A DNA stretch of 64,000 bases from assembly GCA_025041175.1 (NCBI GenBank), contig JAKCFJ010000003.1, positions 248,001-312,000 of the forward strand. Direction: 5' to 3'. This document shows, one piece after another, positions 1 to 64,000 of this stretch. Below the pieces are notes generated by a model, which was not told the origin of the DNA, ran no database searches, and worked only from the letters and a program-made list of their open reading frames with translations. The position numbers were made by a program, and so were the translations under genes. This DNA comes from Halobacteriales archaeon YIM A00010 (GTDB taxonomy: Archaea; Halobacteriota; Halobacteria; Halobacteriales; Haloarculaceae). How positions within the stretch are numbered: position 1 is the stretch's first letter; each line of letters opens with the position of its first letter.

Positions 1-4
1 GGCT

Positions 5-223
5 TTACGAGCGTACGCCTGTAAACGGTGGTCCGGAGCAGGGATGTTCTCCGAGTTTTCTCGACCAACGTTCGATATTGTCTAACGGGATCGAGGGGTC
101 GTCGCGACGGTAGCGGGTGACGCTACTGAGGAATCAGTCCGCGGAAGCCAACTCGTCTCGATGGAGCCGCATGTCCACTGCCGGGAGTTGGAACCAGTAT
201 GAGCCCACAACGGCGGCTATTCT
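5..223 (-). pseudogene. Unidentified coding fragment with in-frame stop
   Basis: On the minus strand a frame reads with protein-like composition and ends at a TAA at 5-7; the tail contains SIPLDNIERWSRKLGEHPC. It is interrupted by a TGA at 134-136, where a Trp codon would fit, and closed upstream by another stop at 224-226. This looks like the decayed 3' end of a gene. I do not recognise the family, and a chance open frame is possible. Confidence 0.2.
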
Positions 224-1681
224 TCACGATAATCCTCGAGATAAAAGCCGTTCCAAAGATGTTTGGTGAATTATATATTGCTATTTCCCACGAACGGTGT
301 CGCTATCACAGGATCAAAGAGGACTATCCGCTTGACCTCTAATCTTGGCTTGCAGAAACGCTCCGGTCATAGTGGGGTGCATCTTCCCAAATTGTCCAAG
401 ATTTATCTATTTTGATCCTACTTCGCAGATGACTTTACGATAGATATCACTGGATTCACTAGTTCTATCCGCAATCAGAAATGGAGGCTTCTCGAAAAAG
501 TAATCGATGGATAATGTTTTTCACTACGTCTGATATCGAAACCGAATCTCTAGAGAGGACCCTATCATTAATGTCATAGCCATCCCTCTGTTCCCGATCA
601 ACCATGGCCCCTCCGTGGCTTCGTGGGTTAGATTGCAACGCGGACATTACATATTTACTGGTGTAACTGGCTCGGAGCCTTTGATTCGCCGTCACACTCT
701 CACGATTACGCGCGCGGGACACGCGATTCTCGCTGCGCGTTCTACGAGCTCTCGACGAAGCTACACGAATGCACTCTGCTGGGCGCGGAGCATGGAGCAG
801 CTGTTCACTGTTGATGAACACTCCACGTGCTGTTGGCTCTGCGTCCAATTCGATGAGAGAAATCCCATCGTCGGGGTCGTTCGTGCGAGCCGATCAGAGA
901 CACCGTCGAGCGACGACCTCGTCGTGAGCGTTCTGGACCGTCGGGACGGGATACCGAACCGAACCCGGTCGCTACGACCGATCGTCCTCTCGACGGTACG
1001 TGAGTACGTACAAGAACAGGGACCCGCGTCTATGGCTGGGGTGTGAGTATTTTTCCGGGAGGTTCTCCATACATGGCATTTCCACGAGAGAGAAACAACA
1101 GTGAGCGGGAGATTCATTACGGGACTGTACGCGTAACGGATCGCCGGACGTTGTCATTCACGTCGGGGATTCCTGGACCGTTTCGACCAGGGAAATAGCT
1201 CTTGACAGCGGCTTTTTCGGGCAGTGTGTTCATAGCCGTAGACCGTCCGCCCCCGGTTGTTTACTACGAACACCTCCTACCCGTGTGACAGCGTACTGGT
1301 CGAGTAACGGTGGTCGCCGCGCTGATCGTTGGCGCGGAGCTCCGTACGTGGTGAATGAATCGTGTTAGTGACGATACTGTACCACACCTGATCGGTCCCC
1401 TTCGTTCAGCGAGTCGTTCCAGTGGAGCACGCACCCTCTAGAGGCTCCATCTCGCTCAGCAGCTGGCCGCGGCCATCAGCGCGCTGTATGGCGATTGACT
1501 AGCAAATACGCCCGACGAACAAAACATACCCCTCATATATATTAGAAATATTAAATTAATATTTTATATCTATACTCTATTATCGTGAATAGATCTCGGA
1601 GACAGCAGGTACAACTCGCGCACACCGGTGAGGCGGTATCGACAAGAAAACTAGCGGAGGCGACTACCAACAGGACAACTA
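224..1681. other. Long stretch without a convincing gene
   Basis: About 1.4 kb before the chitinase operon. Open frames here have basic, Ser/Arg-rich translations unlike the acidic proteins of this genome, so I call none. The part near 1530-1580 is very AT-rich and holds several TATA-like stretches, so the operon promoter probably lies there, giving a leader of roughly 100 nt before the first chitinase. Confidence 0.5.
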
Positions 1682-3391
1682 ATGATACACACACGGCGGG
1701 AGATTCTCCGGAGCATATCGGCTCTTTCCGCGCTGGCGGTCGGGACCAGCGGGATCGCATCGGCAGCAGACTGCAGCGGCGTTTCACAGTGGGACGCCGA
1801 CACGGCGTACAACGGCGGGGAGCGCGTCGTCTACGACGACGGGCTCTGGGAAGCCGAATGGTGGACGAGAGGCAACGAGCCGGAGACGAGCGACAGCGTC
1901 TGGACGAGGGTCGGAGACTGCGGCAACGGCGGTGGCAACGAGGCCCCGACTGCCTCGTTCACCACGAGCGCCTCGTCGGTCGAGCCGGGCGAGCAGGTCG
2001 AATTCGACGCGTCCAGCTCCTCGGATGCGGACGGCTCCATCTCGAGCTACGAGTGGGCGTTCGGCGACGGCGCGACTGCGACCGGTCAGACCGCCACGCA
2101 CACGTTCGACGCGGCCGACAGCTACACCGTCACGCTGACGGTGACCGACGACGCGGGCGCGACCGCCACGGACACCACGACCATTACTGTGGGAGGCGGT
2201 GGTGGCAGCGGTGGAAATCGGGTCGTGGCCTACTGGATGCAATGGGCGCAGTACGATCGCGGCTACGTGCCGGCTGACATTCCGTTCGACAAGCTCACCC
2301 ACCTGCAGTACGCGTTTATGCGGCCCGAGCAGGACGGTTCGATCTCTGGCGTGGGAGATTCGTACGGGCAGCGCTACCTCTTCCCGGAGTCGTGGCACGA
2401 CGTGACGACGTTCGCCGACCTGAATGAGCAACATCCCGACGTTACGTTTCTCATCTCGATCGGCGGATGGAACGACTCCGAGTATTTCTCGGACGCTGCG
2501 CTCACCGAGAGTTCACGCCAGACGTTCGCTGATGAGTGCGTCCGGATCGTTCGGGAGGGTGGTGTTGACGGGGTCGACATCGACTGGGAGTATCCCGGCG
2601 GTGGTGGCCACCCGGACAACACGGTCCGCGATGGCGACCAGGAGCGCTTCACGCTGCTCCTCCAGGCGGTGCGCGACGCCCTCGACACCGCTGGTCAGGA
2701 GGACGGCACGGAGTATCACCTGAGCACGGCGATGAGCGCGGACCCGGAGACGGCCAGCGGTCTCGAACACGGCACACTCTCGAACCTGCTCGATTTCACG
2801 TCGATCATGACCTTCGACTACCGCGGCGGGTTCAGCGACTCCTCGGGCCACCAATCGCCCCTCTTTGAGAATTCGAACGATCCAGCGTCCAACTCCGCGG
2901 AGTGGAACATCTCGGCCGCGCTACAGTGGTACGTCGATCAGGGCTGGGATCCCGGCCAGCTCAACATGGCGACACCGTTCTACGGCCGTAGCTTCACAAA
3001 CCTCGAACCGCCCGGAGATTTCGGAAACGGCGTCGACGACGGTCTCTACCAGAACTTCGGTGACACCGGAAGCGGCTCGTTCCCGCCGGATACCCAGGAG
3101 AGCGGGATCTACGACTACTGGGACATCGCCACCTCGGGCGGCGAGCGCTCGAGGGGCCAGGTCGATCTCTCCCAGCCCGGCTGGGAAACCATGTACGACG
3201 ACACCGCGGTCTCCTCGTGGAGCTACAACCAAGACGAGTCGCTCATGATCAGCCACGAGACCCCGCAATCGGTCGAGACGAAGATGAGCTGGCTCTCGAA
3301 TAGCGACTACGGTGGCACGATGATCTGGGCGCTCTCACACGACACTGTCGACCACACGCTGTTGAACACGCTCAGCAACACGCTGCTGTGA
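1682..3391 (+). CDS. Tat-exported GH18 chitinase with CBM5/12 and PKD domains
   Basis: Secreted endo-acting chitinase expected to cut beta-1,4 GlcNAc chains outside the cell. Order of parts: a Tat signal (TRREILRS near residue 4, hydrophobic stretch, cut near ASA); a CBM5/12 chitin-binding domain at about 33-80 with the EAEWWT aromatic motif; a PKD domain at about 86-168; a Gly-rich linker; then a GH18 barrel to the end. The barrel carries the canonical DGVDIDWE motif, with catalytic Glu at about residue 303, plus the SIGGW strand-3 motif. It is the first gene of a same-strand run. A GGAGG lies about 22 nt before the ATG, further than usual. The domain assignment is direct motif reading; substrate range is inference. 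Confidence 0.93.
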   Translation: MIHTRREILRSISALSALAVGTSGIASAADCSGVSQWDADTAYNGGERVVYDDGLWEAEWWTRGNEPETSDSVWTRVGDCGNGGGNEAPTASFTTSASSVEPGEQVEFDASSSSDADGSISSYEWAFGDGATATGQTATHTFDAADSYTVTLTVTDDAGATATDTTTITVGGGGGSGGNRVVAYWMQWAQYDRGYVPADIPFDKLTHLQYAFMRPEQDGSISGVGDSYGQRYLFPESWHDVTTFADLNEQHPDVTFLISIGGWNDSEYFSDAALTESSRQTFADECVRIVREGGVDGVDIDWEYPGGGGHPDNTVRDGDQERFTLLLQAVRDALDTAGQEDGTEYHLSTAMSADPETASGLEHGTLSNLLDFTSIMTFDYRGGFSDSSGHQSPLFENSNDPASNSAEWNISAALQWYVDQGWDPGQLNMATPFYGRSFTNLEPPGDFGNGVDDGLYQNFGDTGSGSFPPDTQESGIYDYWDIATSGGERSRGQVDLSQPGWETMYDDTAVSSWSYNQDESLMISHETPQSVETKMSWLSNSDYGGTMIWALSHDTVDHTLLNTLSNTLL

Positions 3392-3496
3392 ACCAAACAT
3401 GAAATTCTACCGACCAAACGATGGTCCGATCGTCTCGGGCTGCAGGGGACAGAGCCGTGAGCGATTGCGACGCGAGCACCCACACAACCGAAGAGT

Positions 3497-5197
3497 ATGA
3501 CAGATTCACGACGGAACATCCTACGGAAGCTATCGACGCTTCCCGTGGTGACGATCGGGCTGAGCGGGATCGCATCGGCAGCAGACTGCAGTAGTGTCTC
3601 ACAGTGGGACGCCGACACGGCGTACAACGGCGGGGAGCGCGTCGTCTACGACGGCGCCCTCTGGGAGGCCGAGTGGTGGACTAAGGGGAGCGAACCAGCC
3701 CAGAGCAAGAGCGTCTGGACGAGGGTCGGGGACTGCGACGGCGGTGGTGGTGGCGATGAACTCTCCGCCGCCATCGACGCGAGTGACACGACTGTCGAAC
3801 CCGGAGGTGACGTCACGTTCGACGCGTCCGGATCGACGGGCGGCGTCGAATCCTACGAGTGGACGATCGACGGCCAGACGAAGAGCGGTCAGTCGGTCAC
3901 GCACACGTTCGACGCCACCGGCGAGTACGAGGTCTCGCTGACCGTCACCGACGCCGACGGAACCACTGCTTCGACGACGGTGACCGTCTCCGTGGAGACG
4001 TTCAAGGTCGTCGGCTACTACCCGGGGTGGAAGGCCACCGAAGAGTACGAGTACTACCCCGAGGACATCCCGTTCGACAAGGTTACCGACGTGCTGTACG
4101 CCTTCCTCGGCGTCGATCCCGAGAACGGCGTCCCCACGATCATGAGCGATCTAGACGAACAGAACCTCGATCGGCTCAAAGAGCTCAAGAAGGGACCGGC
4201 CGCAGACACCCGCATCAAGATCTCGATCGGCGGCTGGGCCGACTCAGCGGGATTCGGGGACGTCGCTGCGAGCGAGAGCCTCCGCCAGAGCTTCGCCCAG
4301 AGAGCCGTCGAGATCGTTCGCGAGCACGACCTCGACGGGGTCGACATCGACTGGGAGCATCCCGGCCCGAACCGTGGTGTGTGTGAGTGTGGTAGCAGCG
4401 CCGACCCGGAAAACCACGTGAAGTTACTGCAGGCCATCCGTGACGAACTCGACAGCTACGAAGAACAGGACGGGCAAAGCTACCACCTGACCGTCGCTAA
4501 CGGCGGCTCCGACTGGAACGCCGCGCTCATCAACCACCGCGCCGTCGAGCAGGTTGTCGACGACATCTACATGATGACCTACGACTTCACTGGTGTCTGG
4601 CACAACACCGCTGGCCTGAACGCGCCGATCTACGGCACGCCCGACAACTACCCACCCTCCGGTGACAACCAGCAGTACACCCTCGAAACCTCGCTCGAGA
4701 TCTGGAAAGAACAGGGCTACTGGGTCGACTGGATGCAGTGGGAAGACTACGGTGAACCCGTCGAGGAGCCCTCGAATCTCGTGCTCGGGATCCCGTTCTA
4801 TGGCCGGGGCTGCATCGTCGATAACGGCATCTGGGACTCGTTCGCGCTGCAAGACTGGCAGCAAGGCGATCCGCAGTACCAGAACGAGGTCATCCCGCCG
4901 GGAACGTGGAACGACCTCCTCGGCGAGGGTGAAGCAAACACCGGCTCGTTCGACTTCGGCGACCTGGCTGCGAACTACGTCGGTGCCGATGGCTGGGACG
5001 TGAACCGCAACGGGCAGGGGCAGGTGCCGTGGCTCTGGAACGAGACCGAAGGGATCTACATCTCCTACGACGACGAGGAGTCGGTCGCGGAGAAGGTCCA
5101 GTTCGCCAAAGACGAGAACCTCGGCGGCGTGATGTTCTGGGAGCTGTCTCAGGACTGGAACGAAACGCTGCTCGATACGATCAACGCGAACGTGTGA
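3497..5197 (+). CDS. Tat-exported GH18 chitinase with CBM5/12 and PKD domains (second copy)
   Basis: Secreted chitinase with the same architecture as its upstream neighbour: a Tat signal (SRRNILRK), CBM5/12 at about 33-80, PKD at about 88-165, then a GH18 barrel. The catalytic motif is DGVDIDWE with the acid Glu at about residue 287, and the strand-3 motif is SIGGW. The barrel sequence differs clearly from the first enzyme, so the two may differ in product pattern, while the chitin-binding block is nearly identical at base level. It follows the first chitinase by 105 bp and precedes the next gene by only 22 bp, which supports one transcript. Confidence 0.93.
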   Translation: MTDSRRNILRKLSTLPVVTIGLSGIASAADCSSVSQWDADTAYNGGERVVYDGALWEAEWWTKGSEPAQSKSVWTRVGDCDGGGGGDELSAAIDASDTTVEPGGDVTFDASGSTGGVESYEWTIDGQTKSGQSVTHTFDATGEYEVSLTVTDADGTTASTTVTVSVETFKVVGYYPGWKATEEYEYYPEDIPFDKVTDVLYAFLGVDPENGVPTIMSDLDEQNLDRLKELKKGPAADTRIKISIGGWADSAGFGDVAASESLRQSFAQRAVEIVREHDLDGVDIDWEHPGPNRGVCECGSSADPENHVKLLQAIRDELDSYEEQDGQSYHLTVANGGSDWNAALINHRAVEQVVDDIYMMTYDFTGVWHNTAGLNAPIYGTPDNYPPSGDNQQYTLETSLEIWKEQGYWVDWMQWEDYGEPVEEPSNLVLGIPFYGRGCIVDNGIWDSFALQDWQQGDPQYQNEVIPPGTWNDLLGEGEANTGSFDFGDLAANYVGADGWDVNRNGQGQVPWLWNETEGIYISYDDEESVAEKVQFAKDENLGGVMFWELSQDWNETLLDTINANV

Positions 5198-5219
5198 AAT
5201 CAGCACTACAACCACACCA

Positions 5220-6208
5220 ATGAAACACACGCGCCGAAGCATACTTCGAGCGGCATCCTCGCTGGTGGTCGGCTCTGCTGGCTTGAGTGTCGTCGACCCG
5301 GCGAGTAGTGTGAGCGGGGCTTCGATCGATCACTCGTACAATGGTCGCGGTCTCTGGACGTGGATACCGCGACGGATCGCCGAGGACGATGCCGAACGGG
5401 ACCGGTTCTTCGAGAAGGCAGCGACGCACAAAATCGGAACGCTGTACGCCCACTACGACGCGGTCGGCGAGCTGGAAGAGCCGCTCGCGGCGGCCTCCGA
5501 CGAGGCCATCGAGCGGTTCGTCCGCCGGTGCCACGACAACGCTATCGAAGTCCACCCGATGATTGGTGGGGGGATCGCGGGGTGGCGTGCCCCGGATGTG
5601 TATCCACACGCCGAGCAGGTAGTCGCTTGGAACCGGAATCACCCGGCTGAGGAGTCGTTCTCCGGAATTCACATCGACGTCGAGAACGGCACGTGGCAGG
5701 AGATCAGGGACGGACTTCTCGACCGGTTCGACGGCTACCCCGAGGATCTGACCATCTCCCTGGCCCAACATCCGGCGTGGATCCGGCACAACGACATCGA
5801 TGCGCTGGAGACGCTCATGGAGCACCGGAATCTCGACTACTACTGCACGATGGTCTACGACCTCAACGAAGCGACGTTCTGGCCGAACTTCGGTCGGACC
5901 GTCCAGCCGTGGGACACGCCGTACGTCCTCGGCCAAGGGGTAACGAGCACGGCCATCCCAACCGCAACTGGTCGGACGCCGACGCCATGTACAGCTGGGT
6001 CGAGGAGAACTTCGTCACCGGAGAGCCGCCGACCCAGTATCAGTATGTCACAGAGGAGACAAATAACGAGTATGTCGGCTTCTCTCTGCACTCCTACTGG
6101 GCGCTGATTCCACCCCCACGCGGGGAGACGATCGGAGCGCCGAGCCGGGGGTATCGAACCGATCCGACTCGTATCGCTCGACAAACGCACACGACTCAAC
6201 AGCAATGA
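5220..6208 (+). pseudogene. Tat-exported barrel-like protein, broken by a one-base deletion
   Basis: The first frame runs from the ATG at 5220 with a Tat signal (TRRSILRA) and a domain holding FSGIHIDVENG and the strand-like LTISLAQH and YYCTMVYD, reminiscent of a TIM-barrel hydrolase. After the GGGG run at 5937-5940 the sensible protein continues one frame over (NEHGHPNRNWSDADAMYSW, then VGFSLHSYWAL) to a TGA at 6206-6208. Adding one G to that run restores a protein of about 329 residues. In the frame as read, the product ends at 6107 with a nonsense tail. It lies between chitinase genes and overlaps the next start, so a role in chitin breakdown is likely. I cannot assign a glycosidase family. 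A sequencing error or phase variation is also possible. Confidence 0.7.
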
Positions 6209-7329
6209 AATACACACGACGAAACATACTACGCAAGGTATCGACGTTCTCCGCGTTGGCGGTCGGCGCCAGCGGGGTGGCAACAGCAGCGGATTGCAGC
6301 GACGTTCAGGCGTGGGACGCCGACACGGCGTACAACGGCGGGGAGCGCGTCGTCTACGACGACGGACTCTGGGAAGCCGAATGGTGGACGAGAGGCAGCG
6401 AACCGGCCCAGAGCAAGAGCGTCTGGACGAGAGTCGGTGACTGTGGCGGCGATGGTGGCGGTGGTGGCGGTGGGAGCAGCGAGGACGACGCGTTTGCCCC
6501 CTACCACGGGACCTGGGGTGATCTCGTTGGAGGCACGCGGCAAGCAAGCACTGACCGGGTCGTCGTCTCGTTCCTCGGCGATGCGACGAGCGGCGACGGA
6601 GTCAATCCCGGCTGGCTCTCCGGGTGTGGATCGGGATCGTGTAGCCAGGAACCACTCTCTACGTACGCAGACGAGATTCAGACGCTTCAAGACGACGGAA
6701 TCGAGGTCACTGTCGCCATCGGTGGCTGGCACGGCCGGACCGTTGCCCGCGATGCGGACAACGCTGCCGAGCTGCGGGACGCCTACGAGACGATCGTCGA
6801 CACGTTTGGCGTCACGCACATCGACATCGACGACGAGAACGCACAAAACGGTCGCCCTGACAGCGTCTACGAGATCCGTAACGAGGCTCTCGCACTGCTT
6901 CAGGCGGACCGCCCCAAAGTCGCAGTGTCCTACACCGTTCCGGCCGGTCGGAACGGTATCGAGAACCGGAACTACTCACCGGCCAAGGATATGGTCAGTG
7001 ATGCTGTCGACGCCGGTGTCGACCTCGAATACGTTAACATAATGACTATGGGTTTCAATCCGACGACCGCCGACATCGTTCGTTCGGCGGGCGAGGGAAC
7101 CGTCGAGTGGCTCGGGCAGGTCTATCCCGAGAAGAGCGTTCGAGGGCGCTGGGAGATGCTCGGAGTCACGCCGAACGTCGGCGAAAACGGATTCACGCCC
7201 GATGAGGCCCGTAGCGTCGTCGATTGGGCCGAACAGCAGGACATCGGTCTCCTGAGCTTCTGGGCGCTGCTCAACGACGACGGAACGTATTCGGATATCT
7301 TCTACGAGTTCGAAGACGACGAAGACTAG
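6205..7329 (+). CDS. Tat-exported GH18 chitinase, short type without PKD
   Basis: Secreted protein with a Tat signal (TRRNILRK), a CBM5/12 domain at about 33-80, a Gly-rich linker, and a GH18 barrel of the smaller subgroup. The barrel carries VAIGGWHG at strand 3 and THIDIDDEN at strand 4. Catalytic Glu is about residue 211; the first Asp of the DxxDxDxE pattern is Thr here, as in the archaeal/bacterial THxDFDIE-type chitinases. The end FWALLNDDG also fits that subgroup. Its ATG overlaps the end of the preceding broken gene by four bases, so translational coupling is likely. Chitin or chitosan cutting is inferred from the family. Confidence 0.88.
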   Translation: MKYTRRNILRKVSTFSALAVGASGVATAADCSDVQAWDADTAYNGGERVVYDDGLWEAEWWTRGSEPAQSKSVWTRVGDCGGDGGGGGGGSSEDDAFAPYHGTWGDLVGGTRQASTDRVVVSFLGDATSGDGVNPGWLSGCGSGSCSQEPLSTYADEIQTLQDDGIEVTVAIGGWHGRTVARDADNAAELRDAYETIVDTFGVTHIDIDDENAQNGRPDSVYEIRNEALALLQADRPKVAVSYTVPAGRNGIENRNYSPAKDMVSDAVDAGVDLEYVNIMTMGFNPTTADIVRSAGEGTVEWLGQVYPEKSVRGRWEMLGVTPNVGENGFTPDEARSVVDWAEQQDIGLLSFWALLNDDGTYSDIFYEFEDDED

Positions 7330-7833
7330 GTGTCCGAGCGGTTCGGACTCGACCTCCTCCCCTCGGCACGCGACTCGTGTGGACACTACTGAAACAATAA
7401 TAATTAGATATTTTGTCGAGAGCTGATCTTTCTGAGTGGTTAGTAGCATACAATACCACTATCGGTTATGTCTCCCAGATATGGCTCGGGATTGTCAGAG
7501 TATTCTATTCTGATATCGAAAGCCCCAATAAAATTTGGTTTTATACGTCTATGCGTGATTTGCGCGAATCGCTACGGATGCGGTGTGATCCCAGCTGTGC
7601 GTTCAGCAGCACTCACGGAACGTGTGACAGATACTGAATTCGCTTTCCAGATATTGTTTTCAAACTCATTTAACTATTTTTGTTTTCTACGTGTGCTGGC
7701 ACTGTCTTGTTACTGGTGAGAAACGATTCACAGCACCTCCCGCGAGGCTCGTCGAGCAGTCCTCGAATCCGTCGTGTTTCCCGACCCTCCCGGATCGCTT
7801 CCTGTGTGTTAGGTCTGTAGACGGCGGACTGAA
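7330..7833. other. Convergent intergenic region, no gene seen
   Basis: Half a kilobase between the converging chitinase operon and an MFS gene. It contains an A/T-rich tract at about 7390-7415 where the operon may terminate. The small open frames present are not protein-like. Confidence 0.5.
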
Positions 7834-9015
7834 TCAGAGTCCGAGATCGAACGTTCGGTTGACGATCAGCGCGGCACAGACCAGCGATAGGAAGACCACA
7901 AACACTCCGAACGCAGCGCTCCAGCCCGCAAGATCCGCAATGGCTCCAACGACGGCGCTACCGGTCGCGCTGATGACCATATACGTCGTTCGAACGAGCC
8001 CGAATCCCGCACTACGCTCCTCGGCCGAGAGATTGTCCATGAACCGGGGGAGTAACGCTGCCGACCAGCTCATGCCTGTGCCGACGAGAAGAATAGCGAG
8101 AAGAGTGACGCCGAGGGACGGACCGGCGAGGAGCAAGCCGTACCCACCGATCCCGAACGCTGCGCAGACGGCCGTCACCACCTCACGACCGAATCGATCC
8201 GAGAGCGCTCCGATCCCGGGCTGGGTGACACCGTGAACGACGAAATACGCCGAAAATAGCGCACTGGCCAGCCCCGTCGAATAGCCGAGGTGAGCGATCA
8301 GAAACGTGGGGAGAAACGACGCTGTTGCCTGCCAGACGAACTCACAGAGGATGGCCAGCAGGGCGGTAAAGGCTATCTGTGGCCGACTGAGCAGCTGTAC
8401 GACCGGACCGAGGGCGAAGCGCTCGGAGAGCGGTTGATCCGGTCGTCTGGGTTCAGTCGGGCGAACGTTCGAGGCAAAGAGGGCGAAGATCGGCAGCGCA
8501 ACGAGCGCACCGAGCGCGATCGAGACCCGCCAGTCGATCCACGCGCTGACAGCGGCCGCTACAATCGGTGCGAGCAGTCCCGCAAGCGGCGCGCCCGAAT
8601 TGTGCAAGCCGATTGCGGTACCGACGTTGTCGAACTCGCGGGTGAGCAGCGTTGTGGCAACGCTGTAATGCAGCCCTGCAACGACCCCGAGCACGATCGT
8701 CAGAACGATAAAGACGGGCATCGACGGCGAGAGCGCGAGGAGTGTGCTGGCGACGGCAGTGAGTCCGATGGCCGCGAGAATGACCACACGCTCCCCGTAC
8801 CGGCCAGCGAGCACACCGCTCGGGAACTGGGCACAGGCATACGCCATCCACAGACCGGTCAGTGCGAGACCGATCATGCTGTTCGAGGAATCGAACGCAT
8901 CGACGACATCCGGAACGACAGGGCTGATGACCAGCCGGGCGACCATCGTTGCGAAAAACGCGAGCGTACAGAGGACGACGACAGTCGTTTGATACTCCCA
9001 GCGACGATCCATCAC
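7834..9015 (-). CDS. MFS transporter, possibly sugar uptake
   Basis: Integral membrane carrier of about 393 residues with around twelve hydrophobic helices and the MFS loop pattern after helix 2 (AGRYGERVV). No binding-protein or ATPase genes accompany it. It lies 117 bp downstream of, and on the same strand as, the alpha-L-fucosidase gene, and between the chitinase and hexosaminidase genes. Import of sugars released by these secreted enzymes is a reasonable inference, but the sequence does not prove substrate or direction of transport. Confidence 0.8.
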   Translation of the reverse strand: MMDRRWEYQTTVVVLCTLAFFATMVARLVISPVVPDVVDAFDSSNSMIGLALTGLWMAYACAQFPSGVLAGRYGERVVILAAIGLTAVASTLLALSPSMPVFIVLTIVLGVVAGLHYSVATTLLTREFDNVGTAIGLHNSGAPLAGLLAPIVAAAVSAWIDWRVSIALGALVALPIFALFASNVRPTEPRRPDQPLSERFALGPVVQLLSRPQIAFTALLAILCEFVWQATASFLPTFLIAHLGYSTGLASALFSAYFVVHGVTQPGIGALSDRFGREVVTAVCAAFGIGGYGLLLAGPSLGVTLLAILLVGTGMSWSAALLPRFMDNLSAEERSAGFGLVRTTYMVISATGSAVVGAIADLAGWSAAFGVFVVFLSLVCAALIVNRTFDLGL

Positions 9016-9132
9016 TTCGATCTCGTGGGGACAGCCTGATGGGGCTATTGATTGCGGTGACTACTCCCGTGACGTTGGTCACAGACTCCTGTCCCACCAC
9101 AGCCGGGACCCGACGCCGCTTTGAAACAGATA

Positions 9133-10836
9133 CTACGTATTTTCGTCCGGATTCTGAGCGATTTGAACCTTCAGCGTGTACGCGTGTCGAGTGTGCTCGC
9201 CGGTCGGTTTCGAGCTGGGCAGCTGTACGACAAGCTCATCATTCTCAACGTGCCAGTCGAGGAATCGGTTTCCGTTCCCCTGGCGGCCGCGCCCGACGCC
9301 GAGCATCTCGACCTTGAAACTGGGGTGCATATCGACGTGCTTTGGGATGTCGAGCCGTGCAGTGTCTTTTAACCATTCGAACATGATGGCATACACATTG
9401 TTGTATTTCGTCGTGTAGCGAACCTCCACACCGTGCGTTTTGTCTTCCGGCTCGACCCAGTAATCAGAGCCGAAGATAGCCTCGCCGTTCACATCAAGCC
9501 ACTTCCCCATCCCCTGCAGACGCTCCTTCTGAATCTCGGGGATGCGGCCGTTCTTCTTTGGCCCAACGTTCAAGAGCAGGTTCCCGTTCTTGCTGACGAT
9601 ATCGACGAACGACTGGACGAGTTCCTCCACCGAAAGGTGGTCTTCGGGTCCCTCCTGACGGTTGTATCCGAAGGAGTGGCCGATACCGCGGGTCGCCTCC
9701 CATTTGTGTTCGAGGATTCCGTCGTATGTCTCGTACTCGGGCGTGAAGAAGTCGCCGTGTTCGCCCCGAACTGACCCGAGGCGATCGTTTACGACCACCT
9801 CTTTGTCCCACTCCTCCAGTGCCGTGTTGTAGTAGTCGGCGACCAGCTCCTTCGAATCCCACCGTTCGGCCTCCGTTGTCCAGTCGCCGTCCCACCAGAG
9901 GATGTCCGGTTCGACGTGTTCCATCAGGTCGTACCAACGTTCTTGCCACTCTTCGACGAACTCCGGATCGGGCCCCTCGGATGCACTGTAGTGGGGGTGC
10001 CCGTATAGCCCCGAGTATCGCGGATCGTAGTAGTTCAACATCCGGTGGTACGATGCTGCGAACTTCATCTCCCGCTCGCGGACAGATTCACTCAATTCTT
10101 TAATGATATCCCGCTCGGGGCCCATCTGGGCAGCGTTCCACTCCGTCTGATCCGTGTCCCACATCGCGAATCCATCGTGGTGCTCTCCGACCGGGATAAC
10201 GTAGCCCGCGCCGACCTCCTCAAAGAGATCAGCCCATTCGTCGGGATCCCACTCGGCAGCGTCGAAGTTCTCGGGCGCATCCGTCTCGTCCGTCTCTCTG
10301 ATGAAGTCTTTGTACTCGAACGTGGGTAGGTCGTTGTCCTTCCCGTCGTCTGGCACGGGGTCTCCGTAGTGCTCTTTGTGGTATTCGTTGGTCGGTGACC
10401 CGTCGGAGTGCGTGTAGTTCGGGTACCATTCGGCGTATTCGCCAACTTCGCCCCACCCAGGTACGGAGTATGGACCCCAGTGGATGAATATCCCGAGTTT
10501 CGCGTCGTCGAACCAGTCGGGTACCTCGTGCTGTTCGAGTGAATCCCACGTTGGGTCATACGTCTCCGGTTCGCCGCCGGTTGCCTCAGTGTATTTTCCT
10601 GATGCGCCTGCAGCGCCACCCGCTACCGAAAGCGCAGCGAGCGAACTAGTTGCTTTGATTACATCACGTCGGTTCAGACAGGACTGGGCCCCATCTGCAT
10701 CTTGCTCGTCGCTACAGTGCCCGAGGTCGCCACTGCTACAGAAACCGTGATCATCCCTGTCCAGTTCGGCTGCAGATTTGTTATCCTGTTCGCCAGCATC
10801 GGTTGAGGACGCATCTTGATTATCGGCTGGCATCAC
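9133..10836 (-). CDS. Tat-exported alpha-L-fucosidase (GH29)
   Basis: Secreted enzyme releasing L-fucose from fucosylated glycans. A long acidic, Cys-containing N-terminal segment precedes a Tat signal (LNRRDVIKA near residue 53, then an Ala-rich stretch). The GH29 barrel follows, with IFIHWGPYSVPGW, the HHDGFAMWDT strand, and DILWWDGDW, whose Asp at about residue 316 matches the family nucleophile. KNGNLLLNVGPKKNGRIP is another GH29 hallmark. The unusually long pre-signal region (about 50 residues) may mean the true start is further in. It is followed by an MFS gene on the same strand and divergent from the GH3 gene. Confidence 0.92.
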   Translation of the reverse strand: MMPADNQDASSTDAGEQDNKSAAELDRDDHGFCSSGDLGHCSDEQDADGAQSCLNRRDVIKATSSLAALSVAGGAAGASGKYTEATGGEPETYDPTWDSLEQHEVPDWFDDAKLGIFIHWGPYSVPGWGEVGEYAEWYPNYTHSDGSPTNEYHKEHYGDPVPDDGKDNDLPTFEYKDFIRETDETDAPENFDAAEWDPDEWADLFEEVGAGYVIPVGEHHDGFAMWDTDQTEWNAAQMGPERDIIKELSESVREREMKFAASYHRMLNYYDPRYSGLYGHPHYSASEGPDPEFVEEWQERWYDLMEHVEPDILWWDGDWTTEAERWDSKELVADYYNTALEEWDKEVVVNDRLGSVRGEHGDFFTPEYETYDGILEHKWEATRGIGHSFGYNRQEGPEDHLSVEELVQSFVDIVSKNGNLLLNVGPKKNGRIPEIQKERLQGMGKWLDVNGEAIFGSDYWVEPEDKTHGVEVRYTTKYNNVYAIMFEWLKDTARLDIPKHVDMHPSFKVEMLGVGRGRQGNGNRFLDWHVENDELVVQLPSSKPTGEHTRHAYTLKVQIAQNPDENT

Positions 10837-11058
10837 AATTTATTTAATCAACCAACAATAAATCAATGTTTGCATATGGTAAGAGTATTAATTATTGGAT
10901 CCGATATGGTATTATCTAGGTGGCGAAATTACTCCAATTTTATTACCAATATCCAATATTGATCTTAACAAATAAAATTACGATTTGGTAAAAGAAAATT
11001 CCAAATCTTAGCATTGTCTTTTCACTTTGACTTCACTCATCAACTATTAATGACGGGC

Positions 11059-11066
11059 TTTTATAG
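11059..11066 (+). promoter_or_regulatory. TATA box of the GH3 gene
   Basis: TTTTATAG lies 23-30 bases before the ATG at 11089, the spacing expected for a leaderless haloarchaeal transcript. The AT-rich space between 10837 and 11088 must also hold the promoter of the divergent fucosidase gene; TTAAATAAA just beyond the fucosidase start is a candidate on the other strand. Confidence 0.6.
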
Positions 11067-11088
11067 GAATATATAACAAATTCGTACC

Positions 11089-12843
11089 ATGGTGAATGAT
11101 AGCAGGAACAACGACAGTACAGGTTCCAGATATTCAGACACATCGCGCCGTAAATTCATACAGACCGTTGGAGCTACGGGTTGGCTTCTCGGTGCTAGTG
11201 GACTTGTGAGCGGGGAAAACGCTCGGCGTTGGCCTCCACACGGATCTTGTAATGGGATCGTTCAAAGCCATTTAGCTCGGATGACTGACCGAGAAAAAAT
11301 CGGTCAAATGCTCCTAACAGATCCCTTTACGATGGATGCAAGTCCTGTTGAAAACGATAGGAAAGCAATACAGGATCTACACATTGGTACCATTGGTGGA
11401 CCCAACACGACGAGAGAAAACGCCGAACGTACAGCAACGTTTGCGAATACGGTCCAAAAGATTGCCACTGAGGCTGATCTTGGCATCCCCCTGTTGATAA
11501 ACGCGGACATGGAGTACGGTGTTGGACAGAAATTAGACACAGCAACCGAGTTCCCTCAGCAGATGGGAATCGGGGCGACCCGTTCAACCGACCATGCAAC
11601 AGACGCCGCTCGAATTACTGCCCGAGAAGCGCGAGCGATGGGTATTCACTGGAATAATTCCCCAGTAGCGGACGTTAACACGAATTCTGACAACCCGATT
11701 ATCGGATGGCGCTCGTTTGGAGAACGAACGGCCCTGTGTTCGGATTTGATCTCTCCACAGATACACGGATATCAGGGTAATGGCGTCATCGCGTCACCAA
11801 AACATTTCCCGGGCCACGGTGATACCTCGACTGATTCACACACGGGCTTACCCGCCGTTACGTACGATCGAGAGACGCTCGAAGAGACACATCTCCCCCC
11901 GTTCCAAGCTGCGTTCGATGCAGGTGCTGACGCGCTTATGACTGCACATATCATCGTTGAGGCAGTCGATCCTGAACTCCCCGCTACGTTGTCTCGACCC
12001 GTTCTCACGGACTTACTGCGTGACCAGATGGGTTTTGATGGCGTAGTTGTCACCGATTCGATGACAATGGACGCGATCACCGACAGGTGGGGCGACGAAG
12101 AAGCGGCACTCCTGGCTGCACAAGCAGGGGCTGACGTACTGATGATTCGGTCTTCCTACGAGGTGTTAGAGGGGATAGCTGACACGTTATACGAGGCCCT
12201 CCAGTCCGGGGACCTCTCGCGCGAACGCGTCGAGGAATCTGCCCGTCGGGTTTTGGCGCTCAAATGCAAGTACGGCATTGGAATTCGATCGAACCAAGAT
12301 CCATTCGTCGAACCAGAGACGGCAACAAACATCGCGGGCCATGACAAACATCAGAATAAATCTCATGAAATAGCACAGGATTCGATCACGCTCGTTGAAA
12401 ATGACGGCAGTTTACCGCTCAGTAGGGATTCCGCGTCTACAACTCTAGTTACGGGAATCTGGGACAAACAGATCTCGGAGACAGTGGAGATGAGTAGTAA
12501 CGATACCGTCACTCGAGTAGAACCGGAAAACGCAGTCGAACACGCCCCAGAGGCCGATCGAATCATCGTTAGTTCGGATGGGAACAGTGATTTGATCAAC
12601 AGCCTCCGTCCCACTTCGACGCCAGTCATTGCAATTGAGTCCGGCATGCCGTACGATATCGCAGAATACGCTGGCGTGAACGCAGCTCTGGCTGTCTACA
12701 ATACGGTGTTCCCATGGGCACGTGAAGACAATCACGGCACTATCGAAGCCGCTGTTGAGTGTATTTTCGGCGTAGATCCCCAGGGGAAGCTCCCCGTTAC
12801 AATCGACGACCGGCGCCCATACGGTCATGGACTGAGTTATTGA
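11089..12843 (+). CDS. Tat-exported beta-N-acetylhexosaminidase (GH3)
   Basis: Secreted exo-enzyme expected to release GlcNAc from chito-oligosaccharides. It has a Tat signal (SRRKFIQT at about 20) and a GH3 barrel with the NagZ-type loop KHFPGHGDTSTDSH starting at about residue 238, whose His-Asp pair acts as acid/base. The nucleophile Asp is at about 323 in VVTDSMTMDAI. A C-terminal alpha/beta domain follows, giving 584 residues. Base composition is visibly less GC-rich than the chitinases, which hints at separate acquisition. Divergent from the fucosidase. Together with the GH18 enzymes it would complete chitin breakdown to monosaccharide. Confidence 0.9.
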   Translation: MVNDSRNNDSTGSRYSDTSRRKFIQTVGATGWLLGASGLVSGENARRWPPHGSCNGIVQSHLARMTDREKIGQMLLTDPFTMDASPVENDRKAIQDLHIGTIGGPNTTRENAERTATFANTVQKIATEADLGIPLLINADMEYGVGQKLDTATEFPQQMGIGATRSTDHATDAARITAREARAMGIHWNNSPVADVNTNSDNPIIGWRSFGERTALCSDLISPQIHGYQGNGVIASPKHFPGHGDTSTDSHTGLPAVTYDRETLEETHLPPFQAAFDAGADALMTAHIIVEAVDPELPATLSRPVLTDLLRDQMGFDGVVVTDSMTMDAITDRWGDEEAALLAAQAGADVLMIRSSYEVLEGIADTLYEALQSGDLSRERVEESARRVLALKCKYGIGIRSNQDPFVEPETATNIAGHDKHQNKSHEIAQDSITLVENDGSLPLSRDSASTTLVTGIWDKQISETVEMSSNDTVTRVEPENAVEHAPEADRIIVSSDGNSDLINSLRPTSTPVIAIESGMPYDIAEYAGVNAALAVYNTVFPWAREDNHGTIEAAVECIFGVDPQGKLPVTIDDRRPYGHGLSY

Positions 12844-12895
12844 GTGGATTCGCAAATTAGTGGTATGTAACAGAAACTTCGATGTCCCGTCTCCA

Positions 12896-12916
12896 GCACA
12901 TCGCTCCGCGATGTGC
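12896..12916 (+). terminator. Strong hairpin after the GH3 gene
   Basis: Perfect 9-bp inverted repeat GCACATCGC / GCGATGTGC with a 3-base loop, 53 bases past the GH3 stop codon. No clear T-run follows, so it may stabilise the transcript end rather than terminate. The rest of the 12844-13245 gap shows no gene. Confidence 0.4.
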
Positions 12917-13245
12917 GCAGCCGTGAGGCACTCACCTTGTATATCTGTAGATATCCCTCCCCCCTCCTCGTAAACACCGTTTCCGCCGTCTGAGCCACAT
13001 TCTCCGACAGGATAAAACACATCGATAGAGGGGCGTCTCTCCTCTCGCCAGACTACAGCCCGTCAGCCTGGTTGATGAACGCCATCCACTCCGCAGTTGA
13101 CTATCACCCACGCTTCGAAGAGCCTGTGAGTAGATAGAAATGAACGGGGGCTCGCCAGGTTACGTGTGCTGAGTGCGAAGCAATCACCCGAACAAACCCC
13201 ATACAACCATTGATGGTGTAGCGTGTCATACAGTGACGATGAACG

Positions 13246-13794
13246 ATGACTGTTGCTACAGACAAACAACCTACTCTCCAAGACGACAGCAAGAGCACAA
13301 TCAAGACCATCCTGAAAACAGCGATTTTCACAGTTCTTATCCCAGGAACGGTCGTTGGGGTCATCCCCCGATGGCTGTCCCGTCGTGATCGAAAATCCCG
13401 TCCAAGCGATTCCAGGGGTGCGCAGATAGCGGGTAGCATTTCGCTCGTCGTAGGAGTGCTACTGTACATTCACACCGCATGGCGGTTTGCGGAGGAAGGG
13501 AGAGGAACCCCCTCACCGACCCACGAGCCGGAACAGCTCGTTACGGGCGGCATCTACGCGTACATTCGAAATCCGATGTACGTCGCGGTTCTTCTTTGTA
13601 TTGGGGGACAAGCGCTTCTCTATCGCTCGAAACGTGTTCTCTTGTACGGCTTTGCCGGTTGGCTCATCTCCGATGCGTGGATCACTGTGTATGAGGAACC
13701 ACACTTGACGAACAAACACGGCGAGGTGTACGAACAGTACTGCGAACGCGTCCCCCGATGGATCCCACAGCTACATTCGGTCGATGATGGGTGA
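13246..13794 (+). CDS. Isoprenylcysteine/phospholipid methyltransferase-like membrane protein
   Basis: Integral membrane protein of 182 residues related to the ICMT/PEMT methyltransferase superfamily. It has a hydrophobic N-terminal half, then the family motif YIRNPMYVAV at about 104, two more hydrophobic segments, and the C-terminal EEPHL...Y..Y..RVPRWIP pattern used for S-adenosylmethionine binding. The methyl acceptor cannot be told from sequence. It stands between two unrelated-looking loci and is followed after 68 bp by another membrane protein on the same strand. Confidence 0.75.
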   Translation: MTVATDKQPTLQDDSKSTIKTILKTAIFTVLIPGTVVGVIPRWLSRRDRKSRPSDSRGAQIAGSISLVVGVLLYIHTAWRFAEEGRGTPSPTHEPEQLVTGGIYAYIRNPMYVAVLLCIGGQALLYRSKRVLLYGFAGWLISDAWITVYEEPHLTNKHGEVYEQYCERVPRWIPQLHSVDDG

Positions 13795-13862
13795 ACTGGG
13801 CGTATCGAGGCACTCATCACCGACGAATCCTTTTGCAACTCAGGGTCGTATCCTGTACTGTG

Positions 13863-14438
13863 ATGAGCGCCCACTCAGAGAGTTCGAGCGAGCACGGCAT
13901 CGGAAGTGGCTTGAACTGGTTGATCGGTGGTGCTGTCGGTGGCATTGTGGGGTCGTTGCTCTTCGGCGGGCTGCTATGGGTGATCGATCCGGACATCGTG
14001 ACCGAGACCATTCCAGCGATCTACGGGCTGCCCCCGGCGGCTCCGGTCGGGTGGGTGTTCCACCTGATACACGGTCTGGTTCTCGGCGTCCTCTTTGGCT
14101 TTCTCGTCTCCCGCCCCGTGATCGGTGGTACTCTCACTGCAGACGCCGAGACCGACTTCATCGATGCCATGAGGCCTGGGGTGCGGCTCACTGCCGCTGG
14201 GATAATTTATGGTCTCGCAGTTTGGACCGCCCTGCCGGTGATCGCCCTGTCGATCTGGGGGACCATTGGCGGAGTGGGCGATCCCGCGTTTCCGGCGACC
14301 GCCCTCGAAAGCCTCGTCGGCCACCTGCTCTACGGGCTCCTTCTCGGAGCGCTCTTTTCGGTTTTTGTCGGGATAGCACCGGATAGACGGGGGGCCGAAG
14401 ACTCCGTTCGAAGTGATTCCGATTCGTTTCAGGAGTAG
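13863..14438 (+). CDS. Hypothetical four- to five-helix membrane protein
   Basis: Membrane protein of about 191 residues with Gly-rich helices (GGAVGGIVGSLLFGGLLW, then VFHLIHGLVLGVLFGFLV and two more near the end). I chose the ATG at 13863 because the longer upstream extension overlaps the previous gene and is basic and unlike a haloarchaeal N-terminus, while a TATA-like CTTTTGC lies about 30 bases before 13863. I do not recognise a function. The helix pattern with His in the second helix resembles small haloarchaeal integral proteins of unknown role. Confidence 0.7.
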   Translation: MSAHSESSSEHGIGSGLNWLIGGAVGGIVGSLLFGGLLWVIDPDIVTETIPAIYGLPPAAPVGWVFHLIHGLVLGVLFGFLVSRPVIGGTLTADAETDFIDAMRPGVRLTAAGIIYGLAVWTALPVIALSIWGTIGGVGDPAFPATALESLVGHLLYGLLLGALFSVFVGIAPDRRGAEDSVRSDSDSFQE

Positions 14439-14456
14439 CGCAGGCGTAGATTCCTG

Positions 14457-14561
14457 ATACTGTCGGTCATGGTCCGTCGAACACGCAGTTACTCTTCACC
14501 ACGCGTCCCAGATTCAGTACACAGACCACCGTAGACGTCACGTCATTATGACCGACAGTAT
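14457..14561. mobile_element. MITE-like element, type A copy 1
   Basis: A 105-bp segment bounded by perfect 14-bp inverted repeats ATACTGTCGGTCAT and ATGACCGACAGTAT, with no coding capacity. The same ends bound a 109-bp segment at 49296-49404. No intact transposase with these ends is present. It lies between a membrane-protein gene and the RNA polymerase epsilon gene, about 145 bp before the latter's start. Target duplication is not obvious. Confidence 0.65.
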
Positions 14562-14705
14562 GAATCCCCTCGATCACCACCGAGATAGCGCTGATCCTTT
14601 AAGTGGTTCTGGCGATAAAGTAGAGATATAGACGAGGTTCAGTTCTCCGTGGGTCGCTCCGTGCGAGCCATATCATTTACTGACGCCCAGCGACTACGAC
14701 CTAGT

Positions 14706-15425
14706 ATGGCAGATAACGGGCATTCGTCCCCGTCATCGATCGCGGACGCAGACAGCGGGGATTCACCAACCGAGCAGCCGAGTGAGGCTCCTCTGAGCCG
14801 TCGTCCCGGCGATGGGGCCGTCTCCCGGGCCGCTCTTCAGCGCGACGAGACGGTGCGCCGGTGGGGACTGGTCACGCCGAGTGCAACCCGGATCGGGCGG
14901 GCAGAGGATCCGACCAACGATCTGTCCGAGAACGTGCGCCGCCTGCACGAGGAGCGCCACTCAGCGATGGCGGGGTACAGCGAACGAGCCCATCGCCTCG
15001 ACAAACTCCGCATTACCCACGCCCTCTGCACCGAACTTGCAGTGACTCCCTGGCAGCGCGATCGGGCCATCGGCATCATGGTCGACCTCGATCTCACGGC
15101 GTTTGGCAGCCAGCGCGCCATCCCGACCGTCGCGCTGGTCGTGATCCGCCACGTCGTCGATCGCGCGCGCGAACACTACCTCGGGCTGCACGACGAAGAC
15201 TGGCTCCACCAGCACTCACCCGAGCGCCTCGCCGAACTGTACGAGCAGTTTCACTCGATCACCGACGACGACCACTTTCAGACGCTCTGTGAGCAGTGTA
15301 ATCTTGATACGACCAGCCTCAACCGCCTCCGGCGCGTGCTAACCGACCAGATCGACGCCCAGGAGCTGACGGGGGCGGTGTATGGCCGGACGCCTGCCCG
15401 CGATCCTGCCCTGCCAAGCCTGTAA
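14706..15425 (+). CDS. Haloarchaeal DNA-directed RNA polymerase 'epsilon' protein
   Basis: Protein of 239 residues matching the haloarchaeal family annotated as RNA polymerase subunit epsilon, judged from remembered conserved blocks: RRWGLVTPSATRIGR at about 56, RLDKLRITHALC, the central LTAFGSQRAIPTVALVVIRH, YLGLHDEDW, and the terminal YGRTPARDPALPS. A disordered acidic N-terminus of about 50 residues precedes the conserved part. The ATG at 14706 is preferred over an earlier one because the conserved family begins with a short acidic leader and a weak TATA-like element sits about 30 bases upstream. A role in transcription is from family annotation, not from visible motifs. Confidence 0.6.
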   Translation: MADNGHSSPSSIADADSGDSPTEQPSEAPLSRRPGDGAVSRAALQRDETVRRWGLVTPSATRIGRAEDPTNDLSENVRRLHEERHSAMAGYSERAHRLDKLRITHALCTELAVTPWQRDRAIGIMVDLDLTAFGSQRAIPTVALVVIRHVVDRAREHYLGLHDEDWLHQHSPERLAELYEQFHSITDDDHFQTLCEQCNLDTTSLNRLRRVLTDQIDAQELTGAVYGRTPARDPALPSL

Positions 15426-15533
15426 CCGAATTTCACCTTCGAGGCGCTCCGAGAGCAGATCAACCAGTGGTCACTGGATGAAACCAACCTCTACCTAGAG
15501 GATTTATCACAGGAGGCGATAATGAAGCGGTAA
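15426..15533 (+). pseudogene. 35-codon coding remnant directly after the epsilon stop codon
   Basis: Immediately after the TAA of the preceding gene, and in the same frame, 35 codons read as a plausible helical protein end containing FEALREQINQWSLDE and LYLEDLSQEAIMKR before a TAA. There is no start codon of its own. It looks like the 3' end of another gene fused by a past rearrangement, or a former C-terminal extension. The family is not recognised. Confidence 0.35.
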
Positions 15534-15535
15534 TC

Positions 15536-16129
15536 GTGGCGACTACCACGCATTCAGCTCAATCCGTTCGGGGAGTAGCGGTCACTATCGTCATCGCCGC
15601 TATTTTCGGGTTGTTTTGGGGTTTCACCGGTACTGCTGGCTTACCACCACCGTTCGAACTACTGGGGAGAAGTCTTCTTCTCGTCATTACCCTCGCGTTG
15701 TTTGCTGTCGCTTTCGGCTTCCTGCGTCGTGCGAGACGACTCCCATCAGCGAACGGTGAGAATGCAGTCAATCCATTTCGGACCCGTGCCTACAGGATCT
15801 CGGTGTTGCTGATGGCAATTGCCATCCCGATTACGAACCTCATTCTGAGAAATATTGGCTTTGAGGACGCTCTCGTTCCGATCATTGCGATCATTGTCGG
15901 TCTCCATTTCTTTGGTCTCGTTCGCGCGTTCGACTCGCAACGGTTTGCACTCATCGGCGGAGCGATGTGTCTCGTGGGAGTGGTCGCTCTCGGGCTTCCG
16001 GTTCATCTGAGCCACAACACGGGAGCCTCGTTTCCGGTTCGAGAGACCGTCGTCGGTGTCGGCTGTGCGCTCATCCTGTGGGGCGGTGCCCTCGGAACCG
16101 TACTCTCGACGTGGCAAAACATGAGATAG
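15536..16129 (+). CDS. Hypothetical six-helix membrane protein
   Basis: Membrane protein of 197 residues with about six hydrophobic segments (VTIVIAAIFGLFWGF, LLLVITLALFAVAFGFL, ISVLLMAIAIPITNLIL, VPIIAIIVGLHFFGLV, MCLVGVVALGLPVHL and a last one near 175). It begins with GTG at 15536; AGGAGG lies about 20 bases before, further than ideal. No charged catalytic motif stands out. Short distances to both neighbours do not reveal a role. Confidence 0.7.
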   Translation: MATTTHSAQSVRGVAVTIVIAAIFGLFWGFTGTAGLPPPFELLGRSLLLVITLALFAVAFGFLRRARRLPSANGENAVNPFRTRAYRISVLLMAIAIPITNLILRNIGFEDALVPIIAIIVGLHFFGLVRAFDSQRFALIGGAMCLVGVVALGLPVHLSHNTGASFPVRETVVGVGCALILWGGALGTVLSTWQNMR

Positions 16130-16192
16130 GGTCGCGTCACTCCGAGTGAAATCGGGAGAACGTCACAGCAGACGGTCACTGAAGTCCTTGAC

Positions 16193-16348
16193 TACTGACG
16201 CCCTCCGATTACTGACGCTCTTACTGACGCGGTCCGGACGGTCACTGACGATCGTCGTCAGTGAGCAAAGCTGGTCTCCCCTACCCTCACCGTTTTAAAC
16301 TAGTATACTAGCATTGAATACAAGGAAATCTGTCTATACTCGTCAGTA
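16193..16348. repeat. Iteron-like (T/C)ACTGACG repeat field with palindrome
   Basis: TACTGACGC occurs at 16193-16201, 16210-16218 and 16222-16230, CACTGACGA at 16243-16251, and inverted copies CGTCAGTG at 16256-16263 and CGTCAGTA at 16341-16348. Between them is a perfect 12-bp palindrome CTAGTATACTAG at 16300-16311 inside an AT-rich stretch. The layout resembles a binding-site cluster or replication origin iterons. It occupies the gap downstream of the coiled-coil gene. Confidence 0.5.
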
Positions 16349-16441
16349 CTACATCCGCATTATTCGACGCGTTGTGGTTGGTTTTTGTTTGGTTTCCTAG
16401 ATTAATGGGTCCCGATGGGGGAAGTACTGACACTCATGGGG

Positions 16442-17506
16442 TCACCCACCGGTTTTGCGTCTGACGACGCGCGTCAGAAAGTCCTCGTCGCCGACGAGGA
16501 TCTTGCCCAGGCGGTCGTGTTTTTTGAATTCGATGCGGCCATTGGACAACTCCTCCAATTTTTCACAGGCTCGATAAACCTGTTTCCAGGCGAGGCTTTC
16601 GCCGGTGGCGGTACTCAACAGCATCTTGAGGTTATCTTTGATGACTCGGCCGGCCCGAGCTGAGTCAGCCCACGTGGGGAAATGGGCGGCGATGGACATC
16701 GCGCGCTGAACGGATCTGGTGGGAGTGATGCCGGATTTGTGTGGATCCTCGATGACGCGTTCGAGAGGGGTCTGTAGCCGTGGTTCTGGTGGGTGTTCGT
16801 CCTCGGCGTGTTCCTGGTCGGCTGGGGCTTGTTCGGCGGCTTCGTGGACGGCTTCTTTGGCGAACTGACGGATATCGGCTTTGTCCTTCTCGTTGGTCTC
16901 TCGATAGCTGGTGAACTCCTCGTCGAGGGTGGTGGTTTTGTTTCGGAGGGCGTCGACGAGAGCGGTGGTTTCCGCGAGTTCGGTTTCGAGGTTCGTGAGA
17001 CGGTGGTCGAGGGTGCTGTCGTCGTCAGTGTGGGCTTTACTCACCCCGTTGCCCCCATCGATGCCCTCGCCGGCGATGATCGCCTCCTTTCCGTCGATGA
17101 TCTCCTCTTGGTTTTCGATGATCGTTCGTTGTCCCTCGGTGATGTCCTCCAATCGGTCGATCCGTTCGTCTTTGTTCTCGATCACCGTCGCTTGGGTTTC
17201 GACCGTGTCCTCGAGATCGCTGAGGTGGTCGGTGACGCGTTGGTGGGAGTCGTCGGTCCAAACGAGGCGCTCCATCCGCTCGATGGTGTCCTCCTGCTGG
17301 TCGACGGTCTCCTCCAACTGCTCGATCTGTCCCGCCAACTCCTCGATAACGCCGATGAGTGTCTTGGGATCGACCGCGCCGTCAGTGGTGAGCTGTGCAA
17401 CCTGATAGTCGGTGGAGCTAAGTGCCCCGGAGTTCTTCCTGCTCATGGTTGAGAGCTTGCTCATAGTCGAGGACTCTTCGACCATCCTCGGACGTGCAAA
17501 GGACAC
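16442..17506 (-). CDS. Long coiled-coil protein with conserved C-terminal domain
   Basis: Protein of up to 354 residues. The middle (about 45-140 and 165-215) is rich in Glu, Asp, Gln and Leu with heptad-like spacing (IGVIEELAGQIEQLEETV, then repeated IENQEEIIDG-type units), predicting extended coiled coil. An acidic linker precedes a compact C-terminal domain of about 100 residues (SVQRAMSIAAHFPTWADS, WKQVYRACEKLEELS). No known enzyme motif. The listed start is a GTG at 17506; ATG codons at 17464 and 17446 are also possible. The adjoining repeat field suggests a DNA-associated or plasmid/provirus-derived function, which is inference only. Confidence 0.65.
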   Translation of the reverse strand: MSFARPRMVEESSTMSKLSTMSRKNSGALSSTDYQVAQLTTDGAVDPKTLIGVIEELAGQIEQLEETVDQQEDTIERMERLVWTDDSHQRVTDHLSDLEDTVETQATVIENKDERIDRLEDITEGQRTIIENQEEIIDGKEAIIAGEGIDGGNGVSKAHTDDDSTLDHRLTNLETELAETTALVDALRNKTTTLDEEFTSYRETNEKDKADIRQFAKEAVHEAAEQAPADQEHAEDEHPPEPRLQTPLERVIEDPHKSGITPTRSVQRAMSIAAHFPTWADSARAGRVIKDNLKMLLSTATGESLAWKQVYRACEKLEELSNGRIEFKKHDRLGKILVGDEDFLTRVVRRKTGG

Positions 17507-18143
17507 GTGTGGGGGACCGGTTCGGTTTTCCCGGTTTGCCTCAACTTGGATAGTCGCGCGTTTGCTGTTGCGTATGATACCACATACCTTCTATATAATA
17601 CTCACGACATTGGAGCGTAGCTGTCGGACAATCATTCATTACTAGTGATGATTCTCCGCGTCGTCAGATCGGGTTGTTTCGATCTTTAATCGGAATAACC
17701 ATCCGTTCCGGAATCAATTATAGATTCAGTTAGGAATAGCCTGTCAGACAGCGTGGCATGCTATAGTAATACTCTTGGTGATATGAATGATCGAGACAAG
17801 AACTCTTCGCTTTCTCAAACTGTCTAACTAGACAGTACCTTCTCGGGTCGATTGTTATTTTGTTGGGATTGATCCCGGTTGTCGTTGAGATTGTCTGAGT
17901 AGACACCTCGGAATCAGATGCTGCTCGGTCGCCGGTGGCGGGCTGGAGTGCGAGATAGTCTGCCACATCGCTGGCGTCGACGTTTGCATTCCGCTGGGTG
18001 GGTTAACCGACACAGTCGATTCATGGGTTCATGTCAGGTGTGGATTTGGGTGATGAGGTGATCGGCTGTCGGGAGACACGCCACGAACCGATTCGGCGTA
18101 GGAACGACCGGTGATGGGTCTTCCTGTCGCTGCTATGCAAATT
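17507..18143. other. Intergenic region, no convincing gene
   Basis: About 640 bp with lower GC and scattered stops. A 78-codon minus-strand frame at 17730-17966 has no support. No repeats or tRNA-like structures were seen. Confidence 0.45.
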
Positions 18144-18163
18144 CACGCGGGCGCACCCGCGTG
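18144..18163 (-). terminator. GC hairpin after the secreted DUF1102-like gene
   Basis: Perfect 8-bp stem CACGCGGG / CCCGCGTG around a CGCA loop, 45 bases past the stop codon of the leftward gene that ends at 18208. It may be a terminator or transcript-stabilising hairpin. Confidence 0.45.
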
Positions 18164-18207
18164 CGCTAAAATTAGTGGAGAGCTGCCACCGAGTAGCTAG
18201 TTGACCT

Positions 18208-18849
18208 CTACTCTGTCAGATCCGTCCCACTGCGGGTATTGCTTGCTCTATCCTCAGAATCGTCCGAATTGGAGTTGTCGGAGCTATCCGAGTCGGAGTT
18301 GGAAAGGGACGTGTCGGGGTTGGCGGCGTCCGGACTCACAGCCTCAATCGTGATCTTGTCGGAGAGATTGGCACCCATCGTTTCATCGCTGGCATCGATC
18401 TTGATACCAACATCGATAGTCTCCCCAGGTTTAATCGACCTACTGATGTCCTCCTTCCCACCGTCACTGTCGTAGAGGGAAATAGTGTCCCCACTGCTAC
18501 TTTTTGCCGTGACCTCTACAGTCTGCGTACCTTGGTTGACAATAGTGAAGACGTTGTCAAACGTGGTGATGGATTCTGGATTGACACCCTGGCCTCCTTC
18601 AGATGTCTCCGTTTCTCCATTGAATTTAATTTGAAGTTTTCCGCTCTCACCGTTTTGCATTGCGAACTGGCCGTTACTGTTATCTCCCTCGTGGGGTTGG
18701 AGACCGAGATACGCGTTCTTGTCACCCGCAACGTTGACCTCGGCGGTCCGTTCTGTCTGTACGCTTGAGAAGGCGCCCGTGGCGGTGACCAGGGACGCCG
18801 CAACGACGATCGTGACCAATGCTAGGAGCTTTCCTCGTGGTATGTACAT
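18208..18849 (-). CDS. Secreted DUF1102-like surface protein
   Basis: Protein of 213 residues with a class-I-like signal segment (GKLLALVTIVVAASLVTATGAFS). Immediately after it comes the pattern GAFSSVQTERTAEVNVAGD, typical of haloarchaeal DUF1102-like exported proteins. The body is beta-rich, and the tail is a low-complexity Ser/Asp/Asn stretch (from about 180). I start at the ATG at 18849 because the signal begins there; the open frame extends upstream only because a 21-bp repeat (7 codons) is free of stops. Related proteins often sit beside a signal peptidase, as here. A filament or cell-surface role is inference. Confidence 0.7.
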   Translation of the reverse strand: MYIPRGKLLALVTIVVAASLVTATGAFSSVQTERTAEVNVAGDKNAYLGLQPHEGDNSNGQFAMQNGESGKLQIKFNGETETSEGGQGVNPESITTFDNVFTIVNQGTQTVEVTAKSSSGDTISLYDSDGGKEDISRSIKPGETIDVGIKIDASDETMGANLSDKITIEAVSPDAANPDTSLSNSDSDSSDNSNSDDSEDRASNTRSGTDLTE

Positions 18850-18879
18850 GGATTGTGTTGGTTGTGTTGGAATCCACGT

Positions 18880-18893
18880 CCGACGCGCGTCGG
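18880..18893 (-). promoter_or_regulatory. Palindrome in the leader of the DUF1102-like gene
   Basis: Perfect 14-bp palindrome CCGACGCGCGTCGG about 31-44 bases before the start codon. It would fold as a hairpin in the transcript leader if transcription begins from the TATA-like AATACAAAG at about 18928-18939, or act as a protein site on DNA. Confidence 0.35.
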
Positions 18894-18942
18894 GCGGGTT
18901 CCTACACAACCCCACGGCCTGGGGGTACTTTGTATTGGTGTG

Positions 18943-19000
18943 CTTGAAAATCTTCAAGCATTGCTTGAAGATCTTCAAGGTTGGCTTGAAACCGGTTTCA
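18943..19000. promoter_or_regulatory. Three palindromic operator-like sites at exact 21-bp spacing
   Basis: CTTGAA begins at 18943, 18964 and 18985, exactly two helical turns apart. The units are CTTGAAAATCTTCAAG (18943-18958), the perfect 16-bp palindrome CTTGAAGATCTTCAAG (18964-18979), and TGAAACCGGTTTCA, a perfect 14-bp palindrome at 18987-19000. They abut a TATA-like element for the leftward DUF1102-like gene and lie in the control region shared with the rightward DUF7344 gene. An additional inverted pair ATAGTTCA (19012-19019) / TGAACTAT (19099-19106) lies further right. Cooperative binding on one DNA face is implied. Confidence 0.6.
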
Positions 19001-19206
19001 TTCAGTTCACGATAGTTCAAAACCGATTTAGTACCTTATGGACACCGTATCTATCCGCACGAACAGCGAGAATAGACGGATATAAACCGGAAACTAAATG
19101 AACTATAGACAGATTTAAATATCGTTGGCAATGACTCGTACTATCTGGTGAGTTGCCCTCTAGACGGCTGGCCCCGTGTGGGTCAGCGTTGTTTCCGCAG
19201 TCATGC

Positions 19207-19803
19207 ATGAATCAAGGACATTCGCAGGCACGGCAGGGAACAGAAATAAAACCGACAGGAACATCGCTAACGAAGGACACGTTGTTTCAGCTCCTTGGGA
19301 ACCGCCGTCGACGGTAGGCGATCAGATACCTCACCCACAACGAGCACGCGCAGCTCGGGGATCTTGCCGAGCAGATCGCTGCGTGGGAAGCAGGCATCCC
19401 GGCCGAACAAGTGACGGCACAACAGAGAAAGCGCGCGTACACGTCGCTCCAACAAACCCATCTTCCGGCGCTCGAGGAGGCCGGCGTCATCGACTTTTCC
19501 GTCGAGAGCGGTGACATCGACGTGACCGAACAGATGGAGACGCTAGACATCTACCTCGAGGTCGTCCCCACACACACCATCCCGTGGAGCGTGTACTACC
19601 TGGGCGTCGGTCTGGTTGGCTATGCGGTCGTTCTAGCGATAACGCTGATCGGGGCGTGGCCCCTGACTGCGATTCCTGCCCAGGGGTGGGCGCTGTTGCT
19701 CAGCCTCACGATCACGATCTCCGGCCTCATCCACACCTACCGTATCCACACGATGCGTCTCGGTAGTCATACAACGCCTCCGGAAGTGAAACACAACCCA
19801 TGA
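19207..19803 (+). pseudogene. DUF7344 protein interrupted by an amber codon
   Basis: From the ATG at 19207 the frame reads a short leader, then the DUF7344 start (SLTKDTLFQLLGNRRRR), a TAG at 19315-19317, then AIRYLTHNEHAQLGDLAEQ and the family core QRKRAYTSLQQTHLPALEEAGVI. Two membrane helices follow at the C-terminus (about 145-190 of the full frame). Without the TAG the protein would be 198 residues; a Tyr codon would fit at that position. DUF7344 is a haloarchaeal winged-helix-like domain, so this is probably the membrane-anchored regulator of the locus. Possible explanations are a nonsense mutation, a sequencing error, readthrough, or restart at the GTG at 19411. It overlaps the next gene by ATGA. 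Confidence 0.7.
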
Positions 19804-20408
19804 GACGCACCAATTCCGAACTCAAATACCTCAGTATGGCTTTCATCGCCTGTGGTCTAGTTCTTGCGGCGACGGGGATGGGAGCGTTCAGCACCGCGAC
19901 GACAGAACAGGAGGCGTCCGTCGACGTTGCGGAGGAGTCGGCGTTCCTCGAATTCGAATCTGCAGACCCGACAGTGTCCCGAACCGGAGTGGACCACTCG
20001 GTCGGTCAGCTCCCCGTGATCGGACAGAATGTGGTAGGAAACGTCGATAACGGCTCACAGGTTCCACTTGGAACGCTCACGAACCACTTTTCCGATTCCC
20101 TCACATCGATCGAGGTCACTGTTTCCGAGGACGGCTCCGAGGGCGTCTCCGCTGACGGCTCTGCGGATATCACGGTTCGAAACCCGACCGTCGCGGACGA
20201 TTCGATCTCCTCGGGAGCCTCCAGCCAGCTGACGGCCACCGTCGACTGTGCCACCACGACGGAGACGACAGGGACGGTGAACCTCTCCATCGAGGCAACG
20301 GGATCGTCCATCTCGGTCTCGACCACACAACAGGTAGAAATCACATGCGCGGGAGGACCGTCCCAAGTGGGAACGGCCAACCAGACGACACAACCGCTAC
20401 AACCATGA
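19800..20408 (+). CDS. Secreted DUF1102-like surface protein (second)
   Basis: Protein of 202 residues: a signal segment (SMAFIACGLVLAATG) leading straight into MGAFSTATTEQEASVDVAEES, the same post-signal pattern as the protein at 18208-18849. A Thr/Ser-rich beta-type domain follows, with two Cys (about 150 and 183) that could pair. It is coupled by a four-base overlap to the DUF7344 gene and lies 88 bp before the signal peptidase gene. The arrangement resembles bacterial TasA-SipW operons and archaeal bundling pili, where a dedicated signal peptidase processes the fibre subunit. That parallel is inference. Confidence 0.7.
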   Translation: MRRTNSELKYLSMAFIACGLVLAATGMGAFSTATTEQEASVDVAEESAFLEFESADPTVSRTGVDHSVGQLPVIGQNVVGNVDNGSQVPLGTLTNHFSDSLTSIEVTVSEDGSEGVSADGSADITVRNPTVADDSISSGASSQLTATVDCATTTETTGTVNLSIEATGSSISVSTTQQVEITCAGGPSQVGTANQTTQPLQP

Positions 20409-20495
20409 CGTGGCGTCCGGTAGCGACCGTCCGCGGACAGCCCAGCGTCTGCGATGGGAGCGATCCAGATCGGATGGGTAAAACCGTAGCATAGA

Positions 20496-21662
20496 ATGGT
20501 TCGACGCTGGATCGGAACGGCGCTGCAGATCGCTCTCGTCCTCGCGGTCGTGGCCATCGCGGTGGGACAGTTCGTCGGACAGCCGGTGTTGCTGGCGTAC
20601 GTCACCAGCGACAGCATGGAACCGACGCTGTCGCCAGGTGATGGATACATCGTGCTCCCCTCGGCGGTTACTGACTCCCCGGAAGAGGGCGATGTCATCG
20701 TCTTCAACGCCAAGACGCTCAACGAGGGGAACGGAGGACTCACAACGCACCGGGTCGCTGAGAAGACGGACCGGGGGGTGGTCACGAGGGGAGATGGGAA
20801 TCCATTCACCGACCAGGAGGCCGGTGAACCCCTCGTCAAGAGCCACCAAATCACTGGGAAGGCAGTTCTCATCGGCAACCAGCCGATCGTGATCCCGCAG
20901 CTCGGAACGGCGTTCACTGCCATCAGGGAGGCGATCACGAGCGCACAGCGCTCGGTAGCGATGGCGTTGGGCACACGGTCGCTGCTGGGCACGCAGGGAC
21001 TCGCGTACTTGCTGTTCGGTGCCGGCATTCTGCTCTACATCGGGAGTGTAATCGCCGAAGGCGACAGTTCGAGATCTCCACGACGGAAGCGAAAGCGCAA
21101 ACGCAAACGCACCCGACGGGTGCCCAAACTAGTGGTCGCGCTCGCGCTCGGAGGAGTGCTCGTCGCCTCGTTGACGGCAACGATGACAGTTGCCGGCGGT
21201 GTACAGGAGTTCGGCGTCGTCAGTGCCGAGCAGGATATCGGCGGACCGTCCGTCATTGCCAGTGGAGAGACCGAGCGACTCAATTACAGCGTTCCGAACG
21301 GTGGCGTCCTGCCGGTCGTCGCCTACGTCGATCCCGCTAGTGAGGGGGTAGAGACCCCCGACGAGAGCGTTATCGTCGGACCGGGAGAGCAACAAACCGT
21401 CGGTATTGAACTCTCTGCCCCGGAGGAAACGGGATACTACCCACGGTACGTCGCCGAGCATCGGTATCTGGCGATCCTCCCTCCCTCGTTGATCGACTTC
21501 CTGTACCGTCTGCATCCGTGGCTACCGGTGATCGTTATCGACGCGCTGGTGCTCGGTGCGTTTCTGGCGGTGGTGATGCCACTGCTCGGACGGGGATACC
21601 TCCGGCCGCGCCGGAGTCGGAACTCGCTCGTACGGCGCATCAAACGGCGATTGAGATACTGA
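20496..21662 (+). CDS. Archaeal signal peptidase I with polybasic linker and extra C-terminal domain
   Basis: Membrane serine peptidase of the archaeal/ER (Sec11) type. After an N-terminal helix, the nucleophile is about Ser40 (TSDSMEPTL), the base is about His85 (GGLTTHRV, replacing bacterial Lys), and the Asp is about residue 100 (RGDGNPF). The core ends near 150 and a second helix follows at about 168-185. An unusual stretch at 196-208 is almost entirely Lys/Arg, then come another helix, a beta domain of about 100 residues, and a last helix with a basic tail. At 388 residues it is longer than a plain Sec11 core. Position next to two secreted proteins suggests a dedicated processing enzyme. 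Confidence 0.85.
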   Translation: MVRRWIGTALQIALVLAVVAIAVGQFVGQPVLLAYVTSDSMEPTLSPGDGYIVLPSAVTDSPEEGDVIVFNAKTLNEGNGGLTTHRVAEKTDRGVVTRGDGNPFTDQEAGEPLVKSHQITGKAVLIGNQPIVIPQLGTAFTAIREAITSAQRSVAMALGTRSLLGTQGLAYLLFGAGILLYIGSVIAEGDSSRSPRRKRKRKRKRTRRVPKLVVALALGGVLVASLTATMTVAGGVQEFGVVSAEQDIGGPSVIASGETERLNYSVPNGGVLPVVAYVDPASEGVETPDESVIVGPGEQQTVGIELSAPEETGYYPRYVAEHRYLAILPPSLIDFLYRLHPWLPVIVIDALVLGAFLAVVMPLLGRGYLRPRRSRNSLVRRIKRRLRY

Positions 21663-21691
21663 ATGTGAATCATCCGATAGGTGTCTAACTG

Positions 21692-22768
21692 ATGGATTCG
21701 AACCGACAAACACGGCTCAAGGTACTGATCAATGATTACTTCCTCGTTATCGCGGTGGTTCTTGTCATCGTCGCGGCAGGGGGAGCGTGGGCGACGTACT
21801 CGACAGTACTTTCTCCTGGAACCCACGTAGAACGTCAGCCAGTCTCCGCGTGGCAGGTTGATGGCGGCTTCAACCACAGCGGAACGGTCGTCAACGACTC
21901 GCTGGTCTTCGATGAGGGAGATGTCCGCAACGACCGAATGTTCTACATCACGAATTCGACGCCGACGCTCAACGGGTCATTTTGGTTCCAGCTCGGTGGA
22001 TCATCCGGAAACGCGACGGTATCGACGGAGGCTCACATCGCCGATTTCGCCCACTATCAGGAGAAAGACGACGAGACAGAGGAGGTAACCCAGCGGCGCA
22101 TCTGGCAGAACAAACGCGCGATCGCTGCCAACGTGACTGAACTCCAAGCCGGAGAAACGAAGAACACGACGTTCTCGGTCGACGCCGACCAACTCCGCGA
22201 TCGCAAACGGAACCTCCACGAAGAACACAAATCTCTGTATCAGGTGGCTGATATTCGAACGCAAGTGTTCGTCACGACTGAGGTCAACGGCACGGTCGAT
22301 GGGTATCCCGTCGATCGGACGTTCAACTACACGCTTCCGATCAACAGCACGATGGATTATTTCGTGGTCTCGCCGACCCGGTCGCCCGACGAACGGGTGA
22401 CGATCGCCCAATCCAAGGAGGTACCGAATCAGCCCGGGACCGTACCGCTGGTGGGGTCGATCGCCGTCCTGCTCGTTCCGCTTGCCGGGTTACTCGGGCT
22501 GTTCTACGGACGGCAGAACGACTGGTTCGATGTTCCGGAGGAGACACGCACCGACATCCAACACGCGAAGCTCCAATCCGAATTCGACGACTGGGTCACG
22601 ACGGGATCGATCCCAACGGACAAGGATCGATCGACGATCGAGGTCGACTCCTTAGAGGGGCTCGTGGATGTCGCGTTTGACTCCAACCGGCGCGTCATCG
22701 AGGACGCAGACACGGGCGTGTACGTGGTCCGAGACAACGGCGTCTGGTACCAGTACACGCCGGAGTAG
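21692..22768 (+). CDS. DUF5305 membrane protein
   Basis: Protein of 358 residues with a signal-anchor helix (about 14-35), a large extracellular beta-type domain with many N-x-S/T sequons, a second helix (about 252-272, VPLVGSIAVLLVPLAGLLGLF), and a cytoplasmic tail ending in a small domain (SNRRVIEDADTGVYVVRDNG). This matches the haloarchaeal DUF5305 family, often found beside signal peptidase I genes. It starts 29 bp after the signal peptidase stop, so it is probably on the same transcript. It may assist assembly or processing of the neighbouring surface proteins; its biochemical role is unknown. Confidence 0.75.
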   Translation: MDSNRQTRLKVLINDYFLVIAVVLVIVAAGGAWATYSTVLSPGTHVERQPVSAWQVDGGFNHSGTVVNDSLVFDEGDVRNDRMFYITNSTPTLNGSFWFQLGGSSGNATVSTEAHIADFAHYQEKDDETEEVTQRRIWQNKRAIAANVTELQAGETKNTTFSVDADQLRDRKRNLHEEHKSLYQVADIRTQVFVTTEVNGTVDGYPVDRTFNYTLPINSTMDYFVVSPTRSPDERVTIAQSKEVPNQPGTVPLVGSIAVLLVPLAGLLGLFYGRQNDWFDVPEETRTDIQHAKLQSEFDDWVTTGSIPTDKDRSTIEVDSLEGLVDVAFDSNRRVIEDADTGVYVVRDNGVWYQYTPE

Positions 22769-22898
22769 ACCGAGACGGACGGGACTACCGCCGACGGGGG
22801 TGACGCTGACGACCGACAGGATACCGACTTCGAAGAGGACGATCGATGAACTGACCGCGTTGGCGATCAGCAGTGGACCCCGAAGCCGCGACGCGTCC

Positions 22899-24206
22899 TC
22901 ACTCGGAACTCTCCGTGGGTGGTGATTCGATCCGGACATCGAACGCCTCCGGATCGATGTCATTCATCGCTGGGAGACGGCGTAGCGATGGCTGCAACGC
23001 AAAGTAGAGACCCACGAATCCGAATCCGGATGCGGCCAGCCCCATCGTTGTTGTCGTCCCCAACTGCTCGGCTATAAAACCGCCGATCAGTGAGCCGATC
23101 GGCAACGTGGCCCCGACCGCGGTCCCCTTGATAGCGGACACGCGGCCGAGAAGATCGTCGGGGAACACCTTCTGATTCAGCGTTTCGGTCATCACGCCGT
23201 CTATTCCACCCGGAATCCACGCGAGGCCGAACAGCCCGATAGTGAACACCACCGACGGCGAGTAGACCGATCCGAGCCAGCAGAGCGCAGCGAGCAGATA
23301 GGTGACCGTCATCAACCAGCCGTAGGACACACTGTTCAGATACGACGCTGATGCCGAACCCACCAATCGTCCGGTGCCAAGCGCCCCGAGCAACAGCCCG
23401 TAGATAGCCGCTCCGCCGAGCAGGTCTCCGAACGCCGGCAGGATTGCGAGGGTCACGCCGACAGCGAAGTTGGATGCGGCGGAGATGAACATCATGTCGA
23501 TAAACACTGTCCCGCGGAGGATGTCAACTCCCGCGCGCAGATCAGCGACGTACTCCACGATGGCTGGTCCACCGGACCCCTCACTACCGCCTTCGACCAC
23601 TGGTATCGTTATCCCGACGAACAACAGTCCTGCGACCGCGAACGTGAGCGAGTCCAACAGGAACAGCGTCGTCGCTCCGAAGACGGCGATAAACACTCCC
23701 CCGAGCGCGTCGAAGATCATGTCCAGTCCCAGCGTGACGGTTGCGAGCGCCGAGTTGCACTGCGACAGTTGCTCCTCGGCGACGATACGGGGCACCAGGG
23801 CGGCCTGCACCGGGGAAACGACGAGGGTCAGTAACGACAGGACCGGGATCGTCGCGAGGATGAGTTCGACGGTCAGGGTCCCCGTGTACGCAGCGACAGG
23901 GAGCACGAGGACGACGATGCCCTGAACGGCCTGTGACCCCACCAAGAGCGGTTTGATCGGGAACCGATCGACGATCGGTCCGGCAACGATCTGTAACAGA
24001 AACGGGAGGAGCAACAGGGCGTTTGCGACGCTCGTAAGGAAGATTGACCCGCTGAGTTCGAAGACCAACCACAGGATAGCGACGGTGTAGAGGCTATCCC
24101 CGGCGTTCGATACGAACTGTCCGAAGAAAAACCGCAGGAAATTCCGGTTTGTCCAGAGCGACGGATGGTTATCGTCCGGAGGCACTGACGTTCTGTGGCC
24201 GCTCAT
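22899..24206 (-). CDS. MFS_3-type efflux transporter
   Basis: Carrier of about 435 residues with around twelve helices and the N-terminal pattern NFLRFFFGQFVSNAGDSLYTV typical of the MFS_3 branch, which includes macrolide and siderophore exporters. I start at 24206, where MSGHRTSVPPDD leads into the conserved region; a longer frame upstream has no support. Converges with the DUF5305 gene. Drug or metabolite export is inferred from the family. Confidence 0.8.
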   Translation of the reverse strand: MSGHRTSVPPDDNHPSLWTNRNFLRFFFGQFVSNAGDSLYTVAILWLVFELSGSIFLTSVANALLLLPFLLQIVAGPIVDRFPIKPLLVGSQAVQGIVVLVLPVAAYTGTLTVELILATIPVLSLLTLVVSPVQAALVPRIVAEEQLSQCNSALATVTLGLDMIFDALGGVFIAVFGATTLFLLDSLTFAVAGLLFVGITIPVVEGGSEGSGGPAIVEYVADLRAGVDILRGTVFIDMMFISAASNFAVGVTLAILPAFGDLLGGAAIYGLLLGALGTGRLVGSASASYLNSVSYGWLMTVTYLLAALCWLGSVYSPSVVFTIGLFGLAWIPGGIDGVMTETLNQKVFPDDLLGRVSAIKGTAVGATLPIGSLIGGFIAEQLGTTTTMGLAASGFGFVGLYFALQPSLRRLPAMNDIDPEAFDVRIESPPTESSE

Positions 24207-24281
24207 ACTCGTGACCTCCGACGAGCGAGTGGGGATTCGAACGGCGATCGTAGTGACTGCTTGCTGTGCGCTATCTGGCAT

Positions 24282-24579
24282 TGGTCAGTGCTGTGAACCG
24301 ATGCGTTTCCAACTGTGTCCTGGCCACTGGGGACCTGGCACTCGGTGGATGCTGGCATGTGCGTGTGTGTTCTCTGAAGAAGTTGCAACTACGGAACACG
24401 TAGTGAAGTGACCCGGGTGCTGCTGCTATCCGACCTATTGCGCGGCCGGGCGCGCGAGGGGAGCAAAAACCGGTCGAACCACGAACCAGCGGGTCATACG
24501 CCGCTACACGCTATTCGTCAAACGATCAGCGACATATGACTTCCGATCGAACCCACTGCCGAACGTGTAGTAATATAGG
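24282..24579. other. Intergenic region, nothing recognised
   Basis: About 300 bp between the MFS start and the end of the SDR gene on the same strand. No protein-like frame or repeat was found. Confidence 0.4.
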
Positions 24580-25344
24580 CTACTGGCTCAGGTAGCCACC
24601 TTCGACGCCAAGGGCTTCTCCAGTGACGAAGGACGCATCGTCGTTACACAGCCAGAGCACGGCGTTTGCGACTTCTGTTGGCGTTCCAAGCCGATTCATC
24701 GCGTGTCGGCTTTCGATCTGTTCGCGCATCTCGGAGTCGCTCGTAATGCCCCCCTCCACGAGGAGCGGGGTTTCGATGAATCCGGGGCAAACGGCGTTCA
24801 CACGGACGCCGGTCTCGCCGTTCTCCAGGGCGGCGGTCTTCGTCAGCCCGAGGACGCCGTGTTTCGCTGCGACGTACCCCGAGGACGTCTCGAACCCCAC
24901 TTTCCCGAGGACTGAGGAGTTGTTCACGACGATGCCCCCTGTGTCCTGGTCCTGCATCCGGCTGATCTCGGCCTGCATACAGTTGAAGACGCCGACGAGA
25001 TTCACGTCGATAACGCTCTGCCACTTCTGAGCAGAGTAATCGGTGATCGGCGCTTGTTCGCCGCCGATCCCCGCGTTGTTGAACGCGTAGTCGAGGCGGC
25101 CGTACGCCTCGACAGCGGCGTCTACCATCGCCTGGGCATCGGCTGGGCTGGTGACGTCCGTTTCCACAACGATGGCGTCCCCACCGGCGTCCTCGATCTC
25201 TGTGACCGTCTCCTCGCCGCCCTCGACATCGACGTCAGCGACGACGACGCTCGCGCCGCGATCCGCGAACTCGACAGCGGTCGTCCGTCCGATCCCCGAC
25301 CCACCACCAGTGACAACTGCGACCGCCCGGTCGAACGAAACCAT
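24580..25344 (-). CDS. Short-chain dehydrogenase/reductase (classical SDR)
   Basis: Cytosolic NAD(P)-dependent oxidoreductase of 254 residues. The cofactor motif TGGGSGIGR is at about 11, NNAGIGG at about 88, catalytic Ser at about 142 (VNNSSVLG), and the Tyr-Lys pair at YVAAK (about 156-160). The end VTGEALGVEGGYLSQ matches classical FabG-like SDRs. The ATG at 25344 is chosen because the Rossmann fold starts directly after it. The substrate cannot be told; an HTH_10 regulator is transcribed divergently and may control it. Confidence 0.85.
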   Translation of the reverse strand: MVSFDRAVAVVTGGGSGIGRTTAVEFADRGASVVVADVDVEGGEETVTEIEDAGGDAIVVETDVTSPADAQAMVDAAVEAYGRLDYAFNNAGIGGEQAPITDYSAQKWQSVIDVNLVGVFNCMQAEISRMQDQDTGGIVVNNSSVLGKVGFETSSGYVAAKHGVLGLTKTAALENGETGVRVNAVCPGFIETPLLVEGGITSDSEMREQIESRHAMNRLGTPTEVANAVLWLCNDDASFVTGEALGVEGGYLSQ

Positions 25345-25540
25345 GACGCATACATCGACGGACGCCAGCAAAAAGCTATGGCACAGACTGTCTAGGCGAT
25401 GAAATCACCAAAAGGATTCTCACGGGCGATCCGGAACGGGGGTTGTGGACGACATTCCTATCCACTGTTAGGAACCATCTTCGATGGTATCGCTAGCACC
25501 GATCACGAGCGTCTTCCCTGTCTTCGTTTTCAGTGTTCTT

Positions 25541-26191
25541 ATGAGCCTCACTGCCGAATTCAAGCTTCGATCGCCACGACTGCCACTGACAGACGTGGCT
25601 GGCGCTATGTCTGACCTCACATTCCGGCTCGAAAGCGCTGAACAGCCCCACTCCGGGCCGGTCGTATTCTTCATCCGGGTCACGGGCCCGTCGTTCGAAG
25701 GGGTAGATGCCGCGTTCACGGAATCTACGCCCGTCAGTGAGCACTTCCTCATTAGCGAGGTCGAATCAGTACAGCTGCATCAACTCGTCCTAGCGGATGC
25801 TCGTCCCGCGTTCCTCGATGCACTTTGGTTCCACAGGACGTTCCCCGAGAGCGTAACGATCGAGGCTGACGGGTGGCGCATCAAACAACAGTTCGCCAAC
25901 CGAGACGAGCTCTCGACGTATCGGGAGTTTTGGCGGACCATCGATTTCTCGTTTGATCTCGATCGGCTCTACGACTCCACTAGCACCGACGCCGAGCTAA
26001 TCGGTGTGTCCAACAAGCAGCGCGAGGCCCTGCTCACTGCCTACGAAGCGGGCTATTTTGCCGTTCCTCAGGAGGCATCGTTGGATGACATCGCGGCAGT
26101 GCTCGATATCTCCCGTTCCGCGCTTGCCGAACGCCTCCACCGGGCGCAGTCGCACCTCATCGAACATTTCTACTACACCGACCTGTATTAA
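25541..26191 (+). CDS. HTH_10 (bacterio-opsin activator-like) regulator
   Basis: Transcription regulator of 216 residues. The N-terminal about 150 residues form an alpha/beta sensor-like domain (MSLTAEFKLRSPRLPL, then FIRVTGPSFEGVDAAF). The C-terminal HTH_10 domain reads SNKQREALLTAYEAGYF then LDDIAAVLDISRSALAERL, the signature of haloarchaeal Bat-type proteins. The ATG at 25541 is preferred over an earlier hydrophobic extension. It is divergent from the SDR at 24580 and precedes an NAD-dependent epimerase-like gene by 73 bp. Confidence 0.85.
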   Translation: MSLTAEFKLRSPRLPLTDVAGAMSDLTFRLESAEQPHSGPVVFFIRVTGPSFEGVDAAFTESTPVSEHFLISEVESVQLHQLVLADARPAFLDALWFHRTFPESVTIEADGWRIKQQFANRDELSTYREFWRTIDFSFDLDRLYDSTSTDAELIGVSNKQREALLTAYEAGYFAVPQEASLDDIAAVLDISRSALAERLHRAQSHLIEHFYYTDLY

Positions 26192-26264
26192 TCCCCAAAA
26201 TATGGGGGGCACATCTGATTCGCTCTTCCGTCTTAGAGTAGACTGTAAGCGAGGAACTGATCGT

Positions 26265-26954
26265 ATGAGCTGCATACTCATCACCGGCGGAAACGGGTTC
26301 ATTGGCCGTGAAATCAGTCGGATTGCCGTCGAAGATGGCCACAGGGTACGAAGCATCGCACGGAGAGGACGGCCTGCGATAGATGAGCCGTGGGTTGCGG
26401 AGGTCGATTGGAACGCGGCCGACGTGTTCGAACCCTACGACTGGCGCGAGCAACTCGATGGCTGCGACGCCGTCATCCACACCATTGCTACCATTCGTGA
26501 CTCCCCAGAGCAAGGAGTGACACTCGAACGAGTGAACGGTGACGCGGCGATTATCGCGGGACTCGAAGCCGAACGAGCGAACGCTTCTGCGTTCGTCTTC
26601 TTGTCGGCAAGCGGAACGCCACCGTTTGTCAGCGACCGCTACCAGAGGGCAAAACGCCGCGCAGAGCGAGCACTGCTCGATCTGGATCTCCAAGCGAGCG
26701 TGCTCCGGCCTGGTCCAATCTATGGCGTCGGAACGAACCAGGGTCACTTCCCGCGTCCAGTCAACCGCGCTCTGCAACTGGTCGACGACCACGAGTGGCT
26801 TGCTCGCCGCTTCGGTGACGCACGACCGATCAGCGTCACACACGTCGCCCGGGTTGCGCTCAAAGCCGCACTCACTCCGAACACACCGGATTTGCTGTCG
26901 GTTCCAGATATCAGCTCCGACACTGACCTGCACCCATCTGAGCACGAGCGGTGA
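26265..26954 (+). CDS. NAD(P)-binding epimerase/NmrA-like protein (atypical SDR)
   Basis: Protein of 229 residues with the Rossmann motif ITGGNGFIGRE at residue 6, followed by RSIARRGRP (cofactor selectivity loop), DAVIHTIATIRD, and VFLSASG. The usual YxxxK is partly kept as RYQRAKRRAE at about 125. This matches the complex-I NDUFA9-like / NAD-dependent epimerase branch. Short for the family, with the C-terminal substrate domain reduced. Same strand as the HTH_10 gene upstream; function otherwise unknown. Confidence 0.75.
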   Translation: MSCILITGGNGFIGREISRIAVEDGHRVRSIARRGRPAIDEPWVAEVDWNAADVFEPYDWREQLDGCDAVIHTIATIRDSPEQGVTLERVNGDAAIIAGLEAERANASAFVFLSASGTPPFVSDRYQRAKRRAERALLDLDLQASVLRPGPIYGVGTNQGHFPRPVNRALQLVDDHEWLARRFGDARPISVTHVARVALKAALTPNTPDLLSVPDISSDTDLHPSEHER

Positions 26955-27027
26955 AAGAGTGCTGTAGATGGCTATCGACGTTCCGAAGCGGATCACCGGC
27001 CTCCGGAGCAGTAGCGACGATGAACAA

Positions 27028-27657
27028 CTACGCTGCCTCGGCGACGAACTGCGTAATGATCCGGCTTTCGGTCCTGTGATGCAGTTTACTCGCTGCTGAT
27101 TTGTTGATGTCGAGAGTTTCTGCCAACTCGGTGAGCGTACACCCTCGTGGAGTGTCGTAGTAGCCGTGCTCCACGGCCTCGATAATGAACTCCCACTGGC
27201 GATCCGTGAGCAGTTCGCTGGGATCGTACGATTGGGTCACTGAGACGATCTCGTGCGGAAGGTCGGCCGCTGCTAGCTCGTCCGAATACTCCGACAGCTG
27301 CTCCTGTGAGGCTATCAGTTCCCCGGAGAACCATCCGTCTCGAAGGGTAACGGGATAGTTTGGAAGTGTCTTCGCCGCGCGGACCGCGTTGTACGAGTCC
27401 GATACGGGAATAATGAGCTGGAGCAGCACTGTCTCCGCATCGGTATGGAGCACCTCGTACGAACGCACCTCGCTCCCCTCGAGCTGGTGAACGAGTGTGT
27501 CGCCGTCCGGCGTCGATACTTCGACGATTTCGAGGAGAGTGTCGTTTCTCGGCTGAACCGCCAGCACCTTGAATTCGGCGTCCGGGAACTCGGTCGAGAT
27601 ATCGGCCAACCGATCCGCCGCCGCCACACCGTCGATCTTCACGCGTACGCGAGGCAT
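27028..27657 (-). CDS. HTH_10 (Bat-like) regulator
   Basis: Regulator of 209 residues with an N-terminal sensor-like domain (MPRVRVKIDGVAAADRLAD) and a C-terminal HTH_10 segment (LTDRQWEFIIEAVEHGYYD, CTLTELAETLDINKSAASKL). The start at 27657 is preferred because sequence before it is Lys/Cys-rich and unlike this family. It is transcribed away from the flavin reductase operon that begins at 27868, so it may control that operon through the 210-bp shared region. Confidence 0.83.
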   Translation of the reverse strand: MPRVRVKIDGVAAADRLADISTEFPDAEFKVLAVQPRNDTLLEIVEVSTPDGDTLVHQLEGSEVRSYEVLHTDAETVLLQLIIPVSDSYNAVRAAKTLPNYPVTLRDGWFSGELIASQEQLSEYSDELAAADLPHEIVSVTQSYDPSELLTDRQWEFIIEAVEHGYYDTPRGCTLTELAETLDINKSAASKLHHRTESRIITQFVAEAA

Positions 27658-27867
27658 AGCAGTAGAGTCGGTTTTCAAGCACTTAAACAGATACACATGT
27701 GTCCATACAGAGCCACGATGGTCTCGCGACTAATACACCACGTAGCTGCAATGACTCCACAACACGAGATCCGAAACGAAGCGAGTGAACGGCTCTATCG
27801 AACCGGCAGCTCCCAGGCGAGGAGCAATCACGCGCAGGCGCGTTCCGAGACGGGAGGGCACTGAGCG

Positions 27868-28458
27868 ATGATGCCGGCTTTCTCTCCGAAAATCCTCGTT
27901 GTGCAGGGAACTGTTCGTGATGGACGGAATTCGATCCATCCCGCCCGCTACGTCACCGATCGATTCCAGGAAAACGGGTACGATGTCGAACTATTCGACA
28001 TGAAGGAGCACGAGATTCCGCCGCTCACGACGCCGCGATACATGAGTACCGATCCACACCCAGACGTTGACACGTTCGGCAAGAAGGTCGAAGCAGCGGA
28101 CTCGATCGTGATCGTCGCGCCGGAGTACAACCACTCGATCCCCGGCACGCTGAAGAACCTGCTCGACCACCTGTATCCCGAATACGAGGACACAGCGTTT
28201 TCGTACGTCACCGTGTCAGCGGGTGGGTTCGGCGGCGTCAGAGCACTCAGCCATCTCCACGACATCACGCTGGAATTCGACGCCCATCCCGGTCCTGACC
28301 TCCCCGTCTCGAACGTGGGCGAGGTCTTCGACGACGACGGCACTCTCATCGACGAGACGTACGAGGATGCGTTCGAGGAGTTCGTCGAAGTGGTCGTCGA
28401 GCACGCCGAACAGTTCGCTCCGTCTGCTGTCGGTGCTACTCGGGAGGCCGACGTATGA
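27868..28458 (+). CDS. NADPH-dependent FMN reductase-like flavoprotein
   Basis: Flavodoxin-fold reductase of 196 residues. The FMN phosphate loop is GTVRDGRNSIHPARYV near residue 13, the isoalloxazine loop is APEYNHSIPGTLKNLLDHL near residue 90, and a Gly-rich SAGGFGGVRAL loop follows. It matches the NAD(P)H-dependent FMN reductase / azoreductase superfamily. The start is ATGATG at 27868, with no decisive evidence between the two. Its stop overlaps the next start (ATGA), so it is the first gene of a tightly coupled three-gene operon. Confidence 0.87.
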   Translation: MMPAFSPKILVVQGTVRDGRNSIHPARYVTDRFQENGYDVELFDMKEHEIPPLTTPRYMSTDPHPDVDTFGKKVEAADSIVIVAPEYNHSIPGTLKNLLDHLYPEYEDTAFSYVTVSAGGFGGVRALSHLHDITLEFDAHPGPDLPVSNVGEVFDDDGTLIDETYEDAFEEFVEVVVEHAEQFAPSAVGATREADV

Positions 28459-28871
28459 ATCACGTCGAATCCACTGTCAGTGAGTGGCCCGGCGTCGAAG
28501 TCGATTCGCACGACCGTGGCGGCGGGCGGGAATTCACTCTCGATGGGCGGGAGATCGGCCACGTCCACGGTGGTACGCTCGTCGACGTTCCGTTCGCCAC
28601 ACGCGTCCGTGATATCCTCATCGAGGAGGAACGGGCCGAAAAACACCACGTCATGCCCGATTCTGGGTGGGTCTCCTATCGCGTCCAATCGGACGAAGAC
28701 ATCGAGGGAGCGCTCTGGCTCCTCCGCGTCGCGTACCTCTACCACGTGGTCACGACGCAAAAGCACGAGAAACACCCCACAGGAGACGCGGTCGATATCG
28801 ACGCGGCACTCGCCGGATTGGATATGAGCCACGCGTTGGAAGACGTGTTCCACGAAGAGAGGGCCCCATGA
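28455..28871 (+). CDS. DUF5519 ('luciferase family') protein
   Basis: Protein of 138 residues matching DUF5519, often named luciferase domain protein without evidence of light production. Visible blocks are WPGVEVDSHDRGGGREFTL, REIGHVHGGTLVDVPF, and HHVMPDSGWVSYRV. It overlaps both the upstream flavin reductase and the downstream MFS gene by ATGA, so all three are likely made together. The link with a flavin reductase is suggestive of redox or ligand sensing, but the real role is unknown. Confidence 0.75.
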   Translation: MNHVESTVSEWPGVEVDSHDRGGGREFTLDGREIGHVHGGTLVDVPFATRVRDILIEEERAEKHHVMPDSGWVSYRVQSDEDIEGALWLLRVAYLYHVVTTQKHEKHPTGDAVDIDAALAGLDMSHALEDVFHEERAP

Positions 28872-30136
28872 GCGGCGGGACGACACTCCCACGCCCACGG
28901 CTCGCCCAGGCGACGCTGTTGCTTGCAAGTATGCTGACCATCATGGCGGGGGCAACGATTTCCCCGGCGCTGCCCGCCATTCAGCGGGCGTTTGGGAGTG
29001 GGCCGAACACAGCGGTGCTCGTCGGGCTCGTGCTCACGATGCACGGGCTGTTCATCGCGGTCGGATCGCCCCTCATCGGCGCGTTCGCTGACCGGTACGG
29101 TCGCCGGTGGTTATTACTCGTTTCGACAGTCGTCTACGCGCTCGCAGGGGGCTCGGGGTTCGTGCTCGATTCGCTCGTGGCAATTCTCGTTGGCCGGGCT
29201 GTGCTGGGACTGGCCGTTGCGGGCGTGATGGTGACGGTGACCGCGCTGATCACCGACTACTACGAGGGGAATCGCCGGGATACGATCCTCGGGAGACAGG
29301 GCGCGTTCATGTCCATCGGGGGCGTGGTGTTATTGCCGCTCGCGGGCGTGCTCGCCGATATCGGCTGGCGTGTGCCGTTCCTCGTCTACACGGTGGCGCT
29401 GGTACTCCTGCCGGCAATGGCGTTTGCATTACCCGAACCGGACCGCCGAGAACCCACCGGGGACCGTCCGACGAGCATCGACGATCTCCGCCAAACGCTC
29501 GCTCGATTTCCGCTTCGAACGCTCGCGCTCATCGTCGCGCTCGGGCTGGTCGGCCAGATCATTTTTTACATGATTCCTGTTCGGGTGCCGTTCTATCTCG
29601 AAGCACAGACGGGAGTAAGCGGATCGCTGATCGGCGCTGCGTTAGCAACGTCGACAGGTGCTGGTGGGGTCGCGTCGCTGCTGTATGGTCGTGTCCGCCG
29701 GTTTATGAGCGTGATCGGGATCGTCGCTCTCACGTTCGCGTTCATGAGTATCGGCTACATCGTCATCGGGGTAAGCGGGACGTTCATTGACATCATCGCT
29801 GGACTGGCACTCGCGGGTGCTGGCAGCGGATTCCTCCTGACGAACCTCAACGCGTGGATCGCGGCGGTTACCTCGGAAACCGTGCGCGGCCGTGCTCTCA
29901 GTGTGCTGACGAGCGCGTTCTTTCTCGGACAGTTCCTGTCACCGCTCGTGGTGGGACCGGTGAGCGATGGTGTCAGTCTGGGCGCGACGTTTCTCGGTGT
30001 CGGTGTGGCGCTGGCGGGTGGAGCAGTCGCGTTCGCTCTCGCGACCGTGTACGTCACGCCACCGACCGAATCCGAACCCGAGCCGATCGAGACACCACGC
30101 TCGCCGAACGAACACCCGACCAACCAGCTCGACTGA
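28868..30136 (+). CDS. MFS transporter (DHA1-like)
   Basis: Carrier of 422 residues, about twelve helices, with ATISPALPAIQRAFG in helix 1 and the MFS loop ADRYGRRWLLL after helix 2. The start ATG overlaps the DUF5519 stop codon; longer frames upstream lie inside that gene. The pattern fits the drug:proton antiporter branch. Being co-transcribed with a flavin reductase suggests export of a redox-active or toxic compound, which is inference. Confidence 0.82.
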   Translation: MSGGTTLPRPRLAQATLLLASMLTIMAGATISPALPAIQRAFGSGPNTAVLVGLVLTMHGLFIAVGSPLIGAFADRYGRRWLLLVSTVVYALAGGSGFVLDSLVAILVGRAVLGLAVAGVMVTVTALITDYYEGNRRDTILGRQGAFMSIGGVVLLPLAGVLADIGWRVPFLVYTVALVLLPAMAFALPEPDRREPTGDRPTSIDDLRQTLARFPLRTLALIVALGLVGQIIFYMIPVRVPFYLEAQTGVSGSLIGAALATSTGAGGVASLLYGRVRRFMSVIGIVALTFAFMSIGYIVIGVSGTFIDIIAGLALAGAGSGFLLTNLNAWIAAVTSETVRGRALSVLTSAFFLGQFLSPLVVGPVSDGVSLGATFLGVGVALAGGAVAFALATVYVTPPTESEPEPIETPRSPNEHPTNQLD

Positions 30137-30646
30137 CGAACGCACATAGATCATAACAAATGATGTGGAGAAATACAAGTAAGATTTCGTACTGACGTAC
30201 TTGGCGATCAGCACGCCGAGCTCGTGGAGCTGACACAGACGCTCGTTCGAAACACAGTAACCTTCCCGAGTAAGGCCGGAACACATCGAACTTCAGCAAG
30301 GTGGTGAGCGAGAAGCACGAGAGGCCGAATTAGTTGTCAAAGCTGATTCGTATGAGTTGCTTCACTGAAGAACATTGTCTCTTGCTACCGATGATCAGGT
30401 TTTGATGAATCCCTCACGAGAAATCGTGAAAAGACTGTTTACACATCGATGACGGGGGATCGTTGGGTAAGAAGTACGAGGCCATGCTGAAAGTCACTCC
30501 CTCAACCCGAGTACGCTACCCTCAGGGAAGAGGGATTATTTACTGAGTACTGCTATGCCCTCCTCGAATAACCAATCACGCCTTGAAATGACTAGTCACG
30601 CTGTACTGACGTCAGTTTATCGGCGGCTCCTTGCGGGTGAGGTGGT
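30137..30646. other. Intergenic region, possible degenerate sequence
   Basis: Half a kilobase between converging genes. Short protein-like runs appear in different frames near 30190-30340 (for example DQHAELVELTQTLVRN) but are broken by stops, so this may be the remains of a gene. Nothing is identifiable. Confidence 0.3.
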
Positions 30647-31279
30647 TCACAGTTCCCGAAACAGTGCAGTCATCAGCCGGTTCTCGGTGCGGATACATAG
30701 GTTGGCGAAGTCCATGACGAGGCCTCTGACGGCGTAGACGAGCGTGAATCCCAGCAGCGACGCCCCGACAGCGCCAACGATGTCGATGGGGTAGTGAACG
30801 CCGACGTACACCCGGCTGACCCCCACCAGCGAAGCAAGACCTAGCGCAACGAGTCCGGCTCGCTTCCGATTCTGCAGATAGAACACTGGCCACGCGAACG
30901 CAAACACGACCGTCGTGTGCTGGCTCGGGAACGAGTTCTCCGGTGCGTCCACGAGCAGCGTTTCGTAGCCGACCATGTACGGCGCAGGGTGGCTGTAGAA
31001 CTGCCCCATCACGTACGAGATGATGAGACTCACGACGATCGTAACGAAAATGAACACCGACTTCGACTTTCCCTTCTCGGTAGTGAACCAAGGAGTAAAG
31101 AGCGCCATCCTGACACCCGAGTCAGCTTGCTCCGCTCCGGAGGTGAGCCAGAGATAGAGAAGCGTTACCGGAATCAGGTAGACGAGCTTCTCGGCCGCGA
31201 ATACCATCAGCTCGTTCAGGAGCGGCGTCCCTGTGTGGCCCGCATAGAACTGAAGGACGTGATGTCCTCCGGGGTTCAT
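30647..31279 (-). CDS. PAP2-family membrane phosphatase
   Basis: Integral membrane phosphatase of 210 residues with about five helices. The acid-phosphatase signature is split as usual: SFPSQHTTVVFAFAW (PSxH motif, about 116) and SRVYVGVHYPIDIVG (SRxxxxxHxxxD, about 155). The first motif block K..R P is not obvious, which is common in distant members. Likely acts on polyprenyl or lipid phosphates at the outer face. The upstream 560 bp shows no gene. Confidence 0.83.
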   Translation of the reverse strand: MNPGGHHVLQFYAGHTGTPLLNELMVFAAEKLVYLIPVTLLYLWLTSGAEQADSGVRMALFTPWFTTEKGKSKSVFIFVTIVVSLIISYVMGQFYSHPAPYMVGYETLLVDAPENSFPSQHTTVVFAFAWPVFYLQNRKRAGLVALGLASLVGVSRVYVGVHYPIDIVGAVGASLLGFTLVYAVRGLVMDFANLCIRTENRLMTALFREL

Positions 31280-31842
31280 CGTTGCTCCGTCGTGCTGTCT
31301 GTTAGGACGTTGTACGACTCGTCTTCCGTTCCGACACAGTTGTGGTCGTCTACGGCAGTTACGCCGCCATACTGCTTTGTCAGAGCTCCCGGCTCGATTG
31401 CTGTCATGCGATGCTGGCTATTCTGCGTCCCGTATTAAACGCAGACGATCGTTTGTATCGAATACCGTCAGTATATGGCTCTATACCGTTGTTTTGTCTC
31501 GATGCGACTGATGAGAATTCGCGGGAGACCGTACGGGAATCGTGGAAGGAATTATGAGTGAAGGAGCAGGTTGCTGATCCACCACGTTGCTTTGGCAGCT
31601 CACAAATAGTAACAGTATTCGAAAGCGATACACCGACAAGATGGAGCTGAATACCGAGATACACAGCCGCGATGTTGCTTCGGTCTACAAGATCCACGCT
31701 GCCGTCCAAACATCCATTGAGGCGGGCGTTTCGGCATAGCTCGGGAAACGAACCGCCTCGTCTGTCGTCCGTATCTGAACACCACCCGCCGGCCGGCAAG
31801 ATAGAAGCGATGACTTATTAATATCCCCGGACAGCGCAAAAT
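31280..31842. promoter_or_regulatory. Divergent intergenic region with TATA box for the GNAT gene
   Basis: TTATTAATAT at 31815-31824 sits 19-28 bases before the ATG at 31843, fitting a leaderless promoter. The remaining 500 bp between the divergent PAP2 and GNAT genes has no convincing frame. Confidence 0.45.
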
Positions 31843-32463
31843 ATGACCTCACTGTTTCCAGAACGAATCGAGACTGACCGCTTGGTGCTCGAACAGCTCT
31901 GTCACGAAAAGGTTGATCTCTTCGAGTATTACCGCCACCTCTCGGAATGCGAAGAGGATATTGAGGAGGTGCTAGAATACATCGCTGGCTTCGACCCTCA
32001 CCAAACCCCGAAGGAGACGAAAGAGTTCATCGACGATGCTGAGGACAGCTGGGACAAAGATGAGATGGCGTGGTACGTCATCCGACCAAAGGAGGCTGAA
32101 GACGGAGCCGGAGAAATCGCAGGTGGAGCGCTTCTGGAGGTGGACTGGGACCGGCGTGCTGGTACCCTCGGCATCTGGCTCCGTAAGCCGTTCTGGGGGC
32201 GTGGATACGCGAGCGAACGTGCATCGGCACTGTTAGATGTGACATTCAACCGGCTGGATCTCGAAATCGCCAAGATCACATGCGAAATTGATAACGAAAA
32301 ATCAAGGAAAGCCATCGAAAAGTACGTCGAAGCATACGGAGGACAGTACGACGGAGTCCTCCGTCACTATGCAGTGGATACTGATGGTACTCCTATCGAT
32401 TACCATAATTATAGCATTCTACGAGAACAGTATCTGGCATCGGCTGAACAGGGCAGCGAGTGA
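31843..32463 (+). CDS. GNAT N-acetyltransferase (RimJ/RimL type)
   Basis: Acetyl-CoA dependent acetyltransferase of 206 residues. The opening FPERIETDRLVLEQL is typical of RimJ/RimL-type enzymes. The acetyl-CoA loop is KPFWGRGYASERASAL at about 118, followed by LEIAKITCEIDNEKSRKAIEKY, the expected final motif of the fold. The target could be a protein N-terminus or a small amine; not resolvable. Confidence 0.85.
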   Translation: MTSLFPERIETDRLVLEQLCHEKVDLFEYYRHLSECEEDIEEVLEYIAGFDPHQTPKETKEFIDDAEDSWDKDEMAWYVIRPKEAEDGAGEIAGGALLEVDWDRRAGTLGIWLRKPFWGRGYASERASALLDVTFNRLDLEIAKITCEIDNEKSRKAIEKYVEAYGGQYDGVLRHYAVDTDGTPIDYHNYSILREQYLASAEQGSE

Positions 32464-32519
32464 GCCGAGCCGGGTCAACGTATCAGGCGAATCAGATGCC
32501 GGCTCTGGTTCGGAGTGTT

Positions 32520-33872
32520 TCACTCGTCATCCGATACTGATTCCTCTTTTTGTGCTCCCTCTTTGTAGATCCGGAGCGATGCAATCCGGGCTCCCTCGAC
32601 GTCAGCGACGGAGAGCACGTAGCCATCGACAGTGATCCGGTCGTCGACTTCGGGAGCGCGACCGAGACGATCCAGTACGAGGCCGCCGATGGTGCCGAAC
32701 TCGGCCGTCTCGAATGCAGCGCCCAGTCGCCGGTTGACGGTGGAGACGGGTACCGAGCCGTCGACAATATAGGCATCGTCACGACGGTCGATCGACGGCT
32801 CGTCGGCATCGAACTCGTCGCGGATATCACCGACAACCTGTTCGACGATATCTTCGACGGTCACGAGTCCTTCGAAGACGCCCCATTCGTCGATCACTGC
32901 GGCCATTTGTCCCCGATCGCGCTGGAACTGTGCTAAGATATCTGAAATCGGAGTTGTCTCGGGTACGATTGGTATGTCGCGTGCGATATCGCTAGCTGTC
33001 ATGGACTCTTGGAAGCCATCGTCTTCGCCGGATTCAGTCGCTCGTAGTACGTCCTTGACATCGACGAAACCAACCATCTGATCGGGCTCTTCGGCGTCAA
33101 GAATTGGATAACGGGTGTGGTCTGCATCGACAATCAGCGAGCGAAGCTCCGAAAGCGGGAGATCGCCGGCAACGGTCACGACATCCGGTCGAGGAACCAT
33201 TACTTCTCGGGCGATCGTGTCGTCGAGTTTGAATATTTGCTCGATCATCTCAACCTCGGTCGTGTCGATTTGTCCCTCGCGACCGGCTCGGGCTAGCACA
33301 GTCCGAATTTCCTCTTCAGTGAGCGTCTCATCGGTCTCTGAGGCGGGCGGAATCCCGATCAACCGCGTAAAACGGTTCGCCGTTCCATTGAAAACGACGA
33401 TCCCAGGGACGAACAAGTAGTAAAAAAGTTTCATCGGTGGCGAGACCAACAAGGCGATACGCTCGGGCTGGGCGATAGAGATCGTCTTCGGTGCGAGCTC
33501 GCCGAAGACGACGTGGAGAAACGTAATGACGCTGAACCCGATGATAAAGGCGACGAAGTGGAGTACGCTCTCGGAAAGGACCGGCGCAAGCACTGGCTCG
33601 AGTAGCGCCGCAATAGCTGGTTCGCCGAGCCATCCCAGACCGAGCGAGGCGATGGTGATCCCAAGTTGCGTGACTGCGAGGTAGTCATCAAGATTGTTGA
33701 CGGCTTCTTGGAGGATCGACGATCCCGTCCGCCCTTCTCCGACGAGTTGCTCGACGGCCGAGGAGCGCACGCGCACGTAGGCGAACTCCGCGGCAACAAA
33801 GAAGCCGTTCAGGAACACCAGCACGAACGCGCCGGTAAGTCGCGCCACCGAAATCGCGATATCTACCATCAA
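32520..33872 (-). CDS. CNNM/CBS membrane protein with CorC_HlyC domain
   Basis: Membrane protein of 450 residues: a DUF21/CNNM transmembrane domain (about 5-190, FLNGFFVAAEFAYVRVRSS then LGLGWLGEPAIAALLEPV), a paired CBS module (about 215-345, VMVPRPDVVTV and DIVEQVVGDIRDE), and a C-terminal CorC_HlyC domain (about 360-440, RRLGAAFETAEFGTIGGLVL). This family is linked to magnesium or sodium handling, with nucleotide sensing by the CBS pair. A paralogue without the last domain lies at 41777-42844. Confidence 0.88.
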   Translation of the reverse strand: MMVDIAISVARLTGAFVLVFLNGFFVAAEFAYVRVRSSAVEQLVGEGRTGSSILQEAVNNLDDYLAVTQLGITIASLGLGWLGEPAIAALLEPVLAPVLSESVLHFVAFIIGFSVITFLHVVFGELAPKTISIAQPERIALLVSPPMKLFYYLFVPGIVVFNGTANRFTRLIGIPPASETDETLTEEEIRTVLARAGREGQIDTTEVEMIEQIFKLDDTIAREVMVPRPDVVTVAGDLPLSELRSLIVDADHTRYPILDAEEPDQMVGFVDVKDVLRATESGEDDGFQESMTASDIARDIPIVPETTPISDILAQFQRDRGQMAAVIDEWGVFEGLVTVEDIVEQVVGDIRDEFDADEPSIDRRDDAYIVDGSVPVSTVNRRLGAAFETAEFGTIGGLVLDRLGRAPEVDDRITVDGYVLSVADVEGARIASLRIYKEGAQKEESVSDDE

Positions 33873-34143
33873 GTCCTCCGCTCTGGCCGCGTGGTCTCGA
33901 ACTCTACCTGCTTGAGATCTCTCTCAACCGTGGCCATAACATTCGGTATACTCATGCCCGAGGTAGGGACTGGAAGCTAAATAGTTCCGTGGGAATACGA
34001 CAGGGCGGTTCGCCGACACCGATACTGTTCAAGTCATCACAGATACTGTCGGACAGCGGTGATCGCGTCTCGGCTGCTGGTGAACCGACAGACATCAGCT
34101 CCGTAAGGGGACTTATACTTGGAGAGTACGAACGGCACATATC

Positions 34144-35583
34144 ATGTCGTCGCTTGCCACTGCTCGTGTCGCGTGTACGTCACCACAGTTCGTCGAGCAG
34201 GCGACAGAGACGGAACTCGGAGACTGGCTCTCTTATTTCGATCCCGCTATCGTTCTCCTCACAGGTTGCTCAGCTCCACGGGCGGCCAGTATCCTCCGAC
34301 GATACATCGGGTCGGAGCCAGTGGTTTTCCATCCGACGGACAACGCTTCCGTGAGCGGTCCACGCGCCATCGAAGGTGTTCAGTTCGTGTTCGTCCCAAC
34401 GACACAGGTGCTTTCCGAGATTCAAGGCTACGAGCGCCACGATCTCGACCCGGACACGCCGACCTACGTCGTGAGCGATCTGCTCGAGTTGAACGTGGAC
34501 ACCACGAGGCTTTCGACCACACTGATCGGCCGTGAGGATTACGCGACAGCCCTGACTCCGGATCGGCTCGCTGGCGACTACGTTCACGTTTCGACGCAGC
34601 TCCCGGCAGGATATCGTTGTGAGTGGAACGGATTAACGGTCGTTGGGGGTGGTGGCGACGCTGGGGTGGGGGAGACGCCGCTATCCGCCCTCGACTGTCG
34701 GACGGACGGCCGGGTACTTGCGCAGGAACTGAAACGGACGCGGATCGGCATCCGGGCACTCGACGGCGTCGGTCGGCGCCGCGCACAGCGACTGCGGAAG
34801 GCAGGCTTCACCACTCGTGCGTCCATCGCCGACGCGACCCAAAGCACTCTTGCCGACATCGACGGCGTCGGACGGACGACTGCCGACCGGATCCAAAAGA
34901 GCGCGCGGGCGATCGCTCGGGGGGAGGTCGTCCGCGAAGCCGAAACGCTGCTCCCGAACGGCGATCCGATCTACATCGACATCGAAACCGATGGGCTCTC
35001 TCCCACGATTACGTGGCTCATCGGGGTCCTCGATGGATCGGCCGACGATGGGGACTACACCGCCTTCCTACAGACGGATCCCGACGATCCGGGCGGAGCG
35101 ATCGAGGAGTTCATGAGCTGGTACACGGACCACGCCAGCCACCGCCCGATCGTGGCGTACAACGGCTGGGCCTTCGACTTCGAGGTCCTTCACGATCACA
35201 TTATCGAGTACTGTCCACAGTACCAGACGGACTGGACCAACACCTACCGGTTCGATCCGTACCGGTGGGCCGTCGAGGAGGGGAACGCGATCCTTCCGGG
35301 ACGGACAAACGCGCTCGAGGACGTTGCCGCTGCGCTCGGCCACGAGCGAACGGGGACCGGGTTGACCGGGGCCGCAGTCGCCCGCGCCTACCAGCAGTGG
35401 ATGGCTGACCGGTCGTCGGAAACTGAACTCGACTGGGACCGGTTCATATCCTATTGCGAGGACGATGTCCGGGCGTTGGCTGTTATTTATGAAGCGATCG
35501 ATGCGAGTGGCCGGCTCATCTCCAATGATGAGCCGTCGCGTGACAGCAACGCGACCACCCAAGCAACGCTGTCGGACTGGTGA
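34144..35583 (+). CDS. mrfB: MrfB/YprB-like DEDD exonuclease with helix-hairpin-helix
   Basis: Protein of 479 residues. An N-terminal domain of about 190 residues precedes helix-hairpin-helix repeats (IRALDGVGRRRAQRLRKAG at about 202 and LADIDGVGRTTADRI at about 236). The RNase H-like exonuclease follows: IYIDIETDGLSP (Asp, Glu) at about 277, YNGWAFDFEVL at about 339, and SYCEDDVRAL at about 438, the DEDD set. It is followed by a DUF1998 helicase gene after 8 bp. In Bacillus the same pair (MrfB exonuclease and MrfA helicase) repairs mitomycin damage. Same role here is inference from gene pairing and domains. Confidence 0.8.
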   Translation: MSSLATARVACTSPQFVEQATETELGDWLSYFDPAIVLLTGCSAPRAASILRRYIGSEPVVFHPTDNASVSGPRAIEGVQFVFVPTTQVLSEIQGYERHDLDPDTPTYVVSDLLELNVDTTRLSTTLIGREDYATALTPDRLAGDYVHVSTQLPAGYRCEWNGLTVVGGGGDAGVGETPLSALDCRTDGRVLAQELKRTRIGIRALDGVGRRRAQRLRKAGFTTRASIADATQSTLADIDGVGRTTADRIQKSARAIARGEVVREAETLLPNGDPIYIDIETDGLSPTITWLIGVLDGSADDGDYTAFLQTDPDDPGGAIEEFMSWYTDHASHRPIVAYNGWAFDFEVLHDHIIEYCPQYQTDWTNTYRFDPYRWAVEEGNAILPGRTNALEDVAAALGHERTGTGLTGAAVARAYQQWMADRSSETELDWDRFISYCEDDVRALAVIYEAIDASGRLISNDEPSRDSNATTQATLSDW

Positions 35584-35591
35584 GAACAAAC

Positions 35592-38000
35592 ATGGCTCCC
35601 GATCCAGATACGTCGGTTGACGACCCGACTACGGCACGAGGACTCGAACGGACGGTTCCGGAGTACGAGGACCAGTTGCACCACGCAGAAACCATTCCCG
35701 CCGAAGCGGGGGAGTACGTAGCTCCCAGTGACCCTCTCGATGGCGAACTCGCTGACGCCGTGAGCCAGACGGTCGGTGAGCTGTACACCCACCAAGCAAC
35801 CGCGCTCGAACGCCTTGCGACGGGAGAGAACGTCTGTGTTGCCACCTCGACATCCTCAGGAAAGACCTACGTGTACGCTCTCCAGATCGCTCGGAAGCAG
35901 CTCGCCAATCCGTCGTCAACAGCCTTTCTCGTCTATCCGACCAAGGCCCTCTCGCGGGATCAGGAACACGAACTCAATGGATTCTTCGGTGATCTTGGAC
36001 TCGATATTTCCGTCCGGGTGTACGACGGCGACACACCCCAAGACCGTCGCAAGCACATCCGGGAGACCGCGGACGTCATCATCACGAATTTCGCCGGTGT
36101 GAACGCGTATCTGGCCTCTCACACGCGGTGGCGCTCGTTTTTCGCTGGCTGTGACCTGCTCGCGATCGACGAATCGCACACGTACACCGGCGTCCACGGG
36201 ATACACGTCGCGTGGACGATCCGCCGTCTGCGACGGATTCTCGACCAGTACGACAGTGATCCACAGTTCGTGTGTACCTCCGCGACGATCGGCAACCCTG
36301 CTGAACACTCCGAACGTCTGACCGGCAAATCGTTTACCGTCGTCGAGGAGGATGGCTCTCCACGAGGCACCCGCGAAATCGCGTTCTGGGAGCCGCCGGT
36401 CGAGGAGGACGCGCTCTCTCCCGACGCCGGTTTCGAGGAGTACATGGCGGCACAGACGAATCCCGTTCGGGAAGCGGGCACCCTCCTCGCGCATTTGGGA
36501 GCGAACAGGATGCAGACCCTGGCATTCACCCGGAGCCGGAAGAACGCGGAACTCGGCGCGAAACACGCCGCCACCGCTGTGAGCGACCACCCCCGGGCTG
36601 GATACGTTGGCGTCGAACCCTACCACGCGGGACTCGGGAAGGAGACCCGCCGAGGAACTGAGCACCAGTTCAAAAACGGACAGCTCGACGGGCTGGCGTC
36701 AACGAACGCACTCGAGCTGGGGATCGACATCGGGTCGGTGGACGCGACGATTCTCACGGGCTATCCCGGCACGCGCCAGTCGTTTTGGCAACAGATCGGT
36801 CGCTCCGGACGGGGCGAATCCGATGCGCTGTCGGTGTTCATCGCTCGGGCGGACGCGATCGACCAGTACATTCTCGACCATCCCGAGTACGTCCTCGGCG
36901 AAGCGATCGAGGACGCCGTCATCGGACTCGAGAACAACCCGGTGTACGCACAGCACGTCCTCTGCGCCGCTCACGAACAGCCGCTGACGGCGGCCGATCG
37001 TGCGTGGTTCGACGGCGATCGGCTCGCTCGGGCCGTCGAGATGTGGACCGACGCCGGACAACTGGCTGGCGACCTCTCACGGAGCGTTCGGTACACGGGA
37101 CCGCCCCGTCCGCAGTCCACTGTCTCGCTGTACACGACGTCGAACACGCGGTTCGACGTTCGCTGTTCGAACGGGGAGATCGACATGGAGCCGATCGACC
37201 GCGAACGCGCCTATCGCGACCACCACGAGGGTGCGCTCTTTTTACACGATGGTGCACAGTACGAAGTGCTCGAGTTCAATGAGGACGTCCCCCGCCCCTA
37301 CATTACAGTGCAAGAGGTTCGGACAAACGAATACTCCGAGACCGTCTCTGAGAAAACCGTTCGGGATCTAGACCCGGAAGCGACGCGTGAGCTGGGAGGC
37401 GGCTATCGTCTCGCGTGGGGAGAGGGCACCGTCGAGATCCACTACACGTATTACCAGCGCAAAGACATTAAAACGGGCGACGTGACCACCCCGCTGCAAC
37501 CCACTGGACTCGAACCGATCGAACTCCACACCCATCTCGTGTGGATCGAGACGCCGCCATCGCTGCGAGATGACGTTCTCCGGATCATCACGGGTGAGGC
37601 GCCATCGGCACGCGATGGTGACGTGATGGAGATCTTCGGTGGGGGGCTTCACGGCGCCGAGCACGGGATGATCAAACTCACCCCGTTAGTCCTCCGGATG
37701 GACAGCTCCGATCTCGGCGGGTTGAGCACCCCGTTGCACGAGGAAACTGGCGTCCCAACGGTGTTCATCCACGACGCGGTCGAGGGCGGACTCGGGTTCA
37801 GCAAGCGCCTCTACGAACACGTGCGGACGATCGCCGAACGGACGCGCGATCGCGTCGCCCACTGTGAGTGTTCGGGAACGGGCGGCTGTCCCGCCTGTAT
37901 CATGGATTCTCAGTGCGGTAATCGAAACCAGTACCTCCATACGGACGCGACGGTGATGGTTCTGGATCGACTACTCGAGCAGCTGGGGACCGTCGAATAG
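35592..38000 (+). CDS. mrfA: MrfA/YprA-like superfamily 2 DNA helicase
   Basis: ATP-dependent helicase of about 802 residues. Motif I is TSTSSGKTYVYA (Lys at about 91), Ia YPTKALSRDQ, II DESH at about 193-196, III SATIGNP, V STNALELGIDIGSVD and VI QQIGRSGRGES. The C-terminal DUF1998 domain ends in a Cys cluster (CECSGTGGCPACIMDSQCGN) likely to bind zinc or an iron-sulfur cluster. The ATG at 35592 lies 8 bp after the exonuclease stop. Bacterial MrfA and eukaryotic Hrq1 share this architecture and act in crosslink or bulky-lesion repair. Confidence 0.88.
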   Translation: MAPDPDTSVDDPTTARGLERTVPEYEDQLHHAETIPAEAGEYVAPSDPLDGELADAVSQTVGELYTHQATALERLATGENVCVATSTSSGKTYVYALQIARKQLANPSSTAFLVYPTKALSRDQEHELNGFFGDLGLDISVRVYDGDTPQDRRKHIRETADVIITNFAGVNAYLASHTRWRSFFAGCDLLAIDESHTYTGVHGIHVAWTIRRLRRILDQYDSDPQFVCTSATIGNPAEHSERLTGKSFTVVEEDGSPRGTREIAFWEPPVEEDALSPDAGFEEYMAAQTNPVREAGTLLAHLGANRMQTLAFTRSRKNAELGAKHAATAVSDHPRAGYVGVEPYHAGLGKETRRGTEHQFKNGQLDGLASTNALELGIDIGSVDATILTGYPGTRQSFWQQIGRSGRGESDALSVFIARADAIDQYILDHPEYVLGEAIEDAVIGLENNPVYAQHVLCAAHEQPLTAADRAWFDGDRLARAVEMWTDAGQLAGDLSRSVRYTGPPRPQSTVSLYTTSNTRFDVRCSNGEIDMEPIDRERAYRDHHEGALFLHDGAQYEVLEFNEDVPRPYITVQEVRTNEYSETVSEKTVRDLDPEATRELGGGYRLAWGEGTVEIHYTYYQRKDIKTGDVTTPLQPTGLEPIELHTHLVWIETPPSLRDDVLRIITGEAPSARDGDVMEIFGGGLHGAEHGMIKLTPLVLRMDSSDLGGLSTPLHEETGVPTVFIHDAVEGGLGFSKRLYEHVRTIAERTRDRVAHCECSGTGGCPACIMDSQCGNRNQYLHTDATVMVLDRLLEQLGTVE

Positions 38001-38145
38001 GTACAATTGCGAATGTGGTGCCGTCAGTGCTGCGCTCTTAGTGGCGTTCCCCCGGCGGCAACGAGCATGACGCGTACACACTCGTCCGTACTGCAGACCA
38101 CTGGTGAGTCTACTCCCCCTTTCGAAAATCAGAACGGTATCGGTG

Positions 38146-38676
38146 TTACACTGACATCGGTGCTTTGTGCACCTTCAGATCGATTTCCCGCTCTTCGCCT
38201 TCTAGGTCGGCGATCATCCGTCGCACGACGATGCGGGCAAACGTCCCGATCTTCGGCTTGACTCGATCGATGATCCGGTCGAGGGGGACGACTCGAGGGA
38301 GGTTGAACGCCTCCGGGTCCGCCGACTCCAGATCAAACTCCGCGTAACATCGAACTCGGGAGGCGTCCGGTTTATCCTCCGGTGCTTCTTCCGGAACGTG
38401 TTCGATTTCCCAGTGGCCCTGAGCATCGACGTCTTTGATCAGTTCCCAGTCGATCCGGGTCGGTGGATCGACGTCCGTGACCTCTGTACGCGCAGTGTAG
38501 GTGATTTTCCACCACGAAAGCGCGATGTCGTACACTGCACCGGCGTCTTTCTCTCCCTGACGGTCGATGTCCGTCACGTATTTCGAGTATTTCTCGTACT
38601 GTTGGAAATCGACGAGGAACTCGTAGATTTCCTCTGGCGACAGGTAAACCAACGTGCTTGCTTCTACTGTTTCCAC
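38146..38676 (-). CDS. SRPBCC-family (START-like) protein
   Basis: Small soluble protein of 176 residues with the START/Bet v 1-like pattern: VEASTLVYLSPEEIYEFLVDF at the start, the central WWKITYTARTEVTDVDPPTRI, and an acidic final strand. This matches haloarchaeal SRPBCC proteins that bind hydrophobic ligands or resemble coenzyme Q-binding COQ10. It lies convergent with the helicase gene. No catalytic residues are visible; function unknown. Confidence 0.75.
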   Translation of the reverse strand: METVEASTLVYLSPEEIYEFLVDFQQYEKYSKYVTDIDRQGEKDAGAVYDIALSWWKITYTARTEVTDVDPPTRIDWELIKDVDAQGHWEIEHVPEEAPEDKPDASRVRCYAEFDLESADPEAFNLPRVVPLDRIIDRVKPKIGTFARIVVRRMIADLEGEEREIDLKVHKAPMSV

Positions 38677-38900
38677 GAAGTGTGGTTGCTTTCCATCATA
38701 TTAATGTATTCTGATCTCTCTTTCGCAACCACATGCTCTCACAAGAGCGATGATTTACGACGATACGGATCTCTTCCCAGACGCTCAAAGCTGATTGCGC
38801 TGTGTGTCCAGTTCGATCGCGGCGGTGAGGACCGACCCACGAGCTACGGCGGCGTGGAGTGGCCGTGCGAATGGTGAAGAGTGAGCCATTGCGGTCCCAA

Positions 38901-40118
38901 TCATCCCCGTAGCGAGAGTTCTTCACGACCGTGGGAGAGCGTGAGAAGTCCGAGACCGGATACGCCAATGGCGAATGCGGCGATTCCAGCGATGAGGAGC
39001 GCGTCGGTGTTACCGACGACCGAGGCGACGGCGACGAACATCGGCGGGCCGAGGGTCGTACCGAATTGGAGAACGCTCGTCCGAATACTCATGATACCGC
39101 CACGGAACGCATCGGGCGTGAGTGCGTTCAACGCCGTATCGGTTATCGGTTCGGCAAACCCCTGTCCGATCCCGAATAAGAACAGTGCGCCAGCGAGGAC
39201 GACGATGGAGCGGGTGAGCGATACAAGCGTCATCCCGATGCCGTACGTCACAAAGCCGAGGGCGATGAGTCGCGGCGGCGAGAGGTGGCGAAGCAGACGG
39301 GACGACTGGGAGGACGTCAGACCCATCGTCACTGCCGGCAATCCGAGCAACAATCCAATCATCCCTGAAGAGAGACCATAGAGCTCATCGAGAATGAACG
39401 GAACGAGCGTGATCTGTGCCCCATACAGAATGACAAAAATGCCGAATATCGACGCATACAACCCGAGAGCCGTCCATGCCGGGACGGTTCGCGCCGCGTT
39501 GATGACGTACGAGAGTCCAGACGAGTCCGTGCTACGTTCGGGTTCAGGGAGTATCGCAGAGCCGGCAACAGCAACGACGATACCGAGTGCGAAGCAGACG
39601 AACGGGGCAGCCCACGAGAGCAGGGCAAGAACTCCTCCCAGTAGGGGGTAGCCCGCTGCGCCGATGGCAAGAATTGACGCGTTCAGCCCGATGAGTCGGC
39701 TCCGTCGTTCGCCGGAAAACAGGTCCCCGAGTAGCGTCACGGTGAGGCTCATGATGGCGCTACCAGCAATCCCCTGCACAACGCGGAGACCGAGAATTAG
39801 CACGAACCCGTCAATGAATACGATTGCGACGCCACTCACGCCAAAGAGAAATAGTGACGGGACGAGCACACGCTTGCGGCCAATGCGGTCAGAGACGAGT
39901 CCAACGAACGGCGTCAGCACGACGCCGGGCAACGTGAATGCCGAGATGAGGAGGCTCGCTTGACTGGCCGAAATGTTCCAGGCCGCCTGAATCGTCGGTA
40001 GTATCGGACTAATAATAGAAACGCCCATCACGCTAACGAGCGTACTTGCAAAGATAATGAAAACTGTCTGAGGTTTCTGAATGTCTGTAAATGGAATGAA
40101 ACGGTGTGTGGTGGTCAT
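38901..40118 (-). CDS. MFS transporter (drug:proton antiporter-like)
   Basis: Carrier of 405 residues, twelve hydrophobic segments. Helix 1 holds MGVSIISPILPTIQAAW, the loop after helix 2 reads LVSDRIGRKRVLVP, and GLRVVQGIAGSAIMSL marks helix 4, as in DHA1 multidrug exporters. No neighbours in the same transcript are evident. Export of organic compounds is inferred from the family. Confidence 0.82.
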   Translation of the reverse strand: MTTTHRFIPFTDIQKPQTVFIIFASTLVSVMGVSIISPILPTIQAAWNISASQASLLISAFTLPGVVLTPFVGLVSDRIGRKRVLVPSLFLFGVSGVAIVFIDGFVLILGLRVVQGIAGSAIMSLTVTLLGDLFSGERRSRLIGLNASILAIGAAGYPLLGGVLALLSWAAPFVCFALGIVVAVAGSAILPEPERSTDSSGLSYVINAARTVPAWTALGLYASIFGIFVILYGAQITLVPFILDELYGLSSGMIGLLLGLPAVTMGLTSSQSSRLLRHLSPPRLIALGFVTYGIGMTLVSLTRSIVVLAGALFLFGIGQGFAEPITDTALNALTPDAFRGGIMSIRTSVLQFGTTLGPPMFVAVASVVGNTDALLIAGIAAFAIGVSGLGLLTLSHGREELSLRG

Positions 40119-40538
40119 GGATCGGTGTCAGCCGGACTCGTACTGGAGATATACCTGAAAGCGTTAATCCAATACGGCAACGGGCACGATCGAGATATCG
40201 CTCGTGACAGCAAGCTGTGGTATAGAACCACAGTCAACGCGTAGAGTAGCTGACAGAGAGCCGAAAAATTCGGTCGCACGCCAGTAGAGTTATCCGGTAT
40301 TCTGAGTTCGGTCATGACGCGTTTCAACCTTACGAACTAGGGGTCGAACGACACTGTGCACAGGATGAATCGAATACCACTCGGTTGTGGTATGAAGACG
40401 TGTTTCTTCTACGAGAGGTGCTCATTTCACTCCAAAGGCCGGCTCGGTAGTCATCGCGGGTTGGGCATCCGCCGGTTCGAATCAGCGGTTTACCAGTGAA
40501 TACGGAGACAGTCCGGGATGTTCATGGATTCGCGTTGC
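40119..40538. other. Intergenic region, no gene
   Basis: About 420 bp between two leftward genes. It includes GGTTCGAATC at 40474-40483, which looks like a tRNA T-loop but lacks a pairing stem and other arms, so no tRNA is called. Confidence 0.4.
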
Positions 40539-41708
40539 TCAGATTGTTTTGGTGTGTTCCGACACGTTCGTCTTGGAATCGTCGTCTCCATCCAACGAGT
40601 TCTCGATGTCAGTCGCTGTCGGGGCAGCGTCCGTACCGGTCGAACTCGCGTCGATCAACCGTACGTCCCGTTGGGGGAATGGAATATCGATATCGGCATC
40701 CGTCAGCCGCTTGTAGATCGTCCGGTTGAGTTCGTGGCGGGCTTTGACAGCCCGGGACGGTGAACGCACCCAGCAGAACAGTTCGTATTCGAGCGCCGAG
40801 TCGCCGAACCGGCGAAATCGCATGCGCGGCTTCGGGCTGTCGAGGACGCGCGTTTCCTCGCTTGCGACGTTCGTGACGAGATCCTCGAACGCGTCGATGT
40901 CGGTGCCGTATCCAACTCCGATCGGAACCCTGAGTCGCTTTCTGGTCTGGGGAGCCGACTGGTTGATCACTTTCGCGGCGTTGAGAACTGAGTTCGGAAC
41001 GGTAACGAGCACCTCGTCGCGCGTCATGAGCGTCGTCGAGCGAACGCCCACCTCGACGACGGTCCCCATCTCTCCGGAGTCCAGTTCGATGTAGTCGCCC
41101 AGCTTGTACGTGTCGTCGAAGTACAGCGCGATGCCACCGAAGAAGTTGGCAACGGTGTCTCTCGCAGCGAAACCGACGGCGATGCCAGCGACCCCGGCGG
41201 CCCCCAACAGCGGCGAGATGCTGTACTCCCACACCGAAAGCAGCATCGCGGTAGTGCCGACCACGACGACGAGCGTCCAGACGTTCGAGAAGATGGGTAC
41301 GAAATCGTACCGGGAATCCGTGCCTTTCACCTCGTCAACGGCCCGGTTAACGATGCGGTTGGCCGCCAACGCCCACGTGAGAAAGATGACCGTCAGCGAT
41401 GGTTTTCCGAAGAAGATCTCGAGTTGCTCGGGCGTCAGCAGCACGTTCTCGATCACCGACGGAATCTGGGTCAGTAGGAACACACCTGTCAACGCGGCTG
41501 TGAGGACGATCGGCACCCGGAGCTCACCGACGAGAATGTGATCGTATTGGGTCTTCGTGCGCCTCGTGTGCCGTAACAGCGACCTGAGCACGATGAATTC
41601 CAGCACCAACGCGACGCCAATGGAGACGCCGAGCAACAGCAGGGTCGCTTGCCACACCCCCATCCCCTCGAGCAACTGAGTCGGACCCACACCAACGATA
41701 TCATTCAT
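40539..41708 (-). CDS. MscS-type mechanosensitive channel
   Basis: Channel of 389 residues expected to release solutes on osmotic downshock. Four hydrophobic helices occupy the first about 190 residues. The pore helix and following beta domain read AAGVAGIAVGFAARDTVANF then GGIALYFDDTYKLGDYIEL, the MscS signature. A C-terminal cytoplasmic domain and an acidic disordered tail follow. It lies 68 bp downstream of a CNNM protein on the same strand, so the two may share a transcript. Confidence 0.9.
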   Translation of the reverse strand: MNDIVGVGPTQLLEGMGVWQATLLLLGVSIGVALVLEFIVLRSLLRHTRRTKTQYDHILVGELRVPIVLTAALTGVFLLTQIPSVIENVLLTPEQLEIFFGKPSLTVIFLTWALAANRIVNRAVDEVKGTDSRYDFVPIFSNVWTLVVVVGTTAMLLSVWEYSISPLLGAAGVAGIAVGFAARDTVANFFGGIALYFDDTYKLGDYIELDSGEMGTVVEVGVRSTTLMTRDEVLVTVPNSVLNAAKVINQSAPQTRKRLRVPIGVGYGTDIDAFEDLVTNVASEETRVLDSPKPRMRFRRFGDSALEYELFCWVRSPSRAVKARHELNRTIYKRLTDADIDIPFPQRDVRLIDASSTGTDAAPTATDIENSLDGDDDSKTNVSEHTKTI

Positions 41709-41776
41709 TACTCTCTACAGGACCAGGACAGAATTAAGGATTCCTACCTGGCGTTGTACGGGAGCAAGGACCACGG

Positions 41777-42844
41777 CTAACGAACGGAGTCCGCGTCGAG
41801 CGGGTCCTCAATGTCGCCCATGACCACCTCCAGCAAGTCAGTTACAGTGATCATCCCGACGACTTCACCGTCCTCGATAACGAGTGCCAGCTCCTGCTTT
41901 TCGGCCTGGAATTGGTCGATGGCGTCGCTCACGTCGACGTCCGGGGAAAGCGTCATAGGGGGCGCTGCCAGCTCAGCAAAATCAACCTCACCCGCAGCCA
42001 CGTCCTCGCGGTATCGAGTCAAGACCGGGGAGTAGACAATCCCACGGATGTCGGTCAGTTCCGTCCCAACCAGCGGATAGCGCGTGTGGGGGCTCTCCTC
42101 CATTCGCCGAACGTTCTCCGCAGAATCGACCTCGGTCGAGAGGGCGACGATGCTCTCTGTCGGTATCATTACATCACGAATGGGTTGCTCTCCGATCTGG
42201 AGCGCGTTCATCACCTCTTCGCGGCGTTCGTCGGCGAGGTCTCCCTCCTCGAGGACCGATCCGAGTCGGTGCCGCAGATCAGCTCGCGACTCGATAACTC
42301 CCTCTTCGGTTTCGAGCCACGCACCGGTCATCTCGACCCCAAACAGCCGGAGTGTCCCCTTTGCAACCCAGTCACCGAGCGTGATGAGCGGCGATATCAG
42401 CCGGTTGAACCAGTACAGCGGCATGGCCCCGTATCGACACACCATCCGAGACCGTTCGACACCGAGATAGGTTGGCGTCTGCTCGCCATGGGTTAGATGC
42501 AAGAGATTGATGATGAGAAAAGCGATGAATGCGCCCGCACCAACGGTGGCCAGGCCGGTGTTTGCAAACAGGGGTTCGAAGAGGGTAGCTAACGCCGGTT
42601 CGGCGACGATTCCGACCGCGATACTCGATGCGGTGATCCCAACCTGACAGGTGGTGAGGTAAATCTCTAGATTGTTTGTCATCTCCCACGCCCGCTGTAA
42701 CGCGTCGTGACCATCGCCGATGAACTGCTCCTTGTTGAACTGTCGCGCCCGCGTCAGAGCGAACTCTATGGCGACGAAATACCCGTTCGTCAGGATGAGG
42801 GCCGCGCCGACGACGAGACGAACGCTGATCTCTACTGTGTTCAT
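41777..42844 (-). CDS. CNNM/CBS membrane protein without CorC_HlyC domain
   Basis: Membrane protein of 355 residues: DUF21/CNNM domain (about 5-185, TNGYFVAIEFALTRARQFN) then a paired CBS module (about 215-345, VMIPTESIVALST and MITVTDLLEVVMGDIEDPL). The C-terminal CorC_HlyC domain found in its paralogue at 32520-33872 is absent; the gene ends shortly after the second CBS. Likely an ion-handling protein with nucleotide sensing. It precedes an MscS gene, suggesting joint regulation of ion or turgor balance. Confidence 0.85.
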   Translation of the reverse strand: MNTVEISVRLVVGAALILTNGYFVAIEFALTRARQFNKEQFIGDGHDALQRAWEMTNNLEIYLTTCQVGITASSIAVGIVAEPALATLFEPLFANTGLATVGAGAFIAFLIINLLHLTHGEQTPTYLGVERSRMVCRYGAMPLYWFNRLISPLITLGDWVAKGTLRLFGVEMTGAWLETEEGVIESRADLRHRLGSVLEEGDLADERREEVMNALQIGEQPIRDVMIPTESIVALSTEVDSAENVRRMEESPHTRYPLVGTELTDIRGIVYSPVLTRYREDVAAGEVDFAELAAPPMTLSPDVDVSDAIDQFQAEKQELALVIEDGEVVGMITVTDLLEVVMGDIEDPLDADSVR

Positions 42845-43079
42845 CTATCTGAATGCTGGACTTCGACAGCCAAATGGCCAGCGGAGCCGATAGAGAAAAT
42901 CCCCCCGAAATGGAACGCACCGCTTCAGACGCAGGGAGCTCCTCTCCGTCTAGGTAGATCGTGCCTTCGGACCCCTACCGACCTCCGCTTCCCGAGATGC
43001 TGCGCCACGTTAGATAATTCCATAAAAATTACCTATATAAAAACATAATCTATTTACTTCTCTCTTCACTGTTCGAAGT

Positions 43080-44462
43080 ATGGTATTCGCTAACCCGGTA
43101 CTCGTCTTTGCGATCGGACTGATCGCCGTCGTCGGGCTGCTCGTTTGGCTCAGGATGCCCGCGTTCATCGGGCTTATCATTGCGACGATGATCGTGGGGG
43201 CAGCCACCACCGAAGTTTCGTTCGAGGAGGTACCAGCCGAGACGGCCTCCGCCTTCGGCGAAACGATGGTCGGGATCGGGATTCCGATTTTGATGGCAGC
43301 GGTAATCGGCAAAACGATGATGGAAAGCGGCGCGGCCGAGCGGATCGTCCGGTCGTTTCAGTCGGTTACTGGCGAAGAGCGGTCGTATCTCGCGTTGTGG
43401 GGATCGAGCGGCGTGCTGGCGATTCCGGTGTTTTTCGACAACGTCTTTTACTTGCTAGCCCCGCTGGCTCGTTCGATGCGCGCCCGGACGGGTCGTGACT
43501 ACGCGTTGTTTATCACCGTCGTTGGAGCTGCAGGCGTGACTACACACGGATTCGTGCCGCCGACGCCCGGTCCTCTCGCGGTTGCGCTCGAACTCGGCGT
43601 CGATCTCGGACTCACGATACTCGTCGGACTCCTCGTCGCGATCCCTACTGCACTCCTCGCTGGCGTGGTTTATGGGAAGTGGATCAACCGCCAGCTCGAT
43701 GACATTCCGCTACGCGAGACGATGGGATCGACGGCGAGAGAGATGCAAGACCTCGCGGATCGACCGATCTCGGCGCTCCCCGGCCTGTTTGAGGCTACCC
43801 TTCCGATTCTGTTGGCCGTGCTGTTGATCGGTGCTAGCACGACTACAGATACTCTTGTCGATGCCGGATTGTTGGCCGAGAACAGCACGCCGACCGTGGT
43901 TGCTGGGTTCCTCGGCGACGCGAACTTTGCGCTGACCGCGGCGGCGCTCTCGGCGGCGCTGACGTATCTCCGTACACAGTCGCTCGATCGAGATGTGTGG
44001 TCGGACGAACTCGTCGAGGCGCTCCAGAGCGGCGGTCACATCGCTGCTATCACCGCTGCTGGCGGCGCGTTTGGAGCGATGCTCGCCGCCTCAGGGATCG
44101 GGGATTACATCGCGTCGGCCCTCCAAGGCCTTGGCATCCCGCTTTTGGTCGCGGGATTCGTCATCGCCGCCACGGTCCGAATCGCACAGGGATCGGCGAC
44201 GGTCGCGCTGTTAACCACGGCCGGGATCATGGCACCCCTTTTGGGCCAGCTCTCGGTCCATCCCGTCTATCTCGTGATGATCATCGGTGCGGGCGGGACT
44301 ATCTTTTCGTGGTTCAACGACAGCGGCTACTGGATCGTCAAGGAGGTCGGCGGACTGACTCAGGAGGAAACGCTGAAGATCTGGACCGCGTTGACGACAA
44401 TCGTCTCGATCACCGGGTTCGTCATCGTCATGATCGTCTCGACGCTGTTCCCGTTTGCTTGA
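43080..44462 (+). CDS. gntP: GntP-family permease (gluconate or related acid)
   Basis: Integral membrane carrier of 460 residues with about twelve helices. GntP-family features include GVLAIPVFFDNVFYLLAPLA at about 116, VTTHGFVPPTPGPLAVA at about 153, and the late GSATVALLTTAGIMAPLL and FSWFNDSGYWIVKE. The family moves gluconate, 2-keto-3-deoxy acids or similar carboxylates with protons. No catabolic enzyme lies beside it. AT-rich sequence at 43034-43057 provides two possible TATA boxes. Confidence 0.88.
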   Translation: MVFANPVLVFAIGLIAVVGLLVWLRMPAFIGLIIATMIVGAATTEVSFEEVPAETASAFGETMVGIGIPILMAAVIGKTMMESGAAERIVRSFQSVTGEERSYLALWGSSGVLAIPVFFDNVFYLLAPLARSMRARTGRDYALFITVVGAAGVTTHGFVPPTPGPLAVALELGVDLGLTILVGLLVAIPTALLAGVVYGKWINRQLDDIPLRETMGSTAREMQDLADRPISALPGLFEATLPILLAVLLIGASTTTDTLVDAGLLAENSTPTVVAGFLGDANFALTAAALSAALTYLRTQSLDRDVWSDELVEALQSGGHIAAITAAGGAFGAMLAASGIGDYIASALQGLGIPLLVAGFVIAATVRIAQGSATVALLTTAGIMAPLLGQLSVHPVYLVMIIGAGGTIFSWFNDSGYWIVKEVGGLTQEETLKIWTALTTIVSITGFVIVMIVSTLFPFA

Positions 44463-44619
44463 AAGGCCGGTCGACCCCATCTTCGGGAACGCGGCACTCG
44501 GCTTCGATCTCGCGCGAACTACCTCGAAGGCAGTGTGTCTCCATCGAGTGCGTCTATATCTCGATGGCACTGCTCGAGTAGCAACTACTACTTCCGTGAT
44601 CGGGGAGAAGAATACCACC

Positions 44620-44850
44620 ATGAGCGACGACGTATCGGATACAGAAACGGCGATCGAAATCGCAGAAGAGTATGCCGACAACGAGTGTGTCGGAGAATAC
44701 GGCGAAATCATCGAAACCGATGAACGAGACAGCGAATGGATCGTCGAGTTTCGGACGCACACGTTCTCCGACGCGTACACACACTGCGTCCGGATTACCA
44801 AGTCCGTCGGGAACGTGATTTCACACGATCGATCGAATCGATTCGATTGA
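44620..44850 (+). CDS. Small acidic hypothetical protein
   Basis: Protein of 76 residues starting at the ATG at 44620. Acidic helix first (DTETAIEIAEEYADNE), then two short strands (WIVEFRTHTFSDAYTHCVRI) and a loop. Composition is typical of haloarchaeal soluble proteins. No family is recognised; the compact alpha-beta-beta layout resembles half of a PepSY-type unit, which is speculative. Confidence 0.5.
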   Translation: MSDDVSDTETAIEIAEEYADNECVGEYGEIIETDERDSEWIVEFRTHTFSDAYTHCVRITKSVGNVISHDRSNRFD

Positions 44851-44908
44851 TGAGAAATGTGGTAGTATCCCGGACACGGCTGTCAGCCTTCTGCTCTCGG
44901 GTCTGCCA

Positions 44909-45349
44909 TTACGGCACTGTTCGCTCGAACTCTCCCCACGAGACGACGTGCCCCGGCTCGATACGAACAATAGGACGCTCTTCGAGAGCGTGGTCAGCAT
45001 ACTGATCGTACTTTGCCCGGAGTTCTCGAACGGCCAGTTCGTGGCTGGATCTCTCGGCGTCGACCAGAGTGGCCGTGCCACGAACCTGCATCCATCCCAA
45101 TGCGTTCCAGTCTTCCGTATAGTGGTCGACGACGAGCGCCACCCGCGGATTGGCGCGAATGTCGCGGACGCGTCGGAGGTCAGTCGCAGCTACATCTTTG
45201 GGTTTTTCGTCCAGCGGCGTGACGATACTGTCCGCAACAACGGTGAAACAGACCGGAACAACGTGTGGCCGCCCTTCGCTATCGGCAGTCGCCAACCGAC
45301 CGACTCGGGCGGTATCGAGGTACTGCCGTTCGGTGTCGGACAGCGCCAT
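44909..45349 (-). CDS. PPOX-class (F420-dependent type) oxidoreductase
   Basis: Split-barrel flavin/deazaflavin protein of 146 residues. RVGRLATADSEGRPHVVPVCF near the start is the cofactor-phosphate strand, followed by PKDVAATDLRRVRDIRANPRVALVVDHY and a conserved WMQVRGTATLV. This fits the TIGR03668-type PPOX proteins predicted to use F420. The end reads HVVSWGEF. Acts alone on its strand; its divergent neighbour is a decayed peptidase gene. Confidence 0.83.
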   Translation of the reverse strand: MALSDTERQYLDTARVGRLATADSEGRPHVVPVCFTVVADSIVTPLDEKPKDVAATDLRRVRDIRANPRVALVVDHYTEDWNALGWMQVRGTATLVDAERSSHELAVRELRAKYDQYADHALEERPIVRIEPGHVVSWGEFERTVP

Positions 45350-45374
45350 GGACCGGGTAGGAAGCGCAGTGAGA

Positions 45375-45895
45375 AAAACACCCCACTACACGATTGGTGG
45401 TGCCAGACACAGAGATTACCGCCCGATCATCGTCGACATACCCCCGCACAACAAGACATCACGGTACGTCGGGGATATGACCCGGACTTCGTGAAAGGCG
45501 ACCCGGAGGCGAAGATACAGGAGAGGTACGACCTGACCCGCGAGGCATGTGAGGTGGCACTAGAGATGATTCAGGCCGGCGTGACTGGCAGAGCGGTACA
45601 CGATGCGGTCTGTGACGTCTTCGAACGCGAGGGATATCCGACGCTTCGGACCGACCCGTCCACTGAAGACGGCTTCAACCACAGCACCGGTCACGGCGTC
45701 GGGCTCGACGTTCACGAACTGCCCAGTCTCAGCCAGTTTGGTGGGGAGCTACGACCCGGCCACGTCACGGTCGAACCCGGACTGTACGAACAGGGAACGG
45801 GCGTCGTCCGCCTCGAAGACCTCATCGCGGTGACCGAGACGGGCTACGAGAACCTGATTGACATCCTCCTCCGCGTAAACACGGAGGGATCCTGA
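45375..45895 (+). pseudogene. M24 (Xaa-Pro) peptidase fragment, truncated and frameshifted
   Basis: The C-terminal half of an M24 aminopeptidase remains. One frame reads RDYRPIIVDIPPHNKTSRY then VGDMTRT up to about 45485. One base is missing there (ACTTCGTG where ACTTTCGTG would keep frame), and the next frame continues FVKGDPEAKIQERYDLTR. It then shows the metal-site motifs NHSTGHGVGLDVHE and VTVEPGLYEQG with RLEDLIAV. The creatinase-like N-terminal half is absent. Clearly non-functional unless assembled from an error. Confidence 0.78.
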
Positions 45896-46457
45896 GCGTT
45901 GGAGATTTCAGGTTTGCAGTGCCACCGAGCATCCGGACGGTGGGAATCCGTTGGGATACTCACGGATTGTAGCGGGTGGGACTGCTGGGAGTGCCAAGCC
46001 CCCGGTACTCCTATCCTTCGTCGTGTTCGGACTCTCAGTGTTGTTTTTGCCACGGGGAGTCCGGCAGACCTTGATGGACTTGGAGTTACTTTCCGCCGTG
46101 CTTACAGCAGTCAACTCCGCGGCAACCCTGTGAGGATTGAGCGGTTATTGACTGGTTCCGATTATTGCTTGGTTGCTTGGGGCGGACAGGCCGCCATCGC
46201 AGGACTGGCGGGAATCGCTCTATTCCCGACCGATTCCTGTTGCTCCGGTAAGATTGCCTGTCACTTGAACGTTCGGCTACGAAATCTCGGGATGGTTATC
46301 GAACGTGGATTGTTGCCGTGTTGTCGGATTCATCCTGTGGCTAAAGCCGCAGGTATTCTCTCGTATCTTTATAACTATTCGATGAAACTTGGCGTGGTGT
46401 AGAGCCCTACAGAGATGCGAACACTTCTCCTATTGGAGCGTTGGGACTTCATCGATC
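45896..46457. other. Degenerate stretch with an IS605-like hairpin
   Basis: No intact gene. Frames show hydrophobic but broken runs. At 46334-46353 an 8-bp stem CCTGTGGC / GCCGCAGG (one G-T pair) encloses TAAA, the sort of hairpin found at ends of IS200/IS605 elements. A solo end or relic is possible; no TnpA or TnpB coding is seen. Confidence 0.35.
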
Positions 46458-47465
46458 TCAGTCAACGAGTGTGAGCGCCCCATCGAATGTGAGTGGGACC
46501 GATCCCTTTCGGTAGCCCTCAACGTGACCGTTCGGCCGGGCACGGTAGACGACGGCTGGGCGGTGGCGAACCCCTGGTTGTTCGCTCCGAACCGCGGCCC
46601 ACTGCTCGTCGTTGAAACTCGAGCAATCGACGAAGAGGACGACACCCCCACCGTGGGCGGCGAGTTGTCCATTCGTCTTCGTTTCGGCCGTATCACGAAC
46701 GGCGGCGACCGGACCGGCGGCAACGCGGGTGTGGGGCTGCTGGGGACGGGTCACCTCGACGAGGACGTTCGTCGCGTCGTCGGTCGCCCGGTAATCTAGT
46801 GAGTGTCCGGTCGTCACTTCGATCTCCGGAACGACGGTGTAGCCCGCATCGATGAGGATCTTCGCCGCGATGAACTCGCCCATCGCGGCGCTCATGCGGC
46901 TCCGATCGACGTGGTCGCTGGTGCCGAGTTTGCCGGCCATCGAGTGCCGATACTCGTCTAGCGCCCCAGTAGTGAGAACGTCCTCAAAGAATTGCGTCGC
47001 CGCCCGCCAGCTGGCGTCGGGAAATCCGGCTGCATGATCCCGGAAGAACGCGCGCGTCGAGTTGCGGCCGTCTTTCGACATGAACACTGGCAGGAAAAAC
47101 CACGACAAGTGAGGATAGTCGGTGAGCCACGGAGCCGCCTCGTGGAGCGTCGTGAGGAGTTCGCGTTGGGCCCAACGCGAGACGTGGTAGGGCACGTCGT
47201 CCCAGTCGAATTTGTCGGTCTGCCAGAGCTGACTCGGCGTCTCGGTGTTGCCCATCCAGTAGGCCTCGCCGTTCTGGCGGGCGAACAGCGCGATGTCCCC
47301 GTTTGCCATCTCAAAGCGGTGGGTGTCCCACCCGTCATTGCTGTCGAACAGGGGGGATACTGCTCGAGCACCGATACTGTTCCGGAGCGGTTGAAGAATC
47401 TGTTGTCGAACACGTTGATCGTCCCACGATTGGGGCGAATAACGAAAGCGAAGCGGCTGCGCCAC
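46458..47465 (-). CDS. DUF5784 family protein, possible nuclease fold
   Basis: Protein of 335 residues resembling haloarchaeal DUF5784. It starts MAQPLRFRYSPQSWDD, with a mid-region rich in Trp and aromatic residues. At about 200-245 the segment MGEFIAAKILIDAGY, then SLDYRA, then VLVEVTRP has the Glu / Asp / E-x-T spacing of PD-(D/E)xK-like nucleases with a Thr for the usual Lys. That structural reading is mine and unproven. It is intact although flanked on both sides by broken genes. Confidence 0.65.
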   Translation of the reverse strand: MAQPLRFRYSPQSWDDQRVRQQILQPLRNSIGARAVSPLFDSNDGWDTHRFEMANGDIALFARQNGEAYWMGNTETPSQLWQTDKFDWDDVPYHVSRWAQRELLTTLHEAAPWLTDYPHLSWFFLPVFMSKDGRNSTRAFFRDHAAGFPDASWRAATQFFEDVLTTGALDEYRHSMAGKLGTSDHVDRSRMSAAMGEFIAAKILIDAGYTVVPEIEVTTGHSLDYRATDDATNVLVEVTRPQQPHTRVAAGPVAAVRDTAETKTNGQLAAHGGGVVLFVDCSSFNDEQWAAVRSEQPGVRHRPAVVYRARPNGHVEGYRKGSVPLTFDGALTLVD

Positions 47466-47673
47466 GAGAACTAGTACGGAGCCAGGAGGGATACGTCTTG
47501 TCTATGCGCTGCTGTTCTGTCCGTTCGATGGAGCACGGCAGCCTCGGCTTTCCGAAAGAGATCCCCGAGGATGCGGTCGTTCGTGCTCGCCAAACGCCGG
47601 CTATCTGTGAGCGGCCAGCGTTCCGACACAGATGGAGGCGAGATGAATCGGTCAGTTGTACCAGTTGTCGAGG

Positions 47674-48003
47674 TCATTGTCGTGTATCGTGATTAGTCGT
47701 CGTCAGTCGTCGGCTCGGGTGTCGATGCGGCAGCGCGTCCCGTCTCGGCACGTCCCAGTCGACCGTTCGCTGGAAGTACAGGGCAACAGTGACCCACCCC
47801 AGCAACACGGAAACCCCAATCATCGGGCCGATGACGGTCGCAAAGGCGACGCCGAACACCACGACTGCAACCGCGATGGCCAGCTCGAAGTTGTTGCTCG
47901 CCGCCGTGAACCCGATCGCGGTCGTCGAGTAATCAGCCCCGATACCGCGTCCCGAAGCTCACGAGGAACATCACGATCACGCTGAACAACAACGCGACCC
48001 GTC
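47674..48003 (-). pseudogene. ACR3-type arsenite efflux carrier remnant
   Basis: The C-terminal third of an ACR3 carrier is visible in two frames on the minus strand. [19 protein letters not shown] is followed by a frame change near 47940, then [20 protein letters not shown] and [20 protein letters not shown]. The [14 protein letters not shown] stretch is the family signature. The 5' two thirds are missing. Sequence beyond 48003 loses similarity. Confidence 0.72.
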
Positions 48004-48571
48004 GAAAGCAGTGTGACGGCTCAGAATTCCGGGAGCTGCGCAACCAGACTGACGACTCAAATCCCGTTTTAAATTCTTTCAGGAAGAATTCGCTGGGTTA
48101 CCCGACCCGTGGCAACGCTGGTCTGGGGCACCATAGGACCCGATCACGTTCGACCACCGTATCCGACCCGGCTAACAGAAATAATCATATATTCAAAACA
48201 AATGGATTACAATATATAAATGATAGTAGGGTTCATAGGAGGTGGGTAGATGCGGAAAAATTCTGTTGTCGTACGATAACTCCGATATAAATCATTTGAG
48301 ATTCCATCTCTCTCAACTGATACCGTTATATATCGCTGAGCTCCAATTATAAATGGTTTTTAGCATAATTATGTGATTATATGTATAAAACGATCTTATA
48401 ACTTCTGTTTCGATTATTTTAGTCTGATATCGGGTGTGCTCGTGAAGTACAATAATTAATGTTTGAAAATAACCGTTCTTCGCAATGGTCGATGATACGC
48501 AGGTCGTTCCCACCGAGCACGAGTGAATACTCTCGCACACCTTATGACACCAGCTCTATTGTCATAGCACA
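48004..48571. other. AT-rich intergenic island
   Basis: About 570 bp; from about 48170 to 48480 it is markedly AT-rich with many stops in all frames. No gene, repeat array or RNA recognised. It lies downstream of rdfA and may mark past insertion. Confidence 0.45.
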
Positions 48572-49225
48572 TCAGTGATCGCCGTTCGCTTCGCAGGCAC
48601 ACGAATCCACAGAGAATAGTTCGCGAAGGGAATACTGCTGGCCACAGTCGTCGCAGAGGACCTGGACATCGACGAGAACGCGAGGGGACCCGATCGACAG
48701 ATGGTCCGCATCACGGAGCTGAGCGAGTCTGCTCTCGATAATCGTCGCTGTCCGCTGTTTGAGATGGTAGAGAAACGTGTTTGCGTTCTCGAGGGGAGTA
48801 TTGTCGGTCGACTGGTGGGTGACCCCCCGGACCGTGGTGAGATAGGTGTGAATGGCCTGTCGAGAGACGAAGTCGGTCGTGAGCTGGTCGATGTCGACGC
48901 CGGCGCGTTCGAGGCGGCGGCGGGCTTCAGTGGCGTCGCCAGGACTCACGTCGTCGGTGGTGAGCAAGCGATAGGTGTTTTCGATCTCGCCATCGAGCGG
49001 TCGTCGCCCTGTGACCTTCATGGCTAGTTCGAGGAGCTGCTGATTAAAGCGGTGGGCGAGGTCGCGGAGGCTGGCAGGATCGTCGGACCGCGTCCAGGCC
49101 ACCTCGAGCGTTTCGCCCATCTCTGGGAGATCGTATTTTTCGAGTAATCGGCGGACTTTACTGGTTTGTGAGGGATGAGCGGTAGAATCATCGTCATCTG
49201 ATGGTGAAACTGAATCGGTCATCAT
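48572..49225 (-). CDS. rdfA: RdfA, rod-determining factor
   Basis: Protein of 217 residues matching the haloarchaeal RdfA family, needed for rod shape in Haloferax volcanii. Conserved blocks are SKVRRLLEKYDLPEMG at about 23, SLRDLAHRFNQQLLELAM, the core GEIENTYRLLTTDDVSPGD, RRRLERAGVDIDQLTTDFVS, and a C-terminal CDDCGQQYSLRELF...CAC cluster likely binding zinc. Start is ATGATG at 49225/49222, with a TATA box 22-32 bases upstream fitting a leaderless transcript. A MITE-like element sits just beyond the promoter. Confidence 0.82.
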   Translation of the reverse strand: MMTDSVSPSDDDDSTAHPSQTSKVRRLLEKYDLPEMGETLEVAWTRSDDPASLRDLAHRFNQQLLELAMKVTGRRPLDGEIENTYRLLTTDDVSPGDATEARRRLERAGVDIDQLTTDFVSRQAIHTYLTTVRGVTHQSTDNTPLENANTFLYHLKQRTATIIESRLAQLRDADHLSIGSPRVLVDVQVLCDDCGQQYSLRELFSVDSCACEANGDH

Positions 49226-49246
49226 TCCCTATTCGTTGGGCGCTGA

Positions 49247-49254
49247 GTATAAAG
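49247..49254 (-). promoter_or_regulatory. TATA box of rdfA
   Basis: CTTTATAC on the minus strand, 22-29 bases before the first rdfA ATG; spacing indicates a leaderless mRNA. Confidence 0.6.
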
Positions 49255-49295
49255 CCCCTGAACCAACGACGATGCTACTGATCGCGCTGGTTGCT

Positions 49296-49404
49296 ATACT
49301 GTCGGTCATGGATCGGTGACTACTCGATTGCCTGTTCTGTCAGGTACTTGCGCCATGCTCCCGAAAACGCCACTGTCGAGTCACGCGAGTATGACCGACA
49401 GTAT
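49296..49404. mobile_element. MITE-like element, type A copy 2
   Basis: A 109-bp non-coding segment with perfect 14-bp ends ATACTGTCGGTCAT / ATGACCGACAGTAT, identical to those at 14457-14561; interiors differ substantially. It starts 42 bp upstream of the rdfA TATA box, between divergent-oriented control regions, and 60 bp from the end of an IclR gene. Confidence 0.65.
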
Positions 49405-49464
49405 TAGCAGTCCTCTAATACGAAACACAATCCCAGCACAACCCGTACAGACAGAGGGGGCACA

Positions 49465-50232
49465 CTATCTATACTGTATTTTGAGTTCGATCTCGTTTGC
49501 GGCTCCGAGAAGGTTATCACCCATCGTATTCTTTAGTTTGTCTCCTTTCAATCTATGCGCTGGTCCCGAGATACTTATGCCACCGATGACAGATCCATGC
49601 GGACCGGTGATCGCTGTCCCAACTGCGTTTAGCCCTTCTGTAGATTCTTCTAAGTTGAGGGCTATTTCCACTTCCTGGATTGTGTTGATTTCAGAATGTA
49701 TCTCGTCCTCATCGGTAATGGTATTCGGGGTGACTGGTGGGAGGCCACGATGCAAAATAATCTCTTTGACGTACTCTTCCGGAAGGTTTGCAAGGATTGC
49801 TTTTCCTGCCGCGCTACAGTGGAGATATCCACGTTTTCCGATTCGACTATCCGTTTGTACTGCTTGTTCACCTGTTTCTGTGTGCACGTAGAACCGATAC
49901 CCGTGTTCTTCAACGATAAACTGTACGCGTTCGCCTGTTTGCTCAGCGAGATCTGTGACTTTTGTTTCCGCTATTTGGAACGCAGAATCTCGGTTCTGTA
50001 CGGCACCACCGAGCATTAAAAATTGCATGCCCAAGTGATATTCATCGCCTTTCTTTGTCACATAACCATTTTCTAAGAGCGTATTGAGATGCCGATGAAC
50101 CGTGCTTGGTGATTTGTCGAGAATCTCTGCTACTTCATTAATTCGTCCCCCATCTAGCGACTGAAGCGCCTCGATGATCGCAAGCGTCGTTTCACTTGCT
50201 TTGACCTTTGATGACGACGTTCCGTTTTCCAT
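49465..50232 (-). CDS. IclR-family transcription regulator
   Basis: Regulator of 255 residues with an N-terminal winged helix (TLAIIEALQSLDGGRINEVA, then KSPSTVHRHLNTLLENGYV) and a C-terminal IclR ligand domain (LGMQFLMLGGAVQNRD, then YLHCSAAGKAILANLPEEYV and GTAITGPHGSVIGGISISG). It probably senses a small acid. Reading away from the catabolic genes, with a 16-bp palindrome 61 bp before its start, it likely controls itself and the downstream-lying metalloenzyme operon. Base composition is AT-richer than average here. Confidence 0.88.
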   Translation of the reverse strand: MENGTSSSKVKASETTLAIIEALQSLDGGRINEVAEILDKSPSTVHRHLNTLLENGYVTKKGDEYHLGMQFLMLGGAVQNRDSAFQIAETKVTDLAEQTGERVQFIVEEHGYRFYVHTETGEQAVQTDSRIGKRGYLHCSAAGKAILANLPEEYVKEIILHRGLPPVTPNTITDEDEIHSEINTIQEVEIALNLEESTEGLNAVGTAITGPHGSVIGGISISGPAHRLKGDKLKNTMGDNLLGAANEIELKIQYR

Positions 50233-50616
50233 GTATGGAGTTACGCGGCGTCCCTTATAAAATCCCGTATTACGAAAAATAGGAAGAGATAGAATATAAT
50301 ATTATATTTTAATATCACGAATATATACCGTGGAGTATATAAAATTCCATAGAGCGGGACTAGTGCGCGAAATATACTACTGAGAATACAACGATTTCAA
50401 TCCGATTCTATTTTTCATACAAATTTTGATCGAGGTTCGAAGAGTACTACAGTACCGAGGCTCGGTGCCAAACGATTGAACTCGAGTCACGAAGGTCTCG
50501 GTTCCAAATCCGTTCCGGATCGGTACCGTTCGGCTATTCCGTGAGTACTTAGTCACGGCTCCACGATCGACGTGTGCTCTTTCTCAGCTAAATACGAGTG
50601 GTGTGTGCTCTATCAA
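50233..50616. promoter_or_regulatory. AT-rich control region with 16-bp palindrome
   Basis: Perfect palindrome AATATAATATTATATT at 50293-50308, upstream of the IclR gene, embedded in an AT-rich tract with TATA-like sequences around 50320-50345. A candidate operator for the IclR protein. The rest of this gap shows no gene. Confidence 0.4.
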
Positions 50617-51591
50617 TCATCTGAATGCCTCACCAACAATCTGGCCGTCGTCCACGACGACCTGATCGTCCAAACGGACCGTTGGCGACCGAACGACCCC
50701 ATCCAGATGGATTTCACTTTGTAACGTTCCACCGAGAGATTCGTTATCACCGATTGCGAAGTGGATTGTTCCAGCGAGCTTTTTGTCCTCGGCGAGATTG
50801 CCGATTAGTTTGGCTTCCGGGTTGGTTCCAATAGCAAACTCGGCGAGATTCCCTGCGTTCTCGTCGCTCTTCTCGATCAATCTCTGAAGCTCATCGGCCT
50901 GTTCGCCGCCACTGACTTCCGCAACGAATCCATCCTCGATATCGAGCGTGATCGGTTCCTCCAACTGTCCGAGGTTGTCCATAGACACGTCGATTACGAT
51001 GGTTCCGTTTGCGGTCCCTTCATCGGGATGAGTCGGCGATTCACCGGGCGGAAGGGTCGCAAATCCATAATTTTCGTGGAAGTAGCCGTCCAGGGAAAAG
51101 GCCGAACAGCCATCGACGCTGAACGTAATGTCGGTCCCCCTGTCGCTCGTTACGTGGACGTCGGACGCGCCGTCAAGAACAGCACGAACGGCCTCGGTCT
51201 GTCGGCGGAGTTCCTCGAAATCGACGCTCATTGCGCCTTCGACCATCATTTCCTCGGTAACGCTTCGAAGAATCCCAAATCGGGTCCCGGCCTCGGCGGC
51301 CTCGAGTCGTGAGCGCGTGTGGGTAATTGCGTGAGACGTACACGTGAAGACAACGTCTGCAGAAATCATTGCGTCCGCGATGGTTTCAGGCGGCTCATTA
51401 CCGTGGCTCTCGAGCAACGGCATCGTCGCAATGATCGCCTCCGCATCGGCCCCAGTTGCAGCCCGCGCGATACTGCGTGCAACGTCTTCTTTCTTTGCGT
51501 CGGCAACGACCAGAACTTCTTCATCACTCTGGACATCAAGACACTCATCTACGATACTCCTCGCTGCTGACGCCATTTCCACGTCTAGCAT
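50617..51591 (-). CDS. M29 aminopeptidase / NicX-like metalloenzyme A
   Basis: Protein of 324 residues in the superfamily joining M29 (AmpT) peptidases and the NicX dihydroxypyridine dioxygenase. Short N-terminal alpha/beta domain (EEVLVVADAKKEDVAR), then the metal domain: Glu at about 251 (NLAEFAIGTNPEAKL), His at about 277 (TIHFAIGDN), and His-x-Asp at about 295-297 (IHLDG). Shorter than classical M29 peptidases (about 400). Lies 65 bp downstream of, and on the same strand as, a PrpF gene. Peptidase versus ring-cleaving function cannot be settled by sequence; context favours small-acid metabolism. Confidence 0.7.
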   Translation of the reverse strand: MLDVEMASAARSIVDECLDVQSDEEVLVVADAKKEDVARSIARAATGADAEAIIATMPLLESHGNEPPETIADAMISADVVFTCTSHAITHTRSRLEAAEAGTRFGILRSVTEEMMVEGAMSVDFEELRRQTEAVRAVLDGASDVHVTSDRGTDITFSVDGCSAFSLDGYFHENYGFATLPPGESPTHPDEGTANGTIVIDVSMDNLGQLEEPITLDIEDGFVAEVSGGEQADELQRLIEKSDENAGNLAEFAIGTNPEAKLIGNLAEDKKLAGTIHFAIGDNESLGGTLQSEIHLDGVVRSPTVRLDDQVVVDDGQIVGEAFR

Positions 51592-51656
51592 GGGTAGCTC
51601 GTATGAGACTTAGGAGTCAGAAGGATAAGAATATCGGTAGATGAAGGAGTATTTTA

Positions 51657-52784
51657 TTAAGTATGATGATAATACCCTGTCCCAGTCATAAGTCGACGTT
51701 GCGTTCGGTAGATCGTTACTCCGTTGACAGCAGGCGTTTTCCGGTCTACATCTGCACGGACGGCCATGGTCCCCTTTGGGTGACCGATCACTACCTCCTC
51801 ACCATCGTCGACAGCGGCTTCGGCAGGGATCGTTCCCGGTATCAGCGACGTAGCAGCAGTACAGGAGGCACCAGTTACGGCGTAGACTGGGTGGAGTTTT
51901 TGCATACTCATGATCCGGGCAGTGATTGTCTGGTCGTCCGCGTGGACCGTACTCCCAGTCGTCCCCTCGTATGTGGTCGGAGTAGCAACGAATGCGAGTT
52001 TCGGATAGCCCGGTGATTCGACCGTGGCCCGATCGACATCGTCGACGAGTCCAAGCCGCTTACAAACGGTTGCCCGGATTCGTTCGATTCGTTCGAGCAG
52101 TTCGGGATCCTCGTCGACGGAGGTTTGACGTTCGGTAGCGGTGAGTCCGATATCGTCGGCTCGTACGAATACCACAGGAGTCGTGACGTCAACGACGCTC
52201 GTTTCGATCGTCTCACCGTCTACCTCTATCTCAGTTGTTGGTTCGTCCAACGGTAGCAGCGCGTCGGTGACGGCACCGGCAGGATTGCGGAACGTCGTCT
52301 CGATTCGGGCACCCGTCCCAGGAACACCCTGAATCTTGAACTCCCCTCGCGTAGCGGCGTACCCGTCAGTGAGGGGTACCGTCTGGTCGATAATTGCGCC
52401 CGTATTCGTGTTGTAAAGACTGAGCGTTACGTTATCGGCATCCGAATCGATTGGAATGATCCGCTCATCGATGGCAAACGAGCCGATCGCACAGGTAAGA
52501 TTACCGCAGTTACCACCGTAGTCGATGACCGGTTCGTCGACAGCGACCTGACCGAACGTATAATCGACATCGATTCCATCGCGATCGCTCGCGCTGACGA
52601 TCATCAGCTTTGATGTCGTTGACGTCGCTCCGCCGAGACCATCTATCTGGCGGTCGTCTGGACTTCCAAACAGCGAGAGAATCGCTTCATCTCGGTTCGT
52701 GTCCGGAAGCTCTTCCTCGCGAATGAAAACGCCCTTGCTCGTTCCACCGCGAACGATCGCACACTCGAGTTGCTGTTGATCCAT
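51657..52784 (-). CDS. PrpF/GalD-family isomerase (tautomerase)
   Basis: Protein of 375 residues with two diaminopimelate-epimerase-type halves. The start [20 protein letters not shown] is diagnostic of PrpF-like proteins (2-methylaconitate isomerase, 4-oxalomesaconate tautomerase). The catalytic region reads [15 protein letters not shown] with Cys at about 94, and [16 protein letters not shown] lies in the second half. Members shift double bonds in unsaturated polycarboxylic acids. Its neighbours, M29/NicX-like enzymes and a TctCBA carrier, suggest it handles an intermediate of ring or tricarboxylate breakdown. Confidence 0.83.
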
Positions 52785-52813
52785 TAACTCAGAATGGCTA
52801 TGATCTCACATTA

Positions 52814-52821
52814 GTTTATAC
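52814..52821 (-). promoter_or_regulatory. TATA box of the PrpF gene
   Basis: GTATAAAC on the minus strand, 30-37 bases before the PrpF ATG at 52784. Confidence 0.5.
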
Positions 52822-52854
52822 CATCGATATCGGGTGTCGCGGTGCAGTGCTCTC

Positions 52855-52964
52855 ATAGGGACTGTTGTGATTCCGTCCCGCTGTGGCGACACAGAACGGT
52901 CCGTGAAACCCCCGAGCAGTCGTCAGTCACCGACCGTGCCGAAAATACTCACAACAGTCCCTAT
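52855..52964. mobile_element. MITE-like element, type B
   Basis: A 110-bp segment with perfect 16-bp inverted ends ATAGGGACTGTTGTGA / TCACAACAGTCCCTAT and no coding capacity. The ends differ from type A. It lies in the control region between the divergent PrpF and second M29/NicX-like genes, 34 bp from the PrpF TATA box. No other copy or matching transposase in the window. Confidence 0.65.
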
Positions 52965-53171
52965 CAGTCAACCCGACCGCGTATTGGAACGACGTTCCGA
53001 ACTGCTCGACCCTGTGGACCAGCCGGTGTATTCACTACAGGCCTCGGAATTTTGAGACAAATACTTGAATCTCTGCGAAATCTGGCTGTGACAGTGGACG
53101 TATCGCCTCTCAATCCGTCAGTCTTCGTGGGGACAAGAACATATTAGTAAGAGGCAGTTAGAGGGTGATCT

Positions 53172-54149
53172 ATGGACTCCGTTCAGGAGATGAAAGGCAC
53201 CAGTATCGTCGTCGAAACGTGTGCAGCCATCGATCCGGATGAAGATGTCCTCGTCGTCTCGGACTGGCAGGTTGCAGATGTGGCCGAACGAGTCGCCGCC
53301 GCCGCCAAAGAACGCGACGCGAACGTAACGATGACGTTGATGGACCCGCGCGAATACGATGGGAACGAACCCGAAGACACTGTCGCCGCAGCAATGATGG
53401 AAGCGGACGTCATCATCACTCCTGTCCACCGCTCGATCACTCACTCGAGTGCGGTTGCGCGAGCGAAGGAAAACGGCGCACGAGTCATCAGCCTCGTAAA
53501 ATTCACCCCCGAACAGCTCGTTCGTGGCGGTCTCTACGCGGATTATGAGGAAATGCGTCCCCACTGCGAAGCGATGGCAGAAAAGTTCGGAGCGGCGAGT
53601 ACAGCACGAATCACGTCACCACAGGGAACCGACGTGACCGTCGGTCTCGAAGATCGGTCCGGAAATGCCCACCCCGGAATCGCCGATGAGCCGGGCGAAT
53701 TCACCGCGCTCGTCCACATCGAGGCGAACATCGCACCAGTAGAGGGAACAACGGATGGGACGGTCGTGTTCGACGGCGCTATTCCAAATCTCGATATCGG
53801 CGTGCTGGAGTCGCCTGTAGAGATGGAGATCGAAGACGGCTCTGTCACTTCTGTAGACGGAGGGAGCGAAGCCGAGCGGATTGCGAACGTCTGGGCCGAA
53901 CACGACGATCCAGCGGTCTACAACATCGCACAACTCGCTGTGGGTATGAATCCAGAGTGTCCGGAGTTCAACGGCTGGTTCTCGAACGATCACGGTCGGT
54001 ACGGCAACGTTCACTTTGGTATCGGGACGAGTAGCAATCTCGGCGGAACAACCCGTGCACCCGTCCACTTCGACGCGATGATGGCTGAGCCGACGCTGGA
54101 ACTCGACGGGGAAGTCGTTATAGAGGACGGCGATTTTACGTTCTTTTGA
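53172..54149 (+). CDS. M29 aminopeptidase / NicX-like metalloenzyme B
   Basis: Paralogue of the protein at 50617-51591, 325 residues. It keeps His at about 281 (NVHFGIGTS) and His-x-Asp at about 299-301 (VHFDA). The Glu seen in copy A is Gln at about 254 (NIAQLAVGMNPECPEF), and the following loop has Cys and extra residues. The change may alter metal binding or chemistry. TATA-like ATATTAG lies about 30 bases upstream. It precedes the tctCBA genes by 140 bp on the same strand. Confidence 0.7.
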   Translation: MDSVQEMKGTSIVVETCAAIDPDEDVLVVSDWQVADVAERVAAAAKERDANVTMTLMDPREYDGNEPEDTVAAAMMEADVIITPVHRSITHSSAVARAKENGARVISLVKFTPEQLVRGGLYADYEEMRPHCEAMAEKFGAASTARITSPQGTDVTVGLEDRSGNAHPGIADEPGEFTALVHIEANIAPVEGTTDGTVVFDGAIPNLDIGVLESPVEMEIEDGSVTSVDGGSEAERIANVWAEHDDPAVYNIAQLAVGMNPECPEFNGWFSNDHGRYGNVHFGIGTSSNLGGTTRAPVHFDAMMAEPTLELDGEVVIEDGDFTFF

Positions 54150-54288
54150 AATAACCCGAAAAATACGTAGTACGTTACAATTGTAGTGTTAAATGCAACG
54201 ACAAATAGACGAGTTTTGTTCCCAGAAGCAACTTCGTCCTCAATTGCACCAAAGGACTTATTACAAATCATCCTTGATAGCAACGCGT

Positions 54289-55320
54289 ATGACAAGCGAA
54301 GACAAGTGCCACAGGATAGGGCGTCGGTCGTTCCTCAAGTATTCGAGTGCAATGTCGGCCCTCGCCATTACAGGGTTGGCTGGTTGTACGGGAGACAGTG
54401 GCAGTGGCGAGTACCCATCGGGTGATCTCGAGTACATCGTCCCGTTCTCGGAGGGAGGGGGGACCGATACGTACGCCCGGCAAGTGATTCCTGAGATGGG
54501 CAACGAGCTCGATACGAACATCGAGATTCGAAACGTCCCTGGTGCAGCGTCCCTTCGAGGTACCGGTGAGTTGCACCATTCTGAGCCCGATGGATCGACG
54601 TTTGGTGGGTTCAATCCCCCGTCTACGCCAGTTTCAGCGATGGTCAATCCACCGGATTACGATATGCAAGAACTGGTCGGCGTTGGGGCGTACGCACGGA
54701 CCCCATTCGTGATCGTCGCCAATTCCAGTTACGGCGTCGAAAATATGGCTGACCTCGTCAGCCGATACCAGTCCGGTGACCTTACGACGTTCAGTGGGAA
54801 GTCGAAAGGGGGGGTTGACCACGTCCTTGCTCTCACCATGCAGGGCAACTCCGACTACGATCTGGCCTGGGAGAACTACGTCGGGTACGACGGGTCGGGT
54901 CCGGCCGTTCAAGCGGTGATTTCGGACGAAACCCCCGCCTGTATCAGTACTGATACTGCAGCTGAAGGGGCGGTTTCCGATGGCCGTGTGGACGCCGTTA
55001 CCTGTCTGTCCAGCGAGGGAACCTCCGTGTTCCCCGACCTTCAGCCGGTAACCGAGGAAGACTTCCCGAACATCGACTACCTCGGACAACTGCGGCGGTG
55101 TATGTTCGTACCGCCGGAGACAGAGAACAATGTCGTACAGACGCTTACCGGCGCGCTCGAATCAGCTCTACAGACGGATGCTATACAAGATTGGTCCGAA
55201 GAAACGGGGAACGTCATCGAGTACGGTGAGCCGCAGGCGGCCGAAGACGCGGTAGCCAGCGCGTTCGAACAGGTCCCTGAGAACGTTGATTTGGACCAGG
55301 TTCGTGAAGCATCAAACTAA
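54289..55320 (+). CDS. tctC: TctC-like solute-binding lipoprotein of a TTT carrier
   Basis: Extracellular substrate-binding subunit of a tripartite tricarboxylate transporter, 343 residues. It has a Tat signal (IGRRSFLKY) followed by a lipobox (TGLAGC), so it is a Tat lipoprotein. The body has family features LEYIVPFSEGGGTDTYAR and VGVGAYARTPFVIVAN and a Venus-flytrap layout. I start at 54289; the longer open frame upstream is basic and unlike a signal. It is followed by TctB and TctA genes. Confidence 0.86.
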   Translation: MTSEDKCHRIGRRSFLKYSSAMSALAITGLAGCTGDSGSGEYPSGDLEYIVPFSEGGGTDTYARQVIPEMGNELDTNIEIRNVPGAASLRGTGELHHSEPDGSTFGGFNPPSTPVSAMVNPPDYDMQELVGVGAYARTPFVIVANSSYGVENMADLVSRYQSGDLTTFSGKSKGGVDHVLALTMQGNSDYDLAWENYVGYDGSGPAVQAVISDETPACISTDTAAEGAVSDGRVDAVTCLSSEGTSVFPDLQPVTEEDFPNIDYLGQLRRCMFVPPETENNVVQTLTGALESALQTDAIQDWSEETGNVIEYGEPQAAEDAVASAFEQVPENVDLDQVREASN

Positions 55321-55345
55321 CTCCTATCTCTTCATTTTATAAAAT

Positions 55346-55927
55346 ATGAATGCCAAAAGCTGGTCTGAAAACATCGTTGAAAATGACACAGTAAAAGAAA
55401 AGGTATTGCTATTGGTTATGACGGCTATCTCGGGTTATATGCTCTGGGGAGCTACCCAGTTCACTGCCGCCAGTTCGGCACGGTTTCCACGACTGGTAGC
55501 CACTGTCGTCCTCGTGGGGTCGCTTCTCCTGCTCGTTCGGGAGTATCTTCCTGGCCCACTCCGACAAGCACTCGTCAGCGAAGGAGCGGCCTTTGAAGCT
55601 AGTGAGGAATTCGTTGAAAAAGGAGAAGAGGTCGAAGAAATGACATCCCCGGAAGAGGGAATCTCGAGCGTAGATCGTCCCCTCCATGACTCCGTATTCA
55701 CCGCACTCGCGGTCGTCGGGTATGCCGTCCTGGGGTATGCGATCGGGCTCCTCTGGGCGAGTCCGATATTTGTGGCCGTTTACGCCCGCTGGTTCCGTAT
55801 TAACACCCTCCGAACGGGATTGCTCACTGGAATCAGCTTCGGTATCGCTTACGTCTTTATGATCGTTCTGAACGTCGAGCTGGACGCTGGTGCTATTCTA
55901 CTGACGGGAGGGGTGCCATGGCTGTAG
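55346..55927 (+). CDS. tctB: TctB-like small membrane subunit
   Basis: Small membrane subunit of the TTT carrier, 193 residues, with about four helices (LLLVMTAISGYMLWGATQF, LVATVVLVGSLLLLV, VVGYAVLGYAIGLLW, GISFGIAYVFMIVLN) and an acidic loop between helices 2 and 3. TctB sequences are poorly conserved; position between TctC and TctA and topology support the call. Its last ten bases overlap the TctA start. Confidence 0.82.
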   Translation: MNAKSWSENIVENDTVKEKVLLLVMTAISGYMLWGATQFTAASSARFPRLVATVVLVGSLLLLVREYLPGPLRQALVSEGAAFEASEEFVEKGEEVEEMTSPEEGISSVDRPLHDSVFTALAVVGYAVLGYAIGLLWASPIFVAVYARWFRINTLRTGLLTGISFGIAYVFMIVLNVELDAGAILLTGGVPWL

Positions 55928-57408
55928 TAGGGAGTCTTCTCGAGGCCGGTCAAATACTCATGTCGTGGCCGACGCCCCTCTGGGTTGTCGTGGGACTCCT
56001 TCTCGGAATGATTGCTGGTGCACTCCCGGGCATTGGTTCCTCGCTTGGAATGGCGATCGTCCTCCCACTGACGCTGCCACTCGGTCCGATCAATGCGCTC
56101 TGTCTTCTGGTGAGTATGTACAGCGGTGCGATGTACGGCGGCAGTATTGCGGCCATTCTCGTAAACGTACCTGGGACGGGAGCAGCGGCGGCGACGACCT
56201 TCGATGGCTATCCAATGTCGAAACAGGGACGAGCAGTAGAGGCGCTTGCGATCTCTGCAACGTCGTCTACGGTGGGAGGAGTCCTTACCATCCTGACTCT
56301 CATCGCGGTGTCACCGATCCTCATCGAGGTCGTTCTGTTGTTCGGAACGCCGGAGTATTTCCTCATGGCTGTTCTCGGCCTCTCGATGATCGGGGTTGTC
56401 GCTAGTGGGTCTGTCGTCAAAGCGATCGTTGCTGGGGCGTTCGGAATGTTGCTCACCACTATCGGGATCGCTCCAAACTCTCCAGAGCTCCGGTACACGT
56501 TTGGAAATCTCTCACTGTATAACGGAATCGATTTTATCGCAGCCCTTATCGGGATGTTTGCTATCGCGGAGATGATCAAAATCTCCGCACAGAAAGGAGG
56601 AATCGCAAAAGAAGGTGTTGATCTCAGTGGGAATCTTCTTGACGGTGTTCGGACAGCTATCAGACATCCAGTCACAATTCTCAAGTCTAGCTTTATCGGG
56701 ATGTTCATTGGTGCTATTCCGGGATCCGGTGCCACTGTATCGAACTTCATTTCGTATGGCGAAGCGATGCGGAGCTCGGACGATCCCGATAAGTTTGGCG
56801 ACGGCGAGCCAAAAGGTGTTATCGCGTCCGAATCGTCCAACAATGGTACTATCGGTGGATCGCTGATTCCAACGATCTCGTTCGGAATTCCTGGAAGCGG
56901 ATCGACTGCAGTCCTTCTGGGAGGGCTATTAATGCACGGTCTCCGTCCAGGACCCCAGCTGTTCGATGCCGAGCTTGCGACGACCTATACCTTTATGCTT
57001 GCACTTCTGGTCGGTAACGTCGTGATCTTCTGTATCGGCATATTTCTCGTTACGCGACTCGGATTCCTCACCCAGGTAGACACTAATTATATCGTTCCGA
57101 TAATTGTTGTGCTCTCAATGATTGGAGGGTACACGCTCAGAACGAACTGGATCGACGTCGTAACAGTCGTCGGGCTCGGACTGCTCGGGTACTTAATGGT
57201 GAAATACAACTATTCGGTGATTGCGTTCGTCCTCGGCGTTGTCCTTGGACCGATTGCCGAGGAAAACCTTCTCCGGTCGCTCGAGCTGTCTAACGGGACG
57301 TATTCGATCTTCGTGACGAAACCTCTCTCGTTGATTCTCGTGGTCTGTATCCTCATTATCTTGTTCGGACCGTTTGTAAAACCGCGGCTCGAACGAGTGC
57401 TCTCTTGA
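55918..57408 (+). CDS. tctA: TctA-like large membrane permease subunit
   Basis: Main permease of the TTT carrier, 496 residues, about twelve helices. The family motif GALPGIGSSLGMAIVLPLT is at about 35, GGSIAAILVNVPGTGAAAAT follows, the second-half repeat is GAIPGSGATVSNFISYGEA at about 263, and FGIPGSGSTAVLLGGLL is near 322. TTT systems import citrate, aromatic acids or other carboxylates using ion gradients. Substrate undefined; neighbours point to a di- or tricarboxylate or aromatic acid. Confidence 0.9.
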   Translation: MAVVGSLLEAGQILMSWPTPLWVVVGLLLGMIAGALPGIGSSLGMAIVLPLTLPLGPINALCLLVSMYSGAMYGGSIAAILVNVPGTGAAAATTFDGYPMSKQGRAVEALAISATSSTVGGVLTILTLIAVSPILIEVVLLFGTPEYFLMAVLGLSMIGVVASGSVVKAIVAGAFGMLLTTIGIAPNSPELRYTFGNLSLYNGIDFIAALIGMFAIAEMIKISAQKGGIAKEGVDLSGNLLDGVRTAIRHPVTILKSSFIGMFIGAIPGSGATVSNFISYGEAMRSSDDPDKFGDGEPKGVIASESSNNGTIGGSLIPTISFGIPGSGSTAVLLGGLLMHGLRPGPQLFDAELATTYTFMLALLVGNVVIFCIGIFLVTRLGFLTQVDTNYIVPIIVVLSMIGGYTLRTNWIDVVTVVGLGLLGYLMVKYNYSVIAFVLGVVLGPIAEENLLRSLELSNGTYSIFVTKPLSLILVVCILIILFGPFVKPRLERVLS

Positions 57409-57464
57409 CACCATATATTACCACTTCATCAATCGTTTTGAAAGTGATTTACCAATAGATAAAT

Positions 57465-58889
57465 ATGGATAGCTCACGTCGAGAGACCATCGTTCAGGTC
57501 ACCGGTGTCCTCGCTGGTAGTGGAATTATCCTCTGGGCGCTCCTTGCCCCGCCTCCCGAGGGATTCGACGGGGCGATGCAGAGCGTGCTCGCTGTGTTTG
57601 CAACGACGCTCGTTCTCTGGCTTACCAAGGCAGTTCCCTACGTCGTTTCTGCGACAGCGTCAGTCGTTCTCCTTTTTGCGTTGGACGGCGTCGAATCGTT
57701 TTCGGCAGCGGCCTCCGGATTCGCTTCGACGCTCGTTTTTTTCCTGTTGTTGCTCCTGCTCCTCGGTCAGTCGATCTCTAAAGTGGGACTCGATGAGTGG
57801 TTTGCGTCGGAGCTTCTATCGACAGAATCACAATCCCCCCATCCTGTCCGGTCGCTCGCTAAATACACGCTCGTGTTATCATTCGTTATGCCGTCCGCAG
57901 TCGCGCGCGCTGTCACGTTCATTCCTATTGTTAGGGAGATGTCCAACGCGTACGGTCTGAGTCACGACAGTGACTTCGAACGAGCCTCGTTTCTTGTGCT
58001 CGGTCACGTGAACCCGATTGCGTCAATGAGTCTCATGACCGGTGGCGGTATGGCCATTATTACCTCCGAACTCATTCAAAACGAGGTTCGTCCGATTACG
58101 TGGCTCGAATGGGCGACACTGATGGTGCCACCTGTTATACTTCTGTACAGCCTGTCAGCGCTAACTGCGGAGAGGATCTATGACTCGCGCTCCGAGATTA
58201 CGGAGGCTTCGAACGATAGAAACGGTCAGCCCGATGCTCAGGAACACACAGTAGACTCGAATACGGATTTCACTCGTGATCAAACTATCGTCGGAGCTGT
58301 GCTGTTTGGGACGGTTCTGCTGTGGATCATCGGGTCACTCGTAGGACTCCCAACGATAGTACCTGCTGTGTTTGCTATTTTCGTTCTCGCACTCCCTGGC
58401 GTCGACATCATCACAACGACCGACGTAAAAGAGCTGAGCTGGGGGATTCTCTTCGTGATCGGAGCGATGTTTTCGATTCTCGATGCGATGGAGGCGACAG
58501 GAACGCTCACGTACATCGTAAACCTTCTCACCTCGGTCGTTCCGTTCGAGATCCTCACACATTGGCAAAGCATCGCTGTACTGCTCGGTCTCGCTGTGCT
58601 CATGCGCGTGTTTTTTTCGACGGCATCAGCGGCAATCGTCGTTGTTACTCCTATTATCCTCCGGTTTGGGGAACGACTCCAAGTAAACCAACTCTATCTC
58701 GCCCTATCAGTTCTCCTTATCGTTGGTTCAACGACTATTCTGCCATTTAACACGACATCCGTGCTCTTATCGTTCGATCGTGGACCACTTTCGAACGTTG
58801 ATGTCGCCGTATTTGGACTCGTGACGATGGTTTACGCCGCGGTTGTTATTACTATTTCTTGGACAGTATACTGGCCACTGCTCACGTAA
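57465..58889 (+). CDS. SLC13/DASS-like anion permease
   Basis: Integral membrane carrier of 474 residues with about eleven to twelve helices, resembling the SLC13 (dicarboxylate/sulfate) and ArsB/NhaD ion-transporter superfamily. MPSAVARAVTFIPIV and SWGILFVIGAMFSILDAMEA match the two re-entrant regions. A hydrophilic loop at about 240-270 divides the halves. It follows TctA by 56 bp. Having a second carboxylate-type carrier next to a TTT system suggests uptake or exchange of a related acid. Confidence 0.8.
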   Translation: MDSSRRETIVQVTGVLAGSGIILWALLAPPPEGFDGAMQSVLAVFATTLVLWLTKAVPYVVSATASVVLLFALDGVESFSAAASGFASTLVFFLLLLLLLGQSISKVGLDEWFASELLSTESQSPHPVRSLAKYTLVLSFVMPSAVARAVTFIPIVREMSNAYGLSHDSDFERASFLVLGHVNPIASMSLMTGGGMAIITSELIQNEVRPITWLEWATLMVPPVILLYSLSALTAERIYDSRSEITEASNDRNGQPDAQEHTVDSNTDFTRDQTIVGAVLFGTVLLWIIGSLVGLPTIVPAVFAIFVLALPGVDIITTTDVKELSWGILFVIGAMFSILDAMEATGTLTYIVNLLTSVVPFEILTHWQSIAVLLGLAVLMRVFFSTASAAIVVVTPIILRFGERLQVNQLYLALSVLLIVGSTTILPFNTTSVLLSFDRGPLSNVDVAVFGLVTMVYAAVVITISWTVYWPLLT

Positions 58890-59039
58890 TTTAGTTTCAG
58901 AACGCGCCGTCGCACTGCTACTTTCGGTGAAGAGAAGTGTTATGAATGGTATTTGGATATATTTATGTATTAATTCTCACTAACAATTTTGCCGAAACGG
59001 GGGGTTTTAACACACGGCACACTCATCTCACAGACGAAA

Positions 59040-59825
59040 ATGGACCTACAGATTGACGGAAATGCAGCCCTCGTGACGGCGTCTTCGAGCGGTCTCGGCA
59101 AGGCGTCAGCGAAGGCACTCGCTCGGGAAGGTGTGAACGTCGTCATAAATGGTCGCGACGAGGACCGTCTTGGGGACGCGAAAGCGGAACTCGAGGGCAT
59201 CGGAGCAGGCAGCGTTATTGCCCAACCAGGGGATCTCACGAGTAAGAGTGATATCGAAGCACTCGTTGCAACGACCGTCGACGAGTTCGGCACCATTGAT
59301 CATCTCGTGACGAACGCCGGTGGACCGCCGTCCGGCCCATTCCTCGACACTGACGATGAGGACTGGTATCAAGCGTACGATCTGCTCGTAATGAGTGCCG
59401 TACGGCTCGCACGCGAGGCCGAACCCCACCTCCGTGACGGGGAGGGAACGATCGTAAACATCACTTCTCGAAGCGTCAAGGAAGCCATCGACAGCCTTGT
59501 GCTGTCGAACTCGGTTCGGATGAGCGTCATCGGTCTCGAGAAGACGCTTTCTCAGGAGCTTGCTCCCGACGTACGAACAAATGCGGTGTTGCCTGGACCC
59601 CACGAGACGAACCGCATCCGCGATCTCGTCCAACAGGCAGTCGACCGCGGTGAGTACGACTCCTACGAGGAGGGCCTTTCTGACTGGGCGAGTAATCCGC
59701 TCGAGCGCGTTGGTGATCCCATGGGACTTGGAAACACGGTTGCATTCCTTTCATCGCCACTATCGGGGTACATCAATGGAACGTCAATATTGATCGATGG
59801 GGGCTCCACGGGGGCGAATCTATGA
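59040..59825 (+). CDS. SDR-family oxidoreductase with altered Tyr-Lys site
   Basis: Rossmann-fold protein of 261 residues, with TASSSGLGKASAKALAREG at the start, TNAGGPPSGPF, ITSRSVKEA, and NGTSILIDGGSTGANL at the end. The usual catalytic YxxxK is replaced: the aligned region reads LSNSVRMSVIGLEKTLS, giving Asn and Arg, a known variant subgroup of FabG-like SDRs. Start at 59040, since MDLQIDGNAALVT leads straight into the cofactor strand. Its stop overlaps the cupin start (ATGA), so it begins a coupled three-gene operon. Confidence 0.82.
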   Translation: MDLQIDGNAALVTASSSGLGKASAKALAREGVNVVINGRDEDRLGDAKAELEGIGAGSVIAQPGDLTSKSDIEALVATTVDEFGTIDHLVTNAGGPPSGPFLDTDDEDWYQAYDLLVMSAVRLAREAEPHLRDGEGTIVNITSRSVKEAIDSLVLSNSVRMSVIGLEKTLSQELAPDVRTNAVLPGPHETNRIRDLVQQAVDRGEYDSYEEGLSDWASNPLERVGDPMGLGNTVAFLSSPLSGYINGTSILIDGGSTGANL

Positions 59826-60166
59826 AGCCAGTCGCGTTTGACGACGCAGAAACCTACGAGCCGGATGAGGGGTGGCGTCGCGTGGCACTGGCTGGCAGCG
59901 ATCAATTTTCCTTCGAGTGGTTCGAGAAGCCGCCGGGCCACAGTTCCCCCATGCACGACCACGAGAACGAGCAGGTCTGTCTCTGCCTACAGGGGGAGTT
60001 GACGGTCGCGACCGAAGACGACGAGACCACGCTTACGGAGTACGATTCGGTATGGCTCGATGCCTGGGAGCGCCACAAAGTCGAAAATACGGGGGGCGTT
60101 CGGGCAGTCGGGCTCGACGTGTTCACACCGGGGCGCTCGTTCGACTTCTGGACAGACCGGGCATGA
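59822..60166 (+). CDS. Cupin-domain protein
   Basis: Single-domain cupin of 114 residues. Motif 1 is SSPMHDHENEQVCLCLQGEL (metal-binding His, His, Glu) and motif 2 is near DAWERHKVENTGG with a further His. Such proteins may be small dioxygenases, isomerases or binding proteins. Overlaps by ATGA with both the SDR before and the FAH-family gene after, so it probably acts in the same pathway. Confidence 0.83.
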   Translation: MKPVAFDDAETYEPDEGWRRVALAGSDQFSFEWFEKPPGHSSPMHDHENEQVCLCLQGELTVATEDDETTLTEYDSVWLDAWERHKVENTGGVRAVGLDVFTPGRSFDFWTDRA

Positions 60167-60990
60167 AACGAACGTATCTTGCCCGCACGGCAGACGGTAC
60201 GCCGCTCCTCGGAGATGATGAGGGATTCGTTCCGCTGTCGGCAGCTTCGCCCGAACTCGACAGCGTTCGCGACGCGCTCGCGCCCGCAGCTGCTAATACG
60301 CTTCCGGACGTATCGGAGGCGCCCGCGGATCGTATCGATCGAGAGAGCCTGCAGTTCGGACCACCCCTTGCCTCCTTCGGAAAGCTGTGGGGAATCGGGC
60401 TGAACTACGCCGAGCACGCCGGCGACCTGGACGAACAGCGTCCGGAAGAGCCAGCGAGTTTTATGAAGCCGACGAGCGCCGTAACTGGTCCCGGCGGGCC
60501 GATTCGACTCCCATCGACCGACCAGAGTACTCGTGTCACCGCAGAGGCCGAGCTCGCTGTCCTAATCGGCCGAACGTGCAAAAACGTTGCTGAGGAAGAG
60601 ACTACTGGCGTGATCGCAGGCTATCTCCCCGTTATTGATATGACTGCAGAGGATGTACTCCAACGCAATCCTCGTTTTTTGACCCGGTCGAAGAGTTATG
60701 ATTCCTTCCTCGTCGTCGGATCGAGCATTGTCGTTCCTAACGAGCCGCCTGCACTCGGGGATAAAACAGTCCAAACGATCGTCAATGGAGACGTGATGGC
60801 CCAGAATCAAATACAGAATATGTTGTTTCCACCAGATGAAATCATTTCGTTCCATTCGGAAGTCATGACTCTCCAGAGTGGCGATCTTTTCAGCACAGGA
60901 ACCCCAGGAGCCGAACCGATATCGCCGGGTGACCACGTCCGTGCTCGTGTCGAGACGATCGGCTCAGTGCAAGCGCCAGTCGTTCGCTGA
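60163..60990 (+). CDS. Fumarylacetoacetate hydrolase-family protein
   Basis: Protein of 275 residues of the FAH superfamily, which hydrolyses C-C bonds, isomerises or decarboxylates keto acids. Core blocks are LWGIGLNYAEHAGD at about 77, FMKPTSAVTGPGGPI, TAEAELAVLIGRTCKNVAEE (metal Glu), YLPVIDMTAEDVLQRNPRFL, and GTPGAEPISPGD near the end. The ATG at 60163 overlaps the cupin stop. With the SDR and cupin it resembles modules for keto-sugar acid or aromatic-acid breakdown. Confidence 0.87.
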   Translation: MKRTYLARTADGTPLLGDDEGFVPLSAASPELDSVRDALAPAAANTLPDVSEAPADRIDRESLQFGPPLASFGKLWGIGLNYAEHAGDLDEQRPEEPASFMKPTSAVTGPGGPIRLPSTDQSTRVTAEAELAVLIGRTCKNVAEEETTGVIAGYLPVIDMTAEDVLQRNPRFLTRSKSYDSFLVVGSSIVVPNEPPALGDKTVQTIVNGDVMAQNQIQNMLFPPDEIISFHSEVMTLQSGDLFSTGTPGAEPISPGDHVRARVETIGSVQAPVVR

Positions 60991-61087
60991 GGCGGCGCGC
61001 GCGACACAGGGTTTCTCATCGAGCTCGGTCTGTAACGCGAACAGCCGCTGGGCAAGCTTGAAGAGAGGCGGGACAGCACGGTTCGTC

Positions 61088-61303
61088 ATGAACGAACGCA
61101 GGTCCCGCGAAATCCAAACCATCAAGAACATATTTCGAATCGTAGATGTGCTCGTGGACCGCGACGGGGCACAAGTGACGGAGATCTCATCTGAACTCGG
61201 TCTCGCGAAGAACGGTCGAGGGATCTATTTGTACACTGTTGCGCTTCAGAACGTCACCGTGGAAATCGACTCGTGCTACTTAGACTCAATCCCATTACAA
61301 TAG
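61088..61303 (+). pseudogene. Truncated IclR regulator fragment
   Basis: Only the first half of an IclR winged helix remains (REIQTIKNIFRIVDVLVDRD, then VTEISSELGLAKNGRG); after AKN the sequence no longer matches the family, and a stop follows at residue 72. No ligand domain. Probably a decayed third regulator of the island, 97 bp after the FAH-family gene. Confidence 0.6.
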
Positions 61304-61476
61304 TACTACTGTAATCATCCTGCGGGGGAAAACTTTTCTTTGCCGAAAATTATGGGCCGTTACTCTCTCCCAGGTACAGTGTGCTTCTGTGACGCACGTT
61401 CGTAGGCTGGGTGATCAATGGAAACGCCACGTCTTGGTTCGTTATTGACGAACTAACTGATCTGATTCCTGATACA

Positions 61477-62232
61477 TCAGTCGTACTGGAGTTTGATCTC
61501 GATCCGGTCGGTGGCCGACCGTAGTAGGTCGTGGATATTCTCTTCGCTCATTTCGAGTTCTGTTTTCGGACCCGCGATACTGATCGCACCCACTACGACC
61601 CCGTCGAGCAAGATCGGGCGGGCGACGCCTTTGTAGTTCTTGTGTTCCTCCTCGTTGTTCACCGCGTACCCCTGCTCGCGGACCGTTTCCAGCTCAGCTT
61701 CGAGATCTTCCCTGGTTGTGATCGAATGTTCGGTCAGTCCCAAGAGATCGTGCTTAGATACGATCGAATCGACGTCATCCACGGGAAGGTAGGCCAATAT
61801 TGCCTTCCCGAGTGCTGGCGTGTGAAAGTGATCCCGCTGTCCAATGTGTGCCCCGAAGCCGACCGTCTCGTCGGGATTGATCCGTTCGAGCAGCACGAGG
61901 TCGTCGAACTCTTTCGTCGCTAAGTGGACCGTGTGTCCCGTCGCCTCGTAGAGATCGCGTAGTTGTGGTTTAGCTATCATATAAATATCTGATCGTTTCC
62001 GAACACGTCCCCCGTAGTCGAGAAATACGAGACCAAGCGTGTACGTGGAATTATTCTTTCGAACCAACTCGAGGCTTGTCAGCGTTTCCAGATAGCTGTG
62101 CGTCGTGCTCTTTGCCAGCTCTATTTCTTCGGCTATCTGCGCGAGATTTGCCTCTCCCTCCTCGTGGAGGATGTCGAGTATTCTGGCCACCTTTTCGGCT
62201 GTTTTTATCCGTCGTTTGGGTGTATCACTCAT
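61477..62232 (-). CDS. IclR-family transcription regulator
   Basis: Regulator of 251 residues: winged helix (KTAEKVARILDILHEEGEAN, then LAKSTTHSYLETLTSLELV) and IclR ligand domain (LGLVFLDYGGRVRKRSDIYM, FHTPALGKAILAYLPV, GVARPILLDGVVVGAISIAG). The start at 62232 is set by the conserved MSDTPKRRIKTAEKV; a long upstream extension is basic and unlikely. It closes the catabolic island, convergent with the SDR-cupin-FAH operon. Confidence 0.88.
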   Translation of the reverse strand: MSDTPKRRIKTAEKVARILDILHEEGEANLAQIAEEIELAKSTTHSYLETLTSLELVRKNNSTYTLGLVFLDYGGRVRKRSDIYMIAKPQLRDLYEATGHTVHLATKEFDDLVLLERINPDETVGFGAHIGQRDHFHTPALGKAILAYLPVDDVDSIVSKHDLLGLTEHSITTREDLEAELETVREQGYAVNNEEEHKNYKGVARPILLDGVVVGAISIAGPKTELEMSEENIHDLLRSATDRIEIKLQYD

Positions 62233-62986
62233 GCACAGGAATATCGAACAGACAAGTATAATATTTATGGATGAAAACACGCAATCGTCGCTCACCGTTC
62301 TCGCGGTGTGTCGGTCCGTCTGGGGTACGACAGCTCGTGTCTGGAACCCAGTGGATCTAGGCATCGGTGGTGCGTAACGGTGGATACGCGTATGGCTGAT
62401 ACGTGCTGTAAGGTAGGCCGGGGTATCCGATCGCGGGATTCGGTACGAGACTCGACGGCGAACGACGTCAACGAGGACGAATATCTGAGAATATCGAATA
62501 GTAACGGTGAGGGGTTTCACGGTAGCCTTCTTTCGCCGTGCGGTAGTTCAACATCGGTCGAAAAAAGATCGAATGTGGATGGACTGAGCACAACTGTTCG
62601 TCAACGGCTGACGCTGGGTGACAGCTCCGCGTCCAGTACGCCCGAGCAGAGGATACATCGGCTCGTGATACCCTCCGGCTCCGCATTCTACAATATCGAA
62701 TACGAACAAGAATCGCGATACTGGACAAGGGATTGTCCATTTAGCAAGGGACTGACGACGGCCGCTGTGAACAGCCGGGAACTCAGTGTAACAGTTCGTA
62801 CGAAAGCAGCGAAGGTTTTCCTTGGGTGTCCGATCGACGACGCACCCTTCCTACTGCATTGCTCATATCGTATGCCGAGAGATCCGCATTACTGCTGTCC
62901 ACACGAGCAATATCTGACATCTAACAAGAATGTATTCGGTAATTTCGAATAGATGTATACGTTCTCCGTTCGTAGGCGGGCTAGGG
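62233..62986. other. Intergenic region, no convincing gene
   Basis: About 750 bp. A 214-codon rightward frame (62308-62952) is open but its translation is basic, Ser/Arg/Cys-rich and unlike proteins here. The sequence next to 62232 is AT-rich and probably holds the IclR promoter. Confidence 0.45.
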
Positions 62987-63244
62987 TCACTCGGTCAGGT
63001 AACCCGCATCGTCAAGGGACGTTCGCAGCGGCCCGCGAGCTATCCGTGCCGCGGCATCGATCGGTCGAAGTACCCCCCATTCCGGGGAGGGCTCGCCGCA
63101 GGCCGGGCAACAGCGGACGACTCTGTCGCGGTCCTCTTGAACGTCCCAGTCCTCGATCTCGTCGTCGTGGCCGTCCCATCCACACCTGCACTGAAGGTGG
63201 ATGTTCGGCTCGCTGAAACTCCTTTCTACGCTAGGATCCTCCAT
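62987..63244 (-). CDS. Small zinc-ribbon protein
   Basis: Protein of 85 residues with two Cys pairs, CRCGWDG at about 21 and CCPACGEPSP at about 47, the arrangement of a zinc ribbon, and an acidic linker between. The tail is helical (DAAARIARGPLRTSLDDAGY). Start 63244 is supported by a TATA-like TTTTAAG about 27 bases upstream. Small haloarchaeal zinc-finger proteins of this kind are often regulators; no further role is readable. Confidence 0.68.
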   Translation of the reverse strand: MEDPSVERSFSEPNIHLQCRCGWDGHDDEIEDWDVQEDRDRVVRCCPACGEPSPEWGVLRPIDAAARIARGPLRTSLDDAGYLTE

Positions 63245-63304
63245 GTCTCGCACTCTAACTCCTGGGTGCTTAAAATTACGCCCCGGCGTTCGCGGGAGCT
63301 GGAG

Positions 63305-64000
63305 CTATCTGAACGACTCGGCCCAGTCGCCCGCTTGGACGCCGCTCCGGATCCGCCACTCGAGTAGCGTGTCGAGCAGTTCGCGTTTCACGCTCCGTAC
63401 CCCTGGGTCGTTCCACCGGTTCTCCGTCTCGTTCGGATCCTCATTCAGATCGAACAGCTGTCCCTCGTCGTGATCGACGAAGTGGACGAGCTTCCAGTCG
63501 TCCGTCCGCACCATCGTCATGAACTCAGTCTCCTGCAGGACACCGTCGCGGGCGTGTTCGGCGAACACGACGTCGCGTCCCGACCACTCATCGTCACCGT
63601 GCAGCGCGGGGACGAGCGATTGTGCCTCCATCGAATCGTCGATGGGAGCGTCTGCGAGATCGAGGATCGTCGGACCGAGGTCGAACAGTGAGACGAGGTC
63701 GTCCACCGTGTCAGCCCTGAACCGCTCCGGGGACCACACGATCGTCGGGACGTTTGTGATAACGTCGTACATCGTCCACTTCTGGACGTGACCGTGGTCG
63801 CCGATCGCTTCGCCGTGGTCGGAGGTGAAGATCACGATGGTGTCCTCGTAGCCGTTTGCTTCCAGCGCGTCCATGATCTTTCCGACCTGCTCGTCGATCA
63901 TGGCGACGTTGGCGTAGTAGTAGGCCCGCTGACGGTGGAGCTGTTCGTCTGTCGGGTTGAGGTCGTGAGTAACTGAGTCGTGGTCGATCGTCGCGTTATG
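63305..64000 (-). CDS. Sulfatase, C-terminal part (runs off window)
   Basis: Partial alkaline-phosphatase-fold sulfatase; the frame continues to the window edge. About 231 residues are visible, including the metal-binding TSDHGEAIGDHG, followed by VQKWTMYDVITNVPTIVW, the Lys-containing loop. FDLGPTILDLADAP and LFDLNEDPNETENRW are standard sulfatase C-terminal blocks. The formylglycine site lies beyond the window. It ends 60 bp before the zinc-ribbon gene. Substrate unknown. Confidence 0.88.
   Translation of the reverse strand, partial: HNATIDHDSVTHDLNPTDEQLHRQRAYYYANVAMIDEQVGKIMDALEANGYEDTIVIFTSDHGEAIGDHGHVQKWTMYDVITNVPTIVWSPERFRADTVDDLVSLFDLGPTILDLADAPIDDSMEAQSLVPALHGDDEWSGRDVVFAEHARDGVLQETEFMTMVRTDDWKLVHFVDHDEGQLFDLNEDPNETENRWNDPGVRSVKRELLDTLLEWRIRSGVQAGDWAESFR

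Follow-up and report, generated by a model that had tools for sequence, protein, structure and literature searches.

Among the described surface fibres, the closest to the locus considered here is the Tafi pilus of haloarchaea, which is represented by a solved structure (PDB 9p0a, with the entry title "Structure of Natrinema sp. J7-2 Tafi pilus") and by curated NCBIfam models (TafA, TafC, TafE and TafF); no description of Tafi was found in the literature searched on archaeal fimbriae and polymorphic toxins. Among the loci compared, one (L065) encodes a near-identical homologue of the 9p0a protein (394.8 bits over 214 aa), its genes being arranged as subunit, second exported protein, peptidase and DUF5305; in another (L054), proteins that exceed the TafA, TafC, TafE and TafF cut-offs are accompanied by DUF7344, DUF5305 and a peptidase. 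Given these two loci, this kind of fibre is already known, and the first, sequence-only reading of the present DNA, which took it for a possibly undescribed system, has to give way on that point to the existing structure and models. Other points of reference are the TasA/TapA/SipW system of Bacillus, in which the mature TasA protein starts with Phe, the bundling pili of Pyrobaculum (7ueg), and the thread of Sulfolobus (7pnb). The thread assembles without need of the class III peptidase, and a signal peptidase I site is predicted in its subunit (PMC9715654).

The locus is found in a stretch of 64,000 nucleotides, called here the window, from a genome whose genus is probably Halocatena. Its features are as follows:

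18208-18849, minus strand: P0001, an exported DUF1102/TafE-like fimbrial subunit or adapter (PF06510)
18905-18993, minus strand: structured leader upstream of P0001, conserved and folding strongly as RNA (z = -5.3)
about 19207-19803, plus strand: DUF7344 gene, with a winged-helix and a membrane part (PF24035; TAG-interrupted)
19800-20408, plus strand: P0002, an exported Ig-like protein with two conserved Cys, paired with DUF7344 (weak TafC similarity)
20496-21662, plus strand: P0003, signal peptidase I with a C-terminal membrane-anchored beta domain (TIGR02228)
21692-22768, plus strand: P0004, a DUF5305 membrane protein (DUF5305 match at 1.6e-40)

All five genes claimed at first are present at these positions, and they are grouped as had been described, that is, an exported pair with DUF7344, signal peptidase I and DUF5305. 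P0001 is divergent from the other four (minus versus plus strand), and these form a run, DUF7344, P0002, P0003 and P0004, with spacings of -4, +87 and +29 bp. The GAFS...V.VA pattern said to be common to the two short exported proteins is equally real: written as GAFS-x(6,14)-VxVA, it occurs in 2 of the 254 window ORFs of at least 80 aa, namely P0001 and P0002, against 0.01 occurrences expected per window from shuffled proteins. What had been overlooked is a TAG at 19315-19317, which interrupts DUF7344 in frame after 36 codons; with the stop masked, the gene matches PF24035 at 2.6e-27. DUF7344 is intact in the relatives L080, L083, L084 and L085, and truncated near its C-terminal end in L082 (4751-5206), so that the interruption would be either a decay of the regulator in the genus or a sequencing error. 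A PHROGs search gave no meaningful match.

P0001 matches DUF1102 (PF06510) at 3.8e-8, above the cut-off; it has the signal peptide MYIPRGKLLALVTIVVAASLVTATGA, after which the mature part is predicted to begin with FSSV, and a C-terminal tail rich in Ser and Asp. The TafE model scores 36.4 bits on it, below the curated cut-off of 155, and its match to 9p0a, which is 4.3e-8 for the single sequence, becomes 1.5e-28 for a profile of the family built from 51 relatives. The AlphaFold2 model of the mature protein is all-beta, with a mean pLDDT of 85, and the Foldseek matches include FimA (1e-3), a Pyrobaculum bundling pilus (2.6e-3), the Sulfolobus thread (1.4e-2) and Tafi (1.8e-2), all of them weak, since the E-values start at about 1e-3 and the TM scores stay below 0.5, a level at which MSP domains score alike; TasA is not among the 50 structural matches listed. 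The FimA variants matched by the model are self-complemented. Residues 1-10 of the mature protein are less ordered (mean pLDDT 63 in the same prediction), and F1, R8 and D17, which lie in the N-terminal stretch, are among the best conserved residues of the protein; from this model we infer that the loose, conserved N-terminus may be donor-strand-like.

For P0002 no Pfam family matched, and the TafC model gives 2.8e-9 and 36.6 bits, below a curated cut-off of 410. Its family is exported, has two conserved Cys and often adjoins DUF7344. The P0002 model (pLDDT 75) reaches a TM of about 0.4 to its best matches, among which are the Ig-like fimbrial chaperones FaeE, CsuC, DraB, Caf1M and FimC. Since TafA and TafF have no match over cut-off anywhere in the genome, the major subunit is uncertain; judged by its sequences, the locus in the window is a Tafi-like set that has diverged and been cut down, and from which TafA and TafF are missing.

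Elsewhere the same families are found enlarged. In other genera, TafE-type domains occur with added parts, parallel-beta-helix-like in L061 (2184-4460, with a NosD match) and PKD in L072 (9899-11662), and the curated TafC of L054 (4983-6269) has a lectin-like Laminin_G_3 domain; these TafE/TafC-type proteins with added domains, together with that of L067 (12658-15096), are candidate tip adhesins.

The signal peptidase P0003 is above the TIGR02228 cut-off and has the catalytic residues S40, H85 and D100/D106 of the Ser-His-Asp type. Across 40 peptidases, Ser40, His85 and Asp106 do not vary, and Asp100 is 97% conserved. No other archaeal-type signal peptidase in the genome reaches the cut-off, the one further match, on another contig, being weak. 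The C-terminal membrane-anchored beta domain of P0003 recurs among the homologues, and the signal peptidases of such loci, mostly of 330-395 aa, differ from SipW in having this extra domain. The remaining membrane protein, P0004, has two membrane segments, an external beta-rich domain and a cytoplasmic tail. DUF5305 was found in 40 of 59 related genomes, and 40 DUF5305 loci were read, the window included (L085 and L086 being one sequence in two records): a signal peptidase lies within 5.5 kb of DUF5305 in 37 of them, and TafE/TafC-like exported proteins lie within the same distance in 38. By chance, the adjacency of peptidase and DUF5305 would be about 1%, an estimate in which few such peptidases per genome are counted. 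In other genera, 66 TafE-type proteins of less than 300 aa were counted, and 39 of them lie within 10 kb of DUF5305. Homologues mostly without a neighbouring signal peptidase, which would have spoken against the first reading, are therefore not what the survey from DUF5305 shows, and the proposal of a fibre locus with its own signal peptidase gains from the conserved neighbourhood and from the solved pilus that its homologues build, even if novelty can no longer be claimed for it.

We consider, with a probability of roughly 0.78, that the locus encodes a Tafi-type fimbria set, pared down and diverged, which works in the following manner. P0001 and P0002 would be exported through Sec, and P0003, as the peptidase in the locus with its catalytic residues intact, would cleave on the N-terminal side of the conserved Phe in GAF. 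The released P0001, a predicted beta-sandwich with a loose N-terminal strand, would then polymerise or attach by donor-strand complementation, with P0002 as a minor, capping or chaperone-like component and with DUF5305 anchoring or assembling the fibre at the membrane, while DUF7344 would be a local regulator, broken in this strain. Finally, toxin-like passenger proteins in the genus likewise begin with a P0001-type domain, so that the fibre may carry cargo. On this account, DUF1102, DUF5305 and DUF7344 are placed together in one haloarchaeal fibre locus, which offers concrete proteins for tests of their roles.

Two other explanations of the locus have to be set against this. That it is a biofilm matrix fibre of the TasA/SipW type, acquired or inherited as such, is suggested by the Ser-His-Asp peptidase, by the short, exported and beta-rich proteins encoded next to it, whose predicted signal peptides are followed by Phe, and by a weak SipW similarity (6.4e-6); however, the SipW score of P0003 is 25.9 bits for a cut-off of 190, no TasA or SipW-cognate family matched, and the nearest sequence relatives are the haloarchaeal Tafi proteins, so that membership in that system was rejected and we find this origin very improbable. 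The likeness to TasA first proposed survives in the kind of peptidase and its neighbours, and fails at the SipW cut-off; the resemblance would be one of analogy only. It is also unlikely, if less so, that there is no fibre at all, but a small envelope or S-layer-associated secreted set with a private processing enzyme, as the want of TafA and TafF matches over cut-off and the resemblance of P0002 to Ig-like chaperones or adaptors rather than pilins would allow; against this, P0001 is homologous to the subunit of a solved pilus, and the gene neighbours are shared with a locus whose Taf set is over cut-off.

The part of the results that is new, and most worth following, lies outside the coordinates of the locus. 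The TafE model finds six further proteins in the genome, all longer than P0001, here called passengers. Their genes in the window genome (G000, C1), numbered within each locus, are:

L012, 7101-8957: passenger gene
L013, 8682-10787: passenger gene
L014, 7250-8854: passenger gene
L015, 7124-8890: passenger gene
L016, 8152-10377: passenger gene
L017, 8715-9851: passenger gene

In the 23 passenger proteins examined, from six genomes of the same genus, the P0001-type adapter domain forms the N-terminus and the C-termini are variable, with a median identity of 0.50 over the N-terminal 170 aa as opposed to 0.15 over the last 120 aa. The small genes downstream of the six in the window genome look immunity-like; at L016 there are, besides, an apparent orphan tail and a second small gene. 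In two relatives a passenger adjoins the P0001 orthologue within the fimbria locus. A general location of passengers in the fimbria locus was rejected, as 3 of the 26 long TafE matches in the genus are within 10 kb of DUF5305, a count that includes the duplicated record G006 (G002 and G006 each include a contig of 3,915,224 bases and share genes at identical coordinates, and are thus not independent samples).

The tails can be sorted further. Class A (14 passenger proteins) has helical repeats, and a family of small proteins with two apparent membrane segments is present at 12 of the 14 class A loci; in all, this family has 21 copies in 15 loci, of 61 searched, and every one of the 15 holds a passenger gene, which is broken in one case, and one of the 15 comes from a duplicate record. 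Class B (5 passenger proteins) has an invariant GW.H...RH motif and weak matches to BECR nucleases (EndoU 0.037, PBECR1 0.004), and the L014 tail matches PBECR2 at 3e-5, just under the curated cut-off. In other haloarchaea, class B tails are attached to unrelated N-termini, TSP3-repeat proteins included (L181, L182, L183, L184, L185, L186 and L187). PADLOC gave no match for the passenger proteins. By their sequences they look like putative polymorphic toxins built on a fimbrial adapter; what they have in common with the enlarged TafE/TafC-type proteins of other genera is the plan of an adapter whose cargo can be exchanged.

A second connection between P0001 and the passengers is the leader. 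It is composed of the palindromes TTTCAAGC/GCTTGAAGATCTTCAAGC, the element CAATACAAAG and a CCCC..GGGG hairpin, and a 65-bp element of it has five sites in the genome, at three of which a passenger gene follows directly; in relatives it likewise precedes passenger genes and the orthologues of P0001. Sites were recorded in the window and at L013, L015, L016, L084, L082, L085, L148, L157, L158, L160 and L091, the last being the fifth site of the genome, where none of the surrounding ORFs examined is of the TafE type. In the L149 leader an insertion lengthens the central palindrome/hairpin with further complementary arms. Rfam has no match for the leader. Its presence before both P0001 and passenger genes suggests common control of subunit and cargo, in which it may act as a DNA operator or as RNA.

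The locus might mainly be a platform for the display or release of adapter-toxin proteins in the genus, with P0001 as a toxin-free subunit capping or linking them. The six passengers of the genome within the 23 of six genomes, the two relatives with a passenger beside the P0001 orthologue, N-termini about 50% and last 120 aa about 15% identical, nuclease-like tails that in other haloarchaea follow unrelated N-termini, the confinement of the two-membrane-segment family to passenger loci, and the shared leader all point in this direction; nevertheless, 23 of the 26 long TafE matches in the genus are far from the fimbria locus, and the adapter domain could serve secretion alone. We regard this possibility as serious but doubtful; as it overlaps with the Tafi-type reading, the confidences given to them do not sum to one. 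The clade of Halocatena and "Actinarchaeum halophilum" YIM 93972 is reported to form hyphae and spores (PMC10067837). As a tentative proposal, which we would not expect to hold in full, in these mycelium-forming haloarchaea the adapter domain could have been turned into a delivery or display module of putative toxins, which the private signal peptidase would process, which would be joined to Tafi-like fibres, by docking or capping, through donor-strand complementation, and which would be made with P0001 under the shared leader. The passengers suggest how an archaeon could present toxins on a surface fibre, in a lineage of hyphae and spores where kin discrimination could matter.

In summary, the window shares with Tafi the homologous subunit family, a signal peptide ending in GAF, and the neighbours signal peptidase I, DUF5305 and DUF7344; it differs in having no TafA or TafF over cut-off, in subunits far below the TafE and TafC cut-offs, in its reduction to two exported proteins, and in a P0002 without the lectin-like domain carried by the L054 TafC. 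With TasA/TapA/SipW it has in common short beta-rich exported proteins, a Ser-His-Asp signal peptidase in the locus and a mature N-terminal Phe, which is predicted for the window proteins, but there is no family-level sequence match, DUF5305 and DUF7344 are additional, and the peptidase has a further C-terminal membrane-anchored domain. The bundling pili and the thread are weakly resembled by the predicted P0001 fold, and likewise show no family-level sequence match. As for polymorphic toxin systems, those of archaea having reportedly been surveyed in mBio in 2019, the passenger proteins resemble them in a constant N-terminus followed by a toxin-like C-terminus that varies, and in tail modules common to unrelated N-termini, and the small genes beside them look immunity-like; they would differ in that the delivery module is a fimbrial adapter domain.
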